A DNA stretch of 64,000 nt from Fusobacteriota bacterium (lineage in GTDB: Bacteria; Bacillota; TC1): the NCBI GenBank assembly GCA_009773805.1, contig WTXA01000001.1, forward strand, positions 310,001-374,000, in the 5' to 3' direction. Position 1 is the first letter of the stretch, and the number at the start of each line of letters is the position of its first letter. The translations under genes and the position numbers were made by a program. The notes under the pieces were generated by a model. The model had not been told where the DNA came from and ran no database searches. It saw only the letters and a list, made by a program, of their open reading frames with translations. Shown one piece after another: positions 1 to 64,000 of the stretch.

Positions 1-836
1 ATGTATTCACCAGTTGTTGGATGTATAAAACCAAGTACACCTGCGTGTAAATATTGACCAGTTTTAGTAAACATTAAACTATTAGATCCATATAATGGAT
101 CGCCTACTAAAGGATGCTTAATATATTGCATGTGAACACGAATTTGATGAGTTCTACCAGTTTCTAAACGACATTCCACTAATGTATAACCATCAAAATT
201 TTCTAATACTCTATAATGTGTTTTGGCATTTTTCCCAGCCTTAACAACAGCCATTTTCGTACGGCTTTTTGGATCTCTAGCAATTGGCAAATCTATTTCA
301 CCTGTAGTTTCAGAAATATTTCCAACAACAAGTGCAATATATTTTCTAGTAATGGTGTGATCTTTAAATTGACTTGCTAGTGAATTATGGGCTTTGTCAT
401 TTTTTGCTACAACAATAACTCCTGAAGTATCCTTATCAATCCTATGAACAATACCAGGTCTCATTTCTCCATTAATTGTAGATAGATTTTTATTATAGTA
501 CATTAAACCATTAACTAGAGTATTATCGTAGTTTCCTGCAGCAGGATGAACTACAAGACCTCTTTGTTTATTAATAACTATAACGTCATCATCTTCATAG
601 ATTATATCTAGATCTATTTGACTACCTTTAATATCTACTTCCACTGGATAAAAAGCCTCAATAGTTATTTTGTCACCAATATTTAATTTTACATTTTTTT
701 TGGCAACATTCTTATTGACCATCACTTTTCCATCAGCTAATAATTGTTCAGTAAATGCTCTTGAATAACCAAGAGTATTACTAATATACTTGTCTACTCT
801 TTCACGAGTATCTGCATGTATTATTTGTTTATTCAT
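1..836 (-). CDS. rluD: RluD-family 23S rRNA pseudouridine synthase (3' end outside window)
   Basis: The start is the ATG at 836-834; the frame stays open to base 1, so about 278 N-terminal residues are present and the C-terminus is missing. An N-terminal S4 RNA-binding domain (about residues 9-60) is followed by the RluA/RluD catalytic domain, with the signature HRIDKDTSG containing the catalytic aspartate and the later RTHQIRVHM motif. Members isomerise uridines of 23S rRNA (helix 69 for RluD). The first codons overlap the end of lspA, so the two are translationally coupled, as in the lspA-ylyB pair of Bacillus. The exact target uridines cannot be told from sequence; another RluA-family specificity is possible. 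Confidence 0.92.
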   Translation of the reverse strand, partial: MNKQIIHADTRERVDKYISNTLGYSRAFTEQLLADGKVMVNKNVAKKNVKLNIGDKITIEAFYPVEVDIKGSQIDLDIIYEDDDVIVINKQRGLVVHPAAGNYDNTLVNGLMYYNKNLSTINGEMRPGIVHRIDKDTSGVIVVAKNDKAHNSLASQFKDHTITRKYIALVVGNISETTGEIDLPIARDPKSRTKMAVVKAGKNAKTHYRVLENFDGYTLVECRLETGRTHQIRVHMQYIKHPLVGDPLYGSNSLMFTKTGQYLHAGVLGFIHPTTGEY

Positions 837-1383
837 TTTTCTCTTCAATCTTGTCACTTTTTTTATAATAGTAAATATATTTTATAACTAGTAAACCGAT
901 ACCAATACTTACAAACCAATCTGCAAAATTCATTACCGCAAAAAAAGGTACTTCTAAAAAGTCTCTTACTTTACCTTCTATGAAAATTCTATCAATAAGA
1001 TTTCCAAAAGCTCCACCTATTATAACCAACTCAGGTATAACAGTATGTTTATTCTTGTAATCATGGTAGGCCAGAAAATATAGGAAGATAATCATAAAAC
1101 TTGAAATTATAACTAGAAAAAATGTCATATCTTCAAATATTCCAAGTGCAGCCCCTGTATTTATCACAAAATTAATGTTAAATAGTCCAGGGATTACTCT
1201 GATTTCATCGCCTACAGCCATATAATGGTTAACTATAATTTTAGTAAATTGATCAATTAAAGTTAAAATTAATGGAATTAGTATGAACAGAGAAAAAAAT
1301 TTCACTTTATTCTTATCTAATGGCATATCTAGGATTTCTATAATTTTTTTTTCTTTTTTAATCTTATATTTTATTTTTGGCAT
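829..1383 (-). CDS. lspA: Lipoprotein signal peptidase II
   Basis: This integral membrane aspartyl protease removes signal peptides from diacylglyceryl-modified prolipoproteins. The 184-residue protein has four hydrophobic segments. Conserved blocks are visible: LIDQFTK near residue 42, INTGAALG near 74, the GGAFGNLIDR block near 122 (first catalytic Asp) and NFADWFVSIG near 151 (second catalytic Asp). The N-terminal extension of about 28 charged residues before the first membrane segment is longer than usual. A second ATG (codon 20) is possible, but neither start has a strong ribosome-binding site. It overlaps pduL upstream by 13 bases and rluD downstream by 8. Confidence 0.95.
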   Translation of the reverse strand: MPKIKYKIKKEKKIIEILDMPLDKNKVKFFSLFILIPLILTLIDQFTKIIVNHYMAVGDEIRVIPGLFNINFVINTGAALGIFEDMTFFLVIISSFMIIFLYFLAYHDYKNKHTVIPELVIIGGAFGNLIDRIFIEGKVRDFLEVPFFAVMNFADWFVSIGIGLLVIKYIYYYKKSDKIEEKNE

Positions 1384-1946
1384 TTATATACATCTACCTT
1401 TTGGTTGTTTTTAACAAAGGAAGCATTTGCCTCATCAGTGTCTAAATGTAACTCATCAACAAAAGTTGCATCTACTCTTGCCAATACATTGCCAAAAATC
1501 ACTTCTCTATCACCAGGTATTTTAGCACAAAGAAGCTCACCATTTTTAATATCTTCTTTATCAGCAGTTTCTGTGCTAACATGCATATGTCTCGATGCAA
1601 CCATTACCCCACCAGTTAATTCAATAGATCCTTTTGGCCCAACCAACTTTACTCCTGGTGTATCTATATGATCTCCAGAATCTCTTAGTACTACTGGCAC
1701 ACCAATCTTTATACAATCTGATGCTGATAATTCAACTTGGCTTTTTTTTCTTTCTGGTCCAAGAATCCTAACTGTTTCAAAACTACCCTTAGGTCCAATA
1801 ACTTCCACCTTTTCATTTGCTGCATATTGTCCTAATTGTTTCAAATCCTTAAAAACAGTTAGCTGATATTCCTTACCAAATAATATATCTATATCTCCTC
1901 TTGATAAATGAACATGTCTCGCCGATATACCTAATTCTACAAACAT
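1371..1946 (-). CDS. pduL: PduL-type phosphate acyltransferase (phosphotransacylase)
   Basis: PduL enzymes interconvert acyl-CoA (acetyl or propionyl) and acyl-phosphate, which feeds substrate-level phosphorylation through acetate/propionate kinase. The 191-residue protein has two related beta-barrel halves, each with a histidine motif for the active-site metals (ISARHVHLS near residue 7 and VASRHMHVS near 116), and the conserved DTDEAN block near the C-terminus. The chain begins directly at the first barrel, without the N-terminal encapsulation peptide used to target PduL into bacterial microcompartments, so a cytosolic form is inferred. No microcompartment shell genes are nearby. It sits between ileS and lspA. 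Acetyl versus propionyl preference cannot be read from the sequence. Confidence 0.88.
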   Translation of the reverse strand: MFVELGISARHVHLSRGDIDILFGKEYQLTVFKDLKQLGQYAANEKVEVIGPKGSFETVRILGPERKKSQVELSASDCIKIGVPVVLRDSGDHIDTPGVKLVGPKGSIELTGGVMVASRHMHVSTETADKEDIKNGELLCAKIPGDREVIFGNVLARVDATFVDELHLDTDEANASFVKNNQKVDVYKCQK

Positions 1947-1955
1947 ACTACACCT

Positions 1956-4739
1956 CTATTCCATTTCTTTAATAACACTAGCACATCTAGGACATAAAGT
2001 TGGATGGACCTCATCAGTCCCAATTCCTTCAACATACATCCAACAACGTTCACATTTTTCATCTTTGATATTTTCTGCTTTAATATAAAGATCATCAAAT
2101 AGTTCATAACCTTCAAAATTATCACTATTGCTAATTTCCATTCTTGAAACAATAGATATATCCAAAATTTCTTTTTCGTTATCTTTCAAGAAACTATAAA
2201 GTTCATCTTTTTTTGTTCCAAGATATAGTTTTGCTCCTAATGAATTACCAAATAGAGCTTCTTGTCTGCCTTTTTCAAGAACTTTCAATATATGTTCTCT
2301 TATATCTAACAATTTATCCCACTTAGCAGCTAATTCTTTGTTCTCATATTGCTCATTTTCTGATGGGAAATCAAGTAACTGAATACTTTCTACTTTATTC
2401 TCGTCATCAAGATAATCGTAAATTTCTTCCATAGTAAAAGATAAAATCGGAGTTAGCATAATCATAAGACTTTTTAATATCTCAAATAGGACTGTTTGTG
2501 CTGATTTTCTTTCTATGCTATCTGGTGCTGAGCCATAAACTCTATCTTTGATTACATCAAGATATAAAGCACTTAGATCTAATATACAAAACTGATGTAT
2601 AGAGTTAAATGCCATATAAAATTCATAATCATTAAAGGCTGATTTAGCTTTATGAATTGTTTCATTCAATTTAATTAATATGTATTTATCAATCTCTAAA
2701 AGATCATCATAATTGACCTTGTCATTTACAACACTAAAGTCGTATAGATTGCCATGAAGAAATCTTAATGTATTTCTAATTTTTCTATATGATTCAGTAA
2801 CTTGTTTGAAAATTTCATCAGATACTGATATATCTTTTCTATAATCTGCAGAAGCAGCCCATAAACGTAATATATCTGCGCCTAATTGTTTAACAACATC
2901 CTTTGGATCAATACCATTACCCAAAGATTTACTCATTTTTCTACCTTTGCCATCAACTACATAACCATGTGTCAAAACAGCTTTGTATGGGGCTTTATCA
3001 GTAATCGCTACTGCAATTGATAAGGATGAATTGAACCAACCTCTATACTGATCGCTACCTTCTAGGTAAAGATCTGCTGGATAAGCTAGTTCTTCTCTTT
3101 GTTTTAAGACAGCAACATTACTAACTCCAGAATCAAACCAAACATCCATAATGTCTGTTTCTTTCCTAAAATGATTGCCACCACAGCTAGGACATACATA
3201 CCCTTCAGGTAATAATTCTTTGGCATTCTTGCTGAACCAGATATTTGAACCATGTTCCGCAACCAAATCACCTATATGATATATTAGTTGTTTATCAAGT
3301 ACTGCTTCTTCACATTCTCCACAATAAAAAATTGGAATTGGTACTCCCCATTCTCTTTGTCTTGAAATACACCAGTCGCTTCTTTCAGCGATCATGCTGT
3401 AGATACGTTCTCTACCCCAGCTTGGTATCCATTTAACATCATTCATAACTGCAGATAATGCATTATCTCTAAAACCTTTTATACTAGCAAACCATTGTTC
3501 TGTAGCCCTAAACATCAATGGACTTTTACATCTCCAGCAATGTGGATATTGGTGTTTAATAAATACTAAACTTAGTAATGAATTACTTTCTTCTAAATCA
3601 ATAGTTATTTGCTTGTTAGCATCAACAGCTTTTTGACCTGCATACTTGCCAGCATCTTTAGTAAATACACCTTGATGATCAACAGGCGAAATAACTTCTA
3701 GATTGTATTTTTGCCCAACTTCGAAGTCTTCAAGTCCATGACCAGGAGCAGTGTGAACACAACCAGTACCCGTTTCTAAAGTTACATGATCTCCAAGTAT
3801 AACAACAGAATCTCTGTCGATTAACGGATTTTCACATACTACAAATTCTAATTCTTCACCTTTAAATTTATTAATCACATTACCTTTTTCTATGCCCCAA
3901 TTTTTAAAACACTCTTCAACTAACTCTTCAGCAATGATATATTTTTCATGACTACCCTTGTGTTCTGCTTCGATTAGTACATATTCAAATTCAGGATTTA
4001 AAGAGATAGCTACGTTAGCAGGCAAGGTCCAAGGGGTGGTTGTCCAAATAACAACAAAGGTATCTTTTTCTTCAATTAGACCTTTTCCATCCTTGATCTT
4101 GAATTTAACATAAATAGAAGGTGATTTCTTCTCTGCATATTCTACTTCAGCTTCAGCTAAAGCAGTTTCACATTCCGCGCACCAGTATACTGGTTTATGG
4201 CCCTTATAGATATAGCCTTTATCAACCATATCTCCAAATACTTTAATTTGAGTGCCTTCATATTTTGAATCTAAAGTAAGATAAGGATGATCAAAATCAC
4301 CTCTTACTCCAAGCCTTTTGAATGAATTACGTTGTATATCAACATATTTCAAGGCATATTCTTTACATTTTTCTCTAAAAGCTGGTATACCAACTTCATG
4401 TCTATTGATTTTCCACTCGTTTGATACTTTTTGGGCAATTGGTAATCCATGTGTATCCCAACCAGGAACATATGGTGCATCAAAGCCATTCATTGATTTA
4501 AATTTAACAACAATATCCTTTAGGATTTTATTTAGAGATGTACCTAAATGAATATCACCATTGGCATATGGAGGTCCATCATGGAGGATATACTTATCCT
4601 TACCCTTATTTTTTTCTTGAACTTTATTATAAATATTTATTTCTTCCCATTTAGCTAAAATCTCCGGTTCTTTTTTAGGCAGTCCACCACGCATGGGAAA
4701 ATCTGTCTTCGGGAGATTAAGGGTCTTATCATACTCCAT
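1956..4739 (-). CDS. ileS: Isoleucyl-tRNA synthetase
   Basis: This class I synthetase charges tRNA-Ile. The 927-residue protein shows the HIGH-type motif (HLGTS, near residue 64), the WTTTPWTLPAN signature of the editing domain (about 232-242), the KMSKS loop (near 604) and a C-terminal zinc finger with Cys pairs (CERCW and CPRC). Length and C-terminal finger match the ordinary bacterial IleS1 type rather than the eukaryote-like, mupirocin-resistant IleS2. A strong ribosome-binding site (AGGAGG) precedes the ATG. Only 20 bases separate it from divIVA, so there is no room for a T-box leader and it must depend on upstream transcription. Confidence 0.97.
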   Translation of the reverse strand: MEYDKTLNLPKTDFPMRGGLPKKEPEILAKWEEINIYNKVQEKNKGKDKYILHDGPPYANGDIHLGTSLNKILKDIVVKFKSMNGFDAPYVPGWDTHGLPIAQKVSNEWKINRHEVGIPAFREKCKEYALKYVDIQRNSFKRLGVRGDFDHPYLTLDSKYEGTQIKVFGDMVDKGYIYKGHKPVYWCAECETALAEAEVEYAEKKSPSIYVKFKIKDGKGLIEEKDTFVVIWTTTPWTLPANVAISLNPEFEYVLIEAEHKGSHEKYIIAEELVEECFKNWGIEKGNVINKFKGEELEFVVCENPLIDRDSVVILGDHVTLETGTGCVHTAPGHGLEDFEVGQKYNLEVISPVDHQGVFTKDAGKYAGQKAVDANKQITIDLEESNSLLSLVFIKHQYPHCWRCKSPLMFRATEQWFASIKGFRDNALSAVMNDVKWIPSWGRERIYSMIAERSDWCISRQREWGVPIPIFYCGECEEAVLDKQLIYHIGDLVAEHGSNIWFSKNAKELLPEGYVCPSCGGNHFRKETDIMDVWFDSGVSNVAVLKQREELAYPADLYLEGSDQYRGWFNSSLSIAVAITDKAPYKAVLTHGYVVDGKGRKMSKSLGNGIDPKDVVKQLGADILRLWAASADYRKDISVSDEIFKQVTESYRKIRNTLRFLHGNLYDFSVVNDKVNYDDLLEIDKYILIKLNETIHKAKSAFNDYEFYMAFNSIHQFCILDLSALYLDVIKDRVYGSAPDSIERKSAQTVLFEILKSLMIMLTPILSFTMEEIYDYLDDENKVESIQLLDFPSENEQYENKELAAKWDKLLDIREHILKVLEKGRQEALFGNSLGAKLYLGTKKDELYSFLKDNEKEILDISIVSRMEISNSDNFEGYELFDDLYIKAENIKDEKCERCWMYVEGIGTDEVHPTLCPRCASVIKEME

Positions 4740-4759
4740 TTTATCCTCCTGTAAATTAA

Positions 4760-5209
4760 TTATTCAACAATATCTTTATCTAAAAGTTCTAGTTGTTTTC
4801 TTAAGTCATTTTTTATTGTATTTCTGTATTTCAGATATTTCATTTTTAAAGTATTATACTTTTCTTCAAGTTTCTTTCCTTGCTCATATTTGTCAGCATT
4901 GGCATTTTGTAACATGCTATTAGCCTTTTCCATTTTAGCTTCATATTCTGTTTTGGCTCTAGCAATTAATTTTTCAGCAGATTCTTGAGCTTTTAGCAAA
5001 GTTTCATTTAATTCATTTTCTTTCTTTTTATAATGAGCTAATTGATTTAACAAAATATCTTTTTCTTCCTTAAGTTTTTGGTTCTTATTTAACAATTCTT
5101 CAAATTCTTCAATTATTTCATCAAGAAAAATATCTACTTCTTTTTTATCATAACCTCTTAAACCTGTTTTAAACTCTTTACTTTCAATTACTTCTGGTGT
5201 TATTTGCAT
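4760..5209 (-). CDS. divIVA: DivIVA-family cell-division/polarity protein
   Basis: This 149-residue protein begins with the DivIVA lipid-binding N-terminal block (about residues 1-35, with GLRGYDKKEVD and an exposed hydrophobic turn). A long, lysine/glutamate-rich coiled coil fills most of the rest. DivIVA proteins assemble at negatively curved membrane (poles and septa) and recruit division, wall or sporulation partners. The position next to ileS and close to sepF and yggS repeats the Bacillus/Streptococcus order, but the intervening ylmG and ylmH genes are missing and proC is present instead. GpsB is a shorter paralogue; gene context favours DivIVA. Confidence 0.92.
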   Translation of the reverse strand: MQITPEVIESKEFKTGLRGYDKKEVDIFLDEIIEEFEELLNKNQKLKEEKDILLNQLAHYKKKENELNETLLKAQESAEKLIARAKTEYEAKMEKANSMLQNANADKYEQGKKLEEKYNTLKMKYLKYRNTIKNDLRKQLELLDKDIVE

Positions 5210-5227
5210 GTCAATCCTCCCAAAAAA

Positions 5228-6031
5228 TTATTTATTTTCTTTTCCTAGTTCAACAGCTCTTTCATAAGCTGCTTTTACCCCTTCTTTTACCGAAGAAGAA
5301 AAATTATTTTTTTCCATTGATACCAAGCCATGTATTGTTGTTCCACCTGGTGATGTAACTTGACTTTCAAGCTCTTTAGGGCTCATATTGGATGATTTCA
5401 ACATCATAGTACTACCAAGTACAGTCTGCACTACCAATTTTCTAGCTAAATCTCTGGTTAATCCAATTAGAACTCCACTGTCTATCATTGCATCAACAAA
5501 TCTATAAACATAGGCTGGTCCACTACCACTTAAGGCTGTAACTGCATCCATTTGATTTTCCTCTAACCAAACGAATTCACCAATGGATTTCATAATCGAT
5601 TCCACTTGAATCTTCTCACTATCGCTTATTAGTTTGCTTTTATACGTCAAGGCAGAAATACCCATGGAAATTAAAGCTGGTGTATTGGGCATTACTCTTA
5701 CAATTTTTTCAGATGCAGAAAGACTCAATATTTTGTCAATTTTAATTCCAGCTGCTATAGATATTATCAAGTGATCTTTTTTAATATTCATTTTATAGTT
5801 TGTTAAAACCTTTTCTATAATTTGAGGTTTAACTGCTAAAACTATAATATCAGTTTCTAGAAAAAAACTATCAACATCAGTTGATGAAACCTTATGTTTT
5901 TCAACCATCAAATCAATTCTTTCCTGATTAATATCAAGGATTAATATATCTTTTGCCGGAAAATCTGATTTTATCATTCCTGCTATAATAGCTTCTGCCA
6001 TATTACCAGAACCAATGAATCCAATCCTCAA
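5228..6031 (-). CDS. proC: Pyrroline-5-carboxylate reductase
   Basis: ProC reduces pyrroline-5-carboxylate to proline with NAD(P)H, the last step of proline synthesis. The N-terminal Rossmann motif (IGFIGSGNMAEAI) and the C-terminal dimerisation domain with ALSGSGPAYVY (near residue 170) and SPGGTTI (near 228) are clear. The open frame extends to a GTG at 6040, but that codon overlaps the Shine-Dalgarno GAGGTG. The TTG at 6031-6029, six bases downstream of it, gives the family-like start MRIGFIGSGNM and is chosen here (267 residues). It lies in the cluster between sepF and divIVA, where many Firmicutes carry ylmG and ylmH. No other proline gene is in the window. Confidence 0.93.
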   Translation of the reverse strand: MRIGFIGSGNMAEAIIAGMIKSDFPAKDILILDINQERIDLMVEKHKVSSTDVDSFFLETDIIVLAVKPQIIEKVLTNYKMNIKKDHLIISIAAGIKIDKILSLSASEKIVRVMPNTPALISMGISALTYKSKLISDSEKIQVESIMKSIGEFVWLEENQMDAVTALSGSGPAYVYRFVDAMIDSGVLIGLTRDLARKLVVQTVLGSTMMLKSSNMSPKELESQVTSPGGTTIHGLVSMEKNNFSSSVKEGVKAAYERAVELGKENK

Positions 6032-6044
6032 ATTAAACACCTCG

Positions 6045-6515
6045 CTATATTTTTCTGAAATTCGGAATGTCCATGCCTTTATCTTTTCTTCTTACAGTAA
6101 TAGTATTTTGCACATCAACAAATATTGGAGAAAAAGCGATAATTTTACTACTAATCTTATTAATTGAACCACCTAATGCATAAACAGTTCCACTGACAAA
6201 GTCTACGATTTTTCTAGCTTCTTCAAAATCAATGTCTTCAAGATTAACAATAACCATTTTATTTTTCTTTAATTCATCTGATATTCTAATAGAATCGTTG
6301 AATGTATCAGGGCTTATTAAAACGACTGATATCTTCTTTTTAACATCCTTGGTAAATAGTTCATCCCCAAATCCGTCAAGTTCATTTTTCTTTTCTTCAT
6401 TGTCATCATAATCATATTCATCGTCTGAATATTCGTCATCTTCTTCGTTTTCCTCATAGTCGTCGTCTTCATACTCTTCTTCTTTTGAAAAATAACCTTT
6501 AATTCGTTCAATCAT
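6045..6515 (-). CDS. sepF: SepF, Z-ring membrane anchor and organiser
   Basis: SepF links FtsZ polymers to the membrane. The 156-residue protein starts with a short amphipathic membrane-binding helix (MIERIKGYF), followed by an extremely acidic low-complexity linker of Asp, Glu and Tyr (about residues 10-45). The conserved SepF core then runs from about residue 60 to 140, with the VVNLEDIDFEEARKIVDF region used in ring assembly and the GGSINKI block. It lies between yggS and proC. Because no ftsA is seen next to ftsZ, SepF may be the main membrane tether here; that is an inference. Confidence 0.93.
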   Translation of the reverse strand: MIERIKGYFSKEEEYEDDDYEENEEDDEYSDDEYDYDDNEEKKNELDGFGDELFTKDVKKKISVVLISPDTFNDSIRISDELKKNKMVIVNLEDIDFEEARKIVDFVSGTVYALGGSINKISSKIIAFSPIFVDVQNTITVRRKDKGMDIPNFRKI

Positions 6516-6529
6516 AATAATACCTCCTA

Positions 6530-7213
6530 TTATCTTTTCCCGTATAATGAGGATCCAACTCTAATGATATTTGCTCCTTCAAGTATAGCCCATTTAAAAT
6601 CTTGACTCATGCCCATAGATAGATAGTCCATATGAATATTACTAATATTCATATTAGCAATTTCTTCTTTAAGAAGTCTCAAACCTTTAAAAACATCTCT
6701 AACAATAGTTTCATCATCTACATTTGGAGCCATTGTCATCAAACCCCTAACCCTAATACCTTCTAGACCAGATATTTTGTTTAGTAATTCTATGATATTT
6801 TCTTTCATGACACCAAACTTACTTTCTTCACCTGAAACATTTACTTCAATTAAAACATCTTGTATTAAAGCAAGTTTTATACTTCTTTTCGATATTTCTT
6901 CAGCTAATTCAAATGAATCAACTGAATGAATCAATTTGGCCTTACCTATGACATATTTAACTTTATTCTTCTGTAAATGACCTATAAAATGCCAATTTAC
7001 TTTATCTCTAATTATATCATATTTTCCATAAAATTCCTGCGCTTTATTTTCACCTACATCAAATATTCCAAGATTAAGTCCATCTGTGATTACATCAACA
7101 GGAAAAGTCTTTGTTACTCCAACTAGTAACACTTGATCTGTTCTTTGCGCTAATTCCATACTTTCGTCTATTTCTTTTTTTAAAATTTCAAGATTTTTCT
7201 TTAATGTATCCAT
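6530..7213 (-). CDS. yggS: YggS/PROSC-family PLP homeostasis protein
   Basis: This single-domain TIM-barrel protein of 227 residues binds pyridoxal phosphate without known catalysis and is linked to vitamin B6 and amino-acid homeostasis. Family marks are the PLP lysine in LVGVTKTFP (near residue 35), GENKAQEF, HFIGHLQKNK, the VNVSGEESKFG block, and the C-terminal SMGMSQDF and RVGSSLYG phosphate-binding motifs. It is the ylmE equivalent between pgeF and sepF, a conserved neighbourhood whose functional reason is unclear. The ATG follows a GGAGATTAA ribosome-binding site and begins directly after the pgeF stop. Confidence 0.95.
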   Translation of the reverse strand: MDTLKKNLEILKKEIDESMELAQRTDQVLLVGVTKTFPVDVITDGLNLGIFDVGENKAQEFYGKYDIIRDKVNWHFIGHLQKNKVKYVIGKAKLIHSVDSFELAEEISKRSIKLALIQDVLIEVNVSGEESKFGVMKENIIELLNKISGLEGIRVRGLMTMAPNVDDETIVRDVFKGLRLLKEEIANMNISNIHMDYLSMGMSQDFKWAILEGANIIRVGSSLYGKR

Positions 7214-7978
7214 TTAATCTCCTTTTATCATAATAATACCAGCCATTCGACCAGTCTTACCAAATTCTTTTCTATGAGAATAAAACATATCCAAATCACA
7301 ACTAGTACAACAATTTTCTTGTTCTATTCTTTTTAAGCCCTTATCCGATAATTGATTATTTATTATTTTTCCTAAATCAAGTTGATTAACAGAGTCTGTT
7401 ACTTTTAAATAACCATCATCTCTAAATTTTTCAATAATATCATTACTAACTTCATAACATTCCATACAAATATGTGGACCTATAACTGCAATTAAGTCAC
7501 TAGGGTGAGATGCAAATTCTTTGATAAAAGCATCAATAACATTACCAACTATATTATTTAAAGTACCTTTCCAACCGGAATGAACTAACCCAACAGCTTT
7601 TTTATCGGGGTCTACAATAAAAATTGGCACACAATCTGCATAAAAGGCAAAAAGTGGTAGATTTGGAACATCTGTAATTAAGGCATCACAATTTTCGATG
7701 CTTTCTTCATAATCAGTTGAACCTTTACCTATGTCTTCCATGTTTACTCTTACTACATTATTTCCATGTACTTGCTTAGCTGATACTAGTTTTTTATAAT
7801 CTATATCTAGTGAATCTGCAAATAATTTTCTATTTTCTATGACGTTTTCTTTTATATCTCCAACATGTAACCCAAGATTCCCAAAATCACGTGTTGAAAA
7901 AGCATGTTCAACAAAACTAATTTGTTCTAGAACATTAAATTTTAACAACCGTTTGTTTTTATAGGTTAGAATATTCAT
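7214..7978 (-). CDS. pgeF: PgeF/YlmD-family multicopper-oxidase-like protein
   Basis: The 254-residue protein belongs to the DUF152/laccase-domain family, described as purine nucleoside phosphorylase/adenosine deaminase-like (human FAMIN/LACC1) and, in Escherichia coli, as a peptidoglycan editing factor that prevents misincorporation of serine for alanine. Conserved metal-site blocks are SAKQVHGNNVV (His), FYADCVPIFIVD (Cys), GLVHSGWKGT (His) and GPHICMECYEV (Cys-rich). It corresponds to ylmD in the ylmD-ylmE-sepF order. Its place inside a wall-synthesis cluster fits the editing role, although that role was shown in a distant organism. Confidence 0.9.
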   Translation of the reverse strand: MNILTYKNKRLLKFNVLEQISFVEHAFSTRDFGNLGLHVGDIKENVIENRKLFADSLDIDYKKLVSAKQVHGNNVVRVNMEDIGKGSTDYEESIENCDALITDVPNLPLFAFYADCVPIFIVDPDKKAVGLVHSGWKGTLNNIVGNVIDAFIKEFASHPSDLIAVIGPHICMECYEVSNDIIEKFRDDGYLKVTDSVNQLDLGKIINNQLSDKGLKRIEQENCCTSCDLDMFYSHRKEFGKTGRMAGIIMIKGD

Positions 7979-7993
7979 CTCTACTCCTAAATA

Positions 7994-8014
7994 TAGCCGC
8001 TCTATGAGCGGCTA
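7994..8014 (-). other. Stem-loop between nrdR and pgeF
   Basis: A perfect 9-bp inverted repeat (TAGCCGCTC / GAGCGGCTA) with a 3-base loop overlaps the last codons and stop of nrdR. On the minus strand it is followed by TATATTTAGGAG, not by a run of T, so it is not a convincing terminator for the cluster. It may be a processing or stability element between nrdR and pgeF. Function is not known. Confidence 0.5.
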
Positions 8015-8478
8015 TTCTTTTTGTTCTTGGTATTTAATAAACTTTCAATCTCTTCTCTGAAAGTTTCTACATCCTTGAATTCTCTATAAACTGATGCAAA
8101 GCGCACATAAGCTACTGGATCAAGTTTTTGAAGATGATTCATTACCATTTGTCCAATTAATTCGCTTTTGATTTCTTTGCCACCAACATTACGTAAATCT
8201 CTTTCGATTTCATCAACCATTTTTTCAATTGCTTCAAAACCAACATTGGTTTTTTGACAAGACTTTAGAATGCCTCTTAATAATTTATCCTTATCAAATA
8301 AATCTCTCTTGCCATTTTTTTTGATAACAATTATTGGTGCTTGCTCAGCTTTTTCATAGGTTGTAAATCTTTTTTTACATACTATACATTCTCTTCTACG
8401 TCTAATACCATTTCCATCTTCGACTGGTCTAGAATCAAGTACTTTTGAATCTGGGCTATTACAATATATGCAACGCAT
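8002..8478 (-). CDS. nrdR: NrdR transcriptional repressor of ribonucleotide reductase
   Basis: NrdR senses ATP/dATP and represses ribonucleotide reductase genes by binding NrdR boxes. The 158-residue protein has the N-terminal zinc ribbon (CxxC near residues 3-6 and 31-34, with RRRRECIVCKKRFTTYE) and an ATP-cone domain (about residues 49-139). Its location just after ftsZ couples it to the division cluster; no nrd gene is in the window. ATG start at the conserved MRCIYC N-terminus, 12 bases after ftsZ. Confidence 0.97.
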   Translation of the reverse strand: MRCIYCNSPDSKVLDSRPVEDGNGIRRRRECIVCKKRFTTYEKAEQAPIIVIKKNGKRDLFDKDKLLRGILKSCQKTNVGFEAIEKMVDEIERDLRNVGGKEIKSELIGQMVMNHLQKLDPVAYVRFASVYREFKDVETFREEIESLLNTKNKKNSRS

Positions 8479-8490
8479 AATTATTAACGC

Positions 8491-9582
8491 CTACTCAAGA
8501 AACTTAGGAATAGTAAATACTATATCCAAACTTTCTTTTTCATCCTCTTTAGCCGCTTCTTCAGCTGCCTTTATGTCTTCTAGTTCTTTTTTGCTCTTTT
8601 TTTGTCTACTTCTAATACTAGTAAATTCGCCCTCAAATCCTGTAGCAATAACTGTTACAGATACTTCATCCTCTATTGATGAATCAATTGAAGCTCCAAA
8701 TATTACATTAACTTCAGCATCACATGCTTCAGTAACAATATTAGCAATTTCATTCACTTCATAAAGAGTTAAATCACTACCACCAGTAATATTAAGCAAT
8801 ACTCCCTTAGCTCCATCAATGCTAGTATCAAGCAATGCACTTGATATTGATGCAATTGCAGCTTCTTGAGCTCTATTTTCACCAGAAGATCTACCAATAC
8901 CCATCAAGGCAGCACCATTTTCTGACATTATAGTTCTTACATCTGCAAAGTCGAGATTGATCAATGCAGGCATAACAATTAAGTCAGAGATACTTTGAAC
9001 ACCTTGTCTTAATATATCGTCTGCCATTTTAAATGCTTGAAGCATTGGCGTTCTTTTATCTGCTAGTTCTAATAATTTATCATTTTGAACTATTATTAAA
9101 CTATCTACATATTGTGAGAGCTTTTCTATTCCATCTCTTGCAGAAGCTTCTCTCTTTTTACCCTCGAATGAAAATGGCTTAGTTACAACCCCAATAGTTA
9201 ATGCTCCAACTTCTTTGGCTATTTGAGCAACTACTGGTGCAGCACCTGTTCCAGTTCCGCCACCCATTCCTGCGGTGATGAATATCATATCAGTACCTTG
9301 TAATAGCTTATATAGTTCTTCTTTACTTTCATCTGCAGCAGCCTTACCAATTTCAGGATTGGCTCCAGCGCCTAAACCTTTAGTTAATTTACTGCCGATT
9401 TGTATTTTCTTATTTGCCAATGAGCTTTGCAATGATTGAGCATCAGTATTGATAGATATGAAGTCTACCCCTTGTAGGCCAGCTTCAATCATTCTATTGA
9501 TAGCATTATTGCCACCGCCACCAATTCCAACTACCTTAATACTTGCTGATTTGTTAAAATTTGCATCTTCAAATTCAATCAC
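8491..9582 (-). CDS. ftsZ: Cell-division GTPase FtsZ
   Basis: FtsZ polymerises into the Z ring that guides septal wall synthesis. The 363-residue protein has the tubulin signature [10 protein letters not shown] (near residue 105), the [13 protein letters not shown] nucleotide loop near residue 19 and the T7 synergy loop [12 protein letters not shown] variable acidic linker (about 316-350) precedes the C-terminal peptide IPKFL, the docking site for SepF, ZapA or FtsA. The start is GTG, overlapping the TGA stop of ftsQ (GTGA), with AAGGAGG ahead of it. ftsA does not lie between ftsQ and ftsZ, unlike Bacillus. Confidence 0.98.
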
Positions 9583-10358
9583 GTGAGATCCTCCTTGGTT
9601 TTTAAAATAATTTTATCCGGATTTGAAACGTCAATATAGTCTATTGTATTTCCCAAGAGTTCACTGTCTCTTAACAGCGTCTCTATAGTTTTAAGTTTTT
9701 TGAGAACGTCATTATTTTCACCTATTAAAACCTTATAGCTTCCAGTTGGATATATGGCTACTCCATAATCATTAACTATAATTTCATTTAATAAATACTG
9801 TTGGTCCTTTGGGACTTCATTTATAAATTCAAGGGCTAGCCTTATATTTTGATGTACTAATACTTGTCCAACCTTGGTTTTACTTTCTAAGTAAGTACCT
9901 GTAAGTATAGGTGCTGTGCTTTGGTTAAGCTTATTGCTTTGATTTATTATCTCACCATTTGCATCAATAAATAAGTATTCTTGTTGATTTAACAGAACTA
10001 ATTTTGGTTGTTTTTCTGTTACCTCTATAATTATCTTATTAGGTAGTTCTTGCTTTATCTTAACTTTATCAATTATGTTAAATTTATCTTTTATTGCATT
10101 TTCCTTAGCTAATAAATTTTGTAAAAAAATATTAGTGCCAAAAGTCATATTTGCTACTTTTTCTACTTGACTAGGTTCTAAGGAATATACTCCTTTCAAT
10201 TCTACAATTTCAATATTGAAGAAGCTTGAAAAAAAAGCAAAATAACTAATTGCTATTATTATTGATAATAAAATAAGAGTTAGGAAAAATTTTTTCAGTT
10301 TAGTTTTTAATGAAGATTTTTTATATTTCTTAGCTTCATTATCCTTGCGTCTTTTGAT
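9579..10358 (-). CDS. ftsQ: FtsQ/DivIB septal-wall complex protein, non-canonical start
   Basis: DivIB/FtsQ is a bitopic membrane protein of the FtsQLB divisome subcomplex. The extracytoplasmic part shows a POTRA-type start ([17 protein letters not shown]) and the beta-domain signature [19 protein letters not shown]. The first ATG/GTG/TTG in frame (TTG at 10199) would remove the cytoplasmic tail and the membrane helix. The frame is open upstream to a TAA at 10374-10376 and encodes a lysine-rich tail and a clear hydrophobic helix (roughly 10215-10290). I place the start at the ATC codon 10358-10356, six bases after GGGGGG; the cdsA gene here uses the same GGGGGG as ribosome-binding site. ATA or ATT slightly upstream, or a miscounted G run, are alternatives. 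About 259 residues. Confidence 0.8.
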
Positions 10359-10390
10359 TCCTATCCCCCCAATTTACTACATATAGTAGT

Positions 10391-10419
10391 ATTATAGCAA
10401 TTATAAGTTAAATAAGCAA
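10391..10419 (-). promoter_or_regulatory. Promoter for ftsQ-ftsZ
   Basis: On the minus strand TTGCTT (10419-10414) and a perfect TATAAT (10396-10391) are separated by 17 bases. Transcription would start near 10384, about 26 bases before the proposed ftsQ start. The -35 lies at the very end of murB and its downstream edge. It gives ftsQ-ftsZ-nrdR a supply independent of the mraZ promoter. Confidence 0.65.
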
Positions 10420-10421
10420 AC

Positions 10422-11333
10422 TTACAAATTAAATAATTTAATTTCCAATTCAATATCAATATCAAACTTGTCTTTAATTTTCTGACGAATTGTTTCTATT
10501 AAATATATTACATCCTCGCTTGTGGCCATATTTTCATTAGTAATAAAATTTCCATGTAGTTCTGAGATCTTTGCATCACCAACTTTCAGACCCTTTAACC
10601 CTGCATCTTCAATTAACTTTCCAGCTGGTCCTAAACTATGATTTTTAAATACACTACCTGCACTTGGTTTGTTAGGTTGTTTAGACAATCTATAATCTTT
10701 AGCTTCCTTCATCTTTAATGATATTTCCTCTTTAGACGTTTTTATCAAGTAGACTTCTATACTTAGTATTACTATATTACTTTTATTTTCAAATATTGAA
10801 CTTCTATATTTGAAATCACACATTTCTTTTGTGTACTCAACTATCCTATTATTATCCAATACTTTAACCTTTGTTGTAATATTACCAATGGCTTGTTTAT
10901 GAGCTTCAGCATTGGTTAAAATAGCACCACCAATGGATCCTGGTATATAGCTTAAGTATTCACAGCCACTTAACATTTCTTCTTTGGCAATATTCCCTAA
11001 TTTTGCTAGAGTCAGACCACTCGAACATGTTATTTTAAAACCACCTGTTACCTCTTCAATATTATATGAGGTATAATTCTTTCCAAGATATATAATTAAA
11101 CCTTGAAATATTTGATTTCCAAATAGGATATTAGAACCCTTACCAATTATATAATATGGGATTTCATGTTTTTCTACATATTCCTTAAGTTCAATAATTT
11201 CTTGTTCACTTTTCGGGAACGCTATACATTCTACTAAGCCTCCAATTTTCCATGACATAAGTTTTTTTATATCATAATTAAAAGCTATTTCTCCTTTATA
11301 AACTTTTGTTATATTAAAAAGCTTGTTGTCCAA
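10422..11333 (-). CDS. murB: UDP-N-acetylenolpyruvoylglucosamine reductase
   Basis: MurB is a cytosolic flavoprotein that reduces UDP-GlcNAc-enolpyruvate with NADPH to UDP-MurNAc. The 303-residue protein has the FAD-binding PCMH fold (IIGKGSNILFG near residue 59; YIPGSIGGAILTNAEAH near 128) and the type II MurB C-terminus (KQPNKPSAGSVFKN near 219, with the catalytic serine). The start is TTG, preceded by GGAGAGG at a good distance. The murC stop lies 10 bases upstream, so the two genes are co-transcribed. Confidence 0.96.
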   Translation of the reverse strand: MDNKLFNITKVYKGEIAFNYDIKKLMSWKIGGLVECIAFPKSEQEIIELKEYVEKHEIPYYIIGKGSNILFGNQIFQGLIIYLGKNYTSYNIEEVTGGFKITCSSGLTLAKLGNIAKEEMLSGCEYLSYIPGSIGGAILTNAEAHKQAIGNITTKVKVLDNNRIVEYTKEMCDFKYRSSIFENKSNIVILSIEVYLIKTSKEEISLKMKEAKDYRLSKQPNKPSAGSVFKNHSLGPAGKLIEDAGLKGLKVGDAKISELHGNFITNENMATSEDVIYLIETIRQKIKDKFDIDIELEIKLFNL

Positions 11334-11343
11334 TTGCCCTCTC

Positions 11344-12666
11344 CTATAAAGATTCTAATATCATTTTACCAACTTCGCAAATATCTCCAGCACCTATAGT
11401 AAGGATTAAATCTTCTTCATTACTATTTTCTAAGATATATTCTACAATGTCATTGAATTTTTCAATATATATACCACCTATATCCTTAGCCAGGTTTTCA
11501 CTATTAATCCCTTCTATTTCAGCTTCACCTGCACTGTATATTTTATTTACAATACATATATCAGAATTATTTAACACTCTAATAAATTCATCATACAATT
11601 GTTTAGTTCTACTGTACCTATGTGGTTGGAATATACTTATTACTCTCTTATATCCAAATGATTTTGCTCCAATTAATAGAGCTTCTATTTCTTTTGGATG
11701 GTGAGCATAGTCATCAACAATTGTTCTGCCTTTTTTCAAACCTATAATCTCAAACCTTCTACCCACACCTTGGAATATTGATAGTGCCTTGAATATTACA
11801 TCATCAGGTATTTTTTTATCTCTAGCTAGAGCTAACGCCCCAAGAGCGTTTAGCAAATTATGTACACCTGGCAAGGGAATATTAATGATGCCAATATATT
11901 CACCTTTGTAGTATACTTTTGCAGTATTTCTATAATTTTGAACAAATATTTCACCAAGGGTATAATCACAATCCTTAAAACCAAAGGTGATATAATCAGT
12001 TCTGTCTTTTAATAATTTCATAATAGTTTTATCATTGCCATTAACTATAAGTTTTCCTGAAACATTTTTAATGAATTCAGCAAAGGCCATGTCAATATTT
12101 TCTTTAGTACTATAGTAATCCAAATGATCATCATCAATATTTGTTATTATAGCTGTGTCTACATCTATTTTTAAAAATGATCCATCACTTTCATCTAATT
12201 CTGCAATTAATATTTCTCCTTTAGTGTCATACTTTCCATTAGCACCTTCAAATACTAATTTACCACCAGCTGCAATACTTGGGTTTCTTTCACCCCTAAC
12301 AAAAATCTCAGCCAACATAGTAGTGGTTGTTGTTTTACCATGTGCTCCTGCAACCCCATAAACTATCTTATCATTAGCAAGATATCTTAAGATATCGCTT
12401 CTGTGCCAAAGAGGAATGTTTTTTTCCTTTGCATCAAAAACTTCTGAATTATCTTCAGAAACAGCCGTTGAATATACAACTAGTGTAGTACCTTCAGGTA
12501 ATTTCTCATGTCCAATTTTAATATTTGCACCTAGATTCCTTAACTTCTGAACAGTTTCAGAATTTTTAATATCTGATCCAGTAACATTTATTCCCTTTTC
12601 AAGACAGATTTTGGCTAGGCCACTCATGCCTGTCCCGCCAATTCCTATAAAATGTATGTTATTCAT
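11344..12666 (-). CDS. murC: UDP-N-acetylmuramate--L-alanine ligase
   Basis: MurC adds the first amino acid, L-alanine, to UDP-MurNAc using ATP. The 440-residue protein has the three Mur-ligase domains: the N-terminal UDP-binding domain (HFIGIGGTGMSGLA), the ATP-binding central domain (GAHGKTTTTTML near 108, with DESDGSF near 158) and the C-terminal domain (VDDYAHHPKEI near 318, IFQPHRYSRT near 350). Its start overlaps the end of murG by 8 bases. Standard length, no oddity. Confidence 0.97.
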   Translation of the reverse strand: MNNIHFIGIGGTGMSGLAKICLEKGINVTGSDIKNSETVQKLRNLGANIKIGHEKLPEGTTLVVYSTAVSEDNSEVFDAKEKNIPLWHRSDILRYLANDKIVYGVAGAHGKTTTTTMLAEIFVRGERNPSIAAGGKLVFEGANGKYDTKGEILIAELDESDGSFLKIDVDTAIITNIDDDHLDYYSTKENIDMAFAEFIKNVSGKLIVNGNDKTIMKLLKDRTDYITFGFKDCDYTLGEIFVQNYRNTAKVYYKGEYIGIINIPLPGVHNLLNALGALALARDKKIPDDVIFKALSIFQGVGRRFEIIGLKKGRTIVDDYAHHPKEIEALLIGAKSFGYKRVISIFQPHRYSRTKQLYDEFIRVLNNSDICIVNKIYSAGEAEIEGINSENLAKDIGGIYIEKFNDIVEYILENSNEEDLILTIGAGDICEVGKMILESL

Positions 12667-13780
12667 TTAAATACTTACCTGATTCCTTTCTGATAATAGC
12701 TTTAGTATTTTCTCCATATAAAATCCCAGCATTACTGGTAATAATATTTTCAAATGTAAAGGGACTTAAAGACTTTAAAGTTGTAAATAGGTTTGCAGAA
12801 GTTAAAATATCTTCTTCAACTATTCTACCCATTCCAGCTTTTTCAACAGCCTTGGCATTTTTCAATTGATGATTACTTGCAGAATTTTTTATTGGTATTA
12901 GTATACTATAGCTTTTAGTAGCTATCAATTCACAAATGAAACTTGCGCCTGCTCTTGAAATAGTTATATTAGCTGCGTTTAAAGCTAGTTCCATTTCACT
13001 AATATAGTCTTTTAATATTAATTTGCCTTCTTCTACCATTTTAAGTTCGTCACTATCAAGGCTCTCGATTATATCGTTATAATAGGAAGCTCCAGTGATA
13101 TGAATTATCGTTAAATCTAAATCATGTATAATACCTTTATATATTGTTCTTACAGCTTTGTTTATGATTTTTGAACCTTGACTGCCACCAGCTATCAATA
13201 GTACTTTTTTATCTTTTTCTATTCCAAAATATTCTTTTGATTCGTTACTATCTAGTTTTTGGAAACTATTTCTAAGTGGCATTCCTGTTAAAACTTTTCT
13301 TTTGTTACTCGGAAAATATTTTGAACTTTCATTAAAGGTTATCCAAATTTCCTTGCTGATTTTAGCTAGTAGTTTATTTGTAAATCCAGGGACAACATTT
13401 TGTTCGTGGATTATAATAGGTATCCTTAAAACAAATGCAGCTGAAAGAACTGGACCAGCAACAAAACCACCAGTACCAATAACAAGTTTTGGTTTAATTC
13501 TATTAAGAAGAATTAAACTTGCAAAAAAGCCTCTTAAATTAATAAAAAAAGATTTAATCTTGTTTAATAGTGACATCCCAATTAGTGGAGCAAAAGCTAT
13601 ACCATAGAAGGGTATATTTTCATTTTTTAATATTTTAGATTCCATACCATTATTAGCACCAATATAATGTGGTTGAATATTATATTCTGATTTTAAAATT
13701 TCAGCAATGGCTAAAGCAGGATATATATGACCACCTGTTTTCCCACCCGATACTACAATATTAGAGCCTTTTATTTTCAT
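12659..13780 (-). CDS. murG: UDP-GlcNAc:lipid I N-acetylglucosaminyltransferase
   Basis: MurG transfers GlcNAc to lipid I on the cytoplasmic membrane face to make lipid II. Two GT-B domains are visible: the N-terminal one with the glycine-rich lipid-binding loop VVSGGKTGGHIYPALA, and the C-terminal one with LLIAGGSQGSKIIN and the SRAGASFICEL donor-binding motif. The frame runs further upstream, but the ATG at 13780, preceded by AGAGGAAATCAT, gives the normal family N-terminus (373 residues). This start lies inside the end of ftsW. Confidence 0.96.
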   Translation of the reverse strand: MKIKGSNIVVSGGKTGGHIYPALAIAEILKSEYNIQPHYIGANNGMESKILKNENIPFYGIAFAPLIGMSLLNKIKSFFINLRGFFASLILLNRIKPKLVIGTGGFVAGPVLSAAFVLRIPIIIHEQNVVPGFTNKLLAKISKEIWITFNESSKYFPSNKRKVLTGMPLRNSFQKLDSNESKEYFGIEKDKKVLLIAGGSQGSKIINKAVRTIYKGIIHDLDLTIIHITGASYYNDIIESLDSDELKMVEEGKLILKDYISEMELALNAANITISRAGASFICELIATKSYSILIPIKNSASNHQLKNAKAVEKAGMGRIVEEDILTSANLFTTLKSLSPFTFENIITSNAGILYGENTKAIIRKESGKYLNE

Positions 13781-14909
13781 ATGATTTCCTCTTTCTAGGC
13801 ATTGAAACCCCAAGAATGAAGCCGATAATCAATAAAAAGGAAACAAGCGACGATCCACCGTAACTTATGAAAGGTAAAGTAACTCCTGTTACTGGGACCA
13901 ATGCAACTACTACAGATAGATTTAGCAAGGTCTGGAATATAAATAATGATCCAAAACCTAATATTGCTAATTTCCCAAATTTATTTTCTGTTTCTAAGGC
14001 TATCTGTATAATTATAAAGCTTAAAACAAATAATAACAATATTAAAGCTACAGCTCCTAAAAATCCTAATTCTTCACCTACAATGGCAAATATAAAATCT
14101 GTGTGATGTTCAGGTAGATGAAAGAACTTTTGTTTACTATTGGTTATGCCTACACCAAATATTCCACCATCAGCTAATGCATATAGACTTTGTTTAGCCT
14201 GATAGTCAGCTGCCAAAGGGTTTAACCAAACTGGGAAAAAATTTAATACCCTAATCACCCTATAAGTCTTGGTAATTAAAAAATATGCTATACCAAAAGA
14301 ACCAAGACCAAGGATTGCAAAATAATGTTCCTTTTTTAAGCCATTAACAATAAGCATCACTAAGATCGGTAATATGATTATCAATGCTGAACTTAGATTT
14401 TCTATTGCTACTAAAGCAAAAACAACCCCGGCTGTAAATAATGAAATCCATATATATGGCTTCTTTTTTCTAGTCAGCAAATGAGCTATCAAGATAATTA
14501 AGGCAGGTTTCAATAACTCTGATGGTTGGATATTTATTGATCCAAGACTTATCCATCTTCTAGATCCTCCACCTATATTACCAAAAATATAGGCTGTAAT
14601 TAGTAATGCAATAGAAATTATAAAGAATGAATAAATAATTAAGGATTTATTTTTAACTTTTCCTATATTAAAAAATAAAAATCCCATTACTAAACCTGCC
14701 ATCATAAATAATAAATGTCTTAATAAATAATACCACGGAGGATTACTATCAACTCCAACATATGATGCGCTAAACACCATATATGAGCCTATAATTAACA
14801 TAATAGCAACAACAATTATCAAATAAACATTATTAGGCATTGTTGTTCCTATTTTACTTTTAATCATACTTTTATTAACTTCTTTAGTTTTTTTATTTTT
14901 TATTAACAT
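13761..14909 (-). CDS. ftsW: SEDS-family lipid II polymerase FtsW/SpoVE
   Basis: SEDS proteins polymerise lipid II into glycan strands with a partner class B PBP. About ten membrane helices are present, along with the family blocks SRRWISLG (near residue 120), QPSELLKPALI, the HTDFIFAIVGEELG region (about 270) and PFISYGGSSL near the C-terminus. The partner is probably the PBP encoded at 19974. FtsW (division) and SpoVE (sporulation) cannot be separated by sequence alone; position in the mur cluster supports either. The first ATG in frame is at 14966, but the ATG at 14909, overlapping the end of murD, is preferred; codon 34 of the longer frame is also possible. Confidence 0.92.
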   Translation of the reverse strand: MLIKNKKTKEVNKSMIKSKIGTTMPNNVYLIIVVAIMLIIGSYMVFSASYVGVDSNPPWYYLLRHLLFMMAGLVMGFLFFNIGKVKNKSLIIYSFFIISIALLITAYIFGNIGGGSRRWISLGSINIQPSELLKPALIILIAHLLTRKKKPYIWISLFTAGVVFALVAIENLSSALIIILPILVMLIVNGLKKEHYFAILGLGSFGIAYFLITKTYRVIRVLNFFPVWLNPLAADYQAKQSLYALADGGIFGVGITNSKQKFFHLPEHHTDFIFAIVGEELGFLGAVALILLLFVLSFIIIQIALETENKFGKLAILGFGSLFIFQTLLNLSVVVALVPVTGVTLPFISYGGSSLVSFLLIIGFILGVSMPRKRKSYENKRL

Positions 14910-16176
14910 ATTCTTTAAATACTTCTCCTCTATGTTCAAAATTATCAAATTGATCAAAACTAGCACAAGCTGGCGATAATAGGACTACTTCTCCATTTTT
15001 CGCACTAGATTTCGCAAAATTTACAGCTTCTAATAAATTTTCTAATTTTATATATCTTGAATATTTTAATTCATCTAGTAATTTAGCAACTTCGTGCCTG
15101 GTATTACCTTGGAGTATGGCATAAACATTGTAATCCACTATTGTTTTACAGAGCTCAAGATAACTAACTTCTTTCTCACTCCCACCAATTATTACATAAA
15201 CGTTTTTCTTAGCAAATGCTTTAATACCTATTATTGATGCTTCAGGATTCGTTGCTTTTGAATCATTAAAGTACGCGACTCCGTTTATTTTATTTACAAA
15301 TTCTAGTCTGTGCTCCACTCCCTTAAAATTCTTAGCACCTTTAACTATACATTCAATAGTACATCCGTATAAATAAGCTGCTAGGATACTGGCCATAGCA
15401 TTTTCAATATTATGTCTGCCAATTATCTTTAGATCATCAATTTTCATAATATTTACTGGTTCATGAATATTTAAAACTATTTCATCATCTTTTAAATATA
15501 TACCTTTAACTCTACTAGATAGACTATAATAAAAAGTTTCTATATTTCTAGTGTCAAGATTTTTTAGATTTTCATCATCATAGTTTAGAATGAGAAAGTC
15601 CTTTTTGTTCATATTTCTATAAATATTAGTTTTAATACTTAAATAGTTTTCCATTGTTTTATGTCGTTCTAAATGGTCTGGTGTTAAATTGGAAATTATA
15701 GCTATATGAGGTCTAAAATTATCAATTGTTTCTAATTGATAACTTGATAATTCTAAAACATAAACTTCAATTTTATCATTTACAGCAGTTATAAATGGAT
15801 TACCTACATTTCCAACTAAAGAACTTTTAATATTGCAAGTTTTTAAAATATAATCAATTAAATTTACTATTGTTGTCTTACCATTTGTTCCTGTAACTCC
15901 AATTATAGGCTTTGTAACATAATTGTATGCCAATTCTATTTCATTTGTAACCTTAATTCCTAATTCATCACACTTAAGAAGAAATGGATGTTGCCTTGAT
16001 ATCCCAGGAGAATGGATTATCATCTCAAAATCCAAAGGATCAATATTTATAAATGGTCCATCATCAACCTCATCAACTAGAACCACCAAAGATTTTTGTT
16101 TTAACAAAAATTCGGCAGTACTAGTGCCGGTTTTTCCTTTACCTAATATTAAAATTTTCTTACCATTAAGATTCAT
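14893..16176 (-). CDS. murD: UDP-N-acetylmuramoylalanine--D-glutamate ligase
   Basis: MurD attaches D-glutamate, made by MurI (encoded here at 61775), to UDP-MurNAc-Ala. The 427-residue protein shows the N-terminal Rossmann-like domain (ILILGKGKTGTSTA), the ATP-binding P-loop GVTGTNGKTTIV (near 112), the SSYQLE motif (near 159), HRLEFV and the NDSKATNPEAS block (near 300) of the C-terminal domain. It begins 7 bases downstream of mraY. Confidence 0.96.
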   Translation of the reverse strand: MNLNGKKILILGKGKTGTSTAEFLLKQKSLVVLVDEVDDGPFINIDPLDFEMIIHSPGISRQHPFLLKCDELGIKVTNEIELAYNYVTKPIIGVTGTNGKTTIVNLIDYILKTCNIKSSLVGNVGNPFITAVNDKIEVYVLELSSYQLETIDNFRPHIAIISNLTPDHLERHKTMENYLSIKTNIYRNMNKKDFLILNYDDENLKNLDTRNIETFYYSLSSRVKGIYLKDDEIVLNIHEPVNIMKIDDLKIIGRHNIENAMASILAAYLYGCTIECIVKGAKNFKGVEHRLEFVNKINGVAYFNDSKATNPEASIIGIKAFAKKNVYVIIGGSEKEVSYLELCKTIVDYNVYAILQGNTRHEVAKLLDELKYSRYIKLENLLEAVNFAKSSAKNGEVVLLSPACASFDQFDNFEHRGEVFKEYVNKK

Positions 16177-16183
16177 ATTTCAC

Positions 16184-17128
16184 CTACAATACAATATATA
16201 TAATATATGCCAACAAAGATGCAACAAAGGATATTAATGTAAATATTAATACAACCTTTATCTCACTCCAGCCTAATAATTCATAATGATGATGTAACGG
16301 GGCCATTTTAAATAAGCGTTTACCTCCGGTACTTTTAAAGTAGACAACCTGCATTAATACAGACATGCTTTCTACTACATAAATAAATCCAAAGATAATT
16401 AGTAATAATTCTATATTTAATAATATTGACATACCTGCAACAAGTGCTCCTAAAGCAAGAGAACCTGTATCCCCCATGAATATTTTTGCGGGGTGTAAGT
16501 TAAAGACTAGAAATCCTAAAAGGGTAAAAATAATCATGGCATTAAATTCAGCTAATTGATAATTCCCCTGTTTTATACTAATTGCAATAAAAAGAAGAAA
16601 TAATGGTATTGCTGTTAGTGTAGCTAGACCATCAAGTCCATCAGTCAAATTCACACCATTGGTAACAGCTATTAAAAATATAGCTGTAAATATTACATAT
16701 ACAATCCAACTTGCATTGAATGAGATGTTATTTGTTAAACTAATATTAGTATTGTTCATATACATAACAGCAATTATTCCAATTATTAATCCCATTATAA
16801 TTTCAAGAGAAAGTTTTTTCTTTACTGATATTCCTCCACTAGCTCTGCTAACTCTTTTATCCAAGTCATCGTATATACCAATAATACCATATCCAGCTAG
16901 GGCTATTAATGGAATTATAGATTGAGTTAAGTAAAACAGACTTAATATTACTATCGGTATTAGGAATATTAATCCACCCATACTTGGTGTTCCTTGTTTT
17001 TTAAAATGAGATTGAGGTCCATCTTCTCTTATTGTTTGTTCTAATTTTGATTTTCTTAATTTTACAGTTATAAATAAACCTGATAGTAAGGTAAATATAA
17101 AAACTATTATGAGTTTCAAATATAACAT
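16184..17128 (-). CDS. mraY: Phospho-MurNAc-pentapeptide transferase
   Basis: MraY moves phospho-MurNAc-pentapeptide to undecaprenyl phosphate to form lipid I. The 314-residue protein has about ten membrane helices. Family motifs are PSMGGLIFL (near residue 50), the DDLDKR aspartate pair (near 86), NGVNLTDGLDGLA (near 157), MGDTGSLALG (near 219) and APLHHHYELLGW (near 276). Its first codon overlaps the last bases of murF, indicating translational coupling. The undecaprenyl carrier is supplied by UppS encoded at 36695. Confidence 0.97.
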   Translation of the reverse strand: MLYLKLIIVFIFTLLSGLFITVKLRKSKLEQTIREDGPQSHFKKQGTPSMGGLIFLIPIVILSLFYLTQSIIPLIALAGYGIIGIYDDLDKRVSRASGGISVKKKLSLEIIMGLIIGIIAVMYMNNTNISLTNNISFNASWIVYVIFTAIFLIAVTNGVNLTDGLDGLATLTAIPLFLLFIAISIKQGNYQLAEFNAMIIFTLLGFLVFNLHPAKIFMGDTGSLALGALVAGMSILLNIELLLIIFGFIYVVESMSVLMQVVYFKSTGGKRLFKMAPLHHHYELLGWSEIKVVLIFTLISFVASLLAYIIYIVL

Positions 17129-18507
17129 TATACCACCATGTCTTCCTCAATTATTTCTATTATCTCTTCCATAGCCATAGCTCTAGACCCTTTAATAAGA
17201 ATTATATCATTTAAAGAAATCAATTCCTTCAGTTTTTCCCCAGCATCAAAATTATTCGTAAATGAATATATTGATGTATTTTTAATGTTTGTCTTTTTTA
17301 AACCTTTGCCTATATATTCTCCAAGTTTGCCAACAGTTATTAAAGCTTTAAGTTCTTTGTTTGATAGGTATTCTCCCATATCTTCATGATACGAAATCTC
17401 ATTTTCCCCAAGTTCTCTCATATCGCCTAAAACTGCAATCTTTGCTCCTTCATATCCTAAAAGTACATCAATAGATTTTCTCATAGAATCTGGATTTGCA
17501 TTATAGGTATCGTTAATAATTGTAAATTTATTATGTTCAATTAATTCTAATCTTCCAGGAGATATCTCCATATTATTTAAAGCCGCTATTGCCTTTTTAA
17601 TATCAACGCCTAATGTAAGGCCTGTTTCAATTGCAATTAAGCAGTCTAGGATAAGGTGATCTCCCTTAACATTGAGTGAAGCATTAAATTCTTCATTATC
17701 TCGTACTATATCAACTAATGTAGCTTTACCATCTATCGTCAAATTTAACGCTTTAATATCAGAATTTTCATTAAATCCAAATACTCTTATTTTTCCTGGG
17801 AATTTATTTCTTAAGTTATCAGCGAACCCATCTTCACCATTAATTATCGCTACTGAATCTATAGGTAAATTCTCAAGAAGCTCACCCTTTGCATGCATAA
17901 TGTTTTCTTGGCAACCTAATTCCCCAATATGAGCAATTCCTATATTAGTAATTATACCTATGTTTGGTACGGCAATTTTAGTTAAATATTCAATTTCTCC
18001 ACTTGCTCTCATGCCCAATTCTAAAACCAAAACCTCAGTTTCTTTATCAGCATTGAGGATAGTAAACGGTAGCCCTATTTCATTATTGTGATTATGAAAA
18101 GTTTTTTCTACTTTGTATTTTTTTCTTAGTACACTAGCAACCATATCTTTGGTAGTTGTCTTTCCACATGATCCTGTAACAGCTACAACAATATAATTAT
18201 TTTTATGTCTATAAAATTTAGCTATATTTCCATAAGCTTTAATTGTATCTTCTACTTTTATAAAATTTTTATAGTCGTATTTAGTAATGTCAAACTCATT
18301 AGCAACTATAATAGCAATAGCCCCTATATCAATCGCTTTTTCTACAAAGTTATGTCCATCGAAATTTTCACCTATTATTGCAATGAAAACTTCATCATTC
18401 TTCAACAGTCTAGTATCTGTTGAAATTGCTTCTATAGAAATACTTGAATCATTATCATTAGGTTTTATATTGAAAATATTTTTCAGTTCAGCTAAATTGC
18501 AAATCAT
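17128..18507 (-). CDS. murF: UDP-MurNAc-tripeptide--D-Ala-D-Ala ligase
   Basis: MurF adds D-Ala-D-Ala to the muramyl tripeptide. The 459-residue protein has the MurE/F-type N-terminal domain (AISTDTRLLKNDEVFIAI), the ATP-binding VTGSCGKTTTKDMV motif (near 111), the ELGMRASGEI block and the C-terminal INDTYNANPDSM motif (near 332). Four bases separate it from murE and it overlaps mraY by one base. Confidence 0.96.
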   Translation of the reverse strand: MICNLAELKNIFNIKPNDNDSSISIEAISTDTRLLKNDEVFIAIIGENFDGHNFVEKAIDIGAIAIIVANEFDITKYDYKNFIKVEDTIKAYGNIAKFYRHKNNYIVVAVTGSCGKTTTKDMVASVLRKKYKVEKTFHNHNNEIGLPFTILNADKETEVLVLELGMRASGEIEYLTKIAVPNIGIITNIGIAHIGELGCQENIMHAKGELLENLPIDSVAIINGEDGFADNLRNKFPGKIRVFGFNENSDIKALNLTIDGKATLVDIVRDNEEFNASLNVKGDHLILDCLIAIETGLTLGVDIKKAIAALNNMEISPGRLELIEHNKFTIINDTYNANPDSMRKSIDVLLGYEGAKIAVLGDMRELGENEISYHEDMGEYLSNKELKALITVGKLGEYIGKGLKKTNIKNTSIYSFTNNFDAGEKLKELISLNDIILIKGSRAMAMEEIIEIIEEDMVV

Positions 18508-18511
18508 AATA

Positions 18512-19972
18512 TCATTCCTTACTATCTAATATATTTCTAGCTATTTCAAAATCACTAAATGGATATTTGGTTTTGCCGACTATTTGATAGTCCTCATGCC
18601 CTTTACCAGCAATTATCACAATATCTCCTGTTCTAGCCATATCTATTGCATAAGCAATAGCCTCTTTTCTGTTAGTGATTTTTATATACTTGGCCGATGT
18701 TTCTTTAGCACCTTCTTCTACCATATCGATAATTTGAATGGGTTCTTCAGTTCTTGGATTATCAGAGGTTATTACTAAATAATCTCCATTTTCTCCTGCA
18801 ACCTTTCCCATAATTGGTCTTTTCTTTTTGTCCCTATCTCCACCACAACCGAAAACACATATAACTCTACCACTAGTGATTTTTCTAGCTGTGGATAAAA
18901 CGTTATATAAGCCATCTGGTGTGTGAGCATAATCAACCACTACAGCAAAATCTTTATTACTTTCTATCAATTGAAATCTTCCATTAACACTTACTTTTCT
19001 CAAGCCTTCTTTTATAGTAGTAAATTCAATACCCAGCTCATGAGCAGTAGCGATTGCTGCCAAGGAATTATATATGCTAAATTCACCAATCATCTTTAAA
19101 TTAATTTTAATACTTTTCTCATTGTTTATTAATGTGAAACTAGTACCATTAATATCCATGTTTATATTTGCTGCTTTATAGTCACTTTTTTCAGATATGC
19201 TATAGCTAACAATTTTCCCGCCTGCCATATTGCTAATTTCTACAAATGTTTTGTCATCGCCATTTAGAATTGAAAAACCATCTTTACCAATATAAGTAAA
19301 TAGTATTTTTTTTGCATTTAAATATTCAGTAAAATCTTTATGAAAATCTAAATGATCTTGAGTCAAATTAGTGAAGATAGCAGTTTTAAATGGGATAGCG
19401 GCAACTCTATCAAGATATAAGGCGTGACTAGAAGCTTCCATAACACAGTATTCACAACCTACTTCTACCATTTTAGCTAGAAGCTCTTGTATATCTCTTG
19501 ATTCTGGAGTTGTTACTGCAGATTCATATACTGTATCTTCAATTTGATTTTCTATAGTTCCAATTATTCCAACTTTATATCCTGCTTCTTTTAAAATACT
19601 TTTTAAAAAGTAGGTTATAGATGTTTTCCCATTAGTACCAGTTACACCTATTATCTTCAATTTATTTCCTGGATTACCAAAGAAGTTTGAGCTTATAAAT
19701 CCGAGTGATTTCCGGCTATTATCAACTTTAATTATCACTATGCCATCACTATATTTAATATCAGATTTTTCTTCTAGAATAACTGCTTTAGCACCAGCTT
19801 CAATAGCTTTTAGTATATAAAGATGTCCATCAGTTTCATAACCCTTTATAGCGACAAATAGACTGCCTGTAGTGACTTTTCTGGAGTCATACTCTACAGA
19901 ACTAATATCAATATTAGTATCACCATTTAAAACACTATGTTCAATATCCTTTAATAAATTTTTTAGTTCCAT
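18512..19972 (-). CDS. murE: UDP-MurNAc-Ala-D-Glu--meso-DAP ligase
   Basis: MurE adds the third stem-peptide residue. The 486-residue protein has the three Mur-ligase domains with GVTGTNGKTSITYF (near residue 110) and VDYAHTPDGL (near 347). The specificity loop reads SDNPRTEEP (near 406); DNPR is the known signature for meso-diaminopimelate, whereas lysine-adding enzymes have a different sequence there. The organism is therefore predicted to have a DAP-type wall. It follows the PBP gene by one base. Confidence 0.96.
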   Translation of the reverse strand: MELKNLLKDIEHSVLNGDTNIDISSVEYDSRKVTTGSLFVAIKGYETDGHLYILKAIEAGAKAVILEEKSDIKYSDGIVIIKVDNSRKSLGFISSNFFGNPGNKLKIIGVTGTNGKTSITYFLKSILKEAGYKVGIIGTIENQIEDTVYESAVTTPESRDIQELLAKMVEVGCEYCVMEASSHALYLDRVAAIPFKTAIFTNLTQDHLDFHKDFTEYLNAKKILFTYIGKDGFSILNGDDKTFVEISNMAGGKIVSYSISEKSDYKAANINMDINGTSFTLINNEKSIKINLKMIGEFSIYNSLAAIATAHELGIEFTTIKEGLRKVSVNGRFQLIESNKDFAVVVDYAHTPDGLYNVLSTARKITSGRVICVFGCGGDRDKKKRPIMGKVAGENGDYLVITSDNPRTEEPIQIIDMVEEGAKETSAKYIKITNRKEAIAYAIDMARTGDIVIIAGKGHEDYQIVGKTKYPFSDFEIARNILDSKE

Positions 19973-19973
19973 T

Positions 19974-22130
19974 TTATTCCCCTAATCTAATAACTAATGA
20001 TGAATTTTTTAAAACAACTGATCCAGGTGCAATATTTTGTTCAACAATTTTACCTTCGCCTGTGTACTGTAAAACTAAACTAGCATTTTCAGCGAGTTTC
20101 AAGGCATCAGGCAATCTTAAGCCTGTTAAGGCTGGAACTATGGTCTGTGTGCCTGTTAAATTGTGTTCCTTTGCTGTTAGGATGACTTTTTCACCTTTAC
20201 TTACAAGACTTTTTTTCCCAATAGATTGTAATATAATATGACCACTTCCAATAAATTCAGCATTTAGTCCTAAATTACTTAATATATTTTTCGCGTCAAT
20301 AGTATTCAAACCTGTTAAATCAGGCATTACTAGCTTATTATTTATAGTATTGATTCCTGTACTGTCGCTAACACTATAAAGGGCCAAAATATCTTCCATT
20401 ACTGCTTTATAGTAAGGAGCAACTGTAGTACTAGATTGTCCATTTGTTTTAGCTTCATCTATAATAACAAAAACTGTATACTTAGGATTACTGTATGGGG
20501 CAATACCTACATACGAAATTATATATTTTCCTACCTTATATTGTCCTAATTCATTAACCTTTTGTGCGGTCCCTGTTTTCCCCATAGATTCTATATTATT
20601 ATTTAGTTTGAATTTTGTTCCTGTACCAGTATCTACAACAGCTTTCATCATTCTTTGTACAGCTTCAGCAGCATCTTTAGATACGACTTGATTTTCTATT
20701 ATTGGTTCAAAGGATTCTTTTACTTTGCCATCTTGATCTTTTATTTCTTTAACTAAGTAAGGTTTCATCTTTTGACCATTATTAGCAACAGCTGAAATAG
20801 CAGATATCATTTGAACAGGTGATACTGCTATACCTTGTCCTATTGCTGAAGTGGCATGATATATATCACCATTTCCTGCAGGTAAAATGCCATTACCTTC
20901 CCCACTAAAGCCAATTTTCGTTTTAGTTCCAAAGCCGAATTTCCTAAGATAATCATACCATAAATCTGGATTCTTATTTTTAAGTAACATAGCTACATCA
21001 ATCAAAACAGGATTACATGAATTAGCAACAGCTTGTGTCAGCGTTTGCTTGCCATGCGCTCTTGGATATATCCAACACTTAATTGAATTGGTTCCTATTG
21101 TTCTTGAACCTGTATTATCATAAAAAATCGAATTTTCATTTGCTACACCTTCGTTTATTGCAGCTGCTGCTGTAATTACCTTCATTGTAGAACCAGGCTC
21201 AAATATATTTTGGTATTCTAAGGTTCTATATAGATTTATATCTAGATTTCTATATGAATTTGAATCATAATTATTTGTGTTTGCTGAAGCAACAATAGCA
21301 CCTGTTTTAGTTTCCATAACCATTATAGTTGCAGATTCAGGCTCTAAATCTTTTTCAATTTTAGCAATTTCTCTTTCTGCTATATATTGGGCTTTTTGGT
21401 CAATAGTTAAAACTATCGAATTGCCAGGTTCTGCTTCTTTAATAGTTTTAACTGTATCTGCAATATAGTTGTTTTGACCATCTTTCTCACCTTTAATCAA
21501 TCCATTTTGACCCTTTAATATATTATTGTAGGTTGCTTCTAAACCAGCAACGCCAACACCAGTTTTATTAACAAATCCAATTAAATTACCACCTACAGCA
21601 TGATTTGGGTAGTATCTAGATCCTTCTTCTTGAAAGTATAGTCCTATAAGGCCTAGGTTTTTGATTTTTTCTACTTCTTCAAATGATACTTCTTTTTTAA
21701 GCCAGACGAATCCACTATTTAATTCTATCTTGCGTAACACAAAATCTGTTTGTAAATCAACAGCTTGTCCAATCAATTCGGATGCTTCCTCTTTGTTGAT
21801 TTCTGCTCTACCTAGATTTTGTCTTAAGTAGCTAGGGTCAATCCATAATGAATAAACAGAGGCATCAACAGCTAATTCAATTCCATTTGTATCTAATATA
21901 CTACCTCTTTCAGCTATTATTTCAGATTCATCTCTTCTCATTGATAGACTTTCTTCTCTAAGTGCATTTCCCATAACTACCTGCAACTGAAAAAGTCTTA
22001 AAATAACAATAAAAAAAATAAAGCCTGTAACCGTAAGAAAAATTTTTATCCTACGGTTTTCAGCTTTACCAACTGGCATCTTTTTAAGTTTGCTTTTAAT
22101 ATTTTTATTTTTCAAAGGTTTATTGGCCAT
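19974..22130 (-). CDS. Class B penicillin-binding protein with PASTA domains (FtsI/SpoVD type)
   Basis: This is a transpeptidase that cross-links septal peptidoglycan, anchored by one N-terminal helix (about residues 28-50). The PBP dimerisation domain follows, then the transpeptidase with the serine motif EPGSTMKV, the SxN motif SCN and GKTGTAQK. Two PASTA repeats form the last about 130 residues; they include MPDLTGLNTIDAKNIL and VPALTGLRLPDALKLA. The frame starts at a GTG (22142), but the ATG at 22130 with AGGTGAT upstream is preferred (718 residues). PASTA-bearing PBPs at this locus are PbpB or SpoVD; sequence alone does not decide. Confidence 0.93.
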   Translation of the reverse strand: MANKPLKNKNIKSKLKKMPVGKAENRRIKIFLTVTGFIFFIVILRLFQLQVVMGNALREESLSMRRDESEIIAERGSILDTNGIELAVDASVYSLWIDPSYLRQNLGRAEINKEEASELIGQAVDLQTDFVLRKIELNSGFVWLKKEVSFEEVEKIKNLGLIGLYFQEEGSRYYPNHAVGGNLIGFVNKTGVGVAGLEATYNNILKGQNGLIKGEKDGQNNYIADTVKTIKEAEPGNSIVLTIDQKAQYIAEREIAKIEKDLEPESATIMVMETKTGAIVASANTNNYDSNSYRNLDINLYRTLEYQNIFEPGSTMKVITAAAAINEGVANENSIFYDNTGSRTIGTNSIKCWIYPRAHGKQTLTQAVANSCNPVLIDVAMLLKNKNPDLWYDYLRKFGFGTKTKIGFSGEGNGILPAGNGDIYHATSAIGQGIAVSPVQMISAISAVANNGQKMKPYLVKEIKDQDGKVKESFEPIIENQVVSKDAAEAVQRMMKAVVDTGTGTKFKLNNNIESMGKTGTAQKVNELGQYKVGKYIISYVGIAPYSNPKYTVFVIIDEAKTNGQSSTTVAPYYKAVMEDILALYSVSDSTGINTINNKLVMPDLTGLNTIDAKNILSNLGLNAEFIGSGHIILQSIGKKSLVSKGEKVILTAKEHNLTGTQTIVPALTGLRLPDALKLAENASLVLQYTGEGKIVEQNIAPGSVVLKNSSLVIRLGE

Positions 22131-22491
22131 CGAAAATATCACCTACATTTTCTTGCAACTTTATAAACCAGGCTTTATTTGTTTCACCCTGTTTAATTTC
22201 ATTTACATAATTCAAATCTACAGATAAATATCTAATATCCTTATTGGTAACGTCAATCATCATAAGTTTACTTTTAGCATGAACTTCTATTTTCTCTAGT
22301 GATATTTTATCACTTATCTGATATTTAATCCATTGGTTTGTGCTTACAAGTTCACTGACCTCTTTAGTCAAGGCTATATTTCTTTGATTCAAGTTTGCAG
22401 CTATACCTCTACTAGTTATCAATAATAAAACCGTTATCATCAATAAAAAAAATATTATATTAATTTTATTGTTTCCTTTAAATCTTGACAT
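22120..22491 (-). CDS. ftsL: FtsL-like bitopic division protein
   Basis: This small protein (123 residues) has a short basic cytoplasmic tail, one membrane helix (about residues 11-31) and a heptad-like extracytoplasmic region. It lies between rsmH and the class B PBP, exactly where ftsL lies in most dcw clusters; FtsL proteins are too diverged to recognise by sequence alone, so the call rests mainly on topology and position. The ATG at 22491 with GAGGT five bases ahead is chosen over an upstream start at 22515 inside rsmH. It overlaps the PBP gene by 11 bases. Confidence 0.8.
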   Translation of the reverse strand: MSRFKGNNKINIIFFLLMITVLLLITSRGIAANLNQRNIALTKEVSELVSTNQWIKYQISDKISLEKIEVHAKSKLMMIDVTNKDIRYLSVDLNYVNEIKQGETNKAWFIKLQENVGDIFDGQ

Positions 22492-22498
22492 ATTTACC

Positions 22499-23425
22499 TC
22501 AAATCTTTTCAGCAACTCTTAGTTTGCTACTCCTTGCCCTAGAATTAATATCTAATTCGTTATCATCTGGTATTATTGGTTTCTTCCCAATAATTTTTAA
22601 TAAAGGTACCTTGCCACAAGTACAAATAGGAAAATCAGATGGACATATACAAGGCTTCTCCATTTTCTTGAAAAACTGCTTTACAATTCTATCTTCTATG
22701 GAGTGAAATGTTATTATTGCTACTCTTCCACCTTGTTTTAAGCTTTTAACTATAGCCGGCAATACATCTTCAAGTACTTTTAGTTCCTGATTCACTTCTA
22801 TTCTCAATGCTTGAAATATTTTTCTAGCTGGATGTCCAGGTTTTCTTTTTTCTTTTTCGCTTAAGGTTCCTTTAATAGTTTCTACTAGATCTTTATTTGT
22901 TATTAATGGATTTTTTTCTCTGGTCCTAACTATTGCTTTAGCAAATCTATAGGCATTTTTTTCATCGCCATAATCATTGAAAACCCTAGTTAGCTCTTGA
23001 AGGGTATAATTATTAACAATGAATTTAGCATCAATTCTAGCTTCTTGGTCCATTCTCATATCAAGAATAGCTTCATCCCAATAACTAAAACCTCTTTCTC
23101 TATCATCAAATTGAAATGATGATACTCCTAAATCAAGAAGTACTCCATCTACTTTATCTAATCCTAAGTCTTTTAATATACTAACTAAATTTGAAAAATT
23201 GTCTTTAATAAAAATAATGTTGTTAAATGGTTTTAATCTTTCCTTGCTTTTATTAATAGCAAATATATCCTGGTCAATAGCTATTAATTTACCACTACCA
23301 TCAAGTTTATTAAGGATTCTTTCACTGTGACCTCCGCCACCAAGTGTACAATCTACATATATGCCCTCACGAACTATATTCAAGGCATCTATTGATTCTT
23401 CAAGCAATACAGTCTTATGTTTCAT
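22499..23425 (-). CDS. rsmH: 16S rRNA (cytosine1402-N4)-methyltransferase
   Basis: RsmH (MraW) methylates C1402 of 16S rRNA at the P site. The 308-residue protein starts with the family block KHKTVLLEESIDAL and the SAM-binding motif YVDCTLGGGGHSERIL (near residue 23), followed by GVLLDLGVSSFQFD (near 94) and the HSIEDRIVKQFF block near 236. It overlaps the end of mraZ by 11 bases, the classic mraZ-rsmH arrangement. Confidence 0.97.
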   Translation of the reverse strand: MKHKTVLLEESIDALNIVREGIYVDCTLGGGGHSERILNKLDGSGKLIAIDQDIFAINKSKERLKPFNNIIFIKDNFSNLVSILKDLGLDKVDGVLLDLGVSSFQFDDRERGFSYWDEAILDMRMDQEARIDAKFIVNNYTLQELTRVFNDYGDEKNAYRFAKAIVRTREKNPLITNKDLVETIKGTLSEKEKRKPGHPARKIFQALRIEVNQELKVLEDVLPAIVKSLKQGGRVAIITFHSIEDRIVKQFFKKMEKPCICPSDFPICTCGKVPLLKIIGKKPIIPDDNELDINSRARSSKLRVAEKI

Positions 23426-23858
23426 TATTATTTCCTTCTAAATAGGCTGATAGTTTATTTCTTTCTTTATCAAGTTCTAAAATATTTAGTTCCCAAATTT
23501 CTTTTTCCCAAATTTCTATATAAAATCCATTACCAACTATAAATACATCGGTATTTATACTTGCATATTCCTTCAAGTTACCAGGAATCAAAATTCTACC
23601 TTGATTATCGAAACCTACTTCTATCATGGATGAAAAGAATGCTCTGGCAAATTTTCTTTTCCCTTCGTTGGTTAAAGAATCACTTTCAATCTTAACTGTA
23701 ATTTTATTAATCTCTTCAGATGTTAAAATAAGTAAACAGGATTCAAAACCTTTACATAGGTATATTGTTCCTTGCAAATTATTTCTTAATTTAGAAGGAA
23801 TTATTACCCTACCTTTATTATCAACAGAATGTTTGTATTCACCAACAAATGGTACCAC
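23415..23858 (-). CDS. mraZ: MraZ transcriptional regulator of the dcw cluster
   Basis: MraZ is an AbrB-like DNA-binding protein that forms rings and controls its own operon. Both tandem MraZ repeats are visible: DNKGRVIIPSKLR (first) and DNQGRILIPGNLKEYA (second). Three GTG codons could start it (23870, 23867, 23858); the last follows AGGTGGTGA by five bases and gives the family-like start VPFVGEYKHSVD, so it is chosen (147 residues). Three putative MraZ boxes lie immediately upstream at 23901-23930. A TTG or ATG start is not available. Confidence 0.92.
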   Translation of the reverse strand: MVPFVGEYKHSVDNKGRVIIPSKLRNNLQGTIYLCKGFESCLLILTSEEINKITVKIESDSLTNEGKRKFARAFFSSMIEVGFDNQGRILIPGNLKEYASINTDVFIVGNGFYIEIWEKEIWELNILELDKERNKLSAYLEGNNNET

Positions 23859-23878
23859 CTTTATCACCACCTAGTTGG

Positions 23879-23907
23879 ATTATACCATAATCAAATGGTA
23901 ATTTCAC
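23879..23907 (-). promoter_or_regulatory. Promoter of the mraZ-dcw operon
   Basis: On the minus strand GTGAAA (23907-23902) and TATAAT (23884-23879) stand 17 bases apart, with an extended -10 (TGG before TATAAT). The -35 lies within the first MraZ box, which suggests direct competition between MraZ and RNA polymerase. Confidence 0.7.
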
Positions 23908-23930
23908 CACTTTTCACCATAAATCCCCAC
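23901..23930 (-). promoter_or_regulatory. Three MraZ-type direct-repeat boxes
   Basis: Reading the minus strand, GTGGGGATTT, ATGGTGAAAA and GTGGTGAAAT follow each other with an exact 10-base period, i.e. one helical turn. They match the GTGG-like direct repeats spaced by 4-5 bases that MraZ binds in other bacteria. Position just upstream of mraZ and overlapping the -35 supports autorepression. Confidence 0.75.
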
Positions 23931-23942
23931 TATTGTATTATT

Positions 23943-23987
23943 ATGGTTAAAAAAGAAAGAAAATAGCAGATATCTACTATTTTCTTT
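23943..23987 (-). terminator. Terminator after the TPR membrane protein gene
   Basis: An 11-bp stem (AAAGAAAATAG / CTATTTTCTTT; 23956-23966 with 23977-23987) is followed on the minus strand by TTTCTTTTTT. It ends the TPR/YlbF transcription unit just before the mraZ promoter region. Confidence 0.7.
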
Positions 23988-23995
23988 ATGAGTTA

Positions 23996-24667
23996 CTATA
24001 TTAGATTATATTGCTTAAGTAAACTTTCTACATATTCAGTTTCTGCTTGTGTTACTGCAGCATCCTTTGCGGCTTGTACTTGTATTGAAGCAGCAGCATC
24101 GTCTTTCATTTTATTTTTCAAGAAGTCTGCATATACTATTCTAGAAATTAATGGATCTGTATTTCCTTTGATTACAGATTCATAAATAACTTTTGCTTCG
24201 TCTAGCTTGCCAGCTTCTCCTAAGTACCCAGCTCGTAAATAATCAGCTGAAGTAGCCATTGTAGGGCTAACATCCTTTAACAAAGTTGCATAATCAACTG
24301 CTTTCAAGAAGTTTTTAATAGCAGTTTCTTCATTTTTCTTATTTCTTTCAAAATATCCAAGTTGAGAATATATTTCTACCAAATTATATAGTGACTCTGT
24401 ATCCTTTGGATCTTTGGCAATTTTTTGTTCAAATTCTTTGGCACTTTGTATTAATTGATTCTGTACGTCCACTTCTGTATAATTTGATCCTGCTGGATTT
24501 TTCATAAATACTGAGGCTAGTGAACCACCAATAATACCACCAACAAAAACAAGCATCAATATTATTGCAACTAGTTTTATAATCTGTTGTTGAGTAAGTC
24601 TTTTTCTTTTTTTCTTAATAACTTTTATTTTTTTTGGTTGATTTATTTTTTTATTTTTTTCTTCCAT
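23996..24667 (-). CDS. TPR-repeat membrane protein
   Basis: This 223-residue protein has a very basic cytoplasmic tail (about 30 residues), one membrane helix (about residues 30-52) and an extracytoplasmic part with TPR-like helical pairs (for example DTESLYNLVEIYSQLGYF and ADYLRAGYLGEAGKLDEAKVIYE). TPR domains mediate protein contacts; the partner is unknown. It is transcribed after a YlbF-like gene and ends at a strong terminator before the division operon. No specific function can be assigned. Confidence 0.75.
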   Translation of the reverse strand: MEEKNKKINQPKKIKVIKKKRKRLTQQQIIKLVAIILMLVFVGGIIGGSLASVFMKNPAGSNYTEVDVQNQLIQSAKEFEQKIAKDPKDTESLYNLVEIYSQLGYFERNKKNEETAIKNFLKAVDYATLLKDVSPTMATSADYLRAGYLGEAGKLDEAKVIYESVIKGNTDPLISRIVYADFLKNKMKDDAAASIQVQAAKDAAVTQAETEYVESLLKQYNLI

Positions 24668-24677
24668 CTTTACTCCC

Positions 24678-25031
24678 CTATATAAAATAACTTTTTCTAT
24701 CTTCTTTGATATCTATAATATGACCAAGATCTTGATAAATTACGTGTAGAACATTTTTCAATCTATATTCAGCATTTAAATAATTATTAATGACATCGTA
24801 CTTGGAAATCTCATCGTAAATATCTTCGATTTGCTCTTTGGATATTGGATTAACAATATCTCCAAGAAATTGTCCCAATTGGCTTTCTAATAACATTTTT
24901 TTATATTCATCTAGATAATCATTTTGCTCCGGATATTTACTTAAGTCTTCCTTTGCTCTAATGAAATCCAGGTATTCAGCAGAATTTTTTATAGCAAAAA
25001 TTAATTCGTCTTTTTTTTCTAATATTGACAC
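24678..25031 (-). CDS. YlbF/YmcA (Com_YlbF) family protein
   Basis: A 117-residue, all-helical acidic protein with no membrane segment. The helical pattern, especially the central region DYLDEYKKMLLESQLGQFLG, resembles the YlbF/YmcA family, whose Bacillus members form the Y-complex that directs RNase Y-dependent mRNA processing and influences competence and biofilm formation. The assignment is by overall pattern and size, so it is moderate. It is the first gene after its own promoter, followed 10 bases later by the TPR protein. Confidence 0.6.
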   Translation of the reverse strand: MSILEKKDELIFAIKNSAEYLDFIRAKEDLSKYPEQNDYLDEYKKMLLESQLGQFLGDIVNPISKEQIEDIYDEISKYDVINNYLNAEYRLKNVLHVIYQDLGHIIDIKEDRKSYFI

Positions 25032-25053
25032 TTCACTACCCCCTCAAGGGATT

Positions 25054-25082
25054 ATTATACCATAAAAAATCAATTTTGATAA
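25054..25082 (-). promoter_or_regulatory. Promoter for the YlbF-like gene
   Basis: TTATCA (25082-25077) and TATAAT (25059-25054) on the minus strand are separated by 17 bases, with TGG before the -10 (extended -10). It lies immediately after the yigZ stop codon. Confidence 0.7.
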
Positions 25083-25682
25083 CTAGTTAACATATTCTAA
25101 TTTACTATTGATTTTTATATTGTTGTTGGAAAAATCACTTTCATATTCTGATACAGCTTCCAATTCTATAAACATCATCAAAGATACATCATCAGTGTAT
25201 TCATTTTTCAATAGCCTAATTCTTGTATCCTTTTTTGAGATTATTTTATTCGCATAATTATAATCACAAGTAATATCAAAAACGTAACCTGGTTTTCTTT
25301 CTATGATAGTAGACTCGGCTATTAACATCTCTGCTACTTCTCTATAAGCGGCTATTAAGCCACTCACGCCTAATTTCTTACCCCCAAAATATCTTGTGAC
25401 TATGATAATAGTATTATTCAAATTGTTTCTTTTTAGAACATTTAATATTGGTGTTCCTGCAGTACCACATGGTTCACCATTATCATCACATACTTTATTT
25501 CCATCAATCATATATGCCCAGCACTGATGATTAGCATCCGGGTACATGTTTTTTATTTTCGCAAGAAATTCCATAGCATGTTGATGATTATTTACTTCTA
25601 TGCAATTTCCAATAAAAATAGATTTCAATATATTGATTTTTACTTCTTTAACATTTTCTATTGTTGAATATTTAGTTAACAC
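25083..25682 (-). CDS. yigZ: YigZ/IMPACT family protein
   Basis: The 199-residue protein has the UPF0029/IMPACT N-terminal domain (KSIFIGNCIEVNN, CDDNGEPCGTAGTPILNVL, TRYFGGKKLGVSGLIAAY) and a shorter C-terminal ferredoxin-like domain. The eukaryotic relative IMPACT modulates Gcn2; the bacterial role is unsettled. The start is GTG with GAGGATTTA ahead of it, overlapping the malic enzyme stop by one base, so it is the last gene of the pyrH-to-malic-enzyme run. Confidence 0.9.
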   Translation of the reverse strand: MLTKYSTIENVKEVKINILKSIFIGNCIEVNNHQHAMEFLAKIKNMYPDANHQCWAYMIDGNKVCDDNGEPCGTAGTPILNVLKRNNLNNTIIIVTRYFGGKKLGVSGLIAAYREVAEMLIAESTIIERKPGYVFDITCDYNYANKIISKKDTRIRLLKNEYTDDVSLMMFIELEAVSEYESDFSNNNIKINSKLEYVN

Positions 25683-26875
25683 TAAATCCTCGCTACTCCA
25701 GAGTCGATAGCAGCTTTTGCTACTTTTTCAGCAACTATTTTGGCTACTTCTTTATTTAGAGGACTTGGTATTACATAATCCTCATTTAACTCTTCATCGG
25801 TTACTATTGAAGCTATAGCTTCAGCTGCTGCAATTTTCATTGCTTCATTTATGTCACTAGCTTGTACATCAAGAGCACCCCTTAAAATGCCAGGAAAAGC
25901 AAGCACGTTATTTACTTGATTAGGAAAATCTGATCTACCTGTAGATACTATTCTTGCCCCACTGGCTTTAGCTAATTCAGGCATTATTTCTGGTACAGGG
26001 TTTGCCATAGCAAATATTATACTATCAGTGTTCATAGTAGTGACCATTTCTTCAGTTAAGGCTCCAGCTTGTGAAACACCTATAAATACATCAGCTCCAA
26101 CAACTGCTTCCCTTAAGGAACCTTGTTTCATTTCATTGTTAGTTCTTTCTGCTATTTCTTCTTTATATGGATTCATACCTTCGTATCTTCCCCTATATAT
26201 AATACCAGATCTATCACACATTAGAATATCCTTCACATGAAGGTCTAATAGTATTTTAGCTATTGCCATACCTGCTGCACCAGCACCATTTATTACAACT
26301 TTAATATCTTCCATCTTTTTATCAACTATTTTTAAGCTGTTGATTAAGGCCGCTAGTGTTACAACAGCGGTTCCATGTTGATCATCATGAAAAATTGGTA
26401 TATTAGATATTTTTTTCAATTCATTTTCTATATAAAAACAATTTGGAGCGTTTATATCTTCAAGGTTGATACCTCCAAAAGTAGGTTCCATTGCTTTTAC
26501 AATTCTAACAATCTCATCTTTGTCACTTGTTCCCAAACAAATTGGTATAGCATCAATATCTGCAAATTCCTTAAATAGAATTGCTTTGCCTTCCATTACT
26601 GGTAAAGCTGCTGCTGCACCTATATTACCTAGACCAAGAACAGCTGAACCATCTGTTACTACAGCAATAGTATTACCTCTATTTGTGTATACTCTACTTA
26701 AATTCTCGTCTCTTTCAATTTCTAAACAAGGTTTGGCTACACCAGGTGTATAAGCAATACTTAAATCATCCTTGGTTAACAAGGGGACTTTGGATCTTAT
26801 TTCCATCTTACCTCTGAATTTTTTATGTAAATCTAAGGACAATTGGTTATAATCTTTTTGATTACTCATCTTCAT
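25682..26875 (-). CDS. NAD(P)-dependent malic enzyme
   Basis: Malic enzyme oxidatively decarboxylates malate to pyruvate. The 397-residue bacterial short form has AYTPGVAKPCLEI (near residue 40), VTDGSAVLGLG (near 72), the metal-binding FADIDAIPI and DDQHGTAVV motifs, and the Rossmann NGAGAAGMAIAKILL (near 196). The cofactor preference is not decided by what I can see. Two starts (M1 or M3) are possible. It overlaps the CBS-domain gene, which may encode a regulator for it. Confidence 0.93.
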   Translation of the reverse strand: MKMSNQKDYNQLSLDLHKKFRGKMEIRSKVPLLTKDDLSIAYTPGVAKPCLEIERDENLSRVYTNRGNTIAVVTDGSAVLGLGNIGAAAALPVMEGKAILFKEFADIDAIPICLGTSDKDEIVRIVKAMEPTFGGINLEDINAPNCFYIENELKKISNIPIFHDDQHGTAVVTLAALINSLKIVDKKMEDIKVVINGAGAAGMAIAKILLDLHVKDILMCDRSGIIYRGRYEGMNPYKEEIAERTNNEMKQGSLREAVVGADVFIGVSQAGALTEEMVTTMNTDSIIFAMANPVPEIMPELAKASGARIVSTGRSDFPNQVNNVLAFPGILRGALDVQASDINEAMKIAAAEAIASIVTDEELNEDYVIPSPLNKEVAKIVAEKVAKAAIDSGVARI

Positions 26876-27284
26876 TAAGTCCCGCTTTCTGGTAATAATA
26901 GAATAAAAGATTTGGTCTTCTTACAATACCGATAAAGCGTGTTTCACCATCTATAACTGGTATAATGTTTTGTACTTTACAAATTTCTACGAGAACATCT
27001 GAACTAGTATCAATATTTACTGAAATTACATTTTTGTCATATTCTAGATCCTTTATCTTGTAGAGATGTGAATTATCAAAGTTTAATTCAGATATTTTTT
27101 TAAAGGCTAACAATACATCTTTGGAACTCAATATTCCAACAAATCTCCCCTCATTATCCAATACAATTATTTCTAAAAATGAACCATGATTTTCAAACTT
27201 CTCAATTGCTTGTCTAATAGTTGCATCTTTGTTCAGATGAGCTAGTTCGTGTTTTGGGGTTAGGAAAAAAGCTACATTTCTCAA
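26862..27284 (-). CDS. Tandem CBS-domain protein
   Basis: The 140-residue protein consists of a pair of CBS motifs (about residues 10-70 and 78-135), the Bateman module that binds adenine nucleotides and senses energy state. There is no attached catalytic domain. It is encoded between polC and the malic enzyme gene, overlapping the latter by 14 bases, so regulation of the malic enzyme is a plausible but untested guess. Confidence 0.85.
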   Translation of the reverse strand: MRNVAFFLTPKHELAHLNKDATIRQAIEKFENHGSFLEIIVLDNEGRFVGILSSKDVLLAFKKISELNFDNSHLYKIKDLEYDKNVISVNIDTSSDVLVEICKVQNIIPVIDGETRFIGIVRRPNLLFYYYQKAGLNEDE

Positions 27285-27298
27285 ATTAAAACCTCCTT

Positions 27299-30200
27299 TT
27301 AATCAAATAAAGAAAGTTGAGCACTTTGTACTAGACCATTTAAGATTCCCAACTTCTTCATCTCTTCTACTAATGTGTTATTTATTTTACATCTTCTTTG
27401 TAAATCTTCTATCGATAAAAATAGACTTATATCTCTTTCTCTTATAATATTGTCTCCAACTTTATCCCCTAATCCAGGAATTGCAGAAAAAGGTGGTATT
27501 AATCCATTTGATGATAGAACAAATTTTTTGGCCAATGATTCATATAGATTTATCGGCGTGAAAACTACATCTCTTAAATACATTTCATAACCTATTTCTA
27601 AAAGATTCTTCAAATCTTTTTCTCTTGCATTTAGGTTATTTTCTAATTTCAATCTTTCAAGATTGGTATGTATTATTTCCTTGTCTTTAAAAATATTAAT
27701 GTCGAAAGCGTCGCCTCGAACACTAAAGTAACTGGCATAAAAGGCCTCTTTAAAGTTTATCTTGAAATAGCCAAGACGAAAAGCCATTATAACGTAAGCC
27801 GTGGCATGTGCCTTTGGGAACATATAGGAAATAGTGTTACAGGAATCTATATACCAATCAGGAACATTGTGTTCGGTCATTTGTTCCATATATTCAGGTT
27901 TTAGTTTCTTCCCTTTTCTAACATCTTCCATTATTTTGAAAGCCAGAGTATCTTGCAACCCTTTCCCTAATAAATATATCATAATATCATCTCTTGTTGA
28001 TATTGCTTCTTTAAGTTTAACTTTTCCACTAACAATTAAATCCTTAGCATTGTTTAGCCAAACATCGGTACCATGGGAGAAACCACTTATTCTAATTAGA
28101 TCTGAAAAAACTTTAGGTTTTGTATCTAGAAGCATCTTTCTAACAAAACTTGTCCCAAATTCTGGTAATCCTAAGCTGCCAGTTTCTACAAAATCTTCCT
28201 TTAGGCCTAATTTCTTGTTAGATCTAAATAGGGATATAGTATCTTCATCATCTAAAGGAATTTCCATAGCGTTAATACCAGTCATTTCTTCTAGATATTT
28301 TATTAATGTTGGATCATCATGTCCAAGCAAGTCTAATTTAACAAGACAACTATCAATGGAATGATAATCAAAGTGAGTAGTAGTTATTTCTGATTTTACG
28401 TCGTCAGCTGGTCGTTGAACAGGTGTGAAATCATAAATATCAACATTTTCAGGAACAATTACTAGACCTCCAGGGTGTTGTCCAGTTGTTTTTTTCACAC
28501 CAACACATCCTGAAGCCAAAGATATTAACTCTATGTCTCTTGGATTACCAATATGTTCTTCCTCATAATATTTTTTAACGTAGCCAATAGCTGTTTTTTC
28601 AGCTACTGTACTTATAGTACCCGCTTTGAATACATTGCCTGCCCCAAATAATTCTTGGGTATACTTATGTATTACACTTTGATATTCCCCTGAAAAATTT
28701 AAGTCAATATCAGGAATCTTGTCACCATCAATACCCAAGAAGGTTTCAAAAGGAATGTTGAATCCATCTTTTTTTAATTCATATCCACATTGGGGACAAT
28801 TCTTGAGGGGTAGTTCTACCCCACAATCATATTCTTCAAAAATAAATTCACTATAGCAACAATTCGGGCATATATAGTGTGGACTTAAAGGATTAACTTC
28901 AGTTATTTCCATTAAAGTTGCAACGAAAGAAGATCCTACAGATCCCCTAGAACCTACAACATACCCATCTTCATTTGACTTTTTAACTAATTTATGAGCT
29001 ATTAAATAAAGTACCGCAAATCCATTACTTATTATTGAATTTAATTCCTTTTCAATTCTGGCCTCAATTAACTTTGGCAGTTCTTCACCATAAATCTTAT
29101 GTGCTGTTTTATAAGTTATTTCTTTTACCTGTTCTTCAGCCCCTTCTATTTTAGGTGTAAATAAGCCAACTGGTACTGGGCGAACTTTTTCTACTCTATC
29201 TGCTATTGCTCTAGGATTGGTTACTACTACTTCATAAGCTTTTTCTTTACTTAAGTATTCAAATTCTGCCAACATTTCATCTGTAGTTCTATAATATAGA
29301 TCAGGTTGAACTACATCTGAAAAGCCTTTACTTTTCATTAATATAGCTCTATAGATACTATCATCCTTTTCAAGAAAATGAACATCACCTGTAGCTACTA
29401 CTGGCTTATCTAGAATCTCTCCAAGGCTTATAACTTGCTTATTAAAATTTATTAAATCATCTTTTGATTCTACAGTATTATTTCTTATTAAATATTCATT
29501 ATTTGAAATTGGCTGTATTTCTAAATAATCATAAAAAGAGGCTATCTCTAGCAAATTATCCTTATTAACTTTGTTAACAATACCTTTAAAAACTTCACCA
29601 GCTTCACAAGCACTACCTATTATCAATCCTTCTCTTAGCTCAGATAAAAGACTTTTAGGTATTCTAGGTTTTCTGTAAAAATGATTAATATGTGACTCGC
29701 TTATTAATCTGTATAGATTTTTAATACCTTTTTGGCTTTCTACCAATATGATTACATGGTAAGTTTTAGGTTTTGCTTCACTATCAATTGAGTCGTCATA
29801 CAGATAACCTTCAACACCGAAAATTACTTTTATATTCTTTTCAATTCCAAGTGCATAGGCTTCAGGAAAGGTTTGTACTACTCCATGGTCAGTTATGGCA
29901 ACTGTATCATGACCCATATCTTCCATCTTCCTAAATAAGTCCTTTAAGTCAATATTAGCATCTAAAAAACTCATTTTTGTGTGAAGATGAAGCTCAACAC
30001 GTTTGTTTTCCGCATTATCTTTTACTTTATCAATACTATATGTGTTAATATCCTTAGCATTTAATACATAATCATGTTTGTAGGAATCATGTTCTAACTT
30101 GCCTCTGACTGCAACCATTTCTCCATTTTTTATAATAGGTTGTTCCTGACTCTTCTTTAAAAAAAGTTTGCAGGGAATCCCTGATCGCTTCCATATAAGA

Positions 30201-30970
30201 TTAAAACTGATTAGCACCTTGTCTTTATTAATATTTCTAGACTCAAACCCTTTTACCTTACCAAACATAGAAATGCATTTAATCATTTCAGCTTTAGCCT
30301 CAGCTGGAATGATTTCGCCATTAATTACAGCACCTAGTATAACACTTCCATCAACGACCTTACGAACTTTACTAACTCTTTTTGCTTTGTTTACATTTGT
30401 TTTTGTAGAATTATTTATAACGATTTTTTTATTTTCCTCAACCGCATCCTGGGTTCTCACTTTTATAGCGTCTAATCTTGATGAATAGGAATCATTTTTA
30501 ACAGCTTTTATATTGATGATATCTTTCATGACTATAGATTTCTTTAACAGTTCTTGAAGCTTGTTTTTAATCCCTTTTTTACTATATACTTCGGAATGAA
30601 AATCTGAGGGCAAGGTTATTTCTATAGTACTACTTTCATCACAATATTTTAGTGAATCACATGGAAAAAAAGGTAGTTCATTAGAAATCCTATAGTTCAA
30701 GTACTTAGTTAATTCAATCAAATCAATATTTTTATCATCCATATAACAAGGCATTAATCTCACCTCATAAGGTGAAAAAAAACCACTTATTTCTTTTTCA
30801 GCCAATATAATTTCATCAAGATGAAAAAATTCATTAAAATCTATACAAATGTCCAGCTTTTTCTTTTCCTGGTTTATTATAGATTCAATATTGTTGCCTG
30901 AAGCAAGTTTATGTTTTAAACTTTCATTTATTTCTAGTCGATTTAAAAAATCAAACCATCGTTCTTTCAT
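27299..30970 (-). CDS. polC: DNA polymerase III PolC-type without the exonuclease domain
   Basis: PolC is the replicative polymerase of low-GC Firmicutes. At 1223 residues this one is about 210 shorter than the Bacillus enzyme. An N-terminal domain (1-about 200) and OB fold (about 205-305) precede the PHP domain (VELHLHTKMSFLDA near 325, AITDHGVVQTFPEA near 358). At GVEGYLYDD (385-393), where other PolC proteins carry the roughly 190-residue DnaQ-like exonuclease, this protein continues after about 11 residues with YHVIILVESQKGIKNLY, the second half of PHP. The polymerase follows: zinc-binding Cys cluster (701-728), catalytic PDIDLNFSG (753-761) and a C-terminal clamp-binding QLSLF. There is no frameshift at the junction. 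Confidence 0.95.
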   Translation of the reverse strand: MKERWFDFLNRLEINESLKHKLASGNNIESIINQEKKKLDICIDFNEFFHLDEIILAEKEISGFFSPYEVRLMPCYMDDKNIDLIELTKYLNYRISNELPFFPCDSLKYCDESSTIEITLPSDFHSEVYSKKGIKNKLQELLKKSIVMKDIINIKAVKNDSYSSRLDAIKVRTQDAVEENKKIVINNSTKTNVNKAKRVSKVRKVVDGSVILGAVINGEIIPAEAKAEMIKCISMFGKVKGFESRNINKDKVLISFNLIWKRSGIPCKLFLKKSQEQPIIKNGEMVAVRGKLEHDSYKHDYVLNAKDINTYSIDKVKDNAENKRVELHLHTKMSFLDANIDLKDLFRKMEDMGHDTVAITDHGVVQTFPEAYALGIEKNIKVIFGVEGYLYDDSIDSEAKPKTYHVIILVESQKGIKNLYRLISESHINHFYRKPRIPKSLLSELREGLIIGSACEAGEVFKGIVNKVNKDNLLEIASFYDYLEIQPISNNEYLIRNNTVESKDDLINFNKQVISLGEILDKPVVATGDVHFLEKDDSIYRAILMKSKGFSDVVQPDLYYRTTDEMLAEFEYLSKEKAYEVVVTNPRAIADRVEKVRPVPVGLFTPKIEGAEEQVKEITYKTAHKIYGEELPKLIEARIEKELNSIISNGFAVLYLIAHKLVKKSNEDGYVVGSRGSVGSSFVATLMEITEVNPLSPHYICPNCCYSEFIFEEYDCGVELPLKNCPQCGYELKKDGFNIPFETFLGIDGDKIPDIDLNFSGEYQSVIHKYTQELFGAGNVFKAGTISTVAEKTAIGYVKKYYEEEHIGNPRDIELISLASGCVGVKKTTGQHPGGLVIVPENVDIYDFTPVQRPADDVKSEITTTHFDYHSIDSCLVKLDLLGHDDPTLIKYLEEMTGINAMEIPLDDEDTISLFRSNKKLGLKEDFVETGSLGLPEFGTSFVRKMLLDTKPKVFSDLIRISGFSHGTDVWLNNAKDLIVSGKVKLKEAISTRDDIMIYLLGKGLQDTLAFKIMEDVRKGKKLKPEYMEQMTEHNVPDWYIDSCNTISYMFPKAHATAYVIMAFRLGYFKINFKEAFYASYFSVRGDAFDINIFKDKEIIHTNLERLKLENNLNAREKDLKNLLEIGYEMYLRDVVFTPINLYESLAKKFVLSSNGLIPPFSAIPGLGDKVGDNIIRERDISLFLSIEDLQRRCKINNTLVEEMKKLGILNGLVQSAQLSLFD

Positions 30971-30977
30971 TTTACAC

Positions 30978-32690
30978 CTACAGAAGTATTTCTTTTATCT
31001 TACCAAGAGCCTCATATAAAGGCACAATTAATTCTTCCCCTGTTGCTCTAATTTTTAAATCAACAGTTTTGTCTTCAAGAGTCTTTGAGCCTATAACAAT
31101 CTTTATTGGATAACCTATTAAATCTGCATTGGCAAATTTAACACCAGCTCTTTCCTCAGTATCATCTAGAATAACTTCAATATTTTCTTCTTTAAAACTC
31201 TTATATAAATCTTCAGCTATATTAACAATATCTCCATTTTTCATATTTACTGGTATTATAATTACATGATATGGAGCTATCGCTATTGGCCATATTATGC
31301 CTCTGTCATCATTGTTTTGTTCAACACTAGCCGCCATGGTTCTTCCTACTCCGATTCCATAACATCCCATTGTTACATGTTGTTCCACACCTTTATCGTC
31401 AAGAAACTTACAATCTAATTTCTCTGAGTATTTTTTACCTAGTTTAAATACTTGTCCTACTTCAGTTCCTCTTTTAAAACTTAATTTTCCATCACATTTA
31501 GGGCAATGATCATATTCATCTACATTATGATAATCGCCAACTATAGAACTTTTTGGGAAGTCTCTTTTCGGATTAACACCAATAAAGTGATAATCTTCCT
31601 TAAGGGCGCCAGTTGCACCGTTTTTAACTTCCATTACCTCTTCATCTACATAAATATCAACATCAATTAAACCTATTGGTCCTAAGAAGCCAATAGGAGT
31701 ATTGGTAGCTTTCAAGACTTCTTCATTATCAGCCAAGTTTAAATCTATGGCGCTAACCGCATTCTTTAACTTTATCTCATTTACTTCTCTATTACCTCTA
31801 ACAACAACACAAATAAGTTTTTCATCATCTTTAAAAATAGCCTTATACACTAAAGTTTTCAACATCAATTCCGGTTTGATGTTTAAGAATTCTGAGACTT
31901 CATCAATAGATTTCTTATTAGGAGTGTGTACTTCTTCAAGCTTTCCGTTATTTCCATTTTCATAATTTCTTTTTCCATGAACGGCCATTTCCATGTTGGC
32001 TGCATAGTCGCAACTTTCACAATAGGTGAGAGCTGCTTCTCCTGTATCTGCCAGCACCATAAACTCATGGCTAGATGAACCCCCAATTGCTCCTGAATCA
32101 GCTTCTACTGCTCTAAAATTCAAGCCACATCTAGTAAATATTTTAGTATAAGCCTCATACATTTCTTGATAAGTATGACTAAGTGACTCTTCATCTCTAT
32201 TAAAGGAATATCCATCTTTCATTAAGAATTCTCTACTTCTTATTAAACCAAATCTAGGACGAACTTCATCTCTATATTTATTTTGTATTTGATAAAGATT
32301 AAGTGGTAGATCTTTATATGATCTTATTTCATTTTTTACAACTGTTGTTATAACTTCTTCATGTGTTGGGCTTAGACAGTATTCTCTATCATGTCTATCC
32401 TTTAGTCTAATTAATTCCTTACCATAAACGAACCATCTGCCACTTTGTTCCCAAAGTTCTTTTGGTTGTATAATTGGCATCATTAATTCCTGACAATCAG
32501 AACTATTCATTTCTTCTCTTATAATATTACTGATTTTATTTAAAACTCTCCAACCAAGTGGCAAGTATGTAAATACTCCTGAAGACAATTTTCTTATCAT
32601 TCCGCTCCTTATAAGGAGTGCATGACTAACGACTTCAGCTTCAGCTGGATCTTCCTTTAATGTTTTATTAAAAAGTTTTGAGACTCTCAT
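30978..32690 (-). CDS. proS: Prolyl-tRNA synthetase (bacterial type, with editing domain)
   Basis: This class II synthetase charges tRNA-Pro. The 570-residue protein shows motif 1-2 regions (GWRVLNKISNIIREEMN, RDEVRPRFGLIRSREFLMKD near 140), the YbaK-like insertion (about residues 225-400) that removes mischarged alanine, motif 3 (GCYGIGVGRTMAA near 440) and the C-terminal anticodon-binding domain. It overlaps ispG by 23 bases at its 5' end and is followed 7 bases later by polC, a common Firmicutes order. Confidence 0.97.
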   Translation of the reverse strand: MRVSKLFNKTLKEDPAEAEVVSHALLIRSGMIRKLSSGVFTYLPLGWRVLNKISNIIREEMNSSDCQELMMPIIQPKELWEQSGRWFVYGKELIRLKDRHDREYCLSPTHEEVITTVVKNEIRSYKDLPLNLYQIQNKYRDEVRPRFGLIRSREFLMKDGYSFNRDEESLSHTYQEMYEAYTKIFTRCGLNFRAVEADSGAIGGSSSHEFMVLADTGEAALTYCESCDYAANMEMAVHGKRNYENGNNGKLEEVHTPNKKSIDEVSEFLNIKPELMLKTLVYKAIFKDDEKLICVVVRGNREVNEIKLKNAVSAIDLNLADNEEVLKATNTPIGFLGPIGLIDVDIYVDEEVMEVKNGATGALKEDYHFIGVNPKRDFPKSSIVGDYHNVDEYDHCPKCDGKLSFKRGTEVGQVFKLGKKYSEKLDCKFLDDKGVEQHVTMGCYGIGVGRTMAASVEQNNDDRGIIWPIAIAPYHVIIIPVNMKNGDIVNIAEDLYKSFKEENIEVILDDTEERAGVKFANADLIGYPIKIVIGSKTLEDKTVDLKIRATGEELIVPLYEALGKIKEILL

Positions 32691-33759
32691 TATGTTCCTC
32701 CTTGTACTCTTGGACAGTCTTTTCTAATTCTTTGACAAATTCAGTATATAAATCTTCTTCTTTAACTTTAGCAATTATTTTACCTTTTTTAAAAATAAGT
32801 CCAAGTTTCATTCCACCAGCAATACCTATATCTGCTTCTTTTGCCTCGCCTGGTCCATTAACAGGACAACCCATGACTGCAACCGATATTGGTACATCAA
32901 TTTTTTCTACAAGTTCTTCGACTTTTTTTGCAAGCTGAATTAAGTTGATTTCAGTACGACCACAAGTTGGACATGATATTAAAGTGGCGCCTCTTGATGA
33001 TAGTCCTAAAACTTTTAAAATTTCATAGCCTGCGTATATTTCTTTAATTGGGTCTGCAGTTAATGAGACTCTTAAAGTATCTCCTATACCTTTATCAAGT
33101 AAGGCTCCAATTCCCACTGCAGATTTAATTAAACCGGATTTTTCCGTGCCCGCTTCAGTTACCCCTATATGGAATGGATAATCAACCTTTTTTGCTAGTA
33201 GTTCATAAGCCCTAAGCATCATAGGTACATTTGAGGATTTCAAGGATACCTTCATCCATGGAAAGTTAAGCTTTTCTAATAGATATATATTTTGTAAAGC
33301 AGACTCAACCATAGCCTCAGGGCAAAGACCGCCAAACTTTTCAAGTAGTTTTTTATCAAGGGAGCCGCCATTAACTCCAATTCTAATTGGTAATTTTCTA
33401 TCTCTAGAAGCTTCAACTACTTTTATAACTCTTTCCTCACTCCCTATATTACCTGGGTTAAGTCTTAAGCCATCTACTCCTGCTTTTATAGCTCCAAGTG
33501 CTAATTTATAGTCAAAATGTATGTCTGCAATTACTGGAATAGGACTTGATTTCATGATTTTTTCCAAAGATATATTTGCTGCTTCATCTACTATAGCTAA
33601 TCTAACGATTTGACAACCTGCTTCCGCGAGATCAGTAATTTGTTTTAATGTTTTTCCAACATCTCTAGTATCAGTATTACACATGGATTGTACAACGATT
33701 GGATGCTCACTTCCTATAGCAACATCTCTAACATAAATCGTGCTAGTTTGTCTTCGCAT
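32668..33759 (-). CDS. ispG: 4-hydroxy-3-methylbut-2-enyl-diphosphate synthase
   Basis: IspG is the iron-sulfur enzyme of the penultimate MEP-pathway step to isoprenoid precursors. The TIM-barrel half has VQSMCNTDTRD and LRLNPGNIG; the C-terminal half has the [4Fe-4S] ligands in LISCPTCGRTE (two Cys) and VMGCPVNGPGEAKEADIG (third Cys, followed by the conserved Glu). The ATG at 33759 with GGAGGTTAAT just ahead is chosen over an upstream codon (363 residues). Dxr for the same pathway lies two genes upstream. Confidence 0.96.
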   Translation of the reverse strand: MRRQTSTIYVRDVAIGSEHPIVVQSMCNTDTRDVGKTLKQITDLAEAGCQIVRLAIVDEAANISLEKIMKSSPIPVIADIHFDYKLALGAIKAGVDGLRLNPGNIGSEERVIKVVEASRDRKLPIRIGVNGGSLDKKLLEKFGGLCPEAMVESALQNIYLLEKLNFPWMKVSLKSSNVPMMLRAYELLAKKVDYPFHIGVTEAGTEKSGLIKSAVGIGALLDKGIGDTLRVSLTADPIKEIYAGYEILKVLGLSSRGATLISCPTCGRTEINLIQLAKKVEELVEKIDVPISVAVMGCPVNGPGEAKEADIGIAGGMKLGLIFKKGKIIAKVKEEDLYTEFVKELEKTVQEYKEEHNESLKTF

Positions 33760-33760
33760 A

Positions 33761-34765
33761 TTAACCTCCAACTAACCTTAATATATCGTTTATTGTTGTA
33801 AATACCATTAAAATAATTAGAAGTCCAAAGCCTACTATAGTTAATCTGTATTCTAATTTTTCACTTATTTTACGTCCTATTGCTTTTTCAACTCCAAGTA
33901 AGACTATTTTCCCTCCATCAAGGGCTGGTATTGGTAATATGTTTATTACTGCCATTCCAATACTAATTGCCGCTATAAAAAACATATAATCAGCTATTTT
34001 TGTTGTAAAGTCACTAGAAATAGCTACTATTCCAATTATTCCCACAAGGTTTTCTGTTGGATTAGCTTGGCCTATAAACAAGTTTCCTAAAAGGATAAAG
34101 GTTTGAGATACGGTAATCCAAATCATATTTAATGCATTTCCAAAACTTGAGAATATATCAAGTTTCTCCTTAGCAAAGAAAAAACCTAATACATATCTAT
34201 CACTTTCTTGATCCAATTCAGGTACTATATTCAATTTAATTTCTTTTTCAGCTCTGATTACAGTTAATTCGACTTCAGAACCTTTTGATTTTGTTAATTC
34301 TTCTTCCAAAGCAACAAAATCGTCTATCTGTGCCTTGTTTACTTCTATTATTTGATCATTTCTTTTTAGTATACTATATGCTGGTTTATCTTCTATTAAG
34401 TCACCGACTATTACTTTGTCTGTATATATACCAGAGAAAACTCCAATTAAAGTAATTAGTATAATAGCAGTCATAAGATTAAAGAATACACCACCAATAT
34501 ATAATAGGAATCTTTGAAATATTGAAGCTTTCCCAACACTTTCTTCTCCTTCTTCTTCTAGACGAACAAAAGCTAGGAAGGGTATAGGTCTTATAGTATA
34601 TTTTGTTCCATTTTTTTCAAATGAAAGGATTACTGGACCAGCACCAAGTGAAAGTTCTAAGACTTTAATTCCAGCTCTTCTGGCAAAAAAATAGTGACCT
34701 ACTTCATGTATTAAGGCTATGACTCCAATGGCCAAAATTCCTAATAAAATTGAAATTATTTCCAT
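33761..34765 (-). CDS. rseP: RseP/RasP site-2 membrane metalloprotease
   Basis: This intramembrane zinc protease cleaves anti-sigma factors and leftover signal peptides. The 334-residue protein has the zinc motif HEVGH in the first helix (near residue 20), a PDZ domain (about 115-190) and the second-site LDGG motif within NILPIPALDGGKIVLL (near 286). Four membrane helices are visible. Its place between dxr and ispG is the usual Firmicutes order. Confidence 0.95.
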   Translation of the reverse strand: MEIISILLGILAIGVIALIHEVGHYFFARRAGIKVLELSLGAGPVILSFEKNGTKYTIRPIPFLAFVRLEEEGEESVGKASIFQRFLLYIGGVFFNLMTAIILITLIGVFSGIYTDKVIVGDLIEDKPAYSILKRNDQIIEVNKAQIDDFVALEEELTKSKGSEVELTVIRAEKEIKLNIVPELDQESDRYVLGFFFAKEKLDIFSSFGNALNMIWITVSQTFILLGNLFIGQANPTENLVGIIGIVAISSDFTTKIADYMFFIAAISIGMAVINILPIPALDGGKIVLLGVEKAIGRKISEKLEYRLTIVGFGLLIILMVFTTINDILRLVGG

Positions 34766-35902
34766 TTAAAACTCCTTTTTCAGATAATCTCTAGTTGCCT
34801 TGTCAATATATGCTATATCTTCAAAGCTATTTATCTTGATATTTTCAACATTGTTTAATGCCGTTTCTATTAATTCAGCAATTTGCAGAAATGATATTTT
34901 GCCATTAACGAAATAATCCACGGCAATCTCATTAGCTCCATTAAAAATTATGGGTGCACTTCCACCAGCTTTACCGGCTTCAACTCCAAGACTAAGTGCC
35001 CTGAAATATGCTTTTGGTTTACTAAAGTTCAAGCTACCAATATCTGCTAGGTCTAGTGAAGGCCATTTGACTGGTAAACTGTTCGGATGAGTAAAAGCAT
35101 ATTGTATAGGTAATTTCATACTTGGAAAACCAAGTTGAGCAATTATAGATGTGTCAATGAATTCTACCATTGAATGGATAATACTTTCTTTATGTATAAG
35201 AATATCTATGTTTTCATATGCACAGTCAAATAGATAATGAGCTTCTATGACTTCTAAAGCCTTATTGGCCAAAGTTGCCGAGTCAATAGTTATTTTTTTA
35301 CCCATTGACCAGTTCGGATGTTTTAATGCATCTTCTATTTTAACTGTACTTAACATTTCTTCATCATAGTCTCTAAAAGGTCCACCTGAGGCAGTTAAAA
35401 TTATTCTTTTAATTTTTCTTTGATGGTTATTCATACTTTGAAAGATTGCACTATGCTCACTATCAACAGGCAATAGATTAACCCCATGCTTTTTCACTAG
35501 ATTCATAATTAAATTACCACCAGCAACAAGGGTTTCCTTATTGGCAAGCGCAATTTCCTTCCCAGCCTCAATACCTTTGATTGTTGATTTTAAACCGGCT
35601 ATACCACTAACAGCAGCTAATAAGGTCTGGTACTCGGAGTCTGAAATGATTTCTTCAATGGCTTTTTCCCCAGCAACTACATTTATCCCTGTTGGTAAAT
35701 TCTCTTTTAGATATTGATATTTACTTTCATCTTGTATTCCTACCCATTTAGGTTGAAATTTCTTTGCTTGTGATATAAGTAGTTCTACATTAGAACCACC
35801 AACCAAACCAAATGCTTGGAAATTATCTTTTTGTTCATCTATAACTTCAAGAGCTTGTGTCCCAATTGATCCTGTGGAACCAAGAATTACTATCTTTTTC
35901 AA
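34766..35902 (-). CDS. dxr: 1-deoxy-D-xylulose 5-phosphate reductoisomerase
   Basis: Dxr (IspC) makes methylerythritol 4-phosphate with NADPH, the first committed MEP step. The 378-residue protein has the NADPH-binding GSTGSIGTQALEVI at the N-terminus, ALANKETLVAGG (near 117), the metal-binding LPVDSEHSAIFQ (near 143), TASGGPFRDY (near 171) and the HPNWSMGKKITIDSAT block (near 195). It overlaps cdsA by 4 bases and is followed directly by rseP. Confidence 0.97.
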   Translation of the reverse strand: MKKIVILGSTGSIGTQALEVIDEQKDNFQAFGLVGGSNVELLISQAKKFQPKWVGIQDESKYQYLKENLPTGINVVAGEKAIEEIISDSEYQTLLAAVSGIAGLKSTIKGIEAGKEIALANKETLVAGGNLIMNLVKKHGVNLLPVDSEHSAIFQSMNNHQRKIKRIILTASGGPFRDYDEEMLSTVKIEDALKHPNWSMGKKITIDSATLANKALEVIEAHYLFDCAYENIDILIHKESIIHSMVEFIDTSIIAQLGFPSMKLPIQYAFTHPNSLPVKWPSLDLADIGSLNFSKPKAYFRALSLGVEAGKAGGSAPIIFNGANEIAVDYFVNGKISFLQIAELIETALNNVENIKINSFEDIAYIDKATRDYLKKEF

Positions 35903-36693
35903 TTTGTCACCTCTAATAGTATATATATAAATCCAGAGATAAATATTATAGCATCAAACCTATCAAGAAAACCTCCATGTCCTGGTAATGATGTTCCTGA
36001 ATCCTTGATTTTAACTTCCCTTTTTAAATGTGATTCAAAAAGGTCTCCCATTAATCCTATGAAAACAATCGCCAAACTAATAAAAGCACTTACAGGTATC
36101 ATTAAATCCATGAATACCATAGAAAACAACACTCCACCTGCAGTAGCTAAAATCAGGCCACCAATAAGTCCTTCTAATGACTTCCCCGGGCTTAATACTG
36201 GTGCGATTTTTGTTTTCCCGATCTTTCTGCCTACTAAATAGGCTCCTACATCTCCTAAAATACTCACTAGAAGTATAAATAGTATCCACTCTAATCCACC
36301 TTCTTCACTTCTTAGTAAATACAAAGTGCTTAAGAACATGTAGCAATAAAGGAAACCAAATATTGTAGTCTTGATATTCTTATATGTAAATTTCGGGTAT
36401 TTTGTTATTACCCTAAAAGCACCATAAATCAAAATAAGTAATAAGCTAATTTGGAGCGTAAAGCGAAAATCCAAATATATACCTATATAATATAGAATAC
36501 CTATTATCCCTGTACTGAAGAAAAATCCATAACTTTTCTTTGCCTTGTAAATATTTATGTATTCCTTATAGAACAAAGTAGATAATAAAAGACATGCAGC
36601 CCAGAACCACAATCCTCCTAATAGGATGGCTGTGCCTAGTACTATGACTAATAATACTCCCGTCAATGTTCTGCTTTGAAATTCTTTAGTCAC
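35899..36693 (-). CDS. cdsA: Phosphatidate cytidylyltransferase
   Basis: CdsA makes CDP-diacylglycerol, the branch point for phospholipids. The protein has about eight membrane helices and the C-terminal signature around KIKDSGTSLPGHGGFLDRFD (about residue 225 on). The open frame begins with a TTG at 36708, but the GTG at 36693, seven bases after GGGGGG, gives the normal N-terminus MTKEFQSRTLTGVLL (264 residues). This G6 run used as a ribosome-binding site is informative for the ftsQ start. Confidence 0.95.
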   Translation of the reverse strand: MTKEFQSRTLTGVLLVIVLGTAILLGGLWFWAACLLLSTLFYKEYINIYKAKKSYGFFFSTGIIGILYYIGIYLDFRFTLQISLLLILIYGAFRVITKYPKFTYKNIKTTIFGFLYCYMFLSTLYLLRSEEGGLEWILFILLVSILGDVGAYLVGRKIGKTKIAPVLSPGKSLEGLIGGLILATAGGVLFSMVFMDLMIPVSAFISLAIVFIGLMGDLFESHLKREVKIKDSGTSLPGHGGFLDRFDAIIFISGFIYILLEVTN

Positions 36694-36694
36694 T

Positions 36695-37405
36695 TTAAAT
36701 CCCCCCAAATCTTCTATTTCTCGTGCTAAATATCTTGAAGGCCTTAATTAACTCTTCTTCATTAAAATCAGGCCATAATAGGTCACTAATATAGTATTCA
36801 CTATAAGCACTTTGCCAGAGTAAGAAATTACTGATTCTAAACTCTCCTGATGTCCTGATGATTAGTTCAGGATCTGGTATATTCTTAGTATATAAGGAAT
36901 TAGATATCAAATCTTCATTAATATCCTCAATCTGAATATCTCCATCCTGAATAAGTTTGGCTATTTCTTTAAAACTGTCGGCTATTTCCATTCTTCCACC
37001 ATAATTAAAAGCTATAGAAAATACCATTTCTGTTCCTGTGGAAGTTTCTTTTTCAATCATTTCCATCATGGAAACTATTTTTTTATCTAAACCTTGTCTA
37101 GTTCCAATAAAGCGTAATGCCACCTTATTTTCTTTTAAATAATCAAGTTCTGAGTTAATATAATATTTTAATAATTTCAATAGAAAGGCTACTTCAATTT
37201 TGGGTCTTTTCCAGTTTTCCGTAGAAAAAGCATAGACAGTTAAATAGTCTACGCCCATATTCTTACATGATTCAACTGTTCTTTTTAAAACAAGCATACC
37301 TTCCTTGTGGCCATTAATTCGAAGTTCCCCCCTCTTCTTTGCCCACCTCCCATTACCATCCATTATTATTGCTAGATGCTTTGGGATTACAATATCATCA
37401 AACAT
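36695..37405 (-). CDS. uppS: Undecaprenyl diphosphate synthase
   Basis: UppS condenses isopentenyl units with farnesyl diphosphate to the C55 wall-lipid carrier. The 236-residue cis-prenyltransferase has the AIIMDGNGRWAKKRG block with the catalytic Asp (near residue 15), the YAFSTENWKRP motif (near 73) and the C-terminal PDPELIIRTSGEFRISNFLLWQ region. It is encoded next to cdsA and frr, as in most Firmicutes. Confidence 0.97.
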   Translation of the reverse strand: MFDDIVIPKHLAIIMDGNGRWAKKRGELRINGHKEGMLVLKRTVESCKNMGVDYLTVYAFSTENWKRPKIEVAFLLKLLKYYINSELDYLKENKVALRFIGTRQGLDKKIVSMMEMIEKETSTGTEMVFSIAFNYGGRMEIADSFKEIAKLIQDGDIQIEDINEDLISNSLYTKNIPDPELIIRTSGEFRISNFLLWQSAYSEYYISDLLWPDFNEEELIKAFKIFSTRNRRFGGI

Positions 37406-37406
37406 A

Positions 37407-37967
37407 TTATATCTCCAGAATTGATGTTTCTTTTATTTTAATTATTTCATCTACATGTTTTATTGCTTTGTCTGTCATTTCTTGTACTTTATCGATTGTA
37501 TTACTTAGAATATCTTCGGAAACGCTTCCTTTTTCTAGTTTTTTCAAATCATCATTACAATCTCTTCTAACATTTCTAACTTGAACCTTAAACTCTTCAG
37601 CAATCTTCTTTACTTGTTTAACTAGTTCTTTTCTTCTATCAGCAGTCAAGGCAGGGATTGGTATTCTAATAATATTTCCATCATTGTTAGGGTTTAAATC
37701 CCTATCTGAAGTAAGAATTGCCTTTTCTACATCCTTTAAAGCAGTTTTATCCCAAGGTTGTACAACTAAAAGATTTGCTTCAGGAGCCGAAATTGATGCA
37801 ACTTGAGCTATTGGTGTTTCAACACCATAATATTTTACAAAAATTCCATCAAGCAAAGCCGGGTTAGCTCTTCCAGTTCTGATGCTTTTTAAATGCTCTT
37901 TTAAAGCATCAATAATTTTCTTCATCTTTTCATCTGCATGGTTTAAAATCAGTTCTAACTCTTCCAT
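37407..37967 (-). CDS. frr: Ribosome recycling factor
   Basis: Frr splits post-termination ribosomes together with EF-G. The protein is fully recognisable: SIRTGRANPALLDGIFVKYYG (about residues 25-45), IRIPIPALTADRRKELVK (about 105-120) and the long three-helix bundle. The ATG at 37967 with GGAGGATAAA ahead gives 186 residues, the typical length. One base separates it from the pyrH stop. Confidence 0.97.
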   Translation of the reverse strand: MEELELILNHADEKMKKIIDALKEHLKSIRTGRANPALLDGIFVKYYGVETPIAQVASISAPEANLLVVQPWDKTALKDVEKAILTSDRDLNPNNDGNIIRIPIPALTADRRKELVKQVKKIAEEFKVQVRNVRRDCNDDLKKLEKGSVSEDILSNTIDKVQEMTDKAIKHVDEIIKIKETSILEI

Positions 37968-37968
37968 T

Positions 37969-38688
37969 TTATCCTCCAATAATTGTTCCTATTTGTTCTC
38001 CTGTGATTGCTTTATAGATATTACCTTTTTGTGTTAAATTGAAAACTATTATTTTTATGTCATTGTCCATACATAGAGAGGCTGCTGTTGAGTCCATAAC
38101 TTTAAGACCATTGTTCAACACCTCAATAAAACTTAAGTGGTCGTATTTAACTGCTGTTTTATCCTTGTTAGGATCTGCGCTATATACTCCATCAACCTTC
38201 TTGGCCATCAATATAACTTCAGCATCTATTTCTGCTGCTCTTAGTGCTGCTGTAGTATCAGTAGAAAAATATGGATTTCCTGTACCTGCGGCAAATATTA
38301 CTATACGTTTTTTTTCGAGATGTCTTATTGCTCTTCTTCTTATATAAGGTTCAGCTATTTGTCTCATTTCTATTGCTGACATAACCCTTGTATCTAGACC
38401 TTGCTTTTCAAAAGCACCTTGTAAGGCTAATGCATTAATTGAAGTTGCTAACATACCCATGTAGTCTGCATTCGCTCTTTCTATGCCTTTTTCTTCACTG
38501 CCTTTGACACCACGCCAGATATTGCCTCCGCCAACTACTATAGCGATTTCAACTCCCATATCTGATATTTCTCTTACTTCTTCAGCTATGGTATTCAATG
38601 TTGTCCCATCTAAGCCAAACTCTTCATTACCGGCTAAGGCTTCACCACTAATTTTTAAAATGATTCTCTTATATTTTACTTCACTCAT
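37969..38688 (-). CDS. pyrH: Uridylate kinase
   Basis: PyrH phosphorylates UMP to UDP, needed for nucleotide supply and UDP-sugar wall precursors. The 239-residue amino-acid-kinase-fold protein has [11 protein letters not shown] at the N-terminus, [10 protein letters not shown] (near 52), [17 protein letters not shown] (near 74), the [20 protein letters not shown] block (near 133) and the [11 protein letters not shown] nucleotide loop. It is the first gene after its own probable promoter, downstream of the tsf terminator. Confidence 0.97.
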
Positions 38689-38714
38689 ATTTCACCTCAT
38701 AAATTCTTTATTAT

Positions 38715-38743
38715 ATTATAGCCTATATATACCTATAATAAAA
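38715..38743 (-). promoter_or_regulatory. Probable promoter for pyrH-frr-uppS operon
   Basis: A perfect TATAAT lies at 38720-38715 (minus), about 27 bases before the pyrH ATG. The -35 region at 17 bases (TTTTAT) is weak. Placement straight after the tsf terminator supports it. Confidence 0.5.
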
Positions 38744-38770
38744 GCACATTACCATAAGCAATGTGCTTTT
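38735..38770 (-). terminator. Terminator of rpsB-tsf
   Basis: An 11-bp stem (AAAAGCACATT at 38740-38750 with AATGTGCTTTT at 38760-38770) lies 12 bases beyond the tsf stop. On the minus strand it is followed by TTTTATTATA. Confidence 0.7.
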
Positions 38771-38781
38771 TTAAATTATTC

Positions 38782-39429
38782 TTAGTTACCCATCATAGAA
38801 GCTACTTCGTCTGCAAAGTTGTCCTCTTTTTTAGCCATTCCCTCACCAAGTTCGTATCTAACAAATCTTCTAACAGAAATATTTTCTCCGATTTTAGCTA
38901 CTTTTTCAGTAATTAACTGACTAATAGTTTTATCTGGATCTTTTACAAATGGTTGTTCTAATAAGCAAACGTCCTTGAAGTATTTAGCAATTCTGCCTTC
39001 TACCATTTTATCAACGATTTTTTCAGGTTTGCCTTCATTTAAAGCCTGGGCTCTTAAAATACTTTTTTCTTTTTCTAGTTCTTCTGTTGGTACTTCTTCT
39101 GGTTTTAAAAATTCAGGTCTTGCTGCTGCAATATGCATAGCAATGTCTTTAGCTAATTCTTTAAATTCATCTGTTTTTGCAACAAAGTCTGTTTCACAGT
39201 TTAATTCAAGCATTACTCCAATACGTCCAACACCGTGAATATATGTTTCAATAACTCCTTCAGTTGCAATTCTACCTGCTTTTTTCGCAGCAGCTGACAA
39301 GCCTTTTTCTCTTAAGAATTCAATAGCTTTTTCAGTATCTCCATTAGTTTCTGTTAAAGCTTTTTTACAATCCATCATGCCTGCGCCGGTACGCTCTCTT
39401 AACTCTTTTACTAGGTTAGCGCTAATCAT
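38782..39429 (-). CDS. tsf: Elongation factor Ts
   Basis: EF-Ts recycles EF-Tu from GDP to GTP. The 215-residue protein has the UBA-like N-terminal domain ([20 protein letters not shown]), the core with [13 protein letters not shown] (near 78) and a short C-terminal region. It is of the shorter form (about 215 rather than about 290 residues), with a reduced second core domain, as in many Firmicutes. It directly follows rpsB. Confidence 0.97.
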
Positions 39430-40191
39430 CTATTTAGCCTCCTCTTCATCAACTTTTTGAGATTCTTCTTCACTTACTGGTATGTCAGTAAAGTCTTCTG
39501 TATCAACTTGTGATTGATGTCCTTCAATAATTGCATCGGCCATTCTACCAGATATTAATTTTACGGCTCTAATAGCATCGTCATTACCTGGAATTACGTA
39601 GTCGATTTCATCAGGATCACAGTTAGTATCAACAATGGCTACTGTTGGAATTCCAAGTTTTATAGCTTCAGCAATAGCAATTCTTTCTTTCTTTGGATCA
39701 ACGATGAAAAGTGCTCCTGGTACTCTATTCATATCCTTGATACCACCAAGGAAACGTTCTAGTTTTTCCATTTCTTTTTTTAATTCAATAACTTCTTTTT
39801 TTGGTAAGCTATCAAAAGTTCCATCTTCTTCTTGTGTTTTTAAATCTTTTAAATATTTACTTCTTTTTTTAATAGTAGCAAAGTTTGTTAACATACCACC
39901 CAACCATCTTTGGTCAACATAGTAGCTTCCTGATCTTAATGCTTCGTCTCTAACAGCTTCTTGAGCTTGTTTTTTAGTACCAACAAAAAGAACTTTTTCA
40001 CCTTTGCTTGAAACTTCTCTTAAGAAATCATAAGCTTCATCGATTTTATGTACTGTTTTTTGCAAGTCGATGATATAGATACCATTTCTTGCTGTAAAGA
40101 TGTATCTTGCCATTTTAGGATTCCATCTTTTTGTTTGGTGTCCGAAATGAACACCTGCTTCTAGTAATTGTTTCATAGATATTACTGCCAT
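39430..40191 (-). CDS. rpsB: 30S ribosomal protein S2
   Basis: S2 is a late-assembling 30S protein. The 253-residue sequence has the family signatures [20 protein letters not shown] near the N-terminus, [18 protein letters not shown] (near 93), and [13 protein letters not shown] near 198, with a longer acidic C-terminal tail. A strong GAGGAGG ribosome-binding site precedes the ATG. It forms a two-gene operon with tsf. Confidence 0.98.
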
Positions 40192-40234
40192 TTTTCTTCC
40201 TCCTCGGTTTTTTTACTTCCTTTAACTTCATTTT

Positions 40235-40263
40235 ATTTGTCAACCTTTCGGCACCATACAAAT
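40235..40263 (-). promoter_or_regulatory. Stem-loop in the rpsB 5' leader (possible S2 autoregulatory element)
   Basis: The rpsB leader is about 95 bases. Within it a 6-bp stem (ATTTGT at 40263-40258 with ACAAAT at 40240-40235, minus-strand reading) encloses a region with a GCC-GAAA-GGT inner hairpin. Ribosomal protein leaders often bind their own product; whether this one does is inference. Confidence 0.4.
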
Positions 40264-40294
40264 AATCGGTTAAAGTGTTTTTTCGTACTAAGTT

Positions 40295-40323
40295 ATTATA
40301 CCAATAAAAAATGGTATAGGCAA
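40295..40323 (-). promoter_or_regulatory. Promoter for rpsB-tsf
   Basis: TTGCCT (40323-40318) and TATAAT (40300-40295) on the minus strand are 17 bases apart, with TGG before the -10. The -35 lies inside the hairpin of the preceding terminator. Start of transcription is expected near 40288. Confidence 0.7.
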
Positions 40324-40337
40324 TAGACCTATACCAT
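40305..40337 (-). terminator. Terminator after the histidine kinase
   Basis: A perfect 10-bp stem (ATGGTATAGG at 40311-40320 with CCTATACCAT at 40328-40337) is followed on the minus strand by TTTTTT. It lies 12 bases beyond the stop of the kinase gene. Confidence 0.85.
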
Positions 40338-40349
40338 CATTTTAAAACT

Positions 40350-41867
40350 TTATTCACTACATATTACGCACTTGATTTCAAACCAGAATGTTGATCCTTT
40401 ATTTGATGATGAAACACCAACAAAGCCTTTGTGTTGTTCAATTATTGATTTAACAATTGATAAGCCAATTCCTGAACCTATCTGTGCTCTTCTGTGTTTA
40501 CTATCGATTTTATAATATCTTTCCCAGATTTCTAAGATTTTATCTTCAGCTATACCTTCACCTGTGTCAATAATTTCTATTCTCACATATTTTCCTACGA
40601 CTTTTTGTTTTATTTCAATAATCTTGTCTTCGCCGGTGTAGGTCACTGCATTATTTAGTAGGTTGTAAATAACTTGAGACATTTTTAGTTCATCTGCTTC
40701 TACATAAACATCGTGTTCGTAAGTGAATTTCATGCTATACCCTTTGGAATATAGCATCGATTGATATCTAGCTACAATATCCTTCAAACTATCAGTTAGA
40801 CAATATTTTTCGACTCTCATCCTATATTTTTGCTCTTCTAATCTTGATAGTTCCAATATGTCATTTACAAGACTCTGTAGACGTTGTGACTCGTCAATTA
40901 CAACTTGAATATTATCCTTATTATTTTCACCTGGTATATCTCTCATAACTTCACTATAACCTTGTATCATCGTAAGAGGTGTTCTTAGGTCATGTGAAAT
41001 ATTGGCCATTAACTCTCTTCTTATCCCTTCAATTTTTTCTAATTCTCTGTCAACAAAGTATAGGGTGTCATTTAGTTCTCCTACTTCTTTTATTGGAGAG
41101 GATAGGTTTGATACATATCTTTCTTTACCTAATGTTTTAGCTACTTTTGTTATCTTTTCTATAGGTTTAGCAATCTTATGTGAAATAACTATAGCCAGAA
41201 TACTAGCTAATACCAGCATTAAGGCTGTAACATAGAACAATTGGACTCTTAAGGTTTCAACTGTTGTGTTTACAGGTGTTAGTTCCATCATAACCATAAG
41301 TGTGATAATATCTTCATTTTGATTTGTTATCATATTAACAAATATCAAGCTTTCCCCATTGTTTAAATTATTCTCTATAGGAAAAGAGGTGATATTTCCA
41401 ATCAGATTACTGCCTCTTGCTGTGGTAATTTGTAGGAGTTCAGAATTTTTCATACTTAGGTATTGAGGTTCTCCAATACTTTCCTTGGCTGATAAGTATA
41501 AATATTCAAATTCAGCAGTTTTTATGAACTCTTCTAGAAAGTTACGTTGTCTTAAATCACTATTGTCGTAATATATTTTTTTCTCATAGTCTGCAATGAC
41601 TGCAATTACGTTATTGTCGGTTGCAGTTCTTAGTATCTTGTTTTTCACCTCTAAGGAATTTAATCCTTTGGTATCTGTTTCACTTATAGAGCTTTCAATG
41701 CTGTTTACTACATCATCTAAACTTTTTCTTTTAATACTACTATAGAAATCCTCTAAAAATACAACCTGAAATAGCCATAACAAAATCAAAGTTATGAATA
41801 CAAATATGATCATATAAAATAGAAGGTAAAATTTTAGGGAAAACCCTTTTTTATTCGTTGATTTCAA
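40350..41867 (-). CDS. Sensor histidine kinase
   Basis: This membrane kinase partners the response regulator immediately upstream. Two membrane helices (about residues 12-35 and 200-220 of the frame) flank an extracytoplasmic sensor of about 165 residues. A HAMP linker (KIAKPIEKITKVAKTLG), the phosphoacceptor box (MANISHDLRTPLTMIQGYSEV) and the HATPase domain (N, G1 IIDTGEGI and G2 GSGIGLSIV motifs) follow. The signal is unknown; the order and domain set resemble envelope-stress kinases of the WalK/ResE group. The gene overlaps the regulator, no ATG is near the start, and the TTG at 41867 (with AGAGGAG upstream) or at 41879 is likely. Confidence 0.9.
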   Translation of the reverse strand: MKSTNKKGFSLKFYLLFYMIIFVFITLILLWLFQVVFLEDFYSSIKRKSLDDVVNSIESSISETDTKGLNSLEVKNKILRTATDNNVIAVIADYEKKIYYDNSDLRQRNFLEEFIKTAEFEYLYLSAKESIGEPQYLSMKNSELLQITTARGSNLIGNITSFPIENNLNNGESLIFVNMITNQNEDIITLMVMMELTPVNTTVETLRVQLFYVTALMLVLASILAIVISHKIAKPIEKITKVAKTLGKERYVSNLSSPIKEVGELNDTLYFVDRELEKIEGIRRELMANISHDLRTPLTMIQGYSEVMRDIPGENNKDNIQVVIDESQRLQSLVNDILELSRLEEQKYRMRVEKYCLTDSLKDIVARYQSMLYSKGYSMKFTYEHDVYVEADELKMSQVIYNLLNNAVTYTGEDKIIEIKQKVVGKYVRIEIIDTGEGIAEDKILEIWERYYKIDSKHRRAQIGSGIGLSIVKSIIEQHKGFVGVSSSNKGSTFWFEIKCVICSE

Positions 41868-42525
41868 ATCTATAGCCAACTCCTCTTAATGTTTTTATAC
41901 AATCAGCATAATCACCTAAGCTTTTCCTTAGTAGTTTAACGTGTGTATCTAGGGTTCTATCATTTCCAAAATAGTCATAACCCCATACTTTGTTTAATAA
42001 TTTTTCACGAGTTAGTGCTATTCCTTTATTCTTTACCATATAAAATAGCAAATCATATTCTCTTGGGAATAACTGGATTTCATGATTGTCAATAAATACA
42101 CTTCTTGCTGTAAAGTCTATTTTCAGTCCATTGTGAATAAATATATCTCTATCAGCTTCTATTGACTTGCCTCTTCTTAAGATTGCTTCAATACGCATCA
42201 TCAGTTCTTTAGGTGAAAAAGGTTTGACTACATAGTCATCAATGCCTACTTCAAAACCATGAATTTTGTCATATTCTTCACCACGGGCTGATAACATTAA
42301 TACAGGTGTATTGCTGAATTTTCTTATTTCTTTAACTGCAGAAAATCCATCTAGTTCTGGCATCATCACATCCATTATGATCACATCGAAATTATCATTT
42401 TTTACCTTGTTTATAGCATCAAGTCCATTTTCCGCTTCAACTACAATATGTCCGTCGAATTGACCGTATTTGACAATGAGTTCTCTGATTTTCGGTTCAT
42501 CGTCCACTATAAGAATTTTAAACAT
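41851..42525 (-). CDS. OmpR/PhoB-family response regulator
   Basis: The 224-residue protein has an N-terminal receiver (DDEPKIRE, phosphoacceptor Asp in VIIMDVMMPELDG near residue 51, Lys in YVVKPFSPKEL near 101) and a C-terminal winged-helix DNA-binding domain (LFPREYDLLFYMVKNKG and RTLDTHVKLLRKSLGD). The kinase gene overlaps its 3' end. A GGAGGG site precedes the ATG. Target genes are not evident; the neighbours upstream are nif3 and trmK. Confidence 0.95.
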   Translation of the reverse strand: MFKILIVDDEPKIRELIVKYGQFDGHIVVEAENGLDAINKVKNDNFDVIIMDVMMPELDGFSAVKEIRKFSNTPVLMLSARGEEYDKIHGFEVGIDDYVVKPFSPKELMMRIEAILRRGKSIEADRDIFIHNGLKIDFTARSVFIDNHEIQLFPREYDLLFYMVKNKGIALTREKLLNKVWGYDYFGNDRTLDTHVKLLRKSLGDYADCIKTLRGVGYRFEINE

Positions 42526-42548
42526 TATACACCCTCCATGTAACCAAC

Positions 42549-43325
42549 CTATTTAATATTTTTAATGAAATTTCTATAAAAGTTCTTGCCCGCTTCAAAT
42601 TTTATTGGTATATCTAGAATATTCTCTAAATTAATTGCTAATTCCTTCATCCCGATAACTTCGCCGTTATAGTGACCTATATCAATCATGGGATAATTAA
42701 AGTATACAGCTTTTTCGAAGGAATGGTAATTTAAATCTCCAGTTAAGTAAATATCTGCTTTTTCTATGGCAATATCTAAGAATTCTCTACCAGATCCTGG
42801 GCAGATGGCAATTGTTTCTATTATATTATCTAATTCAACATCGCTATATCTTGTGACTTCAATGTTAAGAAAATTTGATACTTCCTTTATTATATCAATA
42901 TATGATTTCTTTTTGTTTAAATCCCCAACTATCCCTAAAGAAGTTTCTTCATCAAGGAGTCTAATATTTTCCAAATTCAAAAGGCTAGAAATTGATAAAG
43001 CCATTTGCTTTTTATCAAAATTTGTATGTAACCCGTAAAAGCCAATGCCTTTAGCTATTAGTTTACTGATTAAATTATTGGATTTAATATTTAATAAATC
43101 ATTTTTAATATCGTCATTAAAAAAAAGTGGATGATGACATATAATCAGATTATCACCAGACTGTACTGCTTTATCAATCATATCATTTGTTAAAGTAAGT
43201 CCAACAATTATCCCACTTATTTCTTCATTTCTAGGTTTCACCTGCAATCCTATAGTATCCCACTCTTCTGCTAATTCTATAGGGTACATTTCTTCCAGTA
43301 GATCTGTTATTAAATTAATTTTCAA
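42549..43325 (-). CDS. Nif3/DUF34-family metal-binding protein
   Basis: The 258-residue protein has the Nif3 fold signatures: ELAEEWDTIGLQV at the N-terminus, the metal-binding LIICHHPLFF (near 61), HTNFD (near 100) and the C-terminal GDLNYHSFEKA region with IDIGHYNGEV. Related proteins bind two metal ions and were proposed as GTP cyclohydrolase I-like or metal-related; a firm function is lacking. It overlaps trmK by 11 bases, a very common pairing in Firmicutes. Confidence 0.92.
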   Translation of the reverse strand: MKINLITDLLEEMYPIELAEEWDTIGLQVKPRNEEISGIIVGLTLTNDMIDKAVQSGDNLIICHHPLFFNDDIKNDLLNIKSNNLISKLIAKGIGFYGLHTNFDKKQMALSISSLLNLENIRLLDEETSLGIVGDLNKKKSYIDIIKEVSNFLNIEVTRYSDVELDNIIETIAICPGSGREFLDIAIEKADIYLTGDLNYHSFEKAVYFNYPMIDIGHYNGEVIGMKELAINLENILDIPIKFEAGKNFYRNFIKNIK

Positions 43326-43995
43326 GATAGCTTCTCCACTTTTCTATTAATTTTTCTATTTCATTAACTTTATGTTCATCATTTTCTTTACCTTTATTTA
43401 TATTTAACAATATATGTTGAAGTTTTGATATCTTTTCTTGTATATATTTATCTCTTCCACCGCTATTTTTTGTTGAAAGTATTGGTCCTATGTCATAAAT
43501 AAAATCATTGTCTACTTTCATATTACCCTTCTCTGCTACAATGTAAAGATATAATCTATCTAAAATTAATATTTCTTCTTCTATAATGGTCCATTCATTG
43601 TTTATTAAAAACTTTCTTAATATTCTTTCGCTATTCATAGGTTGCAGTATTAGTCTTTTAAAAGATCTTGATTTTTCAAGATTATCTTCTAGTATGTTAG
43701 TTATTAGTCTACCACCCATACCACCTATAACACAAATATCACATTCACCTTCATTAATTGGTTTAAGACCATCTCCTAGTCTTATTTCAATTTTTTCTTG
43801 CACTTTATATTCTTCTAGATTAGATATAGCTTGTTGCAAGGGTCCTTTTGATACATCAACTCCAACGCCCTGGCTTATCTTGCCTTCAATAACACCTTTA
43901 ATTAGCACATAGCCATGATCGCAGCCTATATCTGCAACAGTTGATTCAGTGGGGATAAATTCTAACACTTTATCTATTCTTAAATTGGTTTTCAT
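43315..43995 (-). CDS. trmK: tRNA (adenine22-N1)-methyltransferase TrmK
   Basis: TrmK methylates A22 in the D-arm of tRNAs. The protein (226 residues) has the class I SAM-binding motif VADIGCDHGYVLIKGV (near residue 20), IRLGDGLKPI, CVIGGMGGRLI and ILQPMNSERILRKFL. The ATG at 43995 is chosen, eight bases after AAGGAG. It follows a strong terminator closing the tRNA cluster, so an upstream promoter was not clearly seen and it may be read through from the tRNAs. Confidence 0.93.
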   Translation of the reverse strand: MKTNLRIDKVLEFIPTESTVADIGCDHGYVLIKGVIEGKISQGVGVDVSKGPLQQAISNLEEYKVQEKIEIRLGDGLKPINEGECDICVIGGMGGRLITNILEDNLEKSRSFKRLILQPMNSERILRKFLINNEWTIIEEEILILDRLYLYIVAEKGNMKVDNDFIYDIGPILSTKNSGGRDKYIQEKISKLQHILLNINKGKENDEHKVNEIEKLIEKWRSYLEN

Positions 43996-44011
43996 CAAAA
44001 CTACTCCTTAT

Positions 44012-44041
44012 AATAAAAAAAGACCTCATAAAGAGGTCTTT
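44012..44041 (-). terminator. Terminator of the tRNA cluster
   Basis: A 9-bp stem (AAAGACCTC at 44019-44027 with GAGGTCTTT at 44033-44041) abuts the CCA end of tRNA-Val and is followed on the minus strand by a run of seven T. Confidence 0.85.
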
Positions 44042-44116
44042 GGTGGGCGTTGACGGGATCGAACCGCCGACATCTTGCTTGTAAGGCAAGCGCTCTCCCA
44101 GCTGAGCTAAACGCCC
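44041..44116 (-). tRNA. tRNA-Val (anticodon UAC)
   Basis: The 76-base cloverleaf reads GGGCGTT...AACGCCC with discriminator A and an encoded CCA. D-arm TAGCTCAGCTGGGAGAGC and the T-loop GGTTCGATCCC are canonical. The anticodon loop CTTACAA gives UAC, valine. Confidence 0.97.
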
Positions 44117-44118
44117 TT

Positions 44119-44193
44119 TGGTGGGCCCACTTGGGATTGAACCAAGGACCAACCGGTTATGAGCCGGTAGCTCTACCACTGAGCTATGGGCCC
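44119..44193 (-). tRNA. tRNA with anticodon CAU (elongator Met or Ile2)
   Basis: The 75-base cloverleaf has acceptor GGGCCCA / TGGGCCC, discriminator A and an encoded CCA. The anticodon loop CTCATAA gives CAU. It has a complementary first base pair (G-C), so it is not the initiator. Elongator methionine and the isoleucine-2 tRNA (with lysidine at the wobble C) cannot be told apart with certainty by eye; elongator Met is slightly preferred. Confidence 0.93.
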
Positions 44194-44199
44194 GGTAAA

Positions 44200-44274
44200 T
44201 GGCTCCTCGAGTGGGATTCGAACCTACAACCCCTCGGTTAACAGCCGAGTGCTCTACCGTTGAGCTATCGAGGA
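44200..44274 (-). tRNA. tRNA-Asn (anticodon GUU)
   Basis: The 75-base cloverleaf has acceptor TCCTCGA / TCGAGGA, discriminator G and an encoded CCA. The anticodon loop CTGTTAA gives GUU, asparagine. It is the first tRNA after the promoter at 44294-44322. Confidence 0.97.
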
Positions 44275-44293
44275 ATATCTTCAAGCAAGAATA

Positions 44294-44322
44294 ATTATAT
44301 CGATTTACCATTCATAAGTCAA
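44294..44322 (-). promoter_or_regulatory. Promoter of the tRNA-Asn/CAU/Val cluster
   Basis: TTGACT (44322-44317) and TATAAT (44299-44294) on the minus strand, 17 bases apart, form the best match to the vegetative consensus in the window. Confidence 0.85.
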
Positions 44323-44354
44323 TAGCTATTTTTGTTATTTTATTGTTCATTTTA

Positions 44355-44383
44355 TACAAAATATTTTCATTTTTTGATATAAT
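44355..44383 (+). promoter_or_regulatory. Probable promoter for trpB-thrC
   Basis: A perfect TATAAT lies at 44378-44383, about 30 bases before the trpB ATG. The -35 at 17 bases (TACAAA) is poor. The leader would be about 25 bases, so there is no room for a T-box or trp attenuator. Confidence 0.55.
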
Positions 44384-44414
44384 AGTATAGATATAAAATT
44401 TGGGAGGGTTAATC

Positions 44415-45626
44415 ATGGATAATCAAAAAGGTCTATTCGGAGAATTCGGTGGTTCTTATGTACCGCCAGCTTTAGCTGAGGTTCTAGATCATATAGCCGA
44501 GGAATTTGAAAAAGCAAAAAACGATGAAGAATTCAACAAGGAATTAAACTACTATCTAAAATATTATGTAGGTAGACCATCTCCCCTTTTCCTGGCCGCT
44601 AATATTACAAAAACTCTTGGTGGTGGGAAAATCTATTTGAAAAGAGAAGATTTAAATCATACAGGTGCTCACAAGATTAATAATACATTAGGACAGGCTC
44701 TTTTAGCAAAGAGAATGGGCTTAAAAAGAGTTATTGCTGAAACTGGTGCCGGTCAGCATGGTGTAGCTACTGCTACGGCTGCTGCTTTGTTTGGTATGGA
44801 GTGTATAATCTATATGGGTGAAAAGGATGCTAAGAAACAGCCTTTGAATGTTTATAGAATGGAGCTTCTTGGTGCTAAGGTTATTCAAGTTGATTCTGGT
44901 GACAGGGATCTTAAGGCTGCTGTTGATGTTGCCTTGGGTGATTTGATTCAAAACTATAAGAATACCTTCTATATATTAGGTTCTGCTGTTGGTCCATATC
45001 CATATCCTAGTATGGTCAAGCATTTCCAAAGAGTTATCAGTAAGGAAATTGTTGAGCAGTCTATGGAAATTGAAGGTAAAACTCCAGATTATCTTATTGC
45101 TTGTGTTGGTGGGGGTAGTAATGCTATTGGTGCCTTTGCTGATTTCATTGGTAATAAGGATACTAAGTTGATTGGTGTTGAACCAGGTGGTATTAGTATA
45201 GATTCTGGTTTACATGCAGCACCTCTTGCACATGGTGAAGTATCGATCATACATGGTTTCAAGTCTTATGTTATGTTAGATGAAAAAGGTGAGATTAAAT
45301 CCTCTCACTCTATTGCTTCAGGTTTAAATTATCCTGGTGTTGGTCCTGAGCATAGTTATTTAAGGGATGCTAAACTAGCAGAGTATGTTTCTATAACAGA
45401 TTTTGAAGCTCTTGATGCATTTAGAGAACTATCACAGCATGAGGGTATTATTCCTGCTATTGAAAGTGCTCATGCTTTGGCTTATGCTATGAAGCTTGCT
45501 CCTACTTTATCAAAGGATGCTATGATTGTTGTTAATCTTTCTGGTAGAGGTGATAAGGATATGGATACTTTAATCACTTCCGAGCAAGAAAGCTTTAAAT
45601 TGCAAGCATCAATAAATAAAGGTTAG
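44415..45626 (+). CDS. trpB: Tryptophan synthase beta chain
   Basis: TrpB condenses indole and serine to tryptophan using PLP. The 403-residue protein is of the TrpB1 type: EFGGSYVPPAL near the N-terminus, KREDLNHTGAHKINN with the PLP lysine (near 84), GAGQHGVATATAAALFGMEC (near 113), the phosphate-binding CVGGGSNAIG and the C-terminal LSGRGDKDMDT. No trpA or other trp gene is in the window, so either indole is salvaged or trpA lies elsewhere. The ATG at 44415 with GGGAGGG is chosen over a TTG five codons upstream. The 3' two-thirds uses mostly T- and G-ending codons, unlike neighbouring genes. thrC follows after 8 bases. Confidence 0.95.
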   Translation: MDNQKGLFGEFGGSYVPPALAEVLDHIAEEFEKAKNDEEFNKELNYYLKYYVGRPSPLFLAANITKTLGGGKIYLKREDLNHTGAHKINNTLGQALLAKRMGLKRVIAETGAGQHGVATATAAALFGMECIIYMGEKDAKKQPLNVYRMELLGAKVIQVDSGDRDLKAAVDVALGDLIQNYKNTFYILGSAVGPYPYPSMVKHFQRVISKEIVEQSMEIEGKTPDYLIACVGGGSNAIGAFADFIGNKDTKLIGVEPGGISIDSGLHAAPLAHGEVSIIHGFKSYVMLDEKGEIKSSHSIASGLNYPGVGPEHSYLRDAKLAEYVSITDFEALDAFRELSQHEGIIPAIESAHALAYAMKLAPTLSKDAMIVVNLSGRGDKDMDTLITSEQESFKLQASINKG

Positions 45627-45634
45627 GTTAAATA

Positions 45635-47134
45635 ATGAATTTAAAATATACTACAACTAGAGCTGGTAATGATCAAGTTACAAGCAGTCAAGCAATATTA
45701 AAGGGTTTAGGTAAAGACGGTGGTCTTTACCTACCTCTTTCTATTCCTAAAGTAAGTATAGAGGAGATTGGTACTTTTACTAATCTAACCTACAATGAAA
45801 AGGCTATGTCTATTATAGGTATGTTCTTAACGGACTTTACTGAAGCTGAGTTAAGGCATTGTATTGATAATGCCTATAATGAAAAAACATTCACCTCACC
45901 ACTAATAACTCCTCTTCATATGCTAGATGAAAATAGTGCAGTATTGGAGCTTTATCATGGTCCTACTTCTGCTTTTAAGGATGTTGCTTTACAAATCCTA
46001 CCTTATCTTCTGACTACTAGTGCTAAGATGAATGATGATGATAGGACTTATGTTATTCTGGTTGCTACTTCTGGTGATACTGGTAAAGCTGCTCTTGAGG
46101 GTTTTAAGGATGTTCCTAATACTAAGATTCTTGTCTTTTATCCTAATGATGGGGTTAGTATGGTGCAAAAGTTGCAAATGGTTACTCAGCTTGGTGATAA
46201 TGTTAAGGTTGTTGCTGTTGAGGGTAATTTTGATGATACTCAAAATGGAGTTAAGGAGCTTTTTAGCAACACATTACTTGGTAAAGAACTAAATGAAAAG
46301 AATTATACTTTTTCTTCAGCAAATTCTATAAACTGGGGTCGTTTGGTGCCTCAGATTGTCTACTATTTTGAGAGTTATGCTCAATTAGTCAAAAATAAAA
46401 ACATAAAATTGGGAGATGAGATTAATTTTACTGTTCCTACTGGTAATTTTGGTAATATTCTGGCTGGCTATTATGCCAGAGAGATGGGTTTGCCGATTAA
46501 GAGACTGATTTGTGCAGCTAATGCTAATGATGTGCTTAAGGATTTCATTAATACAGGAAGTTATGATCGTAATCGTGATTTTGTGAAGACTTTATCACCT
46601 TCTATGGATATTTTAATCTCCAGTAATCTTGAGAGACTACTATACCTATTATCAGATGGTGATAAATCACTTATCTCAGAGCTGATGTCTAATTTAAAGA
46701 GTGAAGGATCTTATAGGGTATCTCCAGAACTTCTATCCAAGTTGCAGTCTATATTTTATTCTGATAGTGCTGATGATAAGGATACCATCAAAACAATAAA
46801 GGATATGTATGAAAGCAAAAATTACTTGATTGATACTCATACTGCGGTTGCTTATAGGGTTTATGAGAAGTATGTTGCTACAACAAATGACACTTCCTTC
46901 AATGTGATTGTGTCTACTGCAAGCCCTTATAAGTTTAATGGTGCTGTGGCTGAGGCTGTTCTGCCTAACTACAAGGATCTTGATGATATGGCTCAGTTGA
47001 AGGCAATCAATAAAATTACTGGTGTTGCTATTCCTGATGGTTTAAATGGTCTTGATGGGAAATCTGTTCGTTTTAGTGATGTTATCATGAAGGATGATAT
47101 GGAAGTGACTTTAAAACAATACTTGAATCTGTAA
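45635..47134 (+). CDS. thrC: Threonine synthase
   Basis: ThrC converts phosphohomoserine to threonine with PLP. The 499-residue protein is of the long, yeast/E. coli-like type: MNLKYTTTRAG start, the PLP lysine in GPTSAFKDVALQ (near 113), ATSGDTGKAAL (near 148) and the phosphate-binding TGNFGNILAGYYA (near 272). hom and thrB are not nearby. Blocks of the gene (for example around 46020-46260) are dominated by T/G-ending codons while others are A-rich. It ends at a strong terminator. Confidence 0.95.
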   Translation: MNLKYTTTRAGNDQVTSSQAILKGLGKDGGLYLPLSIPKVSIEEIGTFTNLTYNEKAMSIIGMFLTDFTEAELRHCIDNAYNEKTFTSPLITPLHMLDENSAVLELYHGPTSAFKDVALQILPYLLTTSAKMNDDDRTYVILVATSGDTGKAALEGFKDVPNTKILVFYPNDGVSMVQKLQMVTQLGDNVKVVAVEGNFDDTQNGVKELFSNTLLGKELNEKNYTFSSANSINWGRLVPQIVYYFESYAQLVKNKNIKLGDEINFTVPTGNFGNILAGYYAREMGLPIKRLICAANANDVLKDFINTGSYDRNRDFVKTLSPSMDILISSNLERLLYLLSDGDKSLISELMSNLKSEGSYRVSPELLSKLQSIFYSDSADDKDTIKTIKDMYESKNYLIDTHTAVAYRVYEKYVATTNDTSFNVIVSTASPYKFNGAVAEAVLPNYKDLDDMAQLKAINKITGVAIPDGLNGLDGKSVRFSDVIMKDDMEVTLKQYLNL

Positions 47135-47159
47135 GTAAAATATTATGGCCCAATAGTAT

Positions 47160-47190
47160 GACCCCGGTGTAATGCCGGGGTCTTTATTTG
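47160..47190 (+). terminator. Terminator of trpB-thrC
   Basis: A GC-rich 8-bp stem (GACCCCGG at 47160-47167 with CCGGGGTC at 47175-47182) and 7-base loop are followed by TTTATTTGTTT, 26 bases after the thrC stop. Confidence 0.85.
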
Positions 47191-47465
47191 TTTAAACGTA
47201 TGCATTTAAATATTAATAGATTGGGTATTTTTTAATATCGTTATATTGTATCTTTCTCGTACGATTTCGAGTTAAACAGATGATCCCCTACCAGCTTTTC
47301 CCACTTTTAGGGCATTCTTGACGCTGCTATACTCACCCATACTAGTCTATATTATTCAACTCGGGGTGTCAAAAAGGGTGTCAGTCCCAACTAATTATTA
47401 CTAATTTAATCGCCTATGCATATGATAGTGTATTTTCATTGTGGATATTTTGATCAGATACCACC
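47191..47465. other. Gene-poor stretch with short repeats and a possible coding remnant
   Basis: No gene is supported here. Two copies of GGGTGTCA occur a few bases apart (about 47364-47383), and a short inverted repeat CTCG...CGAG lies near 47257-47272. On the minus strand a 22-codon stretch beginning ATGGGTGAGTAT (near 47341) and ending in TAA reads as a plausible protein tail (SSVKNALKVGKAGRGSSV), and the same frame continues open after that stop. This looks like decayed coding sequence, source unknown. Confidence 0.4.
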
Positions 47466-48188
47466 TTAAAGCTTTTCCTGAAAATATTTCAGCAGATCCT
47501 CTACTTCAACTATATCCCTCGGAAATAGTTTTTCTTTTAAAATAGATTCTATAAGAATTTTCGCCTCATCATACCTATGCGTTTTAATATATACTTTAGC
47601 CAAATTTATATTTATAGTAGTTTTGAAATAGGAATCTTTGACTAATTTTTCCTTTAATTCTAAAAAAACATTTTCAGCCTTTATATAATTTCCTTTGAGC
47701 ATTTCAATATATCCTTTAGTTCGTAAAGGTAATGGAGATGTATTTAGAGATTTATATAATTCATTAATGAAAATTTCACCCTTACTAAAATAAACCATAG
47801 CTTTTTCCAAGTCATTGAATAAACAATAATAGTATGAGAGACTATTATAATACTTTCCTTTTAATATTGAACTACATTTTTCAATATTGATATCTTCTAA
47901 ATACTTTATAGCAGAAAGAACATCTCCTTGAATTAGATATCCATAGGAAATATTTAACTTAAAAGAAATAACGTTTTCAGGTTGGATGTATTTTTTTGCA
48001 GCCTTCTCGCTTTTGATAATATATTTTTCAATATTTTTATCAAGAAATAGTATCTTATCTATACGAATAGTTTCATAGAACCATAGAACTCTTTCTATAA
48101 AAAATCTCAAAAATATAATGCTTGTTATTCCTAAGATTATAACAATTATCCAAAATAGTCCATTTATAAAATTAAAAAAATCATTCAT
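47466..48188 (-). CDS. Membrane-anchored TPR-like protein, unknown function
   Basis: The 240-residue protein has one N-terminal hydrophobic helix (about residues 8-30) and then helix pairs of TPR type (SYGYLIQGDVLSAIKYLED, GYIEMLKGNYIKAENVFLEL, AKVYIKTHRYDEAKILIES) to the C-terminus. The ATG at 48188 with GGAGAG four bases ahead is preferred over a TTG at 48200. No catalytic domain is present. It stands in the gene-poor stretch between thrC and the cobalamin/diguanylate cyclase operon, and no promoter was recognised. A protein-interaction scaffold is the only defensible guess. Confidence 0.75.
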   Translation of the reverse strand: MNDFFNFINGLFWIIVIILGITSIIFLRFFIERVLWFYETIRIDKILFLDKNIEKYIIKSEKAAKKYIQPENVISFKLNISYGYLIQGDVLSAIKYLEDINIEKCSSILKGKYYNSLSYYYCLFNDLEKAMVYFSKGEIFINELYKSLNTSPLPLRTKGYIEMLKGNYIKAENVFLELKEKLVKDSYFKTTININLAKVYIKTHRYDEAKILIESILKEKLFPRDIVEVEDLLKYFQEKL

Positions 48189-48237
48189 TTTACTCTCCAA
48201 AACCTCAATTATTTTTAGTACTAAATATTATTCTATA

Positions 48238-48675
48238 TTAGTTTATTTCATACTTATATTCACCAATATAAATCATGTAGTTCTCAGGTAACTTATCAAA
48301 AACTAAAAAATAATCTTTAAAATAGTCACTTTTATATGTTTTGAAATTTGAATTCACAGAATCTCTTACTTCCAAAACTTCATTACATTTTTCATTTGTA
48401 GATATATTTATTATTTGTTTACTTCTATATCTTCTATACGTCAAATCGTAATTCCTTTTGATAATAACTTTACTTGGAATATCAATTTTGCTAAAAATAT
48501 GCCACCCTGATTTATCCTTATAAAAGTACTTCCAAATTAAAACATATAGTAATAAATACCATTCCTACTTAAAATCTAATATTTTCAGAAACTCACTTCT
48601 TAACTTTCTATACCACCTTTTTGCATTGCTATATATAGCTTCCCCACCAAAAGACAAAGCTACAGGCAATTTGCA
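48238..48675 (-). pseudogene. Decayed reading frame with one in-frame TAG
   Basis: On the minus strand one frame is open from 48675 to the stop at 48238 except for a TAG at 48567-48565. Before it the frame reads like a protein tail (SFGGEAIYSNAKRWYRKLRS...). After it comes a hydrophobic stretch and a soluble part ending in YIGEYKYEIN. The downstream part has no ATG or GTG at its beginning; the only usual start, a TTG at 48444, leaves 68 residues with no clear ribosome-binding site. I read this as one or two eroded genes of unknown function; two adjoining real genes with an unseen start is the alternative. Confidence 0.5.
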
Positions 48676-48722
48676 TCAACTTAACCTCACAATTAGTTTT
48701 CCCTCAATATAAACTAAAAGAC

Positions 48723-48743
48723 TATGATAAATATATTATCATA
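48723..48743 (-). terminator. Possible terminator after the cobalamin/GGDEF operon
   Basis: A perfect 8-bp inverted repeat (TATGATAA / TTATCATA) with a 5-base loop lies about 47 bases after the membrane-protein stop. The following minus-strand sequence GTCTTTTAG is only weakly T-rich, and the stem is AT-rich, so the call is tentative. Confidence 0.35.
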
Positions 48744-48789
48744 ATCTCACAACACATGTCTATTTTATAATAACAAAAAAAACAATTAC

Positions 48790-49317
48790 TTAATATTTCT
48801 GATGATCTAAACCCTTATTCAATCTAATCCTTCTCATAAACAACTTAGAAAACCAAAACAACAAAACACTAACAAAACCAGCCTCAACAATAATAACCAT
48901 TGCATAAACAAAAACGTTATTATTAAGAACATTCATCATAATAGAATTTATACGAGTAAGAAAAACCAAATCAGTCAAAACAATACCCAAATAAAACAAA
49001 AAACCAACAGACAAAGTAAGCAACAACAAAGAACCCAAAGCCCTAAATTTATTAACCAGAATAACCCTTAAAATAGCAGCAATAAAACAATAAGCAATAA
49101 CAAAAAACACCTGAACACTAAAAAACAAAGCCGTAAACAAAATCACAGTACCATAAAAAACCATTCTTTCCTTAAAATTACTTTTAAAAGAAAAAATCAA
49201 TAAAGTAAGAGGAACAAAAAGAGCATTCAAAATATTAGTAGGCCCCTTAAACAATAAGAACAAAATATAAACAATAGCCAAAGCCAAAATATTATAAACA
49301 AAAATATTAAGTCTCAT
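48790..49317 (-). CDS. Small polytopic membrane protein, unknown function
   Basis: I do not recognise the family. The 175 residues form about six hydrophobic segments with a positively charged C-terminus (FMRRIRLNKG). Size and topology resemble ECF-transporter S components or MreD-like proteins, but no diagnostic motif is seen. The ATG at 49317 follows AAAGGTGGTATAC; a GTG at 49326 is less likely. It starts 11 bases after the diguanylate cyclase gene and is probably the third gene of that operon. Its coding strand is strongly T/G-rich, with third positions mostly T or G, unlike the cobalamin gene of the same operon. Confidence 0.75.
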   Translation of the reverse strand: MRLNIFVYNILALAIVYILFLLFKGPTNILNALFVPLTLLIFSFKSNFKERMVFYGTVILFTALFFSVQVFFVIAYCFIAAILRVILVNKFRALGSLLLLTLSVGFLFYLGIVLTDLVFLTRINSIMMNVLNNNVFVYAMVIIVEAGFVSVLLFWFSKLFMRRIRLNKGLDHQKY

Positions 49318-49328
49318 GTATACCACCT

Positions 49329-50318
49329 TTATTTATTAGAATTTTTATAAGAAAACATTTTATTTTTACCACTCTTTTTAGCCTTATACATAGCAACATC
49401 AGCAAATTCAATAAGCTCATATATTTCCTTAGTATCTCTACCATAGACAGAAATCCCAGCACTAAATGAAAAATCAAGTTGAACATCTTTAATAGCAAAT
49501 TGCCTATTCATAATATTATCCTTAATGATTTTCCAATAATTATCCTTATAAGTTTCATCAACAACATCAAGACCATAAGTAAATAAACCAAACTCATCAC
49601 CTGCGATCCTTAGATGAATAGTATTTTCAATAGGTAACCCCTTTAATCTATTAGCGAATTCAATTAAATACTCATCACCAACATTATGACCATAAGTATC
49701 ATTAACACTTTTAAAATCATCAATATCAATAAACATAAAAACACCTAATTTATTAGGATTATCCTCAATCATCTTAGCAATTTCATCCCTATATTGGTAC
49801 TTACTTACTAGTCCAGTTAAAGCATCTTTTACCAACCTATTATTCAAAACAAAATTAAGCTCATTTAGTTGACTATTTTTCTTTTCCAATTGTCTTTCGG
49901 CAACAACTAATTGACTATTCAAAATTTGAATCTTTTCAAAATTATATCTTATAGATTCTGTTGTCCCAAATTTATCCTCTTCACAACTTTCTTTAAAAAC
50001 CATCATGAATCGCTTAATAACTCTTACATATTCATCAGTCATACTTTTAAAATCACTACAACCAAAAACCAATAACCTTTTATCTTTTCTTCTTAAGAAT
50101 ATAGTTTGGGCTTTATTATAATCATTAAAATGATATTCATTTTTTGATATATATATATCTTTGTCAACCTTTTTCAAGTCCTCTTCTAATTGTAGAATAT
50201 CTTCTTCAATGATCAAAGATTTTAAATCCTTATTTCCTTGCATTATAAGGTAAACAGGATCACTCCATTTAACCTCTATAATATTAAATTCATCATCGAT
50301 GATTGCTAAAAAGCTCAT
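49329..50318 (-). CDS. Diguanylate cyclase (GGDEF domain)
   Basis: The enzyme would make cyclic di-GMP. The first about 110 residues form a small sensory-like domain I cannot name with confidence (PAS-like length, no clear motif). A coiled segment (about 125-158) leads to the GGDEF domain (about 162-325) with DALTGL, the metal and substrate block DDFKSVNDTYGHNVGDEYL and the active-site loop RIAGDEF (AGDEF in place of GGDEF, a variant known in active cyclases). The inhibitory RxxD site upstream of the loop is absent, so product inhibition at that site is not expected. It begins one base after the cobalamin-protein stop with GGAGAAATAGT ahead. Confidence 0.92.
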   Translation of the reverse strand: MSFLAIIDDEFNIIEVKWSDPVYLIMQGNKDLKSLIIEEDILQLEEDLKKVDKDIYISKNEYHFNDYNKAQTIFLRRKDKRLLVFGCSDFKSMTDEYVRVIKRFMMVFKESCEEDKFGTTESIRYNFEKIQILNSQLVVAERQLEKKNSQLNELNFVLNNRLVKDALTGLVSKYQYRDEIAKMIEDNPNKLGVFMFIDIDDFKSVNDTYGHNVGDEYLIEFANRLKGLPIENTIHLRIAGDEFGLFTYGLDVVDETYKDNYWKIIKDNIMNRQFAIKDVQLDFSFSAGISVYGRDTKEIYELIEFADVAMYKAKKSGKNKMFSYKNSNK

Positions 50319-50319
50319 A

Positions 50320-51396
50320 CTATTTCTCCATTTTTTTAATAATATTAATTTCCGCCCACTGTACTAATTCCAATGCATTATCTGTTGAAATATCCACTTC
50401 CCATTTCTTCCATAATTCAGCACTAGAATTAAAACCTCTGCCACCTACTGCAATTTTTGAGTTTATGTTTTTTGCTTTAATTGCTTTTACCAGATCATGG
50501 CATATTGTTAGGTGTTGAGGCATTGTAACTGACAAAGCTATTAAATCCGGTTTGTTTTCTTCAATAGCTTTTAGAACAAATTCATTAGGAACTGCTGCAC
50601 CTAAATAAATACTGTCCCATCCATAAAACTCGAAAAGATCCGAAATCATTCTAGCTCCCATTTCATGAAGTTCACTACCAACAGTACAGGTAAGTATTTT
50701 TGCACCTTTTTTAGCAGAGCTGAAAATCAATGGATAAAATTGAGATAAAATCACTTGAGTTGTTGAGGTGCAATAATGTTCCTTGTCTACAGAAATCTCT
50801 TGCCTTTGCCATAAATTACCAACTTCATGCATCACCTCTTGTAAAATATCTATGTAGATTTCTTCTAAGGTATATCCTGTCTTAATAAGACTTTCTACAA
50901 ACTTATATGCACCTTGAGTATCATAATTCAAAAGATAATCAAGATATTTTTTATTTACATCAATATATTTACTTAATTGAAATTTATTTGATTCATTAAA
51001 CATAATTGCTTCTTTTTTAGTTAGTTCTATTGCATCCTTTATATATTGATCAGCTTTCTTGGCTTCTGCTTCGAGTAAAACATTAGAAAGTGAATCATTT
51101 AGGATTTGATAATGCATTATCATTTGATCTTTAATTCTATCTCTACTTAAGTCTTTCATTATGTAACATAACAATTGATATATCCAAATGGCATAATCAC
51201 CAAAGATTTTAGAATCTTCAAACTCAATTGCCGTATCTAAATAACTTAGATTAATTAATATATCCTCATACATTAATTTTTTTCTATGATCATCATATTC
51301 TTTATCTAGTTTGGGATCATTTTCAAATTGCTTATCAAAGACTTTTCTAGCTATACTTACTAATTTAGTGTCTTGGTTACTCATTAATAAACTCAT
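50320..51396 (-). CDS. Cobalamin-binding sensor protein with CarH-type W-x9-EH motif
   Basis: The last about 130 residues are a Rossmann-like B12-binding domain: ELHEMG (242-247, histidine 244 as the lower cobalt ligand, a variant of DxHxxG), SVTMP (289-293) and GGRGF (318-322). Before it a helical bundle (about 145-225) carries W196, E206 and H207 spaced exactly as W-x9-EH, the motif that covers the upper face of adenosylcobalamin in CarH photoreceptors. The N-terminal 140 residues are helical and unrecognised; there is no MerR DNA-binding domain. An output through the adjacent diguanylate cyclase is inferred. The ATG follows GGAGGTTGAT. Confidence 0.88.
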   Translation of the reverse strand: MSLLMSNQDTKLVSIARKVFDKQFENDPKLDKEYDDHRKKLMYEDILINLSYLDTAIEFEDSKIFGDYAIWIYQLLCYIMKDLSRDRIKDQMIMHYQILNDSLSNVLLEAEAKKADQYIKDAIELTKKEAIMFNESNKFQLSKYIDVNKKYLDYLLNYDTQGAYKFVESLIKTGYTLEEIYIDILQEVMHEVGNLWQRQEISVDKEHYCTSTTQVILSQFYPLIFSSAKKGAKILTCTVGSELHEMGARMISDLFEFYGWDSIYLGAAVPNEFVLKAIEENKPDLIALSVTMPQHLTICHDLVKAIKAKNINSKIAVGGRGFNSSAELWKKWEVDISTDNALELVQWAEINIIKKMEK

Positions 51397-51425
51397 ATCA
51401 ACCTCCGCAAAGCATCATTTCTCTC

Positions 51426-51454
51426 ATTATAGCACTTATTTCTTATATATTTAA
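51426..51454 (-). promoter_or_regulatory. Promoter of the cobalamin/GGDEF operon
   Basis: TATAAT at 51431-51426 (minus) is preceded by TGC, an extended -10. The -35 at 17 bases (TTAAAT) is weak and falls inside the palindrome at 51442-51467, as expected of a regulated promoter. Confidence 0.6.
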
Positions 51455-51467
51455 AAAAATATATAAG
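51442..51467. promoter_or_regulatory. Perfect 10-bp inverted repeat (candidate operator)
   Basis: CTTATATATT and AATATATAAG flank a 6-base centre, overlapping the -35 region of the cobalamin/GGDEF operon. No nearby gene encodes an obvious DNA-binding protein, so the regulator is unknown. The arms are AT-only apart from the outer base pairs, which raises the chance that this is coincidental. Confidence 0.45.
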
Positions 51468-51499
51468 ATTAAAAAACTCTTAATATTTGCAATTCAACA

Positions 51500-51538
51500 T
51501 ATTAAAACAAGCCGTTTCAAATACATCTGAAACGACTT
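51500..51538 (-). terminator. Terminator after the methyltransferase
   Basis: A near-perfect 11-bp stem (AAGTCGTTTCA / TGAAACGGCTT, one G-T pair; 51509-51519 with 51528-51538) is followed by GTTTTAATATG on the minus strand. Confidence 0.7.
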
Positions 51539-51575
51539 GCTATTTCACTATTTATTTAATCTACAATATCATCAA

Positions 51576-52148
51576 TTAATTTTTATATGCTAATAATCCA
51601 TAATGATAGGGTGGTAAATCAATAATTGTGTAATCATTTAATTTAAATCCTGCATTTAACACCCACCTTTGAATTTCTTCCGGTTTAGAACGGATATCCA
51701 TACTAGGACCTCGAGGAGTCTTGGGGTCGAAGTTCCAATGTATAATTCCAACACTGCTACCAGTCTTTAAAATACGAAAAGCTTCATTTAATATTTCTAA
51801 TGGTTTATCATGGTGTAAAATATTAAAAATCATAACATAATCAACACAGTTATCCGATATACCAGTACCTTCAGAAATAAAATCACGTTTTCTAATAGTA
51901 ACATTATTAAGACCATTGGAAATCTTTTCAGCATCAGCTTCTTCTATCATCTGATCATCAATCTCAAAAGCAATAATTTCACCACTAATAAATTTAGCTA
52001 TAGGGATTGTAAAAGTCCCATAACCGCATCCAAATTCTACTATTTTATTAATATCTTTTTGTATATTCATATGTTCAATAATCAATGGAATATTAAACAA
52101 ACTTTCCCAATATGATTTCTCCGGCATACCACTATCACGTATTTTCAT
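51576..52148 (-). CDS. Class I SAM-dependent methyltransferase, substrate unknown
   Basis: The 190-residue protein is a methyltransferase of the Methyltransf_11/25 type: motif I VEFGCGYGTFTIPIAKF (near residue 37), the acidic residue after motif II (AFEIDDQMIEEA) and the post-motif MIFNILHHDKPLEIL. The C-terminus does not match a substrate-specific subfamily I recognise. It stands alone between two terminators (52184-52213 upstream and 51500-51538 downstream), so it is a single-gene unit. The ATG follows AGGAG at eight bases. Confidence 0.85.
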   Translation of the reverse strand: MKIRDSGMPEKSYWESLFNIPLIIEHMNIQKDINKIVEFGCGYGTFTIPIAKFISGEIIAFEIDDQMIEEADAEKISNGLNNVTIRKRDFISEGTGISDNCVDYVMIFNILHHDKPLEILNEAFRILKTGSSVGIIHWNFDPKTPRGPSMDIRSKPEEIQRWVLNAGFKLNDYTIIDLPPYHYGLLAYKN

Positions 52149-52183
52149 TATTAAAACTCCTACAATTGAGACTCTTTACTTTG

Positions 52184-52213
52184 AACAAAAAAAATACAGT
52201 TTCTGACTGTATT
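52184..52213 (-). terminator. Terminator of the AIM24-family gene
   Basis: A perfect 8-bp stem (AATACAGT / ACTGTATT, 52193-52200 with 52206-52213) and 5-base loop are followed on the minus strand by a run of T. Confidence 0.85.
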
Positions 52214-52271
52214 AATTTTTTGTTGCTTTACATTTTTTCTTAGTCTTATCTCTACTATTTACCAAACTTAG

Positions 52272-52997
52272 CTAAGCAAAAGTTAAACCCTGACTATGAG
52301 TCTTACAGGCAGCCACCATAGCAGCAAACCCCTCAATATTTCTCGTCTGTATCATAACCTTCCCTTGACCACTAAACTCATTAACAAAACCTTCACCAGT
52401 AGCAAAACCAAAGATACCAGAAGCAACCCTGATTTCATACTTCAAAGAACTCTCCCAAGCAAGAACATGCCTATTATCAACTACAAACTTATTAGTCCCA
52501 TCAAGCTCTACTTCAATAGTATCACCATAACAACTAATCAACATACTACCCTCACCAGAAGTCTCCATAACAAAAAGACCACCAGTACCACCAAAAACAG
52601 CCTTACCTAAAGACTGCCTCTTCATACAATACTCAACTGATTTATCACAAGCCAAAAAAACGCCATCATTTAAAAACCACTGTTTACTACCAATAACCAA
52701 TTCCTTAATAGCACCAATTGAAGGAGGAGCAATATTAATCTCACCATCATCAGAAGAACTCTTCACAACAGTAACAAAAAAACTCTCACCACTAACAACC
52801 GACTTAGCAACAGACTTCAACATATTGCCCAAAACAGAAATACTTTTATTGCTACTATTCATCCTACCCTCTAAAGTAACATTACCATTATGGTAAACCA
52901 TAGAGCCTCTTTCTATCTTAACTTCCTCATCCTTAGTCAACTGTATAGTTACTAAAGCAAAAGGTCCATTATTACTTAATTGATACTTCATTCTCAT
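52272..52997 (-). CDS. AIM24/TIGR00266-family protein
   Basis: The 241-residue beta-rich protein matches the AIM24 pattern: FALVTIQLTKDEEVKIERGSM at the start, GLFVMETSGEGSMLISCYG in the middle and the FVNEFSGQGKVMIQTRN block at the C-terminus. The family is related to a yeast mitochondrial protein and to tail-like beta-helix folds; its bacterial role is unknown. It is a single-gene unit with its own terminator. Codons end mostly in T or G, unlike the methyltransferase next to it. The start could be M1 or M3, since both lie near a GAAGGC site. Confidence 0.88.
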   Translation of the reverse strand: MRMKYQLSNNGPFALVTIQLTKDEEVKIERGSMVYHNGNVTLEGRMNSSNKSISVLGNMLKSVAKSVVSGESFFVTVVKSSSDDGEINIAPPSIGAIKELVIGSKQWFLNDGVFLACDKSVEYCMKRQSLGKAVFGGTGGLFVMETSGEGSMLISCYGDTIEVELDGTNKFVVDNRHVLAWESSLKYEIRVASGIFGFATGEGFVNEFSGQGKVMIQTRNIEGFAAMVAACKTHSQGLTFA

Positions 52998-53070
52998 GCC
53001 TTCATTTCCAATAAAATAAAACTGATATAAATATAATATGGATATATAATATCATATGACAAAACTAAAG

Positions 53071-53103
53071 TACACAAAAGGACACACCTTATTGTATGTC
53101 CTT
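53071..53103 (-). terminator. Possible terminator after the dehydratase activase
   Basis: A 7-bp stem (AAGGACA / TGTCCTT; 53078-53084 with 53097-53103) lies about 90 bases after the stop and is followed on the minus strand by TTTGTGT. Between stop and stem the sequence is AT-rich, with a repeat of AATTATTATTTGT (about 53126-53175). Confidence 0.45.
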
Positions 53104-53192
53104 CAATGAATTTTATATTTTAATTTTTTATAAATTATTATTTGTTATTTATTTTTTATTAATTATTATTTGTAATTATATAGTTATGTTTA

Positions 53193-56100
53193 CTAATTCT
53201 TCTTATTAGTTTGTCTTTTTTTGCCCTCTTCAAGATTATCCATATTCTTAAAAGCCTTAGACATCATCAACTTCAACCTATTTAATTGATTAACCTCACT
53301 GGCACCAGGATCATAATCCACTGCAACAATATTAGCATCCCTATACCTTTGATGAAGTTCCTTAATAACACCCTTACCAGTTATATGATTAGGCAAACAA
53401 CCAAAAGGCTGAACACAAACAATATTTTCCACACCACTATCAATCAACTCAACCATCTCACCAGTTAGGAACCAACCTTCTCCCATACTATTACCTAAGG
53501 AAAGGATCGGCTTAGCACCCTCTGTTAAGGAACCAATAGTAGCCTGCTCATGGAAATGCTTAGACTTACGAAGAGCATTCCTCGCAGAACCTCTATAAAC
53601 CTCCAAAGCACTAATAGCCCAATTAGCCAAAGTCTTCTCCTTCTTCTTACCCGCAAGTTTATCAAACCTAAAAATATTACTATACAAAGAATAAAGGAAA
53701 AAATCTAATAAATCAGGAACAACAACCTCAGCCCCCTCTTTTTCCAAGAAATCCACGACCTGATTATTAGCAAAAGGATGAAATTTAACCAAAATCTCAC
53801 CAACAATACCAACCTTAGGCTTCTTAATATCAAGCCTAGGCAGCTCATCAAACTCCTGTACAATCTTCTTCAAATTAGTAGAAAACTGCTTAAACTTACC
53901 CTTATAGACAGACTCATCACACTTAATAGTCCATTTCCTATAAAGAGCCTCAGTAGCACCCGCCTCTGCCTCATAAGGCTTAGTAGCCCTATAAACCCTA
54001 AGAAGCACATCACCATAAATTATAGCCATCAAAACCCTATGCAAAAAGCCCATACTCATCTTAAAACCAGTAGACTTCTCCAAATTATTAGAAGCAGTAA
54101 TCGGGATAATAGGAATATTAGGAAAACCAGCATCATGCAAAGCCTTAGTCATCAAAGCAATATAGTTGGTTGCCCTACAACCACCGCCAGTTTGAGTCAT
54201 TAAAATAGCAACCTTATCATTATCATACTTACCACTTCTTAAAGCCTCAAGCACCTGACCAATAACCACCAAAGTAGGATAACAAGCATCATTATTAACA
54301 TACTGAAGCCCTAAATCCATACCAACATTAGACAATTCCTCAAGAACCTCTAACTTATACCCATGATACCTAAAAGCCTCCTTCAAAAACTGAAAATGAA
54401 TTGGAGACATCTGAGGCGCCAACAAAGTATAATCCTCCATACCCTTTTTAAAAGTAGGAGTCATAAGAACTGGCTTAATCTCAAAATCCTGAACATTCTT
54501 ACTTCTCTCATTCATAGCAGCCAACAAAGACCTGGCACGAATCCTGGCAGCACCAAGATTATTAATCTCATCAATCTTTATAAGAGTGTATAACTTACCA
54601 TGCCTATCCAAGATTTCCTTAACTTGATCAGTAGTAATAGCATCAAGACCACAACCAAAAGAAGTAAGCTGAACTAACTCAATATTAGGCTCATGCTTAA
54701 CAAACTCAGCAGCATTATACAATCTAGAATGATAAACCCACTGATTAACAACACGAAGATGATCCTTATCCTCAGCCAACTTAGAAATAGACTCCTCAGA
54801 CAAAACAACCAAACCAAGCTGAGTCATCATCTCAGGAATACCATGATGAATCTCAGGATCAACATGATAAGGCCTACCCGCAAGAACAACCCCACGCATA
54901 CCCTTTTCACGCATCTTATTAACAGTATCTATACCCTTTTCCTCAATGTCCCTCTTATATCTAGCAAGTTCTGCATACCCTTTTTCCAAAGCATAAACAA
55001 TTTCCTTTTTACTAATATCAAAATCCTTCTTCAAAGACTCATAAAGCCTCACAGCCATCTTACTTTGATTATAGATAGGCAAGAAAGGATGAATAAAAGT
55101 AACATCCTCATTTCTAATCTCATCAATATTATTTTCAATAACCTCAGGATAACTAGTAACAATCGGACAATTATAGTGATTTTCAGCAGTCTCCTCTTCC
55201 TTAATATCATAAGGAATAGAAGGATAAAATATAGTCTTCACACCTTTTTTCAAAAGATTCATAATATGACCATTAGTAATCTTAGCAGGATAACACATAG
55301 ACTCAGAAGGAATAGAATCCATCCCAGCCTCATAAATCTTTTTAGAGCTCCTATTAGAAAGCTCAACTCTAAAGCCTAATTCATTAAAGAAAGTAAACCA
55401 CAAAGGATAATGAGCATAAATATTCAATGCCCTAGGAATACCAATAGTCCCTCTCCTGGCTAGTGCCTTATCTAAAGGATGATAATAACTAAACAACCTA
55501 TTATAAGTATACTCATAAATATTAGGCAACTTATTCTTAGCATCCTCAGCTATACCTGCACCCCTCTCACATCTATTACCAGAAACAAAATAATCTCCAG
55601 TAGGGAAAGTGCTTATAGTTAAAAGACAATTGTTACCACAAAGACCACAACGTCTCATATCATTTTCATAATTAAACTTGTTTAAATCCTTTTGTCCAAG
55701 TAAAGTACTTTCCTCATCCTCGCTAAATCTTTCCTTAGATATAAGAGCCATACCAAAAGCACCCATAATACCAGCAATATCTGGACGAATAACTTCCCTT
55801 TTTGTAATAAGTTCAAATGCTCTTAAAACAGCATCATTATAAAAAGTACCACCCTGAACCACTACCTTCGAGCCAAGTTCAGCAGTATTTTTTAATTTAA
55901 TAACTTTATACAAGGCATTCTTAATAACTGAATAAGAAACACCAGCAGAAATATCACCTATACTAGCCCCATCCTTTTGTGCCTGTTTAATCTTTGAATT
56001 CATAAAAACAGTACACCTAGTACCAAGATCAACCGGACTTGGTGATAGAAGGGCCTTTTGAGCAAAATCCTTAACTGGTATAGATAAAGAATTAGCATAA

Positions 56101-57458
56101 GTCTCAATAAACGAACCACAACCTGAAGAACAAGCCTCATTCAACATTATACTTGTAATAACTCCATCCTTAACCTGTAAGGACTTCATGTCCTGTCCAC
56201 CAATATCTAGAATAAAGTCAACATTAGACTGGAAGAAATTAGCAGCTTTAAAATGAGCTACAGTTTCAATCTCTCCTTCATCAACTTGCAATGCAGCCTT
56301 GATTAAACCTTCACCATATCCAGTGACCCCTGCCCTTGCTATTTTAATCTTAGGAATATCCTTATATAAATTCAACAATTGCAGAACTATATTAGATAAT
56401 GGCTTCCCTTCATTACTGCCATAAAAAGACCAGACTAAAGCACCATCACTATCAATCAAGGCCATCTTACTAGTAGTTGAACCTGCATCAATACCTAAGT
56501 AATATGGAGGCTTACTATTTTCATAATCCACTCTATTAACTCTAGCTTTAGCATGACGCTCTTTAAATTCTTGATACTCAGCCTCATCCTTAAAAAGAGG
56601 CGGTAAAGTTGAAATATTCTCAGATGAAATATCTCTATCAGCTATTGCACTCAGTACATCTTTTAACTTAAATTCACTTTCTTCTTTCTTAACTAACTCG
56701 GCTGTACCAAGGGCTACGAAGTATTGTGAATTTTCAGGGAATATAATATCATCACCAGTTAATCTAAGCACTTCTATAAATCTGTTTCTCAATTCTGACA
56801 TAAAGGTTAAAGGTCCACCTAAAAAGGCTACCTTACCCCTAATTGGACGACCACAAGCTAGTCCACTGATAGTTTGGTTAACTACTGCCTGGAATATAGA
56901 TACAGCAATATCAGATACTGCAGCACCTTCATTAATTAGAGGCTGTACATCCGACTTGGCAAATACACCACAACGTGATGCTATTGGATAAATCGTATTA
57001 TATTTTTTAGCCATATTATTTAACTCATCAACTTCAACTTGCATAAGTTGAGCCATTTGGTCTATAAAAGCACCTGTACCACCAGCACAAACACCATTCA
57101 TTCTCTGTTCGCTACTAGGTCCAAGATAGGTAATCTTAGCATCTTCACCACCAAGCTCTATAGCCACATCAGTCTCTGGTATATATTTTTCAATTGCCTC
57201 TGTTAGAGCAATAACTTCTTGAACAAAGGGCATCTTTAATTTTTCAGCCAAGCCCATCCCACCAGACCCGCTGAACATCATTTTAAAACTATAGTCCGGG
57301 AACATGACCATAACAGCCTTTAACATATCTATCCCTGTTTTTAGTATTTCAGAATAGTGCCTTTCATATGATTTAAAAAGACAATTATCCTCCTTGTCTA
57401 CTACAACAACCTTTACAGTCGTTGAGCCTACATCCATACCTAATCTTAACGTTTCCAT
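53193..57458 (-). CDS. Giant acyl-CoA dehydratase activase-type protein
   Basis: This 1421-residue protein joins two ASKHA-fold activase domains and two iron-sulfur/reductase-like parts in one chain. The first (about 1-270) opens with LGMDVGSTTVKVVVVD and has CAGGTGAFIDQM; the second (about 320-590) opens with LGIDAGSTTSKMALID and has NEACSSGCGSFIETYA; both carry the cysteine of the activator [4Fe-4S] site. A CGLCGNNC cluster (about 615) begins the DUF2229 region, and the C-terminal part resembles the HgdB/HgdC-associated subunit. Such proteins use ATP to drive low-potential electron transfer to dehydratases; no dehydratase subunit is nearby. It follows hemW by 9 bases. The C-terminal two-thirds is T/G-rich in codon use, the N-terminus is not. 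Confidence 0.9.
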   Translation of the reverse strand: METLRLGMDVGSTTVKVVVVDKEDNCLFKSYERHYSEILKTGIDMLKAVMVMFPDYSFKMMFSGSGGMGLAEKLKMPFVQEVIALTEAIEKYIPETDVAIELGGEDAKITYLGPSSEQRMNGVCAGGTGAFIDQMAQLMQVEVDELNNMAKKYNTIYPIASRCGVFAKSDVQPLINEGAAVSDIAVSIFQAVVNQTISGLACGRPIRGKVAFLGGPLTFMSELRNRFIEVLRLTGDDIIFPENSQYFVALGTAELVKKEESEFKLKDVLSAIADRDISSENISTLPPLFKDEAEYQEFKERHAKARVNRVDYENSKPPYYLGIDAGSTTSKMALIDSDGALVWSFYGSNEGKPLSNIVLQLLNLYKDIPKIKIARAGVTGYGEGLIKAALQVDEGEIETVAHFKAANFFQSNVDFILDIGGQDMKSLQVKDGVITSIMLNEACSSGCGSFIETYANSLSIPVKDFAQKALLSPSPVDLGTRCTVFMNSKIKQAQKDGASIGDISAGVSYSVIKNALYKVIKLKNTAELGSKVVVQGGTFYNDAVLRAFELITKREVIRPDIAGIMGAFGMALISKERFSEDEESTLLGQKDLNKFNYENDMRRCGLCGNNCLLTISTFPTGDYFVSGNRCERGAGIAEDAKNKLPNIYEYTYNRLFSYYHPLDKALARRGTIGIPRALNIYAHYPLWFTFFNELGFRVELSNRSSKKIYEAGMDSIPSESMCYPAKITNGHIMNLLKKGVKTIFYPSIPYDIKEEETAENHYNCPIVTSYPEVIENNIDEIRNEDVTFIHPFLPIYNQSKMAVRLYESLKKDFDISKKEIVYALEKGYAELARYKRDIEEKGIDTVNKMREKGMRGVVLAGRPYHVDPEIHHGIPEMMTQLGLVVLSEESISKLAEDKDHLRVVNQWVYHSRLYNAAEFVKHEPNIELVQLTSFGCGLDAITTDQVKEILDRHGKLYTLIKIDEINNLGAARIRARSLLAAMNERSKNVQDFEIKPVLMTPTFKKGMEDYTLLAPQMSPIHFQFLKEAFRYHGYKLEVLEELSNVGMDLGLQYVNNDACYPTLVVIGQVLEALRSGKYDNDKVAILMTQTGGGCRATNYIALMTKALHDAGFPNIPIIPITASNNLEKSTGFKMSMGFLHRVLMAIIYGDVLLRVYRATKPYEAEAGATEALYRKWTIKCDESVYKGKFKQFSTNLKKIVQEFDELPRLDIKKPKVGIVGEILVKFHPFANNQVVDFLEKEGAEVVVPDLLDFFLYSLYSNIFRFDKLAGKKKEKTLANWAISALEVYRGSARNALRKSKHFHEQATIGSLTEGAKPILSLGNSMGEGWFLTGEMVELIDSGVENIVCVQPFGCLPNHITGKGVIKELHQRYRDANIVAVDYDPGASEVNQLNRLKLMMSKAFKNMDNLEEGKKRQTNKKN

Positions 57459-57467
57459 ACTTCCTCC

Positions 57468-58613
57468 TTATGATAAGAACTTTGCTAGACAATAGTTTGA
57501 AATTTCAAATCCATAGTCTGTAAGTCTTAAAGTTCTATCACCTAACCACATTGCCTTGATATCTATAAGTTCATCAATGACTTTTTTATATTTTTCTTTA
57601 ATATCTATATTATATCTGTTAAAATAATCTACTAAATCAATACCTTCTATCAATCTTAGTCCTAGAAAGATAGCTTCCTCTATCTTCATCACTTCAGTAA
57701 TCTCTTCCAGATTATATTTTTCAAATTCATTTGAGCCAATATACTTTAATATATCAGGTTCGTTCATATACCTTCTATCATCAACCTTGGTTGTACTATT
57801 TAATCCAAAACCATAATAGTCATCGTTATTCCAATAAATTAGATTATGCTTTGATTCATAACCAGCCTTGGCATAGTTGGCTATCTCATACCTCTTAAAC
57901 CCCTGGTCAAACAATTTCCTGTTTATTAAATCCCTCATTTGAAGAAGTTCATCTTCTTCTGGGAGTAATAGTCTCCCCTCATTCAACTCATCATAAAACT
58001 TCGTCCCCTCTTCAACTATCAAACCATAAGTAGATATGTGCTGAAGATTCATTTCCATTGCAAGCTTCAAATCCTTTTCTAGCCTCTCAAGACTATCATT
58101 AGGTAACCCATACATTAGGTCTATCGATATATTCTTAAAACCAGCTTTTTGGGCAATATCCACAGTCTTATAGATATCAGCCCTATTATGAATTCTGCCT
58201 ATCCTCTTCAACATCTCTTCATCAAAGGATTGCACCCCTATTGATAATCTATTAAATCCCATTTCATAGTAATTCTGTATGTTATCATTATTACAGGTTC
58301 CCGGGTTAACTTCAATAGTCATTTCCTCTAATTTAGCTAAGTTGAATTTTTCTTTTAATGCTGTAACAACTTTTCTAATATTATCTAATCTGACTGAAGA
58401 TGGAGTACCGCCTCCAAAATATATGGTATTGATCACTTTATTTCCGTCATCTGTTTCTCTCTCTTCATTACCCCTATATTGTATTTCAGTTATTAACTTT
58501 TCAAAATATTGGTCTTCAAGTTCATAATTAGAAGCTGATATAAAGTCGCAATAATCACATTTTTTTATACAAAAAGGGATATGAACATAAATTCCAGTCC
58601 TATTATTCATCAT
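57468..58613 (-). CDS. hemW: Radical SAM heme chaperone HemW
   Basis: The 381-residue protein has the radical SAM motif [10 protein letters not shown] (near residue 16), [10 protein letters not shown] (near 70), [18 protein letters not shown] (near 126) and the C-terminal HemN-like part. HemW transfers heme and was long misnamed coproporphyrinogen oxidase; the CDYCDF form and missing HemN N-terminal extension fit HemW. It overlaps lepA by 11 bases, a pairing frequent in Firmicutes. Confidence 0.93.
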
Positions 58614-60408
58614 CTAAACTTAACACCGCCATAAAGGCCTCTTGAGGCACTTCTATTCTGCCGACCTGTTTCATTCTTTTTTTACCCTCCTTCTGTTTTT
58701 CAAGAAGTTTTCTTTTCCTGGATATATCTCCACCGTAACATTTCTCAAGAACATCCTTACGCATGGCTTTAACAGTTTCCCTAGCAATAACTTTAGTACC
58801 AATTGCCGCCTGAATCGGTACTTCAAACTGTTGCCTAGGAATTAGCTGTCTTAGCTTACTAACTAAGGCTTTACCTCTGTAATAGGCTTTATCTCTATGT
58901 ACAATACAGGACAAAGCATCAATAATTTCACCAGCTAATAAAATATCTAATTTAACAAGACTTGATCTTTCATGTCCAGCTAACTCATAATCAAGACTAG
59001 CATAACCTTTAGTACGGGATTTAAGCTGGTCAAAGAAATCATAAATAATCTCTCCAAGAGGTAACTTGTATGAAAGAATTACTCTTTTAGGAGTAATATA
59101 TTCCATGTTAATGAATACACCTCTTTTATCTTGGCATAAATCCATCACCGTACCAACATATTCATTAGGCACCATAATAGAGGCCTTAACCATAGGTTCC
59201 TCTAAGTATTCAACCAACCTTGTATCAGGTAGTAACGCAGGGCTATCTATTTCAATAACATTACCATTAGTTAAATGAACCTTAAAGACAACACTAGGTG
59301 CTGTAGTTATTAAAGTCATATCATATTCTCTTTCAAGTCTTTCTTGGACAATTTCCATATGTAAAAGACCTAAGAAACCACATCTAAACCCAAATCCTAG
59401 GGCGCTAGATGTTTCAGGTTCGAATAACAGTGAAGCGTCATTCAATTGTAGTTTTTCAAGAGCATCCTTCAAATCATTATACTGATCATTGTCTATTGGA
59501 TAAAGCCCACAATAAACCATAGGAACAGCCTTTTTGTAGCCTTCTAATGGTTCCTTACAAGGATTGGCAGCTCCGGTTATTGTATCACCAACTCTAGTAT
59601 CTGCTACTTTTTTAATACTAGCTGCTATATATCCTACTTCACCAGCTTTCAGGGAATCCACAACTTTATGAGTAGGTTCAAAGATACCTACCTCAGTAAC
59701 TTCAAATTCCTTACCAGATGCAAACATTCTAATTTTCATACCTTTTTTAACCGAACCGTCCATAATTCTAACATATGATAAAGCACCCTTATAGGCATCA
59801 AAGTTTGAATCAAATATTAAGGCCTTTAATGGAGCCTCATAATCGCCAATAGGTTCAGGTACATATTTAACAATAGCTTCTAATATTGCTTTAGTACCTT
59901 CTCCAGTCTTAGCTGAGGTTAGAATAGCATTAGAAGTATCCAAGCCAATAATATTTTCAATTTCTTGCTTTACCTTTTCTGGTTCAGCACTTGGTAAGTC
60001 AATCTTATTAATTACTGGAATTATTTCTAAATTATTTTCCAAGGCCAAATAAACATTAGCCAAAGTTTGAGCCTCTATTCCTTGTGAGGCATCAACAACT
60101 AGTAAGGCACCTTCACAAGCTGCCAAGCTTCTAGATACTTCATATGTAAAGTCAACATGCCCTGGAGTATCAATTAAATTTAATAAATACTCTTTACCAT
60201 CATCTCCAAAATATTTCATTTTTACAGCTTGTAGTTTAATTGTTATGCCTCTTTCTTGTTCAAGATCCATTTGGTCTAACAATTGCTTAGTCATATCTCT
60301 TTTTTCTACAGCTCCAGTATACTCAATTAATCTATCTGCTAATGTAGACTTGCCATGATCAATGTGGGCAATGATACAAAAATTTCTTATATTACTTAAA
60401 TCAGTCAT
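58603..60408 (-). CDS. lepA: Elongation factor 4 (LepA), ribosome GTPase
   Basis: LepA acts on ribosomes during translation and assembly. The 601-residue GTPase has G1 [13 protein letters not shown] (near 16), the DTPGHVDF G3 motif, NKID (G4), and the lepA-specific C-terminal domain ([22 protein letters not shown]). It is full length. A TATAAT promoter lies about 35 bases upstream. Confidence 0.97.
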
Positions 60409-60440
60409 CTTTCACCTCGTAAATTTTTACCTACTGTATA

Positions 60441-60469
60441 ATTATACTACTTTTTAGTGTTTTTTTTAA
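60441..60469 (-). promoter_or_regulatory. Probable promoter for lepA-hemW
   Basis: TATAAT at 60446-60441 (minus) stands about 32 bases before the lepA ATG. The -35 at 17 bases (TTAAAA) is weak. It lies just after the rdgB terminator. Confidence 0.55.
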
Positions 60470-60512
60470 GAGCAGATTAAAAAAATAGCATATATTAGAC
60501 TATGCTATTTTT
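60470..60512 (-). terminator. Terminator of the ACT-hisC-murI-rph-rdgB operon
   Basis: A 12-bp stem (AAAAATAGCATA at 60481-60492 with TATGCTATTTTT at 60501-60512) is followed on the minus strand by further T. The upstream half overlaps the last codons of rdgB. Confidence 0.85.
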
Positions 60513-61085
60513 ATTTTCTATATGTTTTTTGAATTCCATGAATGCTTGACCTCTATGACTTATCTTATTTTTTTCAGCAAGTGAGATTTCAGCCAAGGTC
60601 TTGTTGAAGGCTTCAATAAAGAATATCGGATCATATCCGAAACCTTCTATACCTTTTTCTATATCTATAATTTCACCATGACAATATTTCTCAACAATGA
60701 ACTTTTCGGTATCATCAACGTATGCCAAAGCACAGGTATAATGAGCTTTCCTATTATCCTTACCCTTTAACATATCAATAACTATTCTATTCTTTTCCTT
60801 AGGGCTTGTATTCTCCCCTGCAAATCGAGCTGAATGTATACCAGGTTTACCATCCAGGGCATCAATACAAATACCAGAATCATCTGCCAAAGTAGGAATT
60901 TTATATTTATTATAGATGGTCTCTGCCTTTATCAAAGCATTTTCTATAAAGCTTTTACCATCTTCAATGATTTCTTCATCATAACCTATATCTTCTAAAC
61001 TCAAAAGTTCTATTTCAGATGAACCGATAAGTTGAGAGATTTCAAATAATTTATGTTTATTAAATGTCGCTAAAATTATTTTCAT
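60495..61085 (-). CDS. rdgB: Non-canonical purine NTP pyrophosphatase (RdgB/HAM1)
   Basis: This house-cleaning enzyme hydrolyses dITP, XTP and similar bases. The 196-residue protein has ILATFNKHKLFEI at the N-terminus, the LADDSGICIDALDGKPG block (near 65), GYDPIFFIE (near 148) and ISHRGQAF (near 178). It overlaps rph by 26 bases, the standard rph-rdgB pair. Confidence 0.96.
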   Translation of the reverse strand: MKIILATFNKHKLFEISQLIGSSEIELLSLEDIGYDEEIIEDGKSFIENALIKAETIYNKYKIPTLADDSGICIDALDGKPGIHSARFAGENTSPKEKNRIVIDMLKGKDNRKAHYTCALAYVDDTEKFIVEKYCHGEIIDIEKGIEGFGYDPIFFIEAFNKTLAEISLAEKNKISHRGQAFMEFKKHIENKNSIV

Positions 61086-61764
61086 TAACTACTTCCTTTT
61101 GCTTTAATACAATTTCTTCAATCCCAGCTTTAGCAATATCAATTAATTTATCCAAGTCTTCACGAGAGTAAACATCCTCTTCACCAGTGCCTTGTAATTC
61201 AATAAAGTCCCCATGCTCATTTAAAACAACATTAAGATCTACAATAGCTTTACTATCTTCCTTATAGCACAAGTCCTGAATGAAATCTTTACCTACTTTA
61301 CCTACACTAACTGCTCCAATGAAAAACTTAATCGGCATTTGTTTAATAGTCCCATTATTCACAAGAAATTTACAAGCTTCATACAGAGCAACAAAACCGC
61401 CATTTATTGATGCAGTTCTTGTTCCCCCATCAGCTTGAATCACTTCACAATCAATTGTGATAGTACGCTCTCCAAGTAGTTTTCTATCAACAGCAGTTCT
61501 TAGTGCCCTACCTATCAATCTTTGGATTTCCATTGCTCTGCCATCTGGTTTAATGAGATTGTTAGTTCTTGGTTTTCTTTTATTATTAGACCTAGGCAAC
61601 ATATTATACTCAGCTGTCACCCATCCTTTTCCAGTTCCTTCTAGAAATGGTGGCACCTTATCATCAATCGATGCTGTCACCAGGACAATTGTTTCTCCCA
61701 TTTTAATCATACAGGAACCTTCAGGATATTTTAAAGTTAATTTTTTGATACTTAATTCACGCAT
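61060..61764 (-). CDS. rph: Ribonuclease PH
   Basis: RNase PH trims tRNA 3' ends phosphorolytically. The 234-residue protein has the family blocks GWVTAEYNMLPRSNN (near residue 48), the GRALRTAVDRKLLGERT stretch (near 85) and DGGTRTASINGGFVAL (near 111). It follows murI by ten bases. Confidence 0.97.
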   Translation of the reverse strand: MRELSIKKLTLKYPEGSCMIKMGETIVLVTASIDDKVPPFLEGTGKGWVTAEYNMLPRSNNKRKPRTNNLIKPDGRAMEIQRLIGRALRTAVDRKLLGERTITIDCEVIQADGGTRTASINGGFVALYEACKFLVNNGTIKQMPIKFFIGAVSVGKVGKDFIQDLCYKEDSKAIVDLNVVLNEHGDFIELQGTGEEDVYSREDLDKLIDIAKAGIEEIVLKQKEVVNENNFSDI

Positions 61765-61774
61765 TTTATTCCCC

Positions 61775-62545
61775 TTATTTTATTGGGTCAAATTCTACAA
61801 TCTTTTCAAAACCATGTTTTGGATATATCTTCATCAAAGTGTTATTAAAACTGTGATAGTCTCCACTCACATAACAAATCTCTTCACTATGTGACCCATC
61901 TAGGTATTGTTCCAATAAATCTACAGTTGCAATAGCAGGATCAATTAATTTAATATCATCTCCTATTACTTTTTGTATGGTCTCAACTAGAAAAGGATAA
62001 TGGGTGCAACCTAGTACCAAAGTATCACAATTATTTAAAAAAATGGTGTTTAAATATTTAACTAGTACTTTTTTTAAGTAATCTGAGTCTAAGTCACCAT
62101 CTTCAATAAAGTTTACCAATTTAGGACATGAAACAGCTGTTACTTCCATTGTTGAATTCTTAGCTAAAATACTATCTTGATAACAATTACTATTTATAGT
62201 TGCAGAAGTTGCTATAACCCCGATTTTTTTAACAGCTGCCGCGACTGCACTTCCAGCCCCTGGTTCTAAAACTCCAATTATCGGAATATCAAAAATTGTT
62301 TTTAAATAGGGTAAAGCTAATGCTGATGTTGTATTACAAGCATCAACAATTACTTTAGCTCCTTGGCTAATGAGAAACTTAACAATTTGTTGTGACAAAT
62401 TAATTAACTCTTCCTTAGATTTCTCACCATAGGGAACTCTCTTTGTATCTCCAAAGTATATTATTTTTTCATCAGGAAATCTTTTTCTAATTTCTCTGAC
62501 AACTGTCATGCCACCTATTCCTGAATCAAAAACACCTACTGCCAT
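61775..62545 (-). CDS. murI: Glutamate racemase
   Basis: MurI makes D-glutamate for MurD. The 256-residue protein has GVFDSGIGGMTVVREI at the N-terminus, the first catalytic cysteine in VDACNTTSAL (near 69), and the second in LVLGCTHYPFL (near 178). It lies between hisC and rph. Confidence 0.96.
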   Translation of the reverse strand: MAVGVFDSGIGGMTVVREIRKRFPDEKIIYFGDTKRVPYGEKSKEELINLSQQIVKFLISQGAKVIVDACNTTSALALPYLKTIFDIPIIGVLEPGAGSAVAAAVKKIGVIATSATINSNCYQDSILAKNSTMEVTAVSCPKLVNFIEDGDLDSDYLKKVLVKYLNTIFLNNCDTLVLGCTHYPFLVETIQKVIGDDIKLIDPAIATVDLLEQYLDGSHSEEICYVSGDYHSFNNTLMKIYPKHGFEKIVEFDPIK

Positions 62546-62556
62546 TTTGCCTCCAT

Positions 62557-63660
62557 TTATTTGTCATTCATTATTACATCATCAAGCATTTCAATGAAGT
62601 ATCTATTTACCTCTGGTTTATCGATAGTTACTCTTATATGAGTAGCAGCACCAAAAACATAACCTGGTCTTATTACTATGCCTTTTTTTAGTAAGGCATC
62701 AAAGATTTTCTTACTATCTTGTTTTATATCTACCCAAATAAAGTTGGCCCCACTAGGACTTGATATATAGCCTCTATTTGCAAACTCCTTATAGAGATAT
62801 TCTTTACCGGCTTCGTTTAACTCAAGTGATTTCTTAACATGCTCTATATCACTTAATGCTGCCCTCGCCCCTACTTGAGCTAATACATTTACATTAAAAG
62901 GTTCTTTTGCTCTTAATATCCAACTAATCAAAGATTCACTACCCATGCCATAGCCAACTCTTAAAGCCGCTAGTCCATAGATCTTGGAAAATGTATTCAA
63001 CACAAGGATGTTATTCTTGCCTTCCTTGATAAAATTCAAACCACTATATAAATCTTGACCTGCATATTCCTTATAGGCTTCATCTAGCACTACAATAATA
63101 TTTTGAGGAACTCTTTCGATAAAATCTATCAAAGCTTCTTTTTCTATAACAGTACCTGTTGGATTATTTGGATTACACAAAGCAATTATTTTAACTGATT
63201 CATCTAAATTATCCAGCACCAATTCTAGATCAAAAGCAAAATCAACTAAAGGCACTTTCTTAACTTTTGCTCCCATTAAATTACCTATATAGTCATACTC
63301 TGAAAATGAAGGATCACCCATAATAATGGTATCCCCATCCTCAAGAAAACTCTCACCTAAAAGTTTAATAATTTCATCTGAACCATTGCCTACAATTATT
63401 TGATCGATTCCAATATCATTTTTTTTAGCTAATGCTTCTTTTAAGAATAGTGAACTTCCATCAGGATATATATGAATATCCTCCATATTATTCCTTATAG
63501 CTTCTAGGGCTAGTGGTGAAGGTCCAAGTGGATTCTCATTTGAGGCCATCTTATAAACTTTATCCAAGCCTAGTTCTTTTTTCACTTCATTAATTGCCTT
63601 ACCAGGAGAGTATGGCTTAATATTGTTGATAGCCTCTCTACCTTTCCATTCTGTTTTCAT
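62557..63660 (-). CDS. hisC: HisC-type aminotransferase
   Basis: This fold-type I PLP aminotransferase (367 residues) has the family start INNIKPYSPGKAINEVKKEL, ASNENPLGPSP (near 39), NPNNPTGT (near 163), the PLP lysine in TFSKIYGLAALR (near 223) and R in HIRVTIDKPE at the C-terminus. Annotated histidinol-phosphate aminotransferases often act on aromatic amino acids too. No other his gene is here; the adjoining ACT-domain gene suggests amino-acid metabolism outside histidine synthesis. It overlaps that gene by 23 bases. Confidence 0.9.
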   Translation of the reverse strand: MKTEWKGREAINNIKPYSPGKAINEVKKELGLDKVYKMASNENPLGPSPLALEAIRNNMEDIHIYPDGSSLFLKEALAKKNDIGIDQIIVGNGSDEIIKLLGESFLEDGDTIIMGDPSFSEYDYIGNLMGAKVKKVPLVDFAFDLELVLDNLDESVKIIALCNPNNPTGTVIEKEALIDFIERVPQNIIVVLDEAYKEYAGQDLYSGLNFIKEGKNNILVLNTFSKIYGLAALRVGYGMGSESLISWILRAKEPFNVNVLAQVGARAALSDIEHVKKSLELNEAGKEYLYKEFANRGYISSPSGANFIWVDIKQDSKKIFDALLKKGIVIRPGYVFGAATHIRVTIDKPEVNRYFIEMLDDVIMNDK

Positions 63661-64000
63661 TATCTTCCTCCAACAACTTATATCCTAGTTTTTTCAAGAT
63701 ATTATAACCTTTCTCCAAGTCGTCAAACTTAATCACTAAGTTTTCCTTATCAAGACTATACATATATTCAACATTCAAATTATTACTATTCATTTCTAAA
63801 AATAGTTTTTTTAACTCTAGAATTTCAACAACCAAGACTCTACTTGTATGATTGTTCACATTAATCTTCTTCAAAGCTGATTCGGCTTTCCCTGGATTAT
63901 CAACTATAACTCTAAAAATACCATTTTCATTAGTATCTGTGATACACATAGCAAGTATATTAATATTTTCATCCTCAAAGGCTGACATGATTCTAGCTAG
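63638..64000 (-). CDS. ACT-domain protein (5' end outside window)
   Basis: Two ACT domains are seen (about NINILAMCITDTNENGIFRV, then LNVEYMYSLDKENLVIKF), the fold that binds amino acids for allosteric control. The frame continues upstream of the first ATG (63988) with LARI, matching the middle of the first ACT domain, so the true N-terminus lies beyond the window. It is co-transcribed with hisC and probably modulates an aromatic or branched-chain amino-acid step; the actual target is unknown. Confidence 0.85.
   Translation of the reverse strand, partial: LARIMSAFEDENINILAMCITDTNENGIFRVIVDNPGKAESALKKINVNNHTSRVLVVEILELKKLFLEMNSNNLNVEYMYSLDKENLVIKFDDLEKGYNILKKLGYKLLEEDNENRMER

Follow-up and report, generated by a model that had tools for sequence, protein, structure and literature searches.

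The window, a 64-kb stretch of DNA, carries on its minus strand a three-gene operon in the order sensor, cyclase, membrane protein. The sensor gene (50320..51396) encodes a globin-B12 photocobilin-type protein of 358 aa. It is followed after 1 base by the gene for a diguanylate cyclase-type effector of 329 aa (49329..50318) and, 11 bases further on, by that for a membrane protein of 175 aa belonging to an unnamed family (48790..49317; an in-frame GTG at 49326 is a possible alternative start). These coordinates agree with the spacing and the single operon described in the first-pass annotation. A possible extended -10 promoter, TTTAAA-18-TATAAT with a TG preceding the second hexamer, lies upstream of the sensor on the same strand (51426..51455); it is a weak candidate, as matches of this kind are no commoner here than in shuffled sequence. 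Also upstream of the operon is a gene for an AIM24-family protein (window 52272-52997; PF01987, E 6e-56). No cobalamin riboswitch was found within the 64-kb window.

The sensor contains a B12-binding_2 helical cap (PF02607, aa 149-218, 50743..50952, minus strand; Pfam E 5e-15) and a B12-binding Rossmann domain (PF02310, aa 233-334, 50395..50700, minus strand; Pfam E 1e-20). The cap bears the motif W196-x9-E206-H207 (W196 at 50809-50811, E206-H207 at 50776-50781), whose residues align with W61, E71 and H72 of the photocobilin SasPcob. Within the Rossmann domain the motif E242-x-H244-x-x-G247 is present as E242-L-H244-E-M-G247, and H244 (50665-50667) is expected to be the lower cobalt ligand. 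The residue following W196 is Gln, as in SasPcob, and in most members of the near clade it is His, as at His132 of CarH. By homology, these domains and motifs back the earlier claim that the sensor binds cobalamin.

The same features had been read as those of a CarH-type protein stripped of its DNA-binding domain. CarH of Thermus thermophilus, an AdoCbl- and light-dependent repressor, does share the helical cap, the Rossmann domain and the W-x9-EH and ExHxxG motifs, and a Pfam search found no DNA-binding domain, MerR-type or other, in the sensor. CarH as the nearest relative did not stand: the NCBIfam CarH model scores 56.7 on the sensor against a cut-off of 400, the best PDB sequence matches are the photocobilins 8j2w, 8j2x and 8j2y, and the sensor has a globin domain with a bilin pocket, which places photocobilins nearer than CarH. 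Reading the protein as CarH without its HTH was dropped once this N-terminal domain emerged. In contrast to CarH, the sensor would act via a partner protein. Its AlphaFold2 model is confident (pLDDT 93.4), and Foldseek again gives 8j2w as the best match, with approximately 200 columns aligned, about what the B12 module alone would fill. A reversed domain order would lead one to expect a fold alignment confined to this module.

The N-terminal ~140 aa, overlooked in the first-pass annotation, were assigned by profile search and conservation as a photoglobin (phycobiliprotein-like) domain (aa 10-143, 50968..51369, minus strand). The N-terminal domain of the window protein was aligned with those of 45 homologues (A9), and the PDB was searched with the resulting profile; its top matches were the globin domain of SasPcob (E 1.2e-7) and an allophycocyanin beta chain (E 1.3e-7). 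The Pfam Phycobilisome family matches 28 of the 46 globin domains at a loose threshold, the window's own domain being unmatched. A second, very weak PDB alignment pairs sensor residues 32-77 with residues 251-296 of 8j2w, inside the globin domain of the latter; chain numbers in 8j2w are six lower than the published numbering, as anchored on W61, E71 and H72. In the alignment D45 (51262-51264) corresponds to SasPcob Asp270 and W71 (51184-51186) to SasPcob Trp296. Asp270 of SasPcob contacts biliverdin, and the equivalent residue in AbPcob is His (PMC10979010). D45 is conserved in 66 of 68 homologues and W71 in all 68, an invariance that is partly selected as W71 falls inside one of the two scan patterns, D45 being outside both. 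If no bilin ever bound, it would be odd for the pocket to have retained this Asp and Trp, a point against the corrinoid-status reading favoured below. As in allophycocyanin and other phycobiliproteins, the alignment includes the Asp of the C-x-R-D motif; in contrast to them, the chromophore Cys is missing (the position is Met in the window sensor and in most of its clade), a B12 module is fused and the protein is not one of light harvesting.

By its sequence, the sensor is thus of photocobilin type and standalone, its globin preceding the B12 module. The closest known systems are the standalone SasPcob of Saccharothrix syringae and the cyclase-fused AbDPcob of Acidimicrobiaceae (PMC10979010). 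Shared with these are the B12 module with its W/EH and ExH motifs, the bilin-pocket globin and the link to a diguanylate cyclase; control in trans through protein-protein contact would be a further likeness. Unlike in SasPcob and AbDPcob, the globin is N-terminal, an order also mentioned in PMC10979010, and unlike in AbDPcob the cyclase is a separate gene of the operon, with a membrane protein gene behind it. A further difference from photocobilins is the Met at the phycobiliprotein Cys position, and another is that the window genome has no canonical haem oxygenase. An association of globin with B12 is likewise known from photoglobins and the BBAG-2 bilin-binding globins; the latter are generally associated with haem oxygenase (PMC10151467), which the sensor genomes here mostly lack.

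The cyclase carries a GGDEF domain (aa 165-320, 49359..49826, minus strand; Pfam E 4e-30) in which the first Gly of the A-site is replaced, giving AGDEF (49590-49604). No RxxD I-site is present and PIEN occupies the equivalent place, bearing out the earlier description of a cyclase free of this inhibitory site. Ahead of the domain, alignment revealed a conserved coil linker (aa 122-158, 49845..49955, minus strand) of the form LNxxL-x4-R-x-L-x-K-x-N; the signature common to the effectors is LNNEL-x4-R-x-L-x-K-x-N. Instead of a docking site, this coil could simply be a helical linker of a generic sort.

To place the operon among its homologues we used 80 loci retained from a pattern scan of genome contigs, of which the linker formed no part. 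A coil-bearing effector adjoins the sensor in all 80, directly downstream in 77; the linker ORF overlaps the sensor in L057 and L094 and comes before it in L056. The sole further linker ORF in the flanks of the 80 loci follows the first effector of L100 (L100 7941-9161). Such constancy supports as likely the earlier proposal that the sensor controls the neighbouring cyclase post-translationally. Among 62 effectors, HATPase was matched in 43, HisKA in 40, GGDEF in 13, EAL in two and SpoIIE in one, so the outputs appear interchangeable and are mostly histidine kinases, the window's being GGDEF. Across 300 related genomes the globin profile was found in 10, the linker profile in 10 and both in eight (hypergeometric p = 1.4e-12, ignoring relatedness). 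In the sensor tree the window protein falls in a Bacillota/Spirochaetota clade of 15 rows (support 100/100) with mostly GGDEF outputs, while a larger separate clade has mostly kinase outputs; output labels follow simple motif rules, and the rows L034 and L035, labelled 'other', have GGDEF-type partners by profile. A literature search for a B12-to-c-di-GMP link and for B12-domain kinases found neither.

The third protein is hydrophobic, with about 5-6 helices. It had been likened to an ECF S-component or MreD; Pfam gave no match to these or to any other family and there was no NCBIfam or PDB sequence match, leaving that suggestion unsupported, and the AlphaFold2 model, from 4 sequences, is of low confidence (pLDDT 58.9). 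Its profile (A3) matches five of the 300 genomes (G000, the window genome, with G004, G007, G032 and G003), four of which carry the sensor. The fifth, G003, retains only a decayed remnant of the membrane protein gene, and the 12 kb read there contain neither sensor nor cyclase. Intact triads are present in the window genome, G004, G007 and the record of L031; the gene also follows the cyclase in L030, where it runs off the contig end. In G032 the whole triad is decayed, with several in-frame stops (L028, C164:14686-16746). Conservation of the triad in related genomes therefore held, the genes remaining together. G001, G005, G006 and G008 lack sensor, cyclase and membrane protein alike, which suggests that the unit is gained or lost as a whole. 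No membrane protein was found beside the spirochaete homologues, and it is thus an accessory rather than a core part.

Domain content, residue conservation, pairing and co-inheritance are the observed basis on which we regard the operon as a trans-acting photocobilin-type signalling unit that passes a B12 input to c-di-GMP via the coil, with a probability of about 0.6. In the mechanism that we infer, which supplies the ligand, the docking site, the direction of control and the role of the membrane protein, the helical cap and the Rossmann domain would hold a cobalamin between them, and the phycobiliprotein-like globin would pack against it. Changes in the upper ligand or the supply of cobalamin would alter the sensor, which would dock on the PAS-like/coil N-terminal region of the adjoining cyclase; the coil would relay the change to the GGDEF domain and shift the level of cyclic di-GMP. 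The membrane protein probably anchors the sensor-cyclase pair at the membrane or works with it. The presumed direction of control is borrowed from AbDPcob, in which AdoCbl lowers cyclase activity and light raises it more than tenfold, and photocobilin domains, once separated, still act on the separated cyclase (PMC10979010).

As for the input, cobalamin riboswitches precede a btuFCD-cobT-cobU-cobS-like operon and nrdDG-like genes in the window genome, which is thereby predicted to carry riboswitch-controlled B12 import and salvage and an anaerobic ribonucleotide reductase; the CobU/CobS/CobT-like names were assigned by reading the sequences rather than by family search. The host is probably anaerobic. 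Canonical haem oxygenase (PF01126), the one haem-cleaving family searched for genome-wide, is present in four of 53 sensor genomes and absent from 49, with none in the window genome, G004 or G007. The riboswitch regulon and this absence tilt the input towards B12 over light: corrinoid status would be the likelier signal in the window organism, ahead of biliverdin-assisted light sensing, with light optional and, as the input here, doubtful. Neither CobA- nor PduO-type adenosyltransferases were found in the same three genomes, a counterpoint to any AdoCbl-based reading. The stricter argument that there can be no AdoCbl for want of CobA and PduO is weakened by the riboswitches and the CobU/CobS/CobT-like genes. 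The window genome has its riboswitch-nrdD pair away from the triad (L148:17259-17423); in the sister genome G004 the next element downstream of the triad is a cobalamin riboswitch (L029:8688-8888), which in turn precedes an nrdD-like gene.

A more specific form of the B12 reading, which we put forward tentatively, is an oxygen-independent photocobilin of anaerobes. Its globin would do without biliverdin, acting as a structural lid or else binding a different linear tetrapyrrole, and the unit would couple corrinoid status to c-di-GMP through a coil-docked effector, with a new membrane protein. If true, B12 sensing and not light sensing would be the role of this branch of the family. The leading rival is a true light receptor, in which AdoCbl photolysis, possibly aided by a bilin that is imported or made in an unconventional way, would set c-di-GMP as in AbDPcob. 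Every B12 photoreceptor motif is kept, as are D45 and W71, cyclase activation by light is already published for AbDPcob, and the green-light response of that protein needs no biliverdin (PMC10979010). We nevertheless consider this unlikely here: with no canonical haem oxygenase found, biliverdin is hardly to be expected, and a lit habitat is suggested neither by the genes for anaerobic ribonucleotide reductase nor by the titles of some related records (groundwater series, gut isolate), habitat being taken from names only.

The partner could also be a catalytically weak, cyclase-like adaptor that binds c-di-GMP or GTP, leaving the membrane protein to provide the real output. An AGDEF or SGDEF A-site is found in most near GGDEF-type relatives, and conservation between the window and G007 is higher for the membrane protein (35%) than for the cyclase (24%). 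The A-site still has its D/E and F, the fold score for GGDEF is likewise intact, and the spirochaete homologues have no adjoining membrane protein; this reading is improbable. A role for the sensor in carrying corrinoid for a methyltransferase, in place of sensing, is scarcely credible: the NCBIfam models MtgC, MtbC and MtaC match far under their cut-offs, set against a globin domain, signalling effectors paired in 80 of 80 loci and the W-x9-EH upper-face motif.

Photoglobins are reportedly associated with signalling domains, according to the survey of Schneider et al. 2022. The coil pairing, the membrane-protein family and the haem-oxygenase gap are new as far as the literature searched shows, although that survey may cover part of this. 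Photocobilins, both domain orders and control of a cyclase are already published (PMC10979010). Trans control by photocobilins has so far been demonstrated with separated or unrelated parts, and the operon offers a natural split sensor-enzyme pair for testing it. The coil signature may flag cognate effectors across bacteria and archaea. What ligands such globins had before bilins were made with oxygen is a question raised in PMC10151467, and it is one to which phycobiliprotein-like globins that keep the Asp in genomes lacking haem oxygenase are relevant.

An ABM-family gene (IsdG/HmoA-like, a possible haem-cleaving monooxygenase) lies at the sensor in 17 of the 80 loci, usually directly upstream and mostly in aerobic-looking lineages (L076:5644-5943, L055:5668-5967, L064:5517-5816 and 14 more); all three such genes checked match PF03992. 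The bilin Cys is commoner at these loci (10/14, versus 7/54 elsewhere; p 4e-5, ignoring relatedness), and the ABM gene could encode a bilin-making enzyme in those lineages. The c-di-GMP network of the window genome (1.68 Mb) comprises 17 GGDEF and four EAL matches, with no PilZ receptor found in this genome, and includes a run of GGDEF genes at C2:97452-142424.
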